Positions 1 to 34,277 of a DNA stretch of 34,277 nucleotides are shown here, piece by piece. The notes beneath the pieces were generated by a model, which did no database searches, was not told where the DNA came from, and saw nothing but the letters and a program-made list of their open reading frames with translations. This stretch comes from Bacilli bacterium. GTDB taxonomy: Bacteria > Bacillota_I > Bacilli_A > RFN20 > CAG-826. How positions within the stretch are numbered: the stretch's first letter is position 1; every line of letters starts with the position of its first letter. Where the stretch lies: contig JAILBR010000036.1 in NCBI GenBank assembly GCA_024680795.1, forward strand, positions 1 to 34,277. Reading direction: 5' to 3'. Made by a program: the position numbers and the translations under genes.

Positions 1-7
1 ATGACAT
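1..7 (-). CDS. Start of a gene running off the left edge (partial)
   Basis: Reading the minus strand, AAGGAG is followed six bases later by an ATG at 7-5, and the frame runs out of the window after two codons. The position just downstream of the TupA-like gene on the same strand fits a further gene of the polysaccharide operon. Only the ribosome binding site and start codon are visible, so no product can be proposed. Confidence 0.35.
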
Positions 8-48
8 CACCTACTCCTTAATGATTTATGAGATGTTCATGCCATATA

Positions 49-963
49 CTACTTGGCATTAATATACTTACTAATATCTAGCCATTCACCCATTTCAAAG
101 TCTGCTTTATCATCATCTAAGATAAGAGTGCCTTTAGCAGGAGTGAAGGTCATTTCCGAGAAATATATCTTCCCATTCACGTCGTATAAGTCAACACGAA
201 CGAATGGGAATTTTTTCGCTAAAATTTCGGCAAAACTGACCATTTTGTCAAAGTTATCTGGTTTTCTAAGAGGATAATCGGTCTTCTTCCAGCCATTAAA
301 TTGAGACCCGTCAAATGGGGTCCAATCAATATAATAATTGTTGTACCTGATGTCTATATTTCTAGCGGTAACAACATATAAAGATTTAGCAGTTCCATTA
401 AAAACATGGATTTTATATTCGACTGGTAAACGCCCATTTTCCTCTATGAAACTTTCAATAATAATTTGAGGTTTAATTGGTGAGTAGTGGAGTTCTACAG
501 TCTTTTTTCCATAGTTAGTTTTTAACCAACAATTGAATTTTTTGCGAAGTTCTTTTATGTCGATTTCATTCTTATCCTTACATATATAATTCATGCCACT
601 TCCGTGTGTGCACTTCATGACAAATTTATTAGGCAATTTATCAAAATCGATTTCATCAAAGGAATCATAAATTCCATAGATAGGAATAAGTGTATCTTCG
701 TATCCTAATTCTCTAACATATTCTCTAACGCCCACTCTACCTGCGCATCTAGAGACTTCTTTATCTTTTGGATAGACATATAAACGTAGATATTGAAGCT
801 TTTCGGTATATCTAACTGGGTTATCAAGATTTAGTTTATGGTGTGTAATGTATTTATATTGTAATTCAACATATTTACGCTTTGAAAAGAACTTGATAAT
901 ATCTCTAACGCTTACCGCGATAGCTCTTTTAAATTTGTTCTCTTTTAAATTCTTATTCCTCAT
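49..963 (-). CDS. TupA-like ATP-grasp protein, surface polysaccharide modification
   Basis: This 304-aa protein looks like the ATP-grasp family typified by TupA of teichuronopeptide synthesis, whose members join amino acids or peptides to cell-surface polymers. Visible family features are KFVMKCTHGSGM near residues 113-124 (nucleotide-binding region), the central IIIESFIEE, and the acidic C-terminal segment FVRVDLYDVNGKIYFSEMTF, where ATP-grasp enzymes place metal ligands. No signal peptide or membrane segment is apparent, so it should be cytoplasmic. The start ATG lies inside the 3' end of the flippase gene (11-base overlap) and follows an AGAAGGT ribosome site, so the two are co-transcribed. 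The acceptor is unknown. The family call is firm, the substrate is not. Confidence 0.8.
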   Translation of the reverse strand: MRNKNLKENKFKRAIAVSVRDIIKFFSKRKYVELQYKYITHHKLNLDNPVRYTEKLQYLRLYVYPKDKEVSRCAGRVGVREYVRELGYEDTLIPIYGIYDSFDEIDFDKLPNKFVMKCTHGSGMNYICKDKNEIDIKELRKKFNCWLKTNYGKKTVELHYSPIKPQIIIESFIEENGRLPVEYKIHVFNGTAKSLYVVTARNIDIRYNNYYIDWTPFDGSQFNGWKKTDYPLRKPDNFDKMVSFAEILAKKFPFVRVDLYDVNGKIYFSEMTFTPAKGTLILDDDKADFEMGEWLDISKYINAK

Positions 964-2473
964 TGCTGATTACCTTCTTTCTTGTAAAAGAACACACCAA
1001 ATCTTCTTTTAAGAAGAAAAGGAATAAAATGTAAATAATTGCATCCACTAAAACAACGCCTACTAATTCGACTATCATCGCAGTAGAAGCGCTATTATGG
1101 CCGATAAGTAGACCTAACTTATACATTGGATCTCTTAATAGGAGGGATAAACCAGCAATTATTAGGCACGCCGACAATATCTTTAAAGAATTCATGTTAA
1201 ACAATGCCTTCTTAACCCATTTCCAGTTTGTAGCGCATAAGAACACCAAAATCAATAAGTCAGTTATGCTTGTTCCTATAGCAACTCCTATTGCAGGTTT
1301 GTCTTTGAAAACATATACTCCAAGGATAATTGATAGAGCAACATTTAGTAATGTTCCACCTAATAGGGCAAATAGATAATATTTTTCTTTTTTGGTTGGC
1401 AAAAGTATCTGCCCGTAAATGATATCTGACAAAGAATATGTGAGCATCATGCTAACAAGAATTGAAAGCACTATAGGTGCATTATAGTAGGCCTCTGCCG
1501 CGTTTTCGAAAGTGTAATTGCCTGAAATAAGTCCTGTAATTGGCTTAGAAAGAGTGGACATTGTGGCGATTGCAGGCAAGACAATAAATAAGCAAATGTT
1601 AATTGAATATGCATTGAGCCTATTGAAGTATTTCTTATCTTCTTGCGCATAGCAAACAGCAGCACGTGGAATAAATACAGTGGACAACGCTGTTATGATA
1701 CCAATAATAACATCAATTCCTTTTATACCAACTGAATAACTAGCGACCTCACCTTTTTCTTTATCGATAAATCCAAGTATCAAAGTATCTGTTTGATTAT
1801 AGAAAGAAATGATTAAGGCAATAGAGCCCAAAACTAGAAGCGGTTTTATATATTCTTTAAAGTGATATGGCATCGTTTTCTTAAGCGATATAAATTTTCG
1901 AGAATATATAAGGTTAGCAATTGAGGTGAGTAAAGTAGTGGAAGTGGTGATTAATGCATAAATATAGATATCATCTGGATGACTAACAAAAGCGACGATC
2001 AAAATCGCAGACATCGTTAGAATAATTAAACTTCTAACTGACATATAGAATTGCTTTTCTAAAGCAATAAATAACCACTCAAATGAGAAAGCACCAGTTA
2101 AGAAGTTAAGAGATAATATAAATATTATTTCGTTTGCATTTCTAAACTCAGGAACCGAGAAAACGATAGAAGTCATTAAACCAAATGATAAAACAGTAGT
2201 AATAAGTTGAATTATAAAGAACGTTTGGACCTTATTTGATAGGAGTTCTTTGTCATCTCTGACCTTTACACACTCTCTAATAGCTAGATTTGGAATTCCA
2301 ATCTTTGCTAAAACCAAGAAATAAAAGACAAATGTATTTGCCCATGTATAAATACCGACCTGATTAGCACCTAAATAACGGCAAACCCAAGGGAAGGTTA
2401 TGAATGACAAAAGAGTCATAACCAAAGTTCTGATGATATTAACAATTACATTTGTACGAGTTCTATCTTCCAT
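953..2473 (-). CDS. Polysaccharide flippase, Wzx/MATE-like
   Basis: This 506-aa protein is almost entirely hydrophobic, with roughly 12-14 membrane segments, and begins with a pattern typical of the polysaccharide synthesis/export (Wzx, MVF superfamily) transporters: RTNVIVNIIRTLVMTLLSFI followed by FPWVCRYLGANQVGIYTWAN. Members flip undecaprenyl-linked repeat units across the cytoplasmic membrane. It leads a minus-strand operon with the TupA-like gene overlapping its end. The ATG has no Shine-Dalgarno sequence; instead TAATAT (overlapping TATAAT) ends six bases upstream, indicating a leaderless mRNA. Neighbouring glycosyltransferases support a role in a capsule-like or wall polysaccharide. 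No polymerase (Wzy) is visible in the window. Confidence 0.85.
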   Translation of the reverse strand: MEDRTRTNVIVNIIRTLVMTLLSFITFPWVCRYLGANQVGIYTWANTFVFYFLVLAKIGIPNLAIRECVKVRDDKELLSNKVQTFFIIQLITTVLSFGLMTSIVFSVPEFRNANEIIFILSLNFLTGAFSFEWLFIALEKQFYMSVRSLIILTMSAILIVAFVSHPDDIYIYALITTSTTLLTSIANLIYSRKFISLKKTMPYHFKEYIKPLLVLGSIALIISFYNQTDTLILGFIDKEKGEVASYSVGIKGIDVIIGIITALSTVFIPRAAVCYAQEDKKYFNRLNAYSINICLFIVLPAIATMSTLSKPITGLISGNYTFENAAEAYYNAPIVLSILVSMMLTYSLSDIIYGQILLPTKKEKYYLFALLGGTLLNVALSIILGVYVFKDKPAIGVAIGTSITDLLILVFLCATNWKWVKKALFNMNSLKILSACLIIAGLSLLLRDPMYKLGLLIGHNSASTAMIVELVGVVLVDAIIYILFLFFLKEDLVCSFTRKKVISNEE

Positions 2474-2479
2474 TAACGT

Positions 2480-2485
2480 ATATTA
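2480..2485 (-). promoter_or_regulatory. -10 box of a leaderless promoter (flippase)
   Basis: On the minus strand TAATAT, overlapping a perfect TATAAT two bases upstream, is followed by six bases and the flippase ATG. With normal sigma-70-type spacing the transcript would begin at the ATG. No ribosome binding site lies between. Confidence 0.6.
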
Positions 2486-2562
2486 TATAGGTTAGAGTGC
2501 AAATTTTGAAAACATTAATGATTTCAAAGTGACTTTCTATTTATAAATAATTACGAATTTGC

Positions 2563-2568
2563 TAATAT
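2563..2568 (+). promoter_or_regulatory. Extended -10 box of a leaderless promoter (GT4 gene)
   Basis: TGCTAATAT is followed by six bases and ATG. The TGn extension may compensate for the lack of a clear -35 element. The same TGCTAATAT-N6-ATG arrangement recurs at the alpha/beta hydrolase gene. The divergent flippase promoter lies about 80 bases away. Confidence 0.6.
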
Positions 2569-2574
2569 TGTCCC

Positions 2575-3750
2575 ATGAGAATTTTAGTAGTTTGCCAGTT
2601 TTATTATCCAGAAAACTTCGTTATAACAAATATAGCGGAGTCTTTTGTTAAGGCAGGGCACACTGTTGATGTTTTAACTGGTAAGCCAAATTATGGTTAC
2701 GGATATATACTCCCCGAATATAAGAATATCTCTGAAGAAGTGATTAATGGAGTGAATGTTTATAGGGTCAATTTGTATCCTCGAAAAAAGAGCAGATTAT
2801 CCATAATCAGAAACTATTTATCCTTTTGGAGAAATTCAAAGAAGTGGGTTAAGAAATGCAAAACAAAATATGATCGTGTTTATTCGATGAACCTTTCGCC
2901 TGTAACTATATGTTCAGCAGGTAACTTATATAGTAAATTGCATGACACGCCTCATATCATACATTGCGTCGATTTATGGCCAGAAAGTGTGCTGGTGACC
3001 AATGCAGTTAAAGAGAACTCATTAATGTATAAGATATTATATAAATGGAGCAGAAGCATCTATAGTAAAGCAAGCAAAATTTTAGTTGGTTCTCCATCTT
3101 TTGCTGAATATTTTGAGAAAACTTTAAACTTATCTACTGAAAATATTCATTATGTTCCTCAATGTTCTCTCATTGAAAAATATGAAGGCATTCCTTATGA
3201 ATATGGACCTGGTACTCATATTCTTTATTGTGGGAATTTAGGCATGATCCAACTCATCCCTCTTATCGGCGAAGCGATGAGTATGATTAAAGACAAGGAC
3301 ATCTATTTCCATATTATTGGTATGGGACCTTTAAGCGATTATTTAATTAAAGATATTAAGGAACGTGGGTTAGAAAATAATGTCATATATCACGGTCCGA
3401 TTGTCGCTAAAATGGCAGCAAGTTATTTTGTAAATGCAGATGCTTTATATGTCTCTTTAAAGTCTGACGGAACTGTTGGTAAAACCATTCCAAATAAACT
3501 CGCAATGTCAATGGCATTTGGCCGCCCTATTATTGGAGTGATTAAGGGCGATGGCAGAAAAGCTCTTGTAGAAGCTGGCGGTGCATTCTTTGCGGATGAG
3601 AACGCTAAGTCGATTGCTACTGCAATTTTAGCGGTCAAAAAGATGGATGAAAAAGAAAAAGCGCTATTTGGAAAACTCAATCGCGCTTATTATGAATCTA
3701 ATTTCTCTTTAAAATCTGTTTCTGAGAAGATTCTTTATCATTTAAAATAA
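2575..3750 (+). CDS. Glycosyltransferase family 4, WbuB-like
   Basis: This 391-aa protein has the GT-B fold signature of GT4 enzymes, which transfer a sugar from a nucleotide donor to a growing lipid-linked saccharide at the inner membrane face. The N-terminal acceptor domain starts MRILVVCQFYYPEN and contains HCVDLWPESV near residue 130, a pattern seen in WbuB-type transferases. The donor half carries ILYCGNLG and the C-terminal TIPNKLAMSMAFGRPIIG region of this subfamily, in place of the classic E-x7-E. It is a single gene on the plus strand, divergent from the flippase, and its last nine bases overlap the convergent glycosyltransferase gene. Start choice is supported by the leaderless promoter. 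Donor and acceptor sugars are unknown. Confidence 0.85.
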   Translation: MRILVVCQFYYPENFVITNIAESFVKAGHTVDVLTGKPNYGYGYILPEYKNISEEVINGVNVYRVNLYPRKKSRLSIIRNYLSFWRNSKKWVKKCKTKYDRVYSMNLSPVTICSAGNLYSKLHDTPHIIHCVDLWPESVLVTNAVKENSLMYKILYKWSRSIYSKASKILVGSPSFAEYFEKTLNLSTENIHYVPQCSLIEKYEGIPYEYGPGTHILYCGNLGMIQLIPLIGEAMSMIKDKDIYFHIIGMGPLSDYLIKDIKERGLENNVIYHGPIVAKMAASYFVNADALYVSLKSDGTVGKTIPNKLAMSMAFGRPIIGVIKGDGRKALVEAGGAFFADENAKSIATAILAVKKMDEKEKALFGKLNRAYYESNFSLKSVSEKILYHLK

Positions 3751-4875
3751 CTTTTCCATCTCCGCTGATACAGATTCGAATGATGTATATTTCTTAATCA
3801 ATCTCTTTCCGAGGTTGATTTTTTCTTTTCTTTCACTTGTTGACATATCTAAAGCAGTGGTTAATGCTTTTTTGATATCTTCAACTTCTCCAGATTCAGC
3901 CCATATGATTGCATCATTATATTTACTTTGTAAAAGAATGTTTTTAGTGGTGATTGTTAAAGAGCCGCAGGCTAGATATTCTAAAGTCTTACTTGGAATA
4001 GAATATAAATCAATTTCTTCGTTTTCTGGCCTTGGATTAACGCACACTAGCGCGTTGCTTGCGTAGTTTCTAACTTCATCATAGTTTAGAGTGCCCAAGT
4101 AGATGATATTATCGTTTCCTTTGATATATTCCTTAAAATCATCTTCTTCATGATGACCACATAAAACTAATTTTATGTCATCTTTGTTTAACTGCTTAAA
4201 TGCATCTATAAGATTATAAACTCCATATTTTTTCATCAAGGATCCACCGAAGAAGATATAATCTTCCTTCATTTTTCTGTCCTTAGAAAATGATTCCTCT
4301 TCGTTAATTCCATCAATTATTACATGTGGCTTGTTTCCTGGATTAAATAGTTCATTAATTTTATCGGTAAGGGCAATGTAACCGTCTAATTCTCTTGCTA
4401 ACTTCATCTGATGGTCATTATTAGATTTTGTTGTATAAGAAATGTTATATGGGTTATCTGTACATATGCCAAAGGCACGAACATGATATTTCCTTTTTAT
4501 TTTTAGGGCTTCAATTAGCAAAAGACGGCTAAGTGTATCAACTAAAACTACATCATCTTTATCTACTCTATCAAAAAGGAAATCCATAACCCTTGAATGT
4601 GTAAAAAGTAGTTTATCTACTTTGCTATTTTTGACTTTAATATAATTCCAAATCACTTTTCCTTCAGCTTTATATTCTCTTCTAAGCTCTTTTTCAGCGA
4701 AGTTATCGTTGATTGGTCTAACTGCAATAACAAAAACTTCGTGTTTTGTGGATAATGCACGAATTAATTTATTATGGAAGTTCTGATTAGATGTATTTGG
4801 GGCTTTTTTCCATTTAGGAAGGCTAGCGCTGAAATCAGAATTCTTTTGAGCGGTGGTGAAGTAGATTATTTTCAT
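3742..4875 (-). CDS. Glycosyltransferase, GT4-like
   Basis: This 377-aa protein resembles group 1 (GT4-like) glycosyltransferases. It begins MKIIYFTTAQKN and has a Rossmann-like C-terminal half with YIFFGGSLMKKYGVYNLIDAF (nucleotide-sugar domain start), LVLCGHHEE and NPRPENEEIDLYSIPSKTLEYLACG, where the acidic and serine residues normally contact the donor. It overlaps the upstream glycosyltransferase gene through an ATGA junction and has its own AAGGAGAAGG ribosome site, so the two are translated from one minus-strand mRNA. It lacks the transmembrane and peptide features of an enzyme acting outside the cell. Sugar specificity cannot be read from the sequence. Confidence 0.8.
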   Translation of the reverse strand: MKIIYFTTAQKNSDFSASLPKWKKAPNTSNQNFHNKLIRALSTKHEVFVIAVRPINDNFAEKELRREYKAEGKVIWNYIKVKNSKVDKLLFTHSRVMDFLFDRVDKDDVVLVDTLSRLLLIEALKIKRKYHVRAFGICTDNPYNISYTTKSNNDHQMKLARELDGYIALTDKINELFNPGNKPHVIIDGINEEESFSKDRKMKEDYIFFGGSLMKKYGVYNLIDAFKQLNKDDIKLVLCGHHEEDDFKEYIKGNDNIIYLGTLNYDEVRNYASNALVCVNPRPENEEIDLYSIPSKTLEYLACGSLTITTKNILLQSKYNDAIIWAESGEVEDIKKALTTALDMSTSERKEKINLGKRLIKKYTSFESVSAEMEKLF

Positions 4876-5963
4876 TTTTCCTTCTCCTTTATGGACATGA
4901 TTTCATATAATCTTTTGCCACAAGCTTCGAATGTATTATTTTTAGCGCTTTCAAAAGCATCTTTACTTGATAGTTTTTTGACGTTATCGATTGCGGATAA
5001 GATTTCCTCTTCATTATCTAAATCAACGATATAACCGTTGACTCCATTTTTGATATATTCAAGGGAACTCATAACCTTATTAGAAGATATAACTGGCAAC
5101 CCGTTTGCGAGTCCTTCTAAGGTTGTATGACCAAAAATATCAGCCTTTGCTAAGGTGATAAAATAGTCACAAGCTTTATATAAATTAAATAGTTCTTCTT
5201 TCTTCATAAAAGGGAGAATATAAACGTTTTTCATTTCGTTTTCACCGATGAACCCCTCATATTTTGACTTCAAAGGGCCATCACCCACTAAGACTAAAAC
5301 CTCTTCTCTTCCTTTAAATAAAGACATGAGTTGAATGTTATTTTTTCTTTCAATGAACTGGCATGCATTGATATAAATCCTTTTGCCTTTTGGTAATCCG
5401 TATTTATCCCTTGAAGCATTCTTATCGACTTCCTCATATTTCATATCCTTTAAGGACAAGTTGCTATATGGGTAGCGATAAATCTTTTCTTTATTAGCAC
5501 CATAAAAGATTAGATAATCATCACTCTTTTGGCTTGGTGACATATAATAATCTGCTTTTGAGATATAAGATGATTTGAAGTTCTTCTTTAAAAAGAATTC
5601 TTTTTCTTTTGGAATGCCACCATTAATGAGTAGAGAAAAAGGTATATTATGTTTGTGCATATATTTGATAGCCTTTAATTCTGCTAGATGGCTATAGCCA
5701 TTCATCACAATCTGATCATATTTTTGATGATGTTCTTTGATGTAGTTTTTTACTCCACTAGAAAGAGAACCCTCGTTCCCGATATACCCGTCTTTTAAGA
5801 TAATGCAGTTAAATTTATATTCGTTTGCGTTATAAAATTCATCTGGGCGATCTTTAGCTTTATTTCTCTCAAACAAAACAGTCAAATCAACATATTTGGC
5901 TAATTCGTTAAAGATATGTACTTTATATGGCGCTGGATGATTAAAAACCACTAGAACTTTCAT
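4872..5963 (-). CDS. Glycosyltransferase family 4
   Basis: The protein is 363 aa from the ATG at 5963. The listed ORF adds two codons from a TTG, which is less likely. MKVLVVFNHPAPYKVHIFNEL is the typical N-terminus of GT4 enzymes that modify O-antigen-like or capsular repeat units. RIYINACQFIERKNN marks the start of the donor domain, LVLVGDGPLKSKYE the central strand, and ADIFGHTTLEGLANGLPVI carries the E-x7-type donor site (written here as ETTLEGL-like, with the first acidic residue replaced). It leads the two-gene operon with the next glycosyltransferase. Upstream is a GATAAT eight bases from the ATG and no ribosome site, so the transcript is probably leaderless or nearly so. Confidence 0.85.
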   Translation of the reverse strand: MKVLVVFNHPAPYKVHIFNELAKYVDLTVLFERNKAKDRPDEFYNANEYKFNCIILKDGYIGNEGSLSSGVKNYIKEHHQKYDQIVMNGYSHLAELKAIKYMHKHNIPFSLLINGGIPKEKEFFLKKNFKSSYISKADYYMSPSQKSDDYLIFYGANKEKIYRYPYSNLSLKDMKYEEVDKNASRDKYGLPKGKRIYINACQFIERKNNIQLMSLFKGREEVLVLVGDGPLKSKYEGFIGENEMKNVYILPFMKKEELFNLYKACDYFITLAKADIFGHTTLEGLANGLPVISSNKVMSSLEYIKNGVNGYIVDLDNEEEILSAIDNVKKLSSKDAFESAKNNTFEACGKRLYEIMSIKEKEK

Positions 5964-5971
5964 ATACAATA

Positions 5972-5977
5972 ATTATC
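5972..5977 (-). promoter_or_regulatory. -10 box, near-leaderless (GT4 gene)
   Basis: GATAAT on the minus strand lies eight bases before the ATG at 5963, leaving a leader of about two bases if initiation is normally spaced. This is slightly off the exact six-base rule seen elsewhere, so the assignment is weaker. Confidence 0.4.
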
Positions 5978-6017
5978 TTTTTCTATGAAAAAAAATTCAA
6001 TAAATTGTTTTTCACGT

Positions 6018-6023
6018 TAAAAT
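6018..6023 (+). promoter_or_regulatory. -10 box of a leaderless promoter (258-aa gene)
   Basis: TAAAAT is followed by six bases (ending GGT) and ATG. A loose TTCAAT 16 bases upstream could serve as -35. No Shine-Dalgarno sequence fits the gap. Confidence 0.55.
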
Positions 6024-6029
6024 ATAGGT

Positions 6030-6806
6030 ATGGAACTTAAGTATAGTGATTTAGATGCTTCCTTTTATATCAATTCTTTTATCAAACAAATGATGCCAAG
6101 GAAGAGATACGAAGATTGGATTATTGAACTAGTTAATCAATCAGATTTTTTCTTGGAAAAAAGCGGTGGAGAGAAATATATAAGGCCTCCACATGAGTCA
6201 CATGGTGAGTGCGATTGTGAATCATCAACTTATAAAGTTGATTTTAAACTTGTTGGCTCTAAAGATTTTTATCAAACCAAAAGAGCTTTATCTCCTTCTT
6301 TTGAAATAGACGAGGATAATAATCTTTGGATTAATAATGGTCGAGATATCAAAGATAAACTTCATTATAACCTTCATGAGATATGTAAAAAGTATTCTTT
6401 AAAAGATATTGAAAGTATTAATGATCAAAGCGAAGAGAGATTAGGAAATAAGGAAGAGTCAATCCTTAAAGGATTTATTAATATTCTAAATGTTGAGAAG
6501 CATGCGATATTTGTGATACCTGCTATTTTTACGTTTAATAAAAGAGAAAATGATTTAAAACCTTTCGCGGATGAAGCAGCGTTAAGAGTGTTTGGTGCTT
6601 TTGATAGCTGCATTAAATATCGAGATAAGCATAGCGATAAAGAATCATATTGGGCATTCTTTTATGAGAAGTATTTCTGTGTTTATGAATATCATGATAG
6701 TAATAACTATAGAAATATCTTGATGATAGATGCTTGTAAGAGCCCAATGTTTAAGAAAATTAATGATTTAGTGAATTATAGTTATAGAGGAAAAAATAAT
6801 GGATAA
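6030..6806 (+). CDS. Protein of unknown function, 258 aa
   Basis: I do not recognise this protein. It is soluble, rich in charged and aromatic residues, and has no signal or membrane segment. Points worth noting are a Cys-rich turn HGECDCESSTYKVDFKLV around residues 58-75, whose E...DFK spacing is superficially like the PD-(D/E)XK nuclease core, and a C-terminal half with alternating hydrophobic strands (HAIFVIPAIFTF). It is the first gene of a leaderless operon and overlaps the carbonic anhydrase gene by eight bases; TcdA follows. The nuclease resemblance is only an impression and should not be propagated as an annotation. Confidence 0.75.
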   Translation: MELKYSDLDASFYINSFIKQMMPRKRYEDWIIELVNQSDFFLEKSGGEKYIRPPHESHGECDCESSTYKVDFKLVGSKDFYQTKRALSPSFEIDEDNNLWINNGRDIKDKLHYNLHEICKKYSLKDIESINDQSEERLGNKEESILKGFINILNVEKHAIFVIPAIFTFNKRENDLKPFADEAALRVFGAFDSCIKYRDKHSDKESYWAFFYEKYFCVYEYHDSNNYRNILMIDACKSPMFKKINDLVNYSYRGKNNG

Positions 6807-7326
6807 GATTACTGAAAAACTAATAAGAGGAAATGAACAATTTGTCAAAAAAGTAAATAGCAATAAAGAACATTTAGAAAGCTTAGACAATCTCAAAATC
6901 AAACAGAGTCCTGCTATTTTGGTATTTTGTTGTTCTGATTCACGTGTTATTCCTGAATATATTTTTGATCAGTTTTTCGGTGAACTATTTGTGATAAGAA
7001 CCGCTGGTAATGTCATCAATGAAGGTGAGTTAGCGAGTGCTGAATATGCTTTAGAACATTTAAACATTAAATATGTACTTATGATGGGGCATACATCTTG
7101 TGGAGCGGTTCACGCTGCCGTTCATAACGAGAAAGGCAGATTCCTTGATCCAATTTTAAGTAGAATCAAAATAAATGTTGGCGAAACATGTGATGAGAAA
7201 GAAGCAAGCATAAAGAATGCTATGGCGGAAATGGAATACTTAAAAGATAAGTTTAGTTATATTGATGGAGTGACATATAAATATGCCCTCTATGATATTG
7301 CTACACGGGTGTGTAAAATATATTAG
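6799..7326 (+). CDS. Beta-class carbonic anhydrase
   Basis: Carbonic anhydrases of this class interconvert CO2 and bicarbonate, supplying bicarbonate for carboxylation reactions. The 175-aa protein shows the full catalytic set: CCSDSR (Cys45 zinc ligand with the Asp47-Arg49 dyad) and GHTSCGAV (His98 and Cys101 zinc ligands). IRTAGNV between them is also diagnostic. It is slightly shorter than typical beta enzymes, ending soon after the core, so the C-terminal dimer extension is minimal. The ATG overlaps the preceding gene and follows a GAGG ribosome site, and tcdA starts two bases after its stop. No frameshift is seen. Confidence 0.93.
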   Translation: MDKITEKLIRGNEQFVKKVNSNKEHLESLDNLKIKQSPAILVFCCSDSRVIPEYIFDQFFGELFVIRTAGNVINEGELASAEYALEHLNIKYVLMMGHTSCGAVHAAVHNEKGRFLDPILSRIKINVGETCDEKEASIKNAMAEMEYLKDKFSYIDGVTYKYALYDIATRVCKIY

Positions 7327-7328
7327 TT

Positions 7329-8039
7329 ATGTTAGATGAGTTTTCTAGACTTAGATTAATATTAGGTAGTGACTCAATTGAAAGACTTAAAACCAAAAGA
7401 GTGCTTGTTTTTGGCTTAGGTGGCGTTGGTGGTAATGTTTGTGATGCTTTAGTGAGAAGCGGAATCACCGATATTACTATTGTTGATAACGATATAGTTA
7501 ATATTACAAACATCAATAGACAACTAATCGCTAATCATAACACGATTGGTAAGAAGAAAGTCGATGTGATGGAGGAGCATCTAAAAAGTTTAAATCCAGC
7601 CATCAAAGTAACTAAGTTTGACTACTTTTACTTACCAGATAATTCGGATGCTTTTGACTTTTCTAAATATGATTATGTGGTGGATGCCATTGACACGGTT
7701 TCTGCTAAAATCGACATCATTTGTAAGTGTAAAACCAAACATATCCCTGTTATTTCGGCTTTAGGGTGTGGAAATAAGATGGACCCAACTAAACTAGAAG
7801 TTAGTGATATTTTTAAGACCGAATATGACCCATTAGCAAGGGTGTTAAGACGCGAACTCAAAAAGAGAAATGTCAATAGTTTGAAAGTTGTTTATTCCAA
7901 AGAAAAACCAATGGAAATTATTCATAGCGAGAAGGTAGAAGAGAATAATAAAAAAGAGATACCTGGAAGTACCGCTTTTGTGCCACCTGTGGCAGGAATT
8001 ATTATTGCTAGTGAAGTAATTAAAGATTTATTAAAATAA
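7329..8039 (+). CDS. tcdA: tRNA threonylcarbamoyladenosine dehydratase (TcdA/CsdL)
   Basis: TcdA is an E1-like (ThiF/MoeB fold) enzyme that uses ATP to cyclise t6A to ct6A at position 37 of ANN-decoding tRNAs. The 236-aa protein has the nucleotide-binding loop GLGGVGG at 29-35, the acidic strand TIVDNDIVNITNINRQL, and the family segment SALGCGNKMDPTKLEVSDI, followed by DPLARVLRRELKKR, which is characteristic of TcdA rather than ThiF or MoeB. It ends in PVAGIIIASEVIKDLL, as usual. It is third in the plus-strand operon and ends two bases from the convergent ttcA gene, which acts on the same anticodon loop. Confidence 0.9.
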   Translation: MLDEFSRLRLILGSDSIERLKTKRVLVFGLGGVGGNVCDALVRSGITDITIVDNDIVNITNINRQLIANHNTIGKKKVDVMEEHLKSLNPAIKVTKFDYFYLPDNSDAFDFSKYDYVVDAIDTVSAKIDIICKCKTKHIPVISALGCGNKMDPTKLEVSDIFKTEYDPLARVLRRELKKRNVNSLKVVYSKEKPMEIIHSEKVEENNKKEIPGSTAFVPPVAGIIIASEVIKDLLK

Positions 8040-8041
8040 AT

Positions 8042-8884
8042 CTAGTCTTCTAAATCATAATCATCAAGGTAGGAGTGATATTCTCCACCTTTTTTATATC
8101 CTAGAATCATATCTAATGTTACATTATTAGGTGCGTTAAAAATATTCTTCTCTACATCAGGTATTTCTTCTTTTAATTTTTTGATTAAAGCTTTTATGTA
8201 AGCGCGCCTAGATTCACCTATTCCGTCTTCTGCGCTTTTATATTCATTCGTAAAGCGACATGCGCATTGAATAAAATTCAATTCGTGGTGTTTAGCAAAT
8301 CTGATGACATCTTTTTCTCTAATGTAATACATTGGTCTAATCAATTCCATGCCCTCATAGTTCGTGGATCTAAGTTTAGGAAGCATGGTTTGGAAACTTC
8401 CACTAGAGAGCATGTTCATTAAAGTGGTCTCAATGACATCGTCATAATGATGGCCAAGAGCAATCTTGTTACAACCCATCGATTTAGCAATATTATAAAG
8501 AGCCCCTCTTCTCATTTTTGCACATAAAAAACACGGGCTTTTATCTTGCATATAGGCGACTTCAAAGATGTTTGTCTCGTGTATTTCAGCGGGAATATGT
8601 AAGGTTTTCAGGTTTTGAATGTTTAAATCTAAGTTCTCTTTGTTATATCCAGGATTCATTAAAAGATACTTAACTTCAAAGTTCATGTCCTTCATGAATT
8701 TCTTTAAGCACATGAATAATTTGGCAAGCACCATGCTATCTTTTCCACCAGAAATACAAACACAGATAACATCTCCATCTTTGACTAAATTAAATTCTTT
8801 TACTGCTTTCAAAAACTTCGACCAGAGAAATCTTCTAAATGTCGTCGTTATCGATTGTTCGTAAATGTCAATTTCTTCACTCAT
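8042..8884 (-). CDS. ttcA: TtcA-like tRNA 2-thiocytidine synthetase
   Basis: TtcA is a PP-loop ATPase that thiolates cytidine 32 of tRNA using a [4Fe-4S] cluster. From the ATG at 8884 the protein is 280 aa; the ORF track starts at an upstream TTG that lies inside the promoter. Visible are the PP-loop SGGKDS at 45-50, the Cys pair in PCFLCAKMRRGALY (Cys118, Cys121), GHHYDDVIETTLMN, and CACRF (Cys207, Cys209) in the place of the third cluster ligand. It is a little shorter than the E. coli enzyme. Upstream is TATACT eight bases before the ATG. It converges on tcdA with only two bases between stops. Confidence 0.87.
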   Translation of the reverse strand: MSEEIDIYEQSITTTFRRFLWSKFLKAVKEFNLVKDGDVICVCISGGKDSMVLAKLFMCLKKFMKDMNFEVKYLLMNPGYNKENLDLNIQNLKTLHIPAEIHETNIFEVAYMQDKSPCFLCAKMRRGALYNIAKSMGCNKIALGHHYDDVIETTLMNMLSSGSFQTMLPKLRSTNYEGMELIRPMYYIREKDVIRFAKHHELNFIQCACRFTNEYKSAEDGIGESRRAYIKALIKKLKEEIPDVEKNIFNAPNNVTLDMILGYKKGGEYHSYLDDYDLED

Positions 8885-8892
8885 ACTTAATA

Positions 8893-8898
8893 AGTATA
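8893..8898 (-). promoter_or_regulatory. -10 box, near-leaderless (ttcA)
   Basis: TATACT on the minus strand is eight bases from the ATG at 8884, with no ribosome binding site between, so the leader would be at most a few bases. It lies back to back with the hydrolase promoter in a 49-base divergent gap. Confidence 0.45.
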
Positions 8899-8921
8899 TC
8901 AAATATTTTGAATGTTTATGC

Positions 8922-8927
8922 TAATAT
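8922..8927 (+). promoter_or_regulatory. Extended -10 box of a leaderless promoter (hydrolase)
   Basis: TGCTAATAT, then six bases, then ATG: the same arrangement as at 2563. No Shine-Dalgarno sequence is present. Confidence 0.6.
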
Positions 8928-8933
8928 ATTCGC

Positions 8934-9866
8934 ATGGGAATAATTTTAAATGCTTATAAAAAGAATTTATTAGGAAGATTTGATAAGGATGAGGCCGTCC
9001 CTTATTACAGTTATAAAGATTTTCCTGGTTTGCAATATGAAGAAAAAACATTTTTGAATTCCATCAATGTGATGGTCTCATATTTTTATTATTATCGCGA
9101 AGGTTTTATAGGAGATAAAATTGTCATTTTTCTTCCAGGTATTGGACCGGGACATACCGCATATTTAAAAGAGATAAATGAACTAACTTTAATGGGATAT
9201 AAAGTTCTAACTTTAGATTACACAGGATGTGGAGCAAGTAAAGGAGAGGCATTAGGTTCTTTAAATCACCCAACAAGAGACGTTAATGATCTTCTTATGT
9301 ATTTAGACATGAAAGAAGAAATTATGCTTGTAGGACACTCTCTAGGCGCTTATACGGCATTAAATGTTATTAACGAACATGACGAAATAAAAACTGCGGT
9401 TATTATTTCTGGTTTTGTGTCTTTATATAATCAAATCAAGTTCATCGTAAAACTCAGTCCATTTGCGTGGCGCTTATGCCGATATGAGAAAAAAGCAGAA
9501 CCTGATTATTACAACATTGATAACTTTTCGTACTTAAGTTCAACCAAAGACAGATTGCTGTTCATTCATTCTAAGGACGATAATGTGGTCGGCTATAAAT
9601 CCTCCACGGCGATTGTGGAATCTTTGAATAACAAGAACATCAAATTCTTAATTGTTGATAAGAAGAGACATAATCCAACATATACAACTGATGCAGTTAA
9701 ATATATGACTGATACTTTTAGCGAATATTCAAAGCTTATTAAAAATAAGAATTTAGATACTTTGCCAAAAAGAAAGTATTTTTTAAGCCAAAAATCGATC
9801 GACAAGATGACAGAAATGGATAAAAACGTCATTTCTGAGATTGAATATTTTCTTAAAAATTATTAA
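8934..9866 (+). CDS. Alpha/beta hydrolase (serine hydrolase, S33-like)
   Basis: This 310-aa protein has the full triad of an alpha/beta hydrolase: nucleophile elbow GHSLG with Ser136, a likely Asp at 215 or 216 in IHSKDDNVVG, and His246 in KKRHNP. The oxyanion region is FLPGIGPGHTAY. Such enzymes cleave ester, thioester or amide bonds; the YTGCGASKGE motif is common in the BAAT/S33 and monoglyceride-lipase-like branches. It is predicted cytoplasmic, with no signal peptide. It is transcribed alone from a leaderless promoter, with a possible hairpin about 60 bases after its stop. Substrate is unknown. Confidence 0.8.
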   Translation: MGIILNAYKKNLLGRFDKDEAVPYYSYKDFPGLQYEEKTFLNSINVMVSYFYYYREGFIGDKIVIFLPGIGPGHTAYLKEINELTLMGYKVLTLDYTGCGASKGEALGSLNHPTRDVNDLLMYLDMKEEIMLVGHSLGAYTALNVINEHDEIKTAVIISGFVSLYNQIKFIVKLSPFAWRLCRYEKKAEPDYYNIDNFSYLSSTKDRLLFIHSKDDNVVGYKSSTAIVESLNNKNIKFLIVDKKRHNPTYTTDAVKYMTDTFSEYSKLIKNKNLDTLPKRKYFLSQKSIDKMTEMDKNVISEIEYFLKNY

Positions 9867-9924
9867 TAATTTTTATTTATATAACAAGTTTTAGACAATT
9901 GCTGAAAAATATTTTTGTTTTCTA

Positions 9925-9943
9925 TACCTTTTACCTAAAGGTA
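9925..9943. terminator. Hairpin after hydrolase gene, possible terminator or operator
   Basis: TACCTTT and AAAGGTA form a 7-bp inverted repeat with a five-base loop, followed by AT-rich sequence but not a clean T run. It could end the hydrolase transcript or be a regulator site for the promoter starting at 9964. Confidence 0.35.
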
Positions 9944-9963
9944 AATTATTTCATTTTTGCCTA

Positions 9964-9991
9964 TTGACATTTTTAAAAAAGGGACTATGAT
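9964..9991 (+). promoter_or_regulatory. Strong consensus promoter of the 78-aa gene
   Basis: A perfect TTGACA -35 and TATGAT -10 are separated by 16 bases. This is the closest match to a full sigma-70 consensus noticed in the window, suggesting high expression. Transcription should start near 9998. Confidence 0.7.
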
Positions 9992-9997
9992 ATATGC

Positions 9998-10060
9998 ATC
10001 ATCGAGATACCCCTCGTCCCAGGCATGACGTTAAACTGCTGATGAAAGAGAGGCATTTCC
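9998..10060 (+). promoter_or_regulatory. Structured 5' leader of the 78-aa gene
   Basis: The 63-base leader is GC-richer than its surroundings and can form mutually exclusive hairpins: CGAG/CTCG around ATACCC, or CGTC/GACG around CCAGGCAT. An outer ATCA/TGAT pairing would enclose both. AGAGAGG lies shortly before the ATG and may serve as a ribosome site. The competing helices resemble a cis-regulatory element, but I cannot match it to a known riboswitch class. A protein-binding leader is equally possible. Confidence 0.4.
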
Positions 10061-10297
10061 ATGAACTACTACAAATTAACCGCTGTTGTTAACGGTCAAT
10101 ATGTCAGACTTAAGAGAAGTTATTTCTCCACTCGTAGTGAAGCAATCAACTATATGTTTGATTACTATGAAAAGCATTATCTTTATGGTCTCGAAGTAAT
10201 GGATGAACACCCTGTTGACGGAAACAAACATGACGTTGAGTATGTTTGTGACTTCCATAATAGATTCACTATTACTCGAAACCGCATTGAAGCATAA
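10061..10297 (+). CDS. Small protein of unknown function, 78 aa
   Basis: I do not recognise this protein. It is soluble, aromatic-rich (about ten Tyr), basic in the first third and mildly acidic in the middle, with the start MNYYKLTAVVNGQYVRLKR. The pattern of short strands, a helix (SEAINYMFDYYEKHY) and more strands suggests a small alpha/beta fold. It is monocistronic: a consensus promoter, a structured leader and a terminator right after it. That organisation implies strong, possibly regulated expression. It is too ordered in codon use to be a random ORF. Confidence 0.75.
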   Translation: MNYYKLTAVVNGQYVRLKRSYFSTRSEAINYMFDYYEKHYLYGLEVMDEHPVDGNKHDVEYVCDFHNRFTITRNRIEA

Positions 10298-10348
10298 TCG
10301 AGTTTAAGAGATAAATATTTTCAAAACTGACAAAAGTAAGTATTACGT

Positions 10349-10373
10349 AAGGGTCCATTTCGGATCCTTTTTT
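10349..10373 (+). terminator. Intrinsic terminator of the 78-aa gene
   Basis: AAGGGTCC and GGATCCTT form an 8-bp stem (one G-T pair) around ATTTC, followed by a T run. The -10 box for the next gene begins within a few bases of the T run. Confidence 0.75.
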
Positions 10374-10375
10374 GA

Positions 10376-10381
10376 TATAAT
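10376..10381 (+). promoter_or_regulatory. -10 box of the FMN reductase gene
   Basis: A perfect TATAAT sits right after the preceding terminator's T run. Initiation near 10388 would give a leader of about 16 bases holding AGG-type ribosome site sequence (AAGGCAGG), so this gene is leadered. Confidence 0.55.
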
Positions 10382-10403
10382 GAGATAAAGGCAGGAAAAA
10401 CTG

Positions 10404-11024
10404 ATGAAAGTACTTATTATTAATGGCTCGCCTAGAGCAAAAAGCAATTCCAAGATACTCATTGGAGAGCTAGAGAAAACATTTAAAGCGTTGGATGTTG
10501 AAAGTGAAGTAATAAATATCGCCAATATCGACGTGAGAGGTTGTATGGCGTGTGGATATTGCCACGAACACGATGACTGTGTTTTTAAAGATATTGTTAA
10601 TGAGGCAAGCGCCAAATTGAAAGAAGCAGATGGTATGATAATTGTTTCGCCTGTTTACTACGCTTCACCAAATGGCCAAGTAATCTCATTCTTAGATCGT
10701 TTATTTCAGTCGTCTAGATTTTCTAAAAAGTATAAAGTTGGTGCAGCGTTTGTTATTGCTAGACGTGGTGGAACAACTGCTTCATTCGATGTTTTAAATA
10801 AGTACTTTACCATCTCTGGAATGCCTGTTGCTTCTGGTGATTATTGGAATAATGGTTTCGGAAGAATGCCTGGCGAAATCGAACAAGATAAAGAAGGATT
10901 AAGGAATGCAAGAGTGGTTGCGCAAAGAATGACGTTCCTCATGAAAGCCATTAAAGACGCTAAAGAAAAGTACCCTGACCTTCTTAATGAGGAAGAAAGA
11001 GTTTCGACACATTTTATTAGGTAA
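10404..11024 (+). CDS. NADPH-dependent FMN reductase / iron-sulfur flavoprotein-like
   Basis: This 206-aa flavodoxin-fold protein belongs to the NADPH-dependent FMN reductase superfamily. The phosphate-binding loop NGSPRAKSNS lies at 8-17, and VSPVYYASPNGQVISFLDRL is the flavin-contact region. GCMACGYCHEHDDC gives cysteines 47, 50, 53 and 59, matching the compact CX2CX2CX4-7C pattern of iron-sulfur flavoproteins, so a [4Fe-4S] cluster is possible; many relatives keep the Cys without a proven cluster. It probably carries two-electron transfer to quinones or other acceptors in the cytoplasm. It is a single gene with its own promoter. Confidence 0.85.
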   Translation: MKVLIINGSPRAKSNSKILIGELEKTFKALDVESEVINIANIDVRGCMACGYCHEHDDCVFKDIVNEASAKLKEADGMIIVSPVYYASPNGQVISFLDRLFQSSRFSKKYKVGAAFVIARRGGTTASFDVLNKYFTISGMPVASGDYWNNGFGRMPGEIEQDKEGLRNARVVAQRMTFLMKAIKDAKEKYPDLLNEEERVSTHFIR

Positions 11025-11126
11025 AAATTGATAAATTACGGGCAAAAATCGTATATTTGTATGACTTTTGCTGAAAAATAATAATAATTTGTGAGAATAG
11101 TTATCAACAAAAAAAGTAATAATGAT

Positions 11127-11154
11127 TTGCGAAAAATCTGCTTTGCTTTATAAT
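11127..11154 (+). promoter_or_regulatory. Promoter of the SRP RNA
   Basis: TTGCGA and a perfect TATAAT are separated by 16 bases, placing the start at about 11160-11162, exactly where the SRP RNA closing stem begins. Confidence 0.7.
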
Positions 11155-11160
11155 AACTAT

Positions 11161-11241
11161 GCCGTTACGATGGATAACTATGAACCAGGTCAGGACAGGA
11201 ATGTAGCAGCCTTAAGTATCTTGTTCATGTGTGACGGTTTT
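11161..11241 (+). ncRNA. ffs: Small SRP RNA (4.5S type)
   Basis: The RNA scaffold of the signal recognition particle, which binds Ffh and targets nascent membrane proteins to FtsY. The conserved Ffh-binding hairpin is plain: GGTCAGG, a short ACA/TGT stem with a GGAA tetraloop, then AGCAGCC. The distal stem TGAAC/GTTCA and an 8-bp closing stem GCCGTTAC/GTGACGGT frame it, giving about 80 bases, the size of a short bacterial SRP RNA without an Alu domain. The closing stem runs into TTTTACTTTTT and can act as its own terminator. tadA begins only a few bases later. Confidence 0.93.
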
Positions 11242-11248
11242 ACTTTTT

Positions 11249-11713
11249 ATGAAACACGATAAATACTACTTTATGAGATTAGCGATTAGAGAAGCCCAAA
11301 AGGCTCTTTTAATCGACGAGGTTCCAATCGGTTGTGTGATTGTAAAAGACGGCAAGGTCATTGCTCGTGGTCACAACAAAAGAGAGACCAATCAAGAAGT
11401 GATAGGCCATGCGGAAATAGAAGCAATTAGAAAGGCTAATAAAAAGTTAAAAAGTTGGCGACTCGTTAATTGCGACATTTATATCACATTAGAACCTTGT
11501 ATCATGTGTATGGGCGCCATCATCCATTCTAGAATTAATAACGTCTATTATGGGGCCAAAGATTATAAAGGCGGAGCGGTAGAATCATCAATAAATGTTC
11601 TCGAAGCTAAAAATATTAATCACCATCCTAACGTAGAAGGTGGTATATTAGAAGATGAATGTAGTTTGATAATTTCAAACTACTTCAAAGAAAAACGCAT
11701 AAAGAAGATGTAA
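11249..11713 (+). CDS. tadA: tRNA-specific adenosine deaminase TadA
   Basis: TadA converts A34 to inosine in tRNA-Arg(ACG), allowing decoding of CGN codons. From the ATG at 11249 the protein is 154 aa; the listed start is a GTG inside the SRP RNA closing stem and adds six unlikely residues. The zinc site is complete: HAE at 54-56 (His54 ligand, Glu56 catalytic) and PCIMC (Cys84 and Cys87). VPIGCVIV and the end of the first helix match TadA rather than cytidine deaminase. There is no Shine-Dalgarno sequence and no well-placed -10 box, so it is probably made by read-through of the SRP RNA terminator. A strong terminator follows its stop. Confidence 0.93.
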   Translation: MKHDKYYFMRLAIREAQKALLIDEVPIGCVIVKDGKVIARGHNKRETNQEVIGHAEIEAIRKANKKLKSWRLVNCDIYITLEPCIMCMGAIIHSRINNVYYGAKDYKGGAVESSINVLEAKNINHHPNVEGGILEDECSLIISNYFKEKRIKKM

Positions 11714-11738
11714 AAACTTGGATTTTCCAAGTTTTTTT
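11713..11738. terminator. Intrinsic terminator after tadA
   Basis: ACTTGGA and TCCAAGT form a GC-containing stem extended by A-T pairs, with a three-base loop and a run of seven T. The flanking A run makes it workable in both directions. The -10 box of the next operon starts three bases after the T run. Confidence 0.8.
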
Positions 11739-11740
11739 CT

Positions 11741-11746
11741 TATGAT
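11741..11746 (+). promoter_or_regulatory. -10 box of a leaderless promoter (five-gene operon)
   Basis: TATGAT, six bases, ATG. Its -35 region would fall within the terminator stem of tadA, so terminator and promoter share sequence. Confidence 0.6.
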
Positions 11747-11752
11747 ATTTAT

Positions 11753-13711
11753 ATGCATTCACGCGAGCGTGTAAATATTAAAGAAAACAAAGTATGGCAA
11801 ATATTGAAATATTCTCTATTTAATATCCATATTCTTTTTCTTGCTGTTATTTCTGGATTGTGTCTCTTCAGCGCATTAGTTGTTAGAGATACTTATTCAT
11901 GGCTTCCATGCTTATTCCTATTTGCTATTTTTGCTAGTGTAATTGGATTTAGATTATTTATCGCTATTTCAAGAACGAAAGAAAACAAACTTATTAAAGA
12001 CCCAACATCATCTGTTTTAACTAGAACACTAGAGTTGTTCTTTGTCCTTTTAACATGTGTCTCTTTACTTTTGATCCTTATTTTTACTCTAGCGGCAATT
12101 TCATCTAGCCATGTTTCGACATCTAGCGAAATAAATCTTTTCTTAGCTAACAAGATTAATGAATTCTTACTAGCAGCCCCAGCGGGACTTATCTACTTTG
12201 CTAACATCATCGAGTTTATTACTTATCTAAGACTTAGAAAGCAGGACATTAATGAAGATGTTGCTGGCTTAGATAATTTAGCAAGAGCAAAAAGACTAGT
12301 AATAGTGGGACTAGATGCTTTTAAAACAAAGAATAAAGAAGTGGAAGGATCTATTTCTTTAAGTGGCATTAGTACTGATGAGATTAATCAAATCATTTCT
12401 AATATCATCGAATACACAAAAGAAGATAACTACTATGATTCACTTTGTGAATATTATAGATGTTTCAATAAATCTGAAATTATATCATCAATTAAATACA
12501 ACGATATTAATCGTTATGGTGCGGTAACATTCTCTACTGGAGTGACTTATTTATTTGGCGAACCGCAAAACATGAAAATCGAAAATGAAGGTGCCTATCA
12601 AAAGATAAACGAACTTCAAGAGATGGGTTATAAAGTATTAGTCTTATCTAAAGGTATCGAGCAAATTGAAGGTGACACATATCTCTCTACAGTTACTGCG
12701 ATTGCTTTAGTGTTATTAAGAGATGAATTGCAAGAAGGAACTAAAGAAGTATTTGATTATCTTTCTAACCAAGGAATAGATGTCAAAGTTTTATCAGGAT
12801 CGTCCGTTGAAAACACTCAATTCATTCTCAAAAAAGCAGGTTTCATGAACGCCAATAGTGTATGCCATTTTGATGAAAATGAATTGAAATTTACCGATGA
12901 AGGTGCCTTATATTGCGACCTAAATGTAAATTCCGCCACTGTTTTAATGGAACAATTAAACGAACAAAATATCCCTACCGCATATATTACAGAAGGGTTC
13001 AATAGAACTGTTGAAAAGATTGAAAAAGGAAAAGAGATCAATAGTAGACTAAACGCTATAGCTTCTCTTTATGTTAGCAAATCGATTTTTGCAATTATTT
13101 TATCCATTACATTCTTCATCATCTCGTTAGTCACTTCTTATACTTATCAGTATCCATTCACATATAATAATTTCTTACTCTGGGAAGTGTTCTCAATTAT
13201 GCTGCCAAGTTTTTATTTATTGACTGAAAAGAGCAGCAAAGATGTTGAACCTTCGTTCCTCAAGAGTGTATTTAAAAAAGTCTTGCCTATATCGGTATTA
13301 TTTACCTTAGGAACATTATTAGCATTTATCGCTTATATACTTTATATAAATGGTATTATATATACTGGAATCGAAGATTACGGATTAATAATCGGAGAAG
13401 CAAATAGATTTGGCGCAACTGGTATTGCGGTTATAACTATCACCATATTATCTTTTGTAGCAATATATATTGTAATCCGAAAGATTTTTAAGAAAAGCGC
13501 AACAATCCTTGCATTCACTATCATTCCAACTTTATTGATTACCATTGTAATGGTGATTGTTGGTCCAAATACAAACTGGATAAACATTGATTTTAACAAA
13601 ATACTACCTGTTAACTATCTAGCAGCCGGCATTATTTCTCTAGCCGTTTCTGCTCTTGTGTTAATTGTTGTGGTGCTTATAGATGTAATTAGAGGAGAAA
13701 AAAATGATTAA
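11753..13711 (+). CDS. Pseudo-P-type ATPase (catalytically degenerate membrane protein)
   Basis: This 652-aa protein aligns by eye along its length with Exp7/CtpE-like cation P-type ATPases but cannot work as one. VWQILKYSLFNIHILFLAV and the next segment match M1-M2; only about 20 residues separate M2 from M3, so the actuator domain with TGES is missing. At the phosphorylation site DKTGTLT is replaced by LDAFKTKN (187-194). N-domain-like RYGAVTFSTGVTYLFGEPQ and P-domain-like LVLLRDELQEGTKEV and KVLSGS remain, with Ser where the SGD Asp should be. GDGVNDA is absent near 413. SRLNAIASLYVSKSI through YPFT and LPSF matches M5-M6, and the C-terminal helices persist. The uninterrupted frame argues for a retained function, perhaps regulatory or scaffold. 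First gene of a five-gene operon. Confidence 0.7.
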   Translation: MHSRERVNIKENKVWQILKYSLFNIHILFLAVISGLCLFSALVVRDTYSWLPCLFLFAIFASVIGFRLFIAISRTKENKLIKDPTSSVLTRTLELFFVLLTCVSLLLILIFTLAAISSSHVSTSSEINLFLANKINEFLLAAPAGLIYFANIIEFITYLRLRKQDINEDVAGLDNLARAKRLVIVGLDAFKTKNKEVEGSISLSGISTDEINQIISNIIEYTKEDNYYDSLCEYYRCFNKSEIISSIKYNDINRYGAVTFSTGVTYLFGEPQNMKIENEGAYQKINELQEMGYKVLVLSKGIEQIEGDTYLSTVTAIALVLLRDELQEGTKEVFDYLSNQGIDVKVLSGSSVENTQFILKKAGFMNANSVCHFDENELKFTDEGALYCDLNVNSATVLMEQLNEQNIPTAYITEGFNRTVEKIEKGKEINSRLNAIASLYVSKSIFAIILSITFFIISLVTSYTYQYPFTYNNFLLWEVFSIMLPSFYLLTEKSSKDVEPSFLKSVFKKVLPISVLFTLGTLLAFIAYILYINGIIYTGIEDYGLIIGEANRFGATGIAVITITILSFVAIYIVIRKIFKKSATILAFTIIPTLLITIVMVIVGPNTNWINIDFNKILPVNYLAAGIISLAVSALVLIVVVLIDVIRGEKND

Positions 13712-14615
13712 AATTAATCCTGAAGTTAAAAAAGCTTTAGAAGAAGGACGTGCTGTTGTGGCTTTAGAAAGCACAATTATTAGCCATGGCATGCCTTATC
13801 CAAAAAATGTTAAAACTGCTTTTGAAGCAGAAGATGTAGTGAGAAGTCATGGTGCGGTTCCTGCCACTATTGGTATCATTGACGGCGTGGCTATCGTTGG
13901 CATGACTCATGAAGAAATTGAACAATTTGGCAAGAGAGAAGGTATTTTAAAAGTATCTCGTAGAGATTTACCTGTTGTGTTTGCTAAGAAACTATGGGGC
14001 GCTACTACTGTTTCTGCAACGATGATTCTTGCTCACCAAGCTGGTATTGAGGTGTTTGTTACTGGTGGAATTGGTGGCGTACATAGAGGCGCACAAGAAA
14101 CAATGGACATTTCCGCCGACTTACAAGAATTAGCTAAAACTAATGTCACTGTTGTTTGTGCAGGTGCAAAGGCTATCTTAGATTTACCTTTGACACTTGA
14201 ATATTTAGAAACAATGGGTGTTCCAGTTTTAGGATATAAAACTGAAGACTTACCAGCTTTCTATACATCAAAGAGCGGACTAAAGGTTGATTATCGCGTT
14301 GATTCACCAGAAGAGATGGCTAGAATCATCAAAGAAAAACGCGATAGTGGTTTAGTTGGCGGTATCTTGTTAACTAATCCAATCCCAGAAGAATTCGCGA
14401 TGGATAAAGAAGTAATTGATAAAGCAATTGAAACCGCGATTAGAAGAATGGATAGATTAGGAATCAAAGGGAAAGATTGCACTCCATTCTTATTAAAGAC
14501 AATTGTTGAACTTACTGGTGGTGAATCACTAGAAAGCAATATCAGACTAGTTTGTAATAACGCCGCTGTTGGTAGTGAAGTGGCAAAGGAATATGCAAAG
14601 ATTAAAAATCTATGA
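13704..14615 (+). CDS. psuG: Pseudouridine-5'-phosphate glycosidase
   Basis: PsuG reversibly splits pseudouridine 5'-phosphate into uracil and ribose 5-phosphate, the second step of pseudouridine salvage. The 303-aa protein is family length with strong motifs throughout: VVALESTIISHGMPYP near residue 20, VPATIGIIDG, VSRRDLPVVFAKKLWGATTVSATM, VFVTGGIGGVHRGA and TNPIPEEF. Its ATG overlaps the preceding gene by eight bases and follows a GAGGAG ribosome site; its TGA overlaps the ATG of the TetR gene. A PfkB-type pseudouridine kinase (PsuK), usually adjacent, is not in this window. Confidence 0.95.
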   Translation: MIKINPEVKKALEEGRAVVALESTIISHGMPYPKNVKTAFEAEDVVRSHGAVPATIGIIDGVAIVGMTHEEIEQFGKREGILKVSRRDLPVVFAKKLWGATTVSATMILAHQAGIEVFVTGGIGGVHRGAQETMDISADLQELAKTNVTVVCAGAKAILDLPLTLEYLETMGVPVLGYKTEDLPAFYTSKSGLKVDYRVDSPEEMARIIKEKRDSGLVGGILLTNPIPEEFAMDKEVIDKAIETAIRRMDRLGIKGKDCTPFLLKTIVELTGGESLESNIRLVCNNAAVGSEVAKEYAKIKNL

Positions 14616-15163
14616 AAACAGAACATGCATTAGCTAAGGCTTTAAAAGAAATGATGGCCACTAGGTCATTAGATGATATTTCCGTAATGGAAATTTCTAA
14701 GAAATGTGGAGTTTCTAGAAAGACTTTCTATTACCATTATCATGATATTTATGATCTTTTAACACAGGTGTTTTTGGATGAAAAAATACCTAACCTTAAT
14801 AATGCTACTAACTTTGAAGAATTAGTGGAGATTGTCTTTGCGTATTATAAGAAGAATGAAGCCTTTATTAACGCCACGATTGATAGTGCTGGAAAGGATT
14901 TATTCTCCGAATTTATATATAATGCTTTTTATACCACAATTATTAGATTTATCACTAAAGTAGATGCTAATAAAGTTTTTCCAATAGCAAGGAGAAGATC
15001 TATCGCTAGATTCTATGCCTATGGGTATAGTGAGTCAACAGTCTACTATCTTGCTAATCACAAGAATAAAACACTAGAAGGTCTATTAGGATCTTTTACC
15101 TTCATTAAGTATCAAAATTTCGTAAGAAGTCTGCAAAACGACATTAAGGAGTATGAAAAATGA
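14612..15163 (+). CDS. TetR/AcrR-family transcriptional regulator
   Basis: The 183-aa protein has a standard TetR N-terminal domain: DISVMEISKKCGVSRKTFYYHYHDIYDLL is the helix-turn-helix with the YYHY recognition helix end. The all-helical C-terminal part is of the DhaS-like type. It overlaps psuG and the alcohol dehydrogenase gene (ATGA-type junctions), so it is translated within the operon and may control it or respond to an alcohol or aldehyde. I could not find a convincing palindromic operator at the operon promoter. The ligand is unknown. Confidence 0.88.
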   Translation: MKTEHALAKALKEMMATRSLDDISVMEISKKCGVSRKTFYYHYHDIYDLLTQVFLDEKIPNLNNATNFEELVEIVFAYYKKNEAFINATIDSAGKDLFSEFIYNAFYTTIIRFITKVDANKVFPIARRRSIARFYAYGYSESTVYYLANHKNKTLEGLLGSFTFIKYQNFVRSLQNDIKEYEK

Positions 15164-16335
15164 TGAATTCATTCGACTTTCAAGCCAAGACTGAAATCTA
15201 CTTTGGGAAAGGTAGGGAAGAGGAAGTTGGCAAGATTTTAAAGAAACATAACGCCAAAAATATCCTTATTGTTATTGGCAAAAAATCAGTTATTAAAAGC
15301 GGACTTTTAGGACGTGTTACTCATTCTCTTGAAGGAGAGAATATAACCTACCATATTCTTCAAGGTGTCAGGGCAAATCCAACTTTTGATCTCGTTAGAG
15401 AAGGCAATAAAATGGTCATAGAAAACCAAATTGATTTCATTTTAGCGATTGGTGGAGGAAGCGTTATCGACACCGCAAAATGTATCGCTGCAACCACATA
15501 TTATTCCGGTGATATTAAGGACTTTAATTTACATAAAGCAAGCCCAACTAGTGCATTACCAGTCGGTGTTATTTTGACTATCGCTGCTGCTGGTAGTGAA
15601 ATGTCAGCGTCATGCGTTATTCAAGATGATGAAACTGAGATTAAGCTGGGATTTTTGAGTGATTTGATTAGACCAGTTTTCGCGATTGAAAATCCAGAAC
15701 TTACTTATTCAGTTAATAAAGAACAAACCGCTTATGGAGTAGTTGATATCTTAATGCATACTTTTGAAAGATACTTCTCTTATAGTGATAAAAATGAATT
15801 AGCGGATGAATTTGCTCTTGGTCTTCTTAAAAATGTTGTAGAAGTTGGCCTTATCGCTTATAACGAACCGGAGAATTATGATGCTAGAGCGAGAATTATG
15901 CTTGATAGCACTATCTCGCATAATGGATATACAAGCATTGGCAAGAAATATGTATTCCCAGTTCATGCTTTAGAGCATGCGGTTAGTGGAAGATTTGCTA
16001 ATATAGCACATGGATGTGGCCTTGCTATTTTATTCCCAGGTTGGGCAGAAAGATATTACATCTATGATATTGATAAATTTGCTAGACTTGGCCGCCATGT
16101 GTTTGGAATTAAAGAAACAAAGAAAAAGGAAGCCGCACTTAAGTGCATAAAAGCGTTTAAATCATATTTTAAGAAATTAGGTATGCCGTCTAGACTATCT
16201 GAAGTTGGCGTTAAAGAATCAGATATCGATGCTTTAGCGGATATTGTGTCAGGAAAGGGAAGTAAAGTTGTGGATCATCACTGTCATCCATTAGATCGTG
16301 AAACCGCAAAAGAAATTTACTTAAAGGTGTTATAA
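15160..16335 (+). CDS. Iron-containing alcohol dehydrogenase (butanol dehydrogenase-like)
   Basis: This 391-aa group III alcohol dehydrogenase reduces aldehydes with NAD(P)H, likely in fermentation or detoxification. It has AIGGGSVIDTAKCIA (97-110; nucleotide binding), Asp196 and His200 in VVDILMHTFERYF, and histidines 269/273 and 284 in VHALEHAVSGRFANIAHGCG, where the metal ligands of BdhA/YqhD enzymes lie. The C-terminal HHCHPLDRE is also usual in this branch. The first codon overlaps the TetR stop; the second ATG one codon later is an equally good start. AAGGAG precedes it. Physiological substrate is not evident. Confidence 0.92.
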   Translation: MMNSFDFQAKTEIYFGKGREEEVGKILKKHNAKNILIVIGKKSVIKSGLLGRVTHSLEGENITYHILQGVRANPTFDLVREGNKMVIENQIDFILAIGGGSVIDTAKCIAATTYYSGDIKDFNLHKASPTSALPVGVILTIAAAGSEMSASCVIQDDETEIKLGFLSDLIRPVFAIENPELTYSVNKEQTAYGVVDILMHTFERYFSYSDKNELADEFALGLLKNVVEVGLIAYNEPENYDARARIMLDSTISHNGYTSIGKKYVFPVHALEHAVSGRFANIAHGCGLAILFPGWAERYYIYDIDKFARLGRHVFGIKETKKKEAALKCIKAFKSYFKKLGMPSRLSEVGVKESDIDALADIVSGKGSKVVDHHCHPLDRETAKEIYLKVL

Positions 16336-16336
16336 A

Positions 16337-17485
16337 ATGAAAAAAGAAGATGTTACAGGCCTATTACTATATTTAGTAATATTTGCAGTTGCAATCGTCT
16401 ATGGTTTAGTGGTTCTACAACCATATTTTGCTAAATCAACTTTCCAATTAGGTATTATTTATGCCTTATTCATTTTAGGGGCGATTGTGGTTGGAATTCT
16501 TACCAGCGCCATATTATTAGAATTAGGACATATCCTTGGTGCAAAAATTGGTGGATACAATATCCTTTCTGTTAATATTCTCCACTTCTTATTTTATAAA
16601 GAGGAAGGAAAAACAAAGTTCAGATTTAGTAATTTTGATGGATTGACTGGCGAAACAAAGATTATGCCAAAAAGTGAAAAATCAAAGCCAAAAGCATATT
16701 TATTAATGGGCACTTTATTCTTGGCTTTATGGATTACTGGCGCAGTTATTATTTTCTATATTAATAAAGACTATGTTAAGACCACTAGAAGTGATATGGC
16801 ATATTTCTTCTTAACTGTGGCGGTGGTGTGTGGTATTGCGCTATTTTATAACATATTCCCTGCTAAATTAGATGCTCTTAACGATGGATATCGTCTAGCG
16901 ATGGTCTCAAATCCAAAGAATTCTGAAGCTTTTAATGAACTCTTAAGAGTGGAATATGAAATTGGCCAAGGTAAAGAAGATATTGAAATTAAAACCTTCA
17001 CTGATTTAACTAACTTCACTGCTGACTTAAATATGAATAAGGTCTATATCGCTTTAGATAAGAAGGAATATGATGAAGCAGATAAGCTACTAGATCTAGT
17101 GCTTGCCAACAAAGAAAACGTTTCACATCGCGTTTATTTACGTGCATTATCAATGAAAGTTTATATCTCCTTTGTTTCTAAAGAACGCGAAGAAGCAATT
17201 AATTATGTGAACGATAATTTCAACATCGAATTAAGAAAAGAAATCTGTGATGATTCTAATCTCATTTCTATTCGTGCTTATGTCCTTATTTCTGGTCTAG
17301 TTGATAATTCTAAGAGTGAATGCTATCTTGCTCTTGGTAAAGTTTATAAGGCATATAAACACACTCCAAAAAATAGAAAAGAACAAGAAAGAAACTTATA
17401 TAATACCGCCATCGATATGGTGATTGAGGCCCATCCAAAATGGGAACTTGAAAACTATAAGTTAGAGGAGGAAACAAAAAAATAG
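16337..17485 (+). CDS. M50-like membrane protein with broken zinc motif
   Basis: This 382-aa protein has about four membrane segments in its first half and a soluble helical, TPR-like second half with EFNELLRVEYEIGQ and CYLALGKVYKAYK. The segment LLELGHILGAKIGGYNILSV (60-79) matches the second helix of site-2-type M50 peptidases, where HELGH is expected, but the first His is Leu. YNIFPAKLDALNDG at 171-184 corresponds to the NPxxPLDG motif and keeps its Asp. It is therefore likely a non-proteolytic relative. It starts one base after the dehydrogenase stop and closes the operon; its stop codon lies in the terminator stem. Confidence 0.65.
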   Translation: MKKEDVTGLLLYLVIFAVAIVYGLVVLQPYFAKSTFQLGIIYALFILGAIVVGILTSAILLELGHILGAKIGGYNILSVNILHFLFYKEEGKTKFRFSNFDGLTGETKIMPKSEKSKPKAYLLMGTLFLALWITGAVIIFYINKDYVKTTRSDMAYFFLTVAVVCGIALFYNIFPAKLDALNDGYRLAMVSNPKNSEAFNELLRVEYEIGQGKEDIEIKTFTDLTNFTADLNMNKVYIALDKKEYDEADKLLDLVLANKENVSHRVYLRALSMKVYISFVSKEREEAINYVNDNFNIELRKEICDDSNLISIRAYVLISGLVDNSKSECYLALGKVYKAYKHTPKNRKEQERNLYNTAIDMVIEAHPKWELENYKLEEETKK

Positions 17486-17502
17486 GCGATTGCCTATTTT
17501 TA
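17481..17502. terminator. Bidirectional terminator between operon and mgtE
   Basis: AATAGGC and GCCTATT form a 7-bp stem with a GATT loop, with T runs downstream on the plus strand and an A run upstream that gives a T run on the minus strand. It ends both convergent transcripts. Confidence 0.8.
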
Positions 17503-17516
17503 TTTTATAAAAATAA

Positions 17517-18953
17517 CTACTTAAAGATTATCGGTGCTAATACCTGTGTCCATAATAGGAAGTAGGTAATTAAGGAAATAATATCAACCATAGTGGTGGT
17601 GATAGGACCACAAACAACAGCAGGATCGAGCTTAATTAATTTAGCTAAGAATGGAAGTGAACAACCGACTAATCTAGAGATTAACATGGTGACAAATAAT
17701 GTGGAAGCAACTAATAGAGAAACTAGCGCAACGTTGCCATAGAAGTTTCCACCAATATCATTAATTGAATCGGTATTGATAATGCCAACTGACATTTCAA
17801 ACATTAACCAACCAAATGCGAAAGATGAAACGATTAAGCCAATGACGGATGCCACTCTTAATTCTTTCCATACTACCTTGCCATAATCTTTTCCTTCAAA
17901 TTCTTCTAGGGAAAGACTTCTAACAATCATAGTAGTGGTTTGCCCGCCTGAATTGCCACCAGCATCCATAATTAATGGGGTGAAAACAGCAAGAATGGCG
18001 AACTGACTAATTGCGGTTTCAAAGCTTGAAAGAATCATCGCAGAGAACACTTGCAAAATCATCAAGACGATAATCCAAGGCACACATTTAAGAACTAACT
18101 TCAAAGTTGGAGTCTTTAAATATGGTTCATCCATCGTACTTACAGCCGCTAAGTGGGCGATATCTTCGGTCGCCTCTTCAACGATAATATCAACAACGTC
18201 ATCGATAGTGATGATGCCAATGATCTTGTTTTCTTTATTTACAACCGCCATCGCATTTAAGTCGTAACGTTTAAACATGTTAGCGACTTCTTCTTGGTCG
18301 TCATCAGCGTTACATGTGACAAAGTCACGATTCATGATTTCTTCTAATTTAGCATCTTCATCCGCAAAGATGAGTTCATCCAAGTCAACGGTGCCAACCA
18401 AGGTACGAGTGCTATCTCTTACAAAGATGGTGTAAATGGTTTCAGCGTCTCTTCCTTTATCTCTAATGATTTTAATGGCATCTTTGATAGTAGTGGTGTC
18501 TTTCATTTCCAAATACTCAGTGGTCATGACACTACCAGCGGTATTATCTTTAAAGTTCAAAAGGTAGTTAACATCTTGTCTAATGTCCTTTGGACATGCT
18601 TTTAAAACACGGCTAACAACGTTAGCAGGCATTTCTTCTAGGGTATCGGTAATATCATCAGCAAATGAGTTTTTCGTTAATTCAACAAGTTCTTTATCGG
18701 TTAAGGCGTTGATGATCTTCTCTTGAATTTCAGGATCTAGTTCAGCGAAGAACTCTGCGGTATATTCACTTTTAACGACACGGAAAATATAGATGTAAAC
18801 ATTTACATCATCGACATCTTCAATTGCTTCCGCAATATCGATGTTTGGTATGGTTTCAAATATGTCTTTAATTTTAGCGGCGTTTCTAGTTTTAACCGCT
18901 TCGACAATTTCTTCTCCAAGTTCTTCAAGTGATAATTCTTCTTTTTCTTCCAT
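17517..18953 (-). CDS. mgtE: Magnesium transporter MgtE
   Basis: MgtE is a Mg2+-gated magnesium channel of the plasma membrane. From the likely start MEEKEEL (18953) it is 478 aa; the listed start is an upstream TTG. Order of domains: the N superhelical domain with MPANVVSRVLKACP, two CBS domains (SVMTTEYLEMKDT and the second ending GIITIDDVVDIIVEEA), a connecting helix, then five membrane helices with FTPLIMDAGGNSGGQ and LDPAVVCGPITTTMVD, the signature pore residues. TATACT upstream gives a short leader with only a weak AGG. No M-box-like leader is apparent in the 150 bases upstream. Confidence 0.95.
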   Translation of the reverse strand: MEEKEELSLEELGEEIVEAVKTRNAAKIKDIFETIPNIDIAEAIEDVDDVNVYIYIFRVVKSEYTAEFFAELDPEIQEKIINALTDKELVELTKNSFADDITDTLEEMPANVVSRVLKACPKDIRQDVNYLLNFKDNTAGSVMTTEYLEMKDTTTIKDAIKIIRDKGRDAETIYTIFVRDSTRTLVGTVDLDELIFADEDAKLEEIMNRDFVTCNADDDQEEVANMFKRYDLNAMAVVNKENKIIGIITIDDVVDIIVEEATEDIAHLAAVSTMDEPYLKTPTLKLVLKCVPWIIVLMILQVFSAMILSSFETAISQFAILAVFTPLIMDAGGNSGGQTTTMIVRSLSLEEFEGKDYGKVVWKELRVASVIGLIVSSFAFGWLMFEMSVGIINTDSINDIGGNFYGNVALVSLLVASTLFVTMLISRLVGCSLPFLAKLIKLDPAVVCGPITTTMVDIISLITYFLLWTQVLAPIIFK

Positions 18954-19052
18954 GACAATACCTATTGCTATAGTATAACTAAGCAATCATGATTGGCAAA
19001 TAAAAAATAACAAAAAGATTAAAAGTATTTTAAAGAACTTTTAAAAAAGTCG

Positions 19053-19096
19053 TTGCTATTCTTACTTTTTTGGTTAATATTAAATTATTAAGGAGG
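19053..19096 (+). promoter_or_regulatory. Promoter and strong ribosome site of the 79-aa membrane protein
   Basis: TTGCTA and TAATAT are 16 bases apart, followed by a short leader with a full AAGGAGG at 19090-19096. This is a clear SD-led start, contrasting with the leaderless genes. An AT-rich inverted repeat (TTTTAAA...TTTTAAAA) overlaps the region upstream of the -35. Confidence 0.6.
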
Positions 19097-19103
19097 AAGA
19101 ATT

Positions 19104-19343
19104 ATGAGTGAATACATCAAATGGATGGATGGTCATGATAGACTTATCAAAATCATCTTATGTATTTGGATTTTAGATATTACTTGGGCAGTCTACCGTA
19201 TTGGTCGCGCAGTGGTGGCTAAGAATTGGCTCCACATGGTCCTCGGTATTATCTGGGTCGTTGCAGCTGGCACAGTCGGTTGGATCTTAGACCTTATCTG
19301 GATTATCTTATTCAACCGTATTTTCTGGTTTGAACACGACTAA
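19104..19343 (+). CDS. Small two-helix membrane protein, 79 aa
   Basis: The protein is not recognised. It has a short charged start (MSEYIKWMDGHDRLIK), a first hydrophobic helix IILCIWILDITWAVY, a basic loop RIGRAVVAKN and a second long Trp-rich hydrophobic stretch LGIIWVVAAGTVGWILDLIWIILF ending near the C-terminus. Positive charges between helices suggest both termini outside or a hairpin. It is transcribed alone from its own promoter with a consensus ribosome site and ends at a bidirectional terminator. Small proteins of this shape often modulate transporters; the divergent neighbour is mgtE, but any link is conjecture. Confidence 0.75.
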   Translation: MSEYIKWMDGHDRLIKIILCIWILDITWAVYRIGRAVVAKNWLHMVLGIIWVVAAGTVGWILDLIWIILFNRIFWFEHD

Positions 19344-19364
19344 TCAATAAACCGAATTAAACAA

Positions 19365-19395
19365 AAAATGACAAGCCTCAAAACTTGTCATTTTT
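19365..19395. terminator. Bidirectional terminator, small membrane protein / tldE
   Basis: AAAAATGACAAG and CTTGTCATTTTT form a 12-bp stem around an eight-base loop. It has A and T runs on both sides and lies between convergent genes. Confidence 0.85.
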
Positions 19396-19419
19396 GTTTG
19401 TAAACTTGTTGGGAGTCGC

Positions 19420-20739
19420 CTATTTTCCACCAACGTTGATCTTTTTAACGATGACAGAAGGGAACTTTCCACCAATAGATTCTCTAGAGTCATTACCGAC
19501 TGCAGTGACGTCGTTAAATAAGCTAACGAGGTTACCACTGACAGTGATAATGTCAAGAGGTCTATCTTTCTTACCATCTTTAATTAAGAAGCCTGTTGAT
19601 TGAAGTGAGAAGTTACCGCTTCTTGGATTTAATCCCGCGTGTAAACCTTGCACTTCAGTGATGTAAACACCTTCTCCAACTTCTTTAAAGAGTTCTTCTT
19701 GGCTCTTTTTGCCTGGTTTCATTTCTGTATACCAAGTGCCTGTATAAACTTTGCTACCTGCACCCTGTGCGTTTCCAGTAGATTCAACTCCGTCTTTTGC
19801 GGCAGTAGTTAAGTTATATAAATAAGTTTGAAGAACACCATTTTTGATGATGGCTTTATTATATGTTGCAACACCTTCGTCATCGAAATATCTTGCAAAA
19901 ATAGTTCTCGCTAATGGCTTATCTTCGACAGTAATGTGTCTAGAAGCCACTTTCTGGCCTAATTTGCCAACGAAGAGTGAAGAATTCTTTTGCACATCTT
20001 CCGCAATTGCAGAGGAGATATAAGCATTTAATAATGCTTTAACAACTTGAGGTCCTAAAACAGCCTTGTAAGCGCCGCTTTGACATGGTTCTCCACCGAG
20101 TTGATTTAAAGTATCATCAGCGATGTCCTTAGCGAGCTCATCGATATTGAGTTTACTAAAGTCGTTTCCTAAGCGATAATCGCCACCAGATTTAGTTTGT
20201 TCGCCTTCTTTAGCTAATGCTGCTCCATAAATAAAGAAGTAGTTATTCTTTTGACTGAGTTTTAAACCATTTGAATTGATGATTGTTTCACTGGAAACAC
20301 TTTCAGAATATTCAACACTCTCGATTTCCACGATACGTGAATCGATAGCCTTGATTTTGTCTTCTAGTTCATGTAACTTAGCGAGTTTTTCATCAACAGA
20401 GATCTTTTCTAAATCCTTATTATAAGTATTAATCTTTTTATATTTTTCACTGCCTTTATAAATAAAGACAGGATCATCATTTTCAATAAACTTCGCGTTA
20501 TTAATGATTTCATTAATAAAATATTCTACTAAGTCGTTAGAGTAAACATCACTAGAAACAGATCCAAGTTTGCCATTATAGATACCTCTAATCATGTAAC
20601 TAGATGAGTTACTAGAGTTATAGGAATCAACTTCTCCATGGAATAAGGAGAAAGATAAGTCTTTGCTTGTAGAGACCGCTAATTCGATTTGATCGATGCC
20701 TCTTTCTTTTGCAAGAGAGAATAATTTATCGTACTTCAT
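19420..20739 (-). CDS. pmbA: TldE/PmbA-type subunit of the TldD/TldE protease
   Basis: This 439-aa protein is the non-catalytic partner type of the TldD/TldE family: it has the same fold but no HExxxH motif. Recognisable segments are STGNAQGAG, TYLYNLTTAAKDG, and the C-terminal GLHAGLNPRSGNFSLQSTGFLIKDGK, all conserved in PmbA. With TldD it forms a proteolytic complex that degrades small unfolded peptides and, in some bacteria, matures peptide antibiotics. Its ATG lies one base after the tldD stop, so both are made from one mRNA. No modified-peptide precursor is evident nearby. Confidence 0.9.
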   Translation of the reverse strand: MKYDKLFSLAKERGIDQIELAVSTSKDLSFSLFHGEVDSYNSSNSSSYMIRGIYNGKLGSVSSDVYSNDLVEYFINEIINNAKFIENDDPVFIYKGSEKYKKINTYNKDLEKISVDEKLAKLHELEDKIKAIDSRIVEIESVEYSESVSSETIINSNGLKLSQKNNYFFIYGAALAKEGEQTKSGGDYRLGNDFSKLNIDELAKDIADDTLNQLGGEPCQSGAYKAVLGPQVVKALLNAYISSAIAEDVQKNSSLFVGKLGQKVASRHITVEDKPLARTIFARYFDDEGVATYNKAIIKNGVLQTYLYNLTTAAKDGVESTGNAQGAGSKVYTGTWYTEMKPGKKSQEELFKEVGEGVYITEVQGLHAGLNPRSGNFSLQSTGFLIKDGKKDRPLDIITVSGNLVSLFNDVTAVGNDSRESIGGKFPSVIVKKINVGGK

Positions 20740-20740
20740 A

Positions 20741-22141
20741 TTATTTCAATTCTCCTCCTCTACCACCGACAGTAATTTCTTTTACTCTGATAGTTGGTTG
20801 GCCAACATTGGTTCTAATTGAACCAGATGAAGCACCACACATACCTTGTCCAAAGGCACAGTCGTTACCAACCATATCGATATTCTTTAAGATTTCTTCA
20901 CCTTTGCCAATTAATGTTGCACCTTTAACTGGTTCGCAAATCTTACCATCTCTGACAATATAAGCTTCACTAGCGCCGAAATTGAATTCGCCAGTGGCAG
21001 GATTGACGCTACCACCATTAAAGCCAACACAGTATAAACCGAGTTTTGTAGCAGCAATGATTTCTTCTTTTGTGCTCTTGCCATTAGCGATATAAGTGTT
21101 ACTCATACGGCTAGTTGGACAGTATTTATAGTTTTGTCTACGGCAGCTACCATTGCCTTCTCTATTCATTCTTCTGCCATTGAAATCATCGATCATGAAG
21201 TCCATGAGAATACCATCTTTGATAAGTACACGCTTGGTACCGAAATTACCTTCGTCATCGATATCAATTGAGCCCCATTCTCCAGGGATGGTGCTATCAT
21301 CTAAAGCGGTGACAAGTGGGGAAGCAATTTGTTGCCCTTGCTTACCTGAAAAACATGATAAACCTTTGCTAACAGAACTAGCTTCAAGAGCGTGTCCGCA
21401 TGCTTCATGGAACAAGACTCCACCCCAGCCATTACCGATAATAACTGGCATCTTTCCGCTTGGGCATTCTTTTGCATTTAGATTAATTAATGCCACTTCT
21501 GCGGCCTTTTTTGCGATTTCTCGAGCGTGAACCTTGTTATAGAAGAAGGATACATCTTGTTGACATCCTGGAGCTTCAAAACCGGTTTCCATGCCGTTTT
21601 CATCCATGGTGACAACACTATAGAATAGACGTGCAAATTCGGTGTCTCTCTTAAACCACTTGCCCTTGCTATTAAAGACAGCAACAGAGCGGTGGTTGGA
21701 GATAAAACTACCGATATATCTGACGATTCTAGGATCGTTCAATGAAGCGATTTCTTCGGTTCCTTCTTTGACTAAAGCGATTCTATCTTCTAATGAGAAT
21801 TCTTTATAACTCTTGGTGATTGGGTTTCTATTTTTGCCCTTAATCATATCGAGTTTTGTGACAGTGATGAGTCTATCACCATTAAAGGATTTGTTTAAAG
21901 AGTCAGCGAGAGATAACAAGCCTTTCTTTGACAAGTCAGATGTATATCCATAAACACATCTGTTCTCTTTTAATAATCTAAGTCCGACACCAGAAGTGAT
22001 GCCACTGCTAGAGGTTGAGACTTTGCCATTTTCAATGGTTAATCCGTTTCCAGAACTATTTTCATAAAATATTTCTGCGTAATCAGCGCCTGTTTCAAGA
22101 GCTTTATTTAAGACGATGATTGCTAGAGATTTACTAATCAT
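20741..22141 (-). CDS. tldD: TldD metalloprotease catalytic subunit
   Basis: This 466-aa protein carries the TldD zinc motif HEACGH at 245-250 (HExxxH) in the expected GNGWGGVLFHEACGH context and the later SRMSNTYI region that includes the family's conserved substrate-site residues. It ends GSIRTNVGQPTIRVKEITVGG, as in other TldD proteins. It leads the tldD-tldE operon. Its start has a good AAAGGAG ribosome site eight bases before the ATG, so it is SD-led. It faces the divergent glycosyltransferase gene across 83 bases. Confidence 0.93.
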   Translation of the reverse strand: MISKSLAIIVLNKALETGADYAEIFYENSSGNGLTIENGKVSTSSSGITSGVGLRLLKENRCVYGYTSDLSKKGLLSLADSLNKSFNGDRLITVTKLDMIKGKNRNPITKSYKEFSLEDRIALVKEGTEEIASLNDPRIVRYIGSFISNHRSVAVFNSKGKWFKRDTEFARLFYSVVTMDENGMETGFEAPGCQQDVSFFYNKVHAREIAKKAAEVALINLNAKECPSGKMPVIIGNGWGGVLFHEACGHALEASSVSKGLSCFSGKQGQQIASPLVTALDDSTIPGEWGSIDIDDEGNFGTKRVLIKDGILMDFMIDDFNGRRMNREGNGSCRRQNYKYCPTSRMSNTYIANGKSTKEEIIAATKLGLYCVGFNGGSVNPATGEFNFGASEAYIVRDGKICEPVKGATLIGKGEEILKNIDMVGNDCAFGQGMCGASSGSIRTNVGQPTIRVKEITVGGRGGELK

Positions 22142-22212
22142 TTATTTAGCTCCTTTCTAAATTATTGTTATATGAATAATAATTTATACTTTTTTAGCTC
22201 ACGAATAAATAA

Positions 22213-22218
22213 TAAAAT
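22213..22218 (+). promoter_or_regulatory. -10 box of a leaderless promoter (GT4 gene)
   Basis: TAAAAT, six bases, ATG, with no ribosome binding site. It sits in the 83-base gap divergent from tldD, whose own start is SD-led. Confidence 0.55.
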
Positions 22219-22224
22219 TAATTT

Positions 22225-23259
22225 ATGGCAATTCGTATCAATATGCTATCTAAGGCTGATTCGGTTCCTGGACAGGGAGTGGGCAGTGCTTATTTAGAGC
22301 AGACCAAGTTAGTAAAAGAACTTAAAGGGATTGAGATGGAAATCAATTCCCCAAAAGGTGATTTTGATATTTATCACATCCATTCAGTCAATTTTGGCTA
22401 TCGTTTAAGAATGAATAAAAAGCACATTAATATCGTTTATGTGCACTTTGTTCCTAGTGAAAATGAAGGAAGCATTAAATTACCTAAAATAGCTCAGTTT
22501 ATCTTTGATAAATATGTGAACGGGTTTTATAAAAAGGCTGATGAATTAGTGGTGGTGAACCCTGCTTTTGTTAAGCCATTAGAGAGTTTAGGTATCGCTA
22601 GAAATAAGATTACTTATATTCCTAACTACGTTGATAATGAGTCTTTTAAAAAACTTAGTGATCAAGAAGTGATGAGATTGAGAAATGAATACCAAATCGA
22701 CCATAACGCGTTCGTGGTTTTAGGATGTGGACAAATACAAACTAGAAAAGGTTTCGATGATTTTATTGAAGTAGTAAAGAACAACCCAGAAATCACTTTC
22801 TTATGGGCTGGAGGTTTTTCTTTTGGAAGAATCACTGATGGATATAAAAGATATAAAAAGATATTAAGTGACCCACCAAAGAACTTAAGGGTATTAGGAA
22901 TAGTGGATAGAAGCAAGATGAATGAGATATATAATATCTCAGATATATTCTTTATGCCTTCATTCAAAGAACTATTCCCAATGGCGATATTAGAAGCGGT
23001 TAATGTTGGAAAGCCAATCTTACTTAGAGACTTAAATTTATATAAACCAATTTTATTTGAAAGATATGCGAGAGGTAAATCTACGGATGAATTTACTCTT
23101 GAAATCAGAAAACTGAAAAATGACATCGATTATTATAATAAACAGGTAGAAAATAGTAGGTTCATCGCAAGTTTCTACAGTAAAGAAAGATTACTTGAAG
23201 GGTGGAATAAGTATTATCATCGTGTTTATAACAAACATAAAGGAATTATAGAGGAGTAA
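22225..23259 (+). CDS. Glycosyltransferase family 4, probably glycolipid-directed
   Basis: This 344-aa GT4 enzyme begins IRINMLSKADSVPGQGVGSAYLEQ, a pattern I associate with the membrane glycolipid transferases of Gram-positives that add the second sugar to glycosyl-diacylglycerol (LafB/CpoA-like). The donor domain has VVLGCGQIQTRKGFDDF, TFLWAGGFSFG and MPSFKELFPMAILEAVNVGKPILLRD, containing the E-x7-E-like FKELFPMAILE. It is shorter than typical GT4 enzymes because the acceptor domain is compact. Seven bases separate it from guaD, so they form an operon. Glycolipid role is inferred from N-terminal resemblance only; the first-step transferase is not in the window. Confidence 0.75.
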   Translation: MAIRINMLSKADSVPGQGVGSAYLEQTKLVKELKGIEMEINSPKGDFDIYHIHSVNFGYRLRMNKKHINIVYVHFVPSENEGSIKLPKIAQFIFDKYVNGFYKKADELVVVNPAFVKPLESLGIARNKITYIPNYVDNESFKKLSDQEVMRLRNEYQIDHNAFVVLGCGQIQTRKGFDDFIEVVKNNPEITFLWAGGFSFGRITDGYKRYKKILSDPPKNLRVLGIVDRSKMNEIYNISDIFFMPSFKELFPMAILEAVNVGKPILLRDLNLYKPILFERYARGKSTDEFTLEIRKLKNDIDYYNKQVENSRFIASFYSKERLLEGWNKYYHRVYNKHKGIIEE

Positions 23260-23265
23260 CAATAC

Positions 23266-23721
23266 ATGAATAAATTCATGAGAATGGCAATTAATGAAGC
23301 AAGAAAAGGAATTAGAGCTGGCCATGGCGGACCTTTTGGCGCAGTCATCGTTAAAGATGGTGTAGTAGTGGGAAAAGGACATAACCAAGTTCTAAAAAAT
23401 AATGACCCAACTTGCCACGGCGAAGTGATGGCAATTCATAAAGCGTGTAAGACGCTTGGAACATATGATTTAAGTGGATGTGAAGTATATACAACTGGCG
23501 AACCTTGCCCAATGTGCATGTCTGCGATATTATGGGCAAACATTGATAAGATTTATTATGGTTGCAACATCGCTGATACTGAAGAAATCGGATTTAGGGA
23601 CGCTAAATTCTATAAGATGCAAGAACCGGGTGAAAGAGAAAAGCTCATTATTGAACTTGATAGAAAAGCATGCTTAAAACTTTACGGAGAATATAACCGT
23701 TTAGCACATAAGATTTATTAA
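23266..23721 (+). CDS. guaD: Guanine deaminase
   Basis: GuaD hydrolyses guanine to xanthine in purine salvage. The 151-aa protein is of the short cytidine-deaminase-fold type found in Bacillus. Zinc and catalytic residues are His51 and Glu53 in CHGEVMAI and Cys81/Cys84 in PCPMC. GPFGAVIVKDG and the C-terminal YYGCNIADTEEIGFRD match guanine deaminase and separate it from TadA, of which this window has a distinct copy. A GAGGAG ribosome site overlaps the end of the glycosyltransferase gene. A terminator follows. Confidence 0.92.
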   Translation: MNKFMRMAINEARKGIRAGHGGPFGAVIVKDGVVVGKGHNQVLKNNDPTCHGEVMAIHKACKTLGTYDLSGCEVYTTGEPCPMCMSAILWANIDKIYYGCNIADTEEIGFRDAKFYKMQEPGEREKLIIELDRKACLKLYGEYNRLAHKIY

Positions 23722-23744
23722 TTAGATTTCAAATATCAAACATA

Positions 23745-23773
23745 GGCCGCCTAAATTGGCGGTCTTTTGTTTT
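23745..23773 (+). terminator. Intrinsic terminator after guaD
   Basis: GGCCGCC and GGCGGTC pair over 7 bp (one G-T) around TAAATT, then TTTTGTTTT. GC-rich stem and T tail are typical. Confidence 0.85.
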
Positions 23774-23780
23774 ATACAAT

Positions 23781-23808
23781 AAAAAGGAACGCTCCGAAGA
23801 ACGTTCCA
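23781..23808 (-). terminator. Intrinsic terminator of the Big2 lipoprotein gene (UUCG loop)
   Basis: On the minus strand GGAACGTTC, a TTCG tetraloop and GAGCGTTCC form a 9-bp stem (one G-T), closed by the C(UUCG)G arrangement that is exceptionally stable, followed by TTTTT. It is separate from, and abuts, the guaD terminator. Confidence 0.85.
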
Positions 23809-23829
23809 ATTTTTGTTTGTTGTTATAGA

Positions 23830-26800
23830 TTAGCCAACGATGTTTTTGACGCTATATGTTCCTAATAGGACACCAACGAATTTACCGTTTGTAGCGCTTG
23901 CAGCTGCCATTGGATCCATATAGTAAGATAAGAAATTACCGCTTACTACTTTTTGGATATTTGTTTGATCAACAGCAGCGTTGATGTTACCACCATCAAA
24001 TAATGCAACATCATCACCTTCTGCGGCTTTTGCGTATGGGACTGCACCAGCGCCACCATTAACGTAAACCAATCCACCAGCAGAGCTTTCAATAATGATA
24101 GGAGCAAATGCACCAGGAACAATGGTTGTTGTTGGTGGATATGGATTTGGATTATCATGTTTTGCAACTTTAGCCATATTTAATAATCCGGTCTCATTAC
24201 CATTTGTAATGGTGAAACTACCTGTTAGATTCTCATCAATATTATTTGCGAATCTATGCGCACAAATGTCGATAACAAGGAAGTTGCAGAATCCGTTTTC
24301 ATTATCTTTTAAGCAAGTTGTTTTTGCATCAAAGTCAATTTGTTGTTGAGCAGCATTTTGTCTAATTCCAGCAGATAATAATCCGAACCATCCGCTTGCG
24401 CCTAAAGTTGGATCACCAACATTAATGAGCTGTTGTTGCACTAAGTCTTTGGAACCTGCGTGTCCTTCAAACCATGCTTCTGCACCTGTAACAGGGTTAT
24501 TAAGATATGTGTTATTTGCCACACCAACTGTTTGATAATGGCTAACACCGTGGTCAACTTGTGCATTATCTGTTGGGTTTTCATCCATTAAGATGAGTGG
24601 TCCGCCAGCTCTATTGAACCAAGAATCATTAATTTCATTATCTTTTGTTCCAAAGAAGTATAAGGCAGAGTTGTATGAGTTATAAATCTTTGATTTATTA
24701 ATTGTTAATGATGTTAATTCTCTTTGCACAGCACTGTGTTTGTCAGACATTACACCTGAGAATGTATTTACTAAAATAGTATTTTCAAGTGTTAAGCCAG
24801 CACCTCTACTTTTGAAACCAAAGTAACTACCTTTATTCAATTTTGTTACTTTATCGCTATCACTTAATCCACCATTACCAATGATATTAAGATTTCTAAC
24901 GGTGACGTCGCTTGAACCATTATTCCATTCATCACTGTAGTCTGGTACATCGGTATTAATACCAAATAATTGTGCGTGAGCACCTTGGTTAGCTTGACCG
25001 TTAACCAATAATAAATGTGGATCTTTATCGCTTTCTTCATAATCCATAAATGCAACTGGTTTAAATTCGGATGCGTTAAGTGAGAAATAGTTACCTTCAA
25101 TGGCGAAATCATTATCAGTACTTCCATAAGTATTTCTTGAGAAAATAGTACCATAATCTCTTGGCGTACCAATTAAATAATCTTTGGCTTCATCAGCGCT
25201 TTCAAAGCCAATGTCTTGCCACCACTGATTAAAGTCTGCTGCGTATCCAGTTAAGTATGCTTCAATTTCTGCTGTGGTATAAATAGCGGAAGATGGCAAC
25301 ACGTCTGATGTAACAGCAATGTCATTATGTAAGATGATTCCACCTTCAACGTTAAGGCCATCCACGCCAGCCCCTTTACGAATGTCGGTCCAATCGATTG
25401 GGTTTTCTCCTGGAATATGGTTATCGAATAATGATAATTCGCCTAATGTATAAGCGTTATATCCTTCAACAACGATAAATTCAAATGATGTAGTACATGC
25501 TTCTCTATCTTTTGTTGAAATATAGTAACTTGAACTTTCTGTTGGTGTAACAGTTAGTCTTAATTTCTTGCCAATTGCAGCATCCTTAAATTCGTATTCA
25601 TTTCCTTCTACATCAGCGTAGTCTGCTAGGGCTGCTGGTTTGAATTCGCCATTATCAAAGACTTCTAATGATTTATCATAAGTTAAAGCGCTATAGACTT
25701 CGGCTTCGCTTGTAATAGCAGTTGGAGTGAATTTAAATTTACCTTGATTGCCAACTTTATAAACCTGTTTATCAGATTCATCTTCGTCATATTCAAAGAA
25801 CTTACCAGAACTTAATTCACTTCCGTTTTCATAAAGCTTTTCAGTTGAATCTAATGATTCTAACTTTGATTCATAAGACTGAATAGAAAGTGGCTTGGTG
25901 ATAGATGTAATTCTTGTTAAATCAGGAGAAACAACGTGAATATTACATGTTGCAGTCTTACTACCATCTTCAGTTGTAACTGTAATAACAGCGTCGCCTT
26001 CACTGACAGCAGTAACTAAACCGTTTTGTGAAACCTTTGCAACTGTATTATCACTTGTTGACCAGGAAACGTTCTTATTTGCAGCGTTTGCAGGTGTAAC
26101 AGTTGCCACTAATTCGAGTGTTTCTTTTGCCGCTAATTGTTTGCTTGTTTCATTTAATGAAACGCCACTAACTGCGACAGGAATAACTTGGATTGTCACT
26201 TCTTTAAAGACAGAAGGATCTTGAACAGACATAACTTTAATTTTAGCTGTTCCTAAACCGACTGCACTGATGTGACCTGTTGAATCGACAATAACAGCGT
26301 CTGTGTTATTTGATAAGAATGAGACTGCTTTATTTGTTGCGTTAGCAGGTAAAACTTCAACAGCTAAGTTTTCAGATGTACCTAATGGCATTTTATCTGG
26401 AGCACCGGAAACATTGATTTCAGAGACGTGTGTGACTGGATCAACGACATGAATTGTGCATTGATTTGATTCAACATTGCCATCTTCGCTCTTGGCTTTG
26501 ACAACAACATCACCAACTTCAGCACCAGCGCTAATTTGGTAAACGTTATCTGATAATTTGGTTAATGTTGCAGCAGTTCCGCTAACAACTTCAAATGTAA
26601 CCTTTTGGTTAGCAGGAAGTGTACCAGCTTCGTTTGCTAATGTAGCAACGATTGTTTCTTTTTCATTTAAGTTAACGTTAACACTTTCTGGAATAGTGAC
26701 AGTTTTAACATGACCTTCGCCACTTCTTGGAAGAACTGTAACATTACATGTTGATTTCTTTTCTGGATTGTCTTCGCTTGTAGCGGTAATAACTGCAGTA

Positions 26801-27615
26801 CCTTCGTTTAACGCTGTAACAGCACCAGTTAAACTATCAACATTTACAACTCCTTCTGGTGCAACTGAGAATGTAACTTTCTTATTAGTTGCATCTTCTG
26901 GAGCAATTGTGGCCACTAATGTTTCTTTGTCAGCAGTTGACATATTAAGTGTTTGCTTATTTAATGTAACGTCTGTAACTGCTTTATAATCGTCAATAAC
27001 TTCGATTTCTTTAGTGGCAGTTTTGGTTTCATCATCATTTGATGTAGCAGTGATAGTGACTGTTCCTTTTGTAAGCCCAGTAACAACACCATTAGCGTTA
27101 ACTGATGCGATTTCTGGATGATCACTTGACCATGATACAGTTCTATCGGTTGCGTCATCAGGTGTGACTGATGCGGTTAAAGCAATCATTTCACCTTTTT
27201 TAACTGAATCAGCTCCTGAAATTGCGACTGATGTGACGTGGATAGTTCTATCTTTCTTTGTAACTGTAACAGTACAAGTTGCTTGAACTGTAGAACCTTC
27301 TTCTTTGCTTTTGACAGTAATTGTAGCTGTGCCTTCTCCAATACCTCTTACAACACCAGAAGCACTAACAACAGCAACATCTTCATTACTACTTAACCAA
27401 TCTAGTAGTTTGACTGTTGCGTTTTCTGGAGCAATAGTAGCAGTAAGGCTTGCTTTTCCTTGCTCTTCAACAGATAAAGTTTGTTTATCTAAAGTAATGC
27501 CTGTAACTTTAATGGTTTCAGGAGTAACAGGAGTGTTGCCGCCATTATTACAACTTATCATTGCCATCGAAGCAGCAATACCCATAAGAGCAAGACTTGC
27601 TTTTTTAAACTTCAT
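23830..27615 (-). CDS. Surface lipoprotein with six Big2 domains and a beta-helix region
   Basis: The largest gene in the window encodes 1261 aa. The N-terminus is a lipoprotein signal (KFKKASLALMGIAASMAMISC, cleavage before Cys22), so it would be lipidated by Lgt, whose gene is in this window. Residues from about 35 to 565 form six Ig-like Big2 repeats, each with a TxxLxP-x-NAT-type core and a Gly-rich GTATIT strand. The remaining ~690 residues include VRNLNIIGNGG, LTLENTILVNTFSG and LTINKSKIYNSYNS, repeats characteristic of right-handed beta-helix (pectin-lyase-fold) proteins. Expected at the cell surface, binding or processing a polysaccharide or adhering to a host; no catalytic site could be assigned. 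AGAAAGG ribosome site; 72 bases after the preceding gene. Confidence 0.85.
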   Translation of the reverse strand: MKFKKASLALMGIAASMAMISCNNGGNTPVTPETIKVTGITLDKQTLSVEEQGKASLTATIAPENATVKLLDWLSSNEDVAVVSASGVVRGIGEGTATITVKSKEEGSTVQATCTVTVTKKDRTIHVTSVAISGADSVKKGEMIALTASVTPDDATDRTVSWSSDHPEIASVNANGVVTGLTKGTVTITATSNDDETKTATKEIEVIDDYKAVTDVTLNKQTLNMSTADKETLVATIAPEDATNKKVTFSVAPEGVVNVDSLTGAVTALNEGTAVITATSEDNPEKKSTCNVTVLPRSGEGHVKTVTIPESVNVNLNEKETIVATLANEAGTLPANQKVTFEVVSGTAATLTKLSDNVYQISAGAEVGDVVVKAKSEDGNVESNQCTIHVVDPVTHVSEINVSGAPDKMPLGTSENLAVEVLPANATNKAVSFLSNNTDAVIVDSTGHISAVGLGTAKIKVMSVQDPSVFKEVTIQVIPVAVSGVSLNETSKQLAAKETLELVATVTPANAANKNVSWSTSDNTVAKVSQNGLVTAVSEGDAVITVTTEDGSKTATCNIHVVSPDLTRITSITKPLSIQSYESKLESLDSTEKLYENGSELSSGKFFEYDEDESDKQVYKVGNQGKFKFTPTAITSEAEVYSALTYDKSLEVFDNGEFKPAALADYADVEGNEYEFKDAAIGKKLRLTVTPTESSSYYISTKDREACTTSFEFIVVEGYNAYTLGELSLFDNHIPGENPIDWTDIRKGAGVDGLNVEGGIILHNDIAVTSDVLPSSAIYTTAEIEAYLTGYAADFNQWWQDIGFESADEAKDYLIGTPRDYGTIFSRNTYGSTDNDFAIEGNYFSLNASEFKPVAFMDYEESDKDPHLLLVNGQANQGAHAQLFGINTDVPDYSDEWNNGSSDVTVRNLNIIGNGGLSDSDKVTKLNKGSYFGFKSRGAGLTLENTILVNTFSGVMSDKHSAVQRELTSLTINKSKIYNSYNSALYFFGTKDNEINDSWFNRAGGPLILMDENPTDNAQVDHGVSHYQTVGVANNTYLNNPVTGAEAWFEGHAGSKDLVQQQLINVGDPTLGASGWFGLLSAGIRQNAAQQQIDFDAKTTCLKDNENGFCNFLVIDICAHRFANNIDENLTGSFTITNGNETGLLNMAKVAKHDNPNPYPPTTTIVPGAFAPIIIESSAGGLVYVNGGAGAVPYAKAAEGDDVALFDGGNINAAVDQTNIQKVVSGNFLSYYMDPMAAASATNGKFVGVLLGTYSVKNIVG

Positions 27616-27687
27616 AATAGTTTTTTCCTTTCTTTAATAAATTAATATATATTCTTCGCGAACGGAGTAATATACAATTCTAATTAC

Positions 27688-28203
27688 TTACCATTTTATA
27701 CAAATGGTCATTTTGATTGCAGAGCCATCATTTGTGCTGAGCAATACTTCATAAAATCCGCTTGTTGAGTCTGCTTTAAGTGTGATTTCTCCTTTCTGAT
27801 CTACTTCAATGTAGTCCGATTTACTTTTATCGACATAATACGTAAGTGTTTTATCACTAACTTCTCCTTTTGAGGAATATGGCTCTGCAGAAAGAGTTAA
27901 TTTGCCACCTACCGTAAACAAATAGTCATAATCCTTTATGTCATAAATATATGGATATCTATTTAGTAAGACTTCTGAATCTGGATTATATTCCGGATTG
28001 TACCTTACTTCATAGATTACCGCCCCGTTTTCAATGTGTTCGTGTGGTAATTCTGGGAATTTGTCATCTCCTTCGAATCTAAACACGATACTTTCTGCAA
28101 TAATTGGTGGGTTTTGTGTTTCTGCTTGATAGCCTAAAAACGCAACAAGAACGATAGATAAGAGATATACTAAAGCAGTGAGAATAATTACTGATTTTTT
28201 CAT
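27688..28203 (-). CDS. Small membrane-anchored extracellular protein
   Basis: From the second ATG (28203) the protein is 171 aa; the ORF track's longer start overlaps the permease gene more deeply and would precede the natural MKKSVIIL signal anchor. One N-terminal hydrophobic helix is followed by an extracellular domain with GGKLTLSAEPYSSKG and YIEVDQKGEITLKADSTSGFYEVLLST, which has the strand pattern of a Big2/Ig-like module. No lipobox Cys is present. The ATG overlaps the permease stop and follows AAAGGGG, so it is part of the ABC operon. Function is unknown; an accessory or substrate role is plausible. Confidence 0.7.
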   Translation of the reverse strand: MKKSVIILTALVYLLSIVLVAFLGYQAETQNPPIIAESIVFRFEGDDKFPELPHEHIENGAVIYEVRYNPEYNPDSEVLLNRYPYIYDIKDYDYLFTVGGKLTLSAEPYSSKGEVSDKTLTYYVDKSKSDYIEVDQKGEITLKADSTSGFYEVLLSTNDGSAIKMTICIKW

Positions 28204-28204
28204 A

Positions 28205-30331
28205 CTAGTCTCTACCCCTTTCTCCACGTGAAGTGCGATAGCCTTTAATCTTTAATAAGAATAAAGCAATTCTTGCAGCGAGGAATACAAAGCCTACCAA
28301 CGCAATTTTGTAGAAGGCATTCATAATGTTTTCTTTAATAAAGAAATAAGAAATAAATGTGAATATAGCGGTAACAACAAAAGCTAAAACAGTGGAAATG
28401 GTTTCATTTGGATTAGTAATGTTGCCTTCGCCAGTCTCACTATATAACCTATCTTGTGGATTCATGTAATCTAATTCAGCAGACCAGATTAAATGCCCAA
28501 TATATAGACATGCAATTCCAATAAAGAGCATGCTTGGTTTAATGAATTTTTGAGTGAAATCACTTGCGTAGTATTTATATAAAATACATGTAACAAGAAT
28601 CGATAACGTCACAATCACCCCACGAATTACAAGTTTAGTGGTCAACATTTTGATGTAATTAACTGGTGCCGCTTTAAGTAAATATGCGCTTTCGCCTTCC
28701 CTAGAATAAATGGATGCAAATATGACGTTACTACTAAGTGGGATTAGGCAAATAATCAAAATATTAAACATGATTGTTAAACCTACACCCATGAATGAAG
28801 TGTTGATTGACGCAAAAAGTTTATTCAATAATGCAATCGCAATTGGAGTGATTATAAATAGTGTGTAGTTACTAACGATGCTACCTGGTGTACGGATATC
28901 TAGCAAGATATCTTTCCATAAAGCAGACAAGAACGCTGTCTTTGTTTCGTTCTGCTTTTTCAAATAGTTTGGATCATAACATTCAACATTAGTCATTCCA
29001 ATTGATCTAGCTAAAACTAGGTGGTTAACTTCGTTTCTTGTTTCGACAAAATATCCAATTTTATATTTTTCAACAAATTCTTCTACATTAACTACCATAA
29101 AGTCCATGTTAAGTTGCCTTTTAAGAAGACTAAGAATCCTCTTTGTAGATACTTTGTTCTTTTTAAATATTTCTTCATTTTTAACAAGTTCATTTAATGC
29201 TTTTTCAAATTTGATTCTTAATTCGATGAGTTGTCTGCTATTTAACTCATAACCGTCAACAGGGACAAATGCATCAATGTAGGATGATTTAATCTTTGAT
29301 TTGCTCCTTGCAAAATTATGGAAAATAATTTTCTTATTATATTCAAATGGCTTGACTGCAATCTTATAAAATAGTGGTTTAGCAAGTAAATAAGCAAGAG
29401 CGAGTAAAATGGCTAATGAGCCAATTAAACCGAGCAAATAAAAGCCAGAATTAGCGGTAAACACTTTAGAAATAAGTGCAGGACTATCGTTTTCAACTGT
29501 GGCTCCGATTGTCAAAGCAGATACACAATATAGAGGATATAGCCACATTTCAAATTGGTTTGCAAAATCGACTAGTGCAGGACAATAAATACTATTCCAG
29601 TTCATAATGAAGTGCAAGTTTTCTGGAATCATATTAATGAAGTAGAACAATACCGCTGTTAACGCAATTAATAAAACTAACATAGCCATATCTTGTAAGA
29701 ATGGTCTCTTAGTTAAGAACATTTTAACTAGCATATATGGAATGGATATAACTGACGCTATTGCGACAGGAATTAGGGCAATTAAGAAGAACATCAAAAT
29801 AACCCAGGGGAAATACCAGATACTAAATTTAAAGACGATTCCATATGCCAAGAACATTGGAATTAAATAGATAATTGATTTGATTAATTCTAGTAGGTAG
29901 AACACTAGTAGTTTTGATAGGAAAACAATACTAGGTTTTACTGGGTAGGAGAGCAAGACTAAGTTGTCTTTACTAAAGTAAAGAGAATTAGTTAATTTTG
30001 CAGTACATGATACGATCGACAATAAAGTCATCGTAATAAAGAATAAGTTAAATACAGAAATAGGAACGCCGGCAAATGTGCCAAATACCGATAGCTTATT
30101 CATTAATGTAAACACAATTGAAATAGCAGCAGTGACCACTACAAATAGGACAATATAGAGGATTAACTTAGTTAAAGCGCCCTTCTTATCGGCTTTGAAA
30201 GAGAAATTGAGTTTATCTTTAAGCTGCATAACGGTCAACGTCCAAAGACCCGCGTATTTACGCTTAAAGAAACCTCCTATAGGGGTGAAAATATTCTTAA
30301 AGAAGTTACTAATTCCTCTTAATACTTTCAT
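28205..30331 (-). CDS. ABC exporter permease, ABC-2-like
   Basis: The 708-aa protein has two hydrophobic blocks: about six helices in residues 50-340 and another group of about six from residue 480 to the end, separated by a ~130-aa cytoplasmic stretch. The DNLVLLSYPVKPSIVFLSKLL segment resembles the coupling-helix area of large ABC-2-type exporters, which place LLSLPISPRKILLAKL-like sequence there. It follows the ATP-binding fusion by three bases, with the ATG in a weak ribosome context, implying translational coupling. It probably forms the transport channel powered by the upstream ATPase. Substrate is unknown. Confidence 0.8.
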   Translation of the reverse strand: MKVLRGISNFFKNIFTPIGGFFKRKYAGLWTLTVMQLKDKLNFSFKADKKGALTKLILYIVLFVVVTAAISIVFTLMNKLSVFGTFAGVPISVFNLFFITMTLLSIVSCTAKLTNSLYFSKDNLVLLSYPVKPSIVFLSKLLVFYLLELIKSIIYLIPMFLAYGIVFKFSIWYFPWVILMFFLIALIPVAIASVISIPYMLVKMFLTKRPFLQDMAMLVLLIALTAVLFYFINMIPENLHFIMNWNSIYCPALVDFANQFEMWLYPLYCVSALTIGATVENDSPALISKVFTANSGFYLLGLIGSLAILLALAYLLAKPLFYKIAVKPFEYNKKIIFHNFARSKSKIKSSYIDAFVPVDGYELNSRQLIELRIKFEKALNELVKNEEIFKKNKVSTKRILSLLKRQLNMDFMVVNVEEFVEKYKIGYFVETRNEVNHLVLARSIGMTNVECYDPNYLKKQNETKTAFLSALWKDILLDIRTPGSIVSNYTLFIITPIAIALLNKLFASINTSFMGVGLTIMFNILIICLIPLSSNVIFASIYSREGESAYLLKAAPVNYIKMLTTKLVIRGVIVTLSILVTCILYKYYASDFTQKFIKPSMLFIGIACLYIGHLIWSAELDYMNPQDRLYSETGEGNITNPNETISTVLAFVVTAIFTFISYFFIKENIMNAFYKIALVGFVFLAARIALFLLKIKGYRTSRGERGRD

Positions 30332-30334
30332 AAT

Positions 30335-32692
30335 TTACTCGTCTAAATCTCCGTTATCATGAATCATGCTTAAATAGAAGGCTTCTAATCCTTCTGGATG
30401 TTCTTTTTCAATTTGTTCCATACTAGAACGATAGACAATTTGTCCTTTTTTGATAATTGCAATATCTGTACATAATTTTTCGACGACATCAATAATATGG
30501 CTTGAGAAAAAAACGATATTTCCTGCTTTAGCATGTTGAATCATACATTGTTTGACTTGGAAGATAGATTGTGGATCTAGACCAGTTAGTGGTTCGTCAA
30601 GAATCCATACCTTTGGGTCGTGCACTAAAGCAGCAATAATCGCAATTTTTTGTTTCATACCATGCGAATATGTTTGCATACGGTTATCAAATGCTTGGTT
30701 TAATTCGAATAGGTTGACGTATTTTTCAATACGGATGTCTCTATCTTCTCTACTGACATGATATAGATCAGCAATGTAATTGATATATTCTCTACCAGTT
30801 AATTTTTCATATAATGCGTAGTGGTCAGGAACATATCCGATTAAACTTTTAGCTTTAACGCTTTCCGTTGCAGCATCATGACCGCAAACAAAGATATTTC
30901 CACTTGTGACTGGTTGAATACCAATCGCAGATTTGATACATGTTGATTTTCCTGCTCCGTTTGGGCCAAGGAATCCAAAGATTTGGCCGCCTTTGACTTC
31001 TAAATTGACTTCTTTAGCGGACAAAACAGGTGAATTGCCATATCTCTTTGAGAAGTTTTCAAATACAAGACTTACTTCATCTGGATTTAAGTCTTTTTCG
31101 GTAAGAGATTCCATTTTTCTTCTTTCTTTCATAGTCAAATTCTCTTTTCTTGCTACTAAAAGCATATTTCTAAGTTCGATATGGCTGTCTGCTATTCTAA
31201 AGAATAGTGAATAGATGAACCATACCGCAAAAGCGATAGCAATATAAACACCAAAGTAAATGGCTTGATATGGAGGTCTAATGACAAAGACGAGATCACC
31301 CCATTGCCATTTTGCAACTTTACTTAATAGTTCTTCCGCCTCTATGTCGCTCATTAATTTTGATGCGATAAAGTCGTTATTAATAAAGAAGTAATCGGTG
31401 CCAGAACCAACAATGTCTGGATTATAACCAGGCACATAGTTAGATAACCATGCATTGGCGAACATAATAATAACGAAATATAAGCCAAAGAATCCAAGCG
31501 ACCATAACATTTGTTTGAATTTAGCTCTTTCAAATACTTTCAAAGCAACACAAAGTAGTGGCATCGCAAAAGCGGCCCAGTGATTGTACCAATATAAAAC
31601 AACATTTGGAGCGTAAATATTCAACATCTCACCTGTATTAGGCATCAATATTGCACACACAGCACCAAAAACGTTGATGAAATAGGTGAAATAGAATAGT
31701 CTCTTAAAATTAAATGCAATACAAATAGGAACAACGAATAAAGCAGTGTGACATAAGTGAATTGGCAATGTATTAACGTCGATTTTTAATACCCCATCTG
31801 CATAATAGAACAAATAATTAGCGTTATATCTGCCCATGAAGCACATTAAACATCCAGCGGAAATAGCAATAAGAGCACTTTTTCTTAAGTTAAGTTCGCT
31901 ATTACGTAATGTGAAATAAACAAGGAATGTTAAGAATATCATGAAGTAGATTGTCAATCTGTGAGTAAAAGATAAATCATATATTCTTAAAGATGTTTGA
32001 TATGTTCCAAACAAGATTCCGTCGGTTGGGAATAGTGTTGATAATGTGTTAATTGGTAATGTGGCAAAGAAGATCATGAGCCATAATCCGTATGCCTTCA
32101 ATATGTCCTTATGATTTGGAAATAATATCTCTTCTCTATATTCCGCTGCCATAATAATTGCAGAAGCAAAAATGAAGCCCACCTGCATAGAGAGTAAAAT
32201 ATTGCGATAATCAACTTGTAGGTTACCATTTAATGCATTACAAATATTGAATAAGAAAACGAATTCAAGAAAAGCGACAGGTAAAGCGATATATTTATTT
32301 ATCACTTTAGCGGTTCTAGAAGGGAAAAATGGGATTAATAGGGCAATCAACGCTGCTGGATATTGTAGAGCAGCTCCAAACCATGCAAGGAAATTAAGGA
32401 ATCTATTGTCCCCGTATGGCGTGCCCAATAAATTAACGCACCCGTACGCAGGATTTAATGAGCCGGGTGTTTCACCGTTTTTTGTGATCATGGCACCATT
32501 ATTATGGAAGAAAGCACCAATGATAAAGACGATTGCTAATAAAGCTACTATTCTAGTGAACCATGTTTTAATTTTCTGGACTGCTTGTTGATTATTTATC
32601 CTGAGTGAAGAAACCTTTACGAATAAGGTGTAACCTAGACTTGGGACAAGCAAACAGATTGATGCAGTTAAATAAAGAATAAATACGTTCAT
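30335..32692 (-). CDS. YwaF/TMEM164-like membrane domain fused to an ABC ATPase
   Basis: This 785-aa protein has an unusual two-part architecture. Residues 1-500 are membrane-embedded with some 12 helices; LPIHLCHTALFVVPI (309-323) and GSGTDYFFINND resemble the YwaF/TMEM164 family, whose members carry an LPLHLC-type motif. After a charged linker (505-538) a complete ABC nucleotide-binding domain follows: Walker A GPNGAGKS (576-583), signature YSHGMKQ (675-681), Walker B VWILDE (695-700), H-loop FFSSHI. The frame is uninterrupted, so this is not a sequencing join. It leads the operon with the permease and small anchored protein. The ATG has CATAAT about 14 bases upstream and no clear ribosome site. 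The membrane homology is by eye and less certain than the ATPase. Confidence 0.75.
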   Translation of the reverse strand: MNVFILYLTASICLLVPSLGYTLFVKVSSLRINNQQAVQKIKTWFTRIVALLAIVFIIGAFFHNNGAMITKNGETPGSLNPAYGCVNLLGTPYGDNRFLNFLAWFGAALQYPAALIALLIPFFPSRTAKVINKYIALPVAFLEFVFLFNICNALNGNLQVDYRNILLSMQVGFIFASAIIMAAEYREEILFPNHKDILKAYGLWLMIFFATLPINTLSTLFPTDGILFGTYQTSLRIYDLSFTHRLTIYFMIFLTFLVYFTLRNSELNLRKSALIAISAGCLMCFMGRYNANYLFYYADGVLKIDVNTLPIHLCHTALFVVPICIAFNFKRLFYFTYFINVFGAVCAILMPNTGEMLNIYAPNVVLYWYNHWAAFAMPLLCVALKVFERAKFKQMLWSLGFFGLYFVIIMFANAWLSNYVPGYNPDIVGSGTDYFFINNDFIASKLMSDIEAEELLSKVAKWQWGDLVFVIRPPYQAIYFGVYIAIAFAVWFIYSLFFRIADSHIELRNMLLVARKENLTMKERRKMESLTEKDLNPDEVSLVFENFSKRYGNSPVLSAKEVNLEVKGGQIFGFLGPNGAGKSTCIKSAIGIQPVTSGNIFVCGHDAATESVKAKSLIGYVPDHYALYEKLTGREYINYIADLYHVSREDRDIRIEKYVNLFELNQAFDNRMQTYSHGMKQKIAIIAALVHDPKVWILDEPLTGLDPQSIFQVKQCMIQHAKAGNIVFFSSHIIDVVEKLCTDIAIIKKGQIVYRSSMEQIEKEHPEGLEAFYLSMIHDNGDLDE

Positions 32693-32706
32693 ATCTTTTT
32701 CGCCGC

Positions 32707-32712
32707 ATTATG
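32707..32712 (-). promoter_or_regulatory. Possible -10 box of the ABC fusion operon
   Basis: CATAAT on the minus strand with a start about 7-8 bases before the ATG would give a very short leader. No strong -35 or SD is seen, so this is tentative. Confidence 0.35.
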
Positions 32713-33163
32713 CTAGCACATACGCGTATAAGTGTCAAATGTGTAAAAATTCAAAATTCTTAAACTTTTTCGAAAAAATGACCTTTTGCGAGGAAATAAT
32801 ACTAAAAAATCGCATAAAATTTTTATTTTTTTGTTTTTTTGAAGAAGTTGTATTTGATGTCATAAAGATAGCGGTGTCTACTTTTTTGAGCCTATATTTG
32901 ACGTTATGACAAACGCAAAAATGTATATGAATATGACGCTTTTCATGTCATTCAGATGGTCTTTGATTGTCAAATGATGCTTGTTGTTAATCTTTGTGCG
33001 AAAAGATAAATTTATTCCAAAGTCTTTTAAAAACCAATTCGATTCTTGAGCTGCGTATTATAAATGAAAAAAATGTAATTAGTAGGTTATTTATCCTTTT
33101 AAAAAAACAAACATTTATGTCCTAAATATTACATTATCATTAACTCTAGTTTTGTATTCTTGT
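32713..33163. other. AT-rich divergent spacer with clustered dyads
   Basis: About 480 bases separate the ABC fusion and lgt starts. It holds long T runs and, within 100 bases, several dyads with shared TTTGA/TCAAA or ATGAC/GTCAT half-sites: TTTGATGTCATAAA (32853), TTTGACGTTATGACAAA (32897), ATGAC-9-GTCAT (32933) and TTTGATTGTCAAA (32962). TGTCAAATG also repeats at 32733 and 32968. No tRNA, known RNA or convincing gene is seen. It may be a regulatory region or hold an undetected RNA. Confidence 0.45.
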
Positions 33164-33169
33164 TATAAT
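33164..33169 (+). promoter_or_regulatory. Extended -10 box of a leaderless promoter (lgt)
   Basis: TGTTATAAT (a perfect TATAAT with TGn extension), six bases, ATG. No ribosome site. It fixes the start at 33176 rather than the upstream TTG at 33152. Confidence 0.65.
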
Positions 33170-33175
33170 ACAACC

Positions 33176-33952
33176 ATGTATCCGAATCTATTTGGCATCG
33201 AAGGCTCATCAATGGCTATCATGATGGGAATTGGGGCAATCGTCGCAGTCCTAGTTACTTTCCTTTTTCTTAGGAAGCACGGCTTAGATACCAGAAACAA
33301 GATCATTGATTATTTTATAGTAGTCTTGGCAACTATTTTTATGGGTATACTTTTTGCTATGCTCTTTGAGAACATCTATGAAGCAATTAAACACTCAATT
33401 AATGGAGAACCTCAAGCTTGGACTTGGAATAAGACCTTCTATGGTGGCTTATTTGGTGGAGTAGCAACTTTCTTACTAGTATATCGCTTCTATTATCTAA
33501 GAAATAACCCCCCTATTATTAAGGAAGTGCTTAAAATTGCTCCATCCGCGATATGTTTTGGGCATGGCATTGGCAGATTGGGATGTTTTTTAAATGGATG
33601 TTGCTATGGATTAGAAACAGAATCACCTCTTGGAATGTATTTTCCAGGGCATGATCATAAAGTTTTTCCAACTCAATTATATGAGATGGTGTTCTTATTA
33701 ATTCTTGCTACGATATTATTAGTATTAGCGTTTAAAGAAATCACTGTTTATACAATGCCTATTTACTTATTATCTTATGGTATATTTAGATTCCTCATTG
33801 AATTTATTCGTGGTGATGAAAGAGGGCAACTTCAAGGCCTTTCCCCATCTCAATACTGGTGCATTTCGCTAGTCATTGCTTCTATAGTGTTATATATTAT
33901 ATATAAGAAAGTAATTTTCCCTAAGGAAGAAGAACCAGCGAATGAGATTTAG
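33176..33952 (+). CDS. lgt: Prolipoprotein diacylglyceryl transferase
   Basis: Lgt moves the diacylglyceryl group from phosphatidylglycerol to the lipobox cysteine of prolipoproteins in the plasma membrane. The 258-aa protein has about seven membrane helices, the family signature region GHGIGRLGCFLNGCCYG, and the later FPTQLYEM and LIEFIRGDERG motifs. The Cys-rich GRLGCFLNGCCYG form replaces the GRIGNFINGE of E. coli, as in several other lineages. The natural start is 33176, set by the leaderless promoter; the ORF track's start adds eight residues. The window contains a clear client, the Big2 lipoprotein. The next gene overlaps its 3' end by 11 bases. Confidence 0.9.
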   Translation: MYPNLFGIEGSSMAIMMGIGAIVAVLVTFLFLRKHGLDTRNKIIDYFIVVLATIFMGILFAMLFENIYEAIKHSINGEPQAWTWNKTFYGGLFGGVATFLLVYRFYYLRNNPPIIKEVLKIAPSAICFGHGIGRLGCFLNGCCYGLETESPLGMYFPGHDHKVFPTQLYEMVFLLILATILLVLAFKEITVYTMPIYLLSYGIFRFLIEFIRGDERGQLQGLSPSQYWCISLVIASIVLYIIYKKVIFPKEEEPANEI

Positions 33953-34277
33953 ATTTTCAGATTTACTTCTATTTATCCTCATCTTTATTTTTGTGGCTGC
34001 TTTTCCTGTGGATTTAATCCCAGTTGCACCTATCTATCAACTTGCCATTATTGTGGGATTAAGAGGACTATTAGTCGCATATTATATATACATTATTATT
34101 AAATATAGAATTAAGGTTTTTGGCATCGCAAATATCAAGAACTTATTACTATGTTTACCATTCTTCTTAGTAGCAGCTTCTAACATGATTGCTGCAGGAA
34201 TCGACGGGGGATTCAACGGCGTATTTGATTCTCCATGGGTCCTTGTTTTAAATACAATTTACACTTTATTTATCGCT
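33942..34277 (+). CDS. Polytopic membrane protein, N-terminal part (partial)
   Basis: The reading frame is open from the ATG at 33942 to the end of the window (112 residues) and is not in the ORF track. It starts MRFRFSDLLLFILIFIFVAAF and has at least three long hydrophobic stretches with loops such as YIIIKYRIKVFGI and NMIAAGIDGGFNG. AAGGAAG lies 11 bases upstream, and it overlaps lgt, so it is co-transcribed. The shape fits the start of a CPBP-type intramembrane protease, but the diagnostic motifs would lie beyond the window, so that remains a guess. Confidence 0.7.
   Translation, partial: MRFRFSDLLLFILIFIFVAAFPVDLIPVAPIYQLAIIVGLRGLLVAYYIYIIIKYRIKVFGIANIKNLLLCLPFFLVAASNMIAAGIDGGFNGVFDSPWVLVLNTIYTLFIA

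Follow-up and report, generated by a model that had tools for sequence, protein, structure and literature searches.

The window, by which we mean the whole analysed stretch of 34,277 nucleotides, carries a cassette of four genes in the order fusion, ABC-2-like permease, small one-helix protein and large beta-helix lipoprotein; all cassette features given below are on the minus strand. The first gene (30335-32692) is a single intact reading frame without interruption. It encodes a protein of 785 amino acids that combines an N-terminal domain of six helices, a TMEM164/YwaF domain and an ABC ATPase, as delineated by the reading frame, Pfam, an AF2 model and an alignment of 76 members. The model has a mean pLDDT of 89 and displays about 13 membrane-length helices.

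The TMEM164/YwaF domain (residues 244-492, 31217-31963) matches PF14808 with 61.7 bits (cut-off 25; E 9.3e-17), and hhalign comparison with stand-alone members of the family gives a probability of 99.3% (E 4.5e-20). A TMEM164 profile match at E<=0.001 was found in 21 of 21 N-terminal regions. The NCBIfam model TIGR02206 (TP0381/YwaF type) scores 45.5 bits, under its cut-off of 75, and DUF1405 (Pfam) gave no match in the fusion at E<=1. In the AF2 model the TMEM164 part consists of the helices between 242 and 419 together with 473-505, and the last helix of the membrane region is one long helix (473-530) that leads into the ATPase. The ATPase domain (residues 541-765, 30398-31072) matches PF00005 (ABC_tran) at residues 560-702 (E 5e-25) and has fold matches in PDB to EcsA, TM0544 and LptB. 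Walker A (GPNGAGKST), signature (SHGMKQ), Walker B (ILDEP) and H-loop (SSH) are all present, in support of an earlier note on this DNA that described the ATPase as complete, and these motif columns are invariant across the 76 aligned fusions.

The N-terminal domain (residues 1-240, 31973-32692) has modelled helices at residues 2-31, 35-62, 97-119, 126-145, 162-184 and 194-210. Searches of Pfam and NCBIfam with residues 1-240 gave no match, and neither did a PDB sequence search with the N-terminal part. The earlier note had described an ATPase fused to a TMEM164/YwaF-type region, and both the fusion and the family relationship are well supported, with the two domains recognised by Pfam in one frame. 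The note had extended that region over ~500 residues and 12 helices, which holds for residues from about 240 to 505 and fails for residues 1 to about 235, an unrelated part of six helices with a hhalign probability against the TMEM164 family of 12%, which is not significant. The TMEM164-like part is thus confined to residues about 240-505, and the rest of the membrane region is a separate 6-helix unit. The possibility that the N-terminal half is a second TMEM164 copy was rejected, the hhalign probability being 12% for a match to the family and 5% for one to the other half.

An alignment-based search of named public genomes found 152 relatives in other assemblies, and the 80 that were fetched all carry the fusion. 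A scan of genome contigs with the single protein found no relatives, whereas the alignment scan did. The N-terminal region of the fusion is present in 50 of 196 genomes of the same family, nearly always within open frames of 700-860 amino acids. When 392 genomes of the phylum were searched, all matches spanning the whole N-terminal model were in open frames, none shorter than 697 amino acids, and one genome (G584) had the region split across contigs. A full-length N-terminal region without the fusion was never found among the genomes searched, and the other relatives present in the genome of the window itself are relatives of the ATPase part only. The source genome is an assembly of 74% completeness in 72 contigs, which could favour an artefact of assembly or annotation. 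However, other assemblies have the same fusion in 80/80 related loci; this comparison, which the earlier note had suggested, rules out chance or misassembly and leaves such an artefact with a negligible probability.

According to their record titles, the 80 relatives are uncultured or metagenome-assembled Bacilli, Bacillales, Erysipelotrichales and Clostridia (with Christensenella and Borkfalkia), and the fusion is spread over many uncultured gut Firmicutes. One record titled 'Corallococcus' nests among the Clostridia in the tree and is probably a mislabelled bin. The distribution is patchy, also within the genus of the window, and the fusion tree groups by class though not cleanly, so loss, paralogy or transfer may all lie behind it.

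The permease gene (28205-30331, 708 amino acids) is found 3 bp past the fusion and matches PF16949 (E 7e-7). A permease is present in 79 of 79 loci with room for it and overlaps the fusion or is within 36 bp of it in all but one; the PF16949 matches are weak and occur in 24 of 40 members of the permease family. The PF16949 neighbour is the putative membrane subunit of an ABC exporter, encoded beside the ATPase. The small protein (27688-28203), present in 73 of 73 loci with room, combines a single N-terminal TM helix with an Ig-like ectodomain according to alignment A4 and a weak Big_2 match in a homologue. Its start is more probably at 28203, where MKKS is conserved, than at the GTG of 28227.

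The fourth gene (23830-27615) encodes a lipoprotein of 1261 amino acids with a lipobox (ISC, Cys22), five Big_2 repeats (E 4e-60) and a C-terminal region, residues 600-1261, modelled by AF2 as a right-handed beta-helix (pLDDT 76). A fold search with the beta-helix model gave no PDB match below E 0.001, and the NosD R-domain was found at rank 40 with a probability of 0.30. The lipoprotein is present in 68 of 70 loci with room (two on the opposite strand), a count based on gene position and on an iterated profile that had drifted to full length. The iterated ATPase profile drifted likewise, and a trimmed beta-helix alignment was used instead for the genome counts. A lipobox was identified by pattern in 67 of 70, the three exceptions being two fragments and one VAC. 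The repeats vary between loci and are Ig-like or of the Listeria-Bacteroides kind (Big_2, Big_3, Flg_new). Very large lipoproteins of 3317 amino acids (L213, 2995-12948) and 1981 amino acids (L212, 2938-8883) were observed in cassettes of distant families.

Gene overlaps are frequent in the cassette, and the gene order is the same in distant families. No further recurrent genes were seen among the three largest neighbour clusters, the biggest of which covers 7 of 81 loci. The earlier note did not mention the cassette with the permease and lipoprotein that belong to it; this gene set is genuine and, within the literature searched, undescribed. In a sample of 54 genomes, the lipoprotein beta-helix domain was found in 33 of 34 genomes with the fusion versus none of 20 without it, and strong permease matches (best E below 1e-70) in 34 of 34 versus 0 of 20. 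The lipoprotein copy number tracks the cassette number, with at least two lipoproteins in genomes that carry two cassettes. This co-occurrence equally allows the lipoprotein to be a substrate or a subunit.

Relatives without the cassette have a sister system (L216-L219) with a related ATPase, a permease paralogue (E 3e-26 to 3e-33) and, next to these, a membrane-anchored ectodomain protein of about 820 amino acids and a lipoprotein. It differs from the cassette in that the ATPase stands alone, TMEM164 is absent and AAA_5 and DUF2357 proteins precede the ATPase. Homology between the beta-helix of the cassette lipoprotein and the anchored protein was considered and rejected, the two having in common just a DG-NVY motif of 20 residues that is not significant.

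The LPIHLC motif of the TMEM164 domain occupies residues 309-314 and ends in the predicted nucleophile Cys314 (codon 31751-31753); the predicted catalytic partner is His371 (31580-31582). His312, Cys314 and His371 are invariant among 76 divergent fusions, and the LPxxxC and His columns are common to the fusions and the aligned stand-alone members of the family. The spacing from Cys to His is 57, similar to that of C123 and H181, which we take to be the corresponding pair in human TMEM164. Residues H244, C314 and H371 are predicted to be near the outer face because Lys and Arg are more numerous across the family in the loops assigned inside, following the positive-inside rule, and because of the placement of the AF2 helices. 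TMEM164 is a Cys-dependent acyltransferase (PMC13276253). The earlier note proposed that the fusion links an ATPase with a lipid-handling domain, which at the level of sequence is plausible because the Cys/His pair is conserved.

An exception is genome G027, where both cassette copies lack C314, H312 and H371 while the remaining cassette, including the lipoprotein, is kept. Residues 312/314/371 are S/S/R and G/I/Q in its two fusions (L207 and L058); its relatives G071 and G086 still have all three residues. The joint disappearance of Cys and His fits a single active site, and the persistence of these cassettes shows that the gene set can do without that site, acyl transfer being dispensable in some cases. 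The G027 genome is ~0.8 Mb, and its copies without Cys/His retain permease, small protein and lipoproteins.

Other members of the TMEM164/YwaF family (PF14808) that were examined are stand-alone proteins of about 240-290 amino acids. The fusion domain scores over the cut-off and has the conserved LPxxxC and His motifs, but here it is joined to an N-terminal domain of six helices and to an ABC ATPase. LhaT (YpjA, DUF1405) of Bacillus N-acetylates lipoproteins at the outer face using a lipid-borne donor, with no flippase known, and was assigned to the TMEM164 superfamily by its authors (PMC12345273). The cassette would share with LhaT the superfamily, a lipoprotein substrate and the outer face. 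It differs in that the fusion has no DUF1405 match, LhaT has no ABC partner and the donor lipid is known for LhaT only. No paper on TMEM164 or YwaF joined to an ABC transporter was found in a literature search that was thin on subscription papers and preprints, and the literature searched held no functional paper on the bacterial TMEM164/YwaF family.

By analogy with LhaT, we tentatively prefer an explanation, held at somewhat less than even confidence and as a lead, in which an extracytoplasmic acyltransferase is built into an ABC transporter and serves either the lipoprotein or its lipid donor. We infer complex formation, subunit number, topology, direction, substrate and chemistry as follows. 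The four proteins would form one envelope complex in which two fusion subunits contribute the ATPases and the neighbouring permease the transport path, with the small Ig-like protein and the beta-helix lipoprotein outside. The TMEM164 domain would be an outer-face acyltransferase acting via Cys314 and His371, and ATP hydrolysis would bring or present a lipid donor or acceptor to this site. The acceptor might be the cassette lipoprotein or a lipid linked with it. The cassette may thus be a machine in which ATP feeds or drives lipid modification outside the cell. The bolder proposal, that the cassette is a novel kind of machine for ATP-coupled acylation at the surface, is speculative and has a rather low probability. 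The ATPase subunit of the ABC transporter would itself carry an extracytoplasmic acyltransferase of the TMEM164 type, and a single complex would both supply the donor lipid and transfer acyl groups onto a dedicated large lipoprotein. The loss of Cys and His in G027 and the TIGR02206 score under cut-off count against the preferred explanation.

The main rival explanation is that the TMEM164 domain is partly structural. In NosDFY, an ATPase, an ABC-2-type permease and an outer beta-helix protein are encoded together. The cassette has the same kinds of parts in one gene set, including a lipoprotein modelled as a beta-helix, and its permease and ATPase might drive conformational changes in this lipoprotein or hand something to it, with the TMEM164 domain mainly anchoring or regulating the ATPase rather than acting as a catalyst. 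The cassettes retained in a lineage without Cys/His agree with this, as does the sister system, where the ATPase stands alone, together with a paralogue of the permease and an anchored protein that has an ectodomain, and TMEM164 is absent. The invariant Cys and His in the other 76 fusions and the low rank of NosD in the fold search count against a NosDFY-like role, which we hold to be somewhat less probable than the preferred explanation. The cassette lipoprotein also differs from NosD in showing no significant similarity to it and in having a lipoprotein anchor, and the cassette differs from NosDFY in the TMEM164 domain fused to its ATPase.

The cassette could instead serve only to secrete or mature the lipoprotein, with the ABC part exporting or extracting it and the TMEM164 domain N-acylating it on exit. 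The lipoprotein is dedicated, has a lipobox in essentially all complete copies, follows the cassettes in copy number and reaches 3317 amino acids in distant cassettes. This explanation is unlikely, since Sec is the usual route for lipoproteins, the signal peptides here look ordinary and the lineage without Cys still has lipoboxes. An ordinary efflux pump for drugs, peptides or lipids with an accidental membrane fusion is suggested by the similarity of the ATPase domain to DrrA/GldA and EcsA types. It is even harder to accept, given a fixed four-gene cassette with a co-occurring lipoprotein across Bacilli and Clostridia and the conserved Cys/His.

For lipoprotein acylation of the LhaT type, the route by which acyl donors arrive at enzymes of the outer face is an open question (PMC12345273). 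The natural fusion of a TMEM164-type domain and an ABC ATPase, accompanied by a dedicated lipoprotein, would allow coupling to donor supply to be tested directly, and the cassette provides a lead to the function of the bacterial TMEM164/YwaF family.

Two other genes of the window were noted. A membrane protein of 652 amino acids (11753-13711) resembles a P-type ATPase by eye, without a recognisable DKTGT motif. The lgt gene for prolipoprotein diacylglyceryl transferase (33152-33952, PF01790 E 2e-33) is divergent and adjoins the cassette in this genome.
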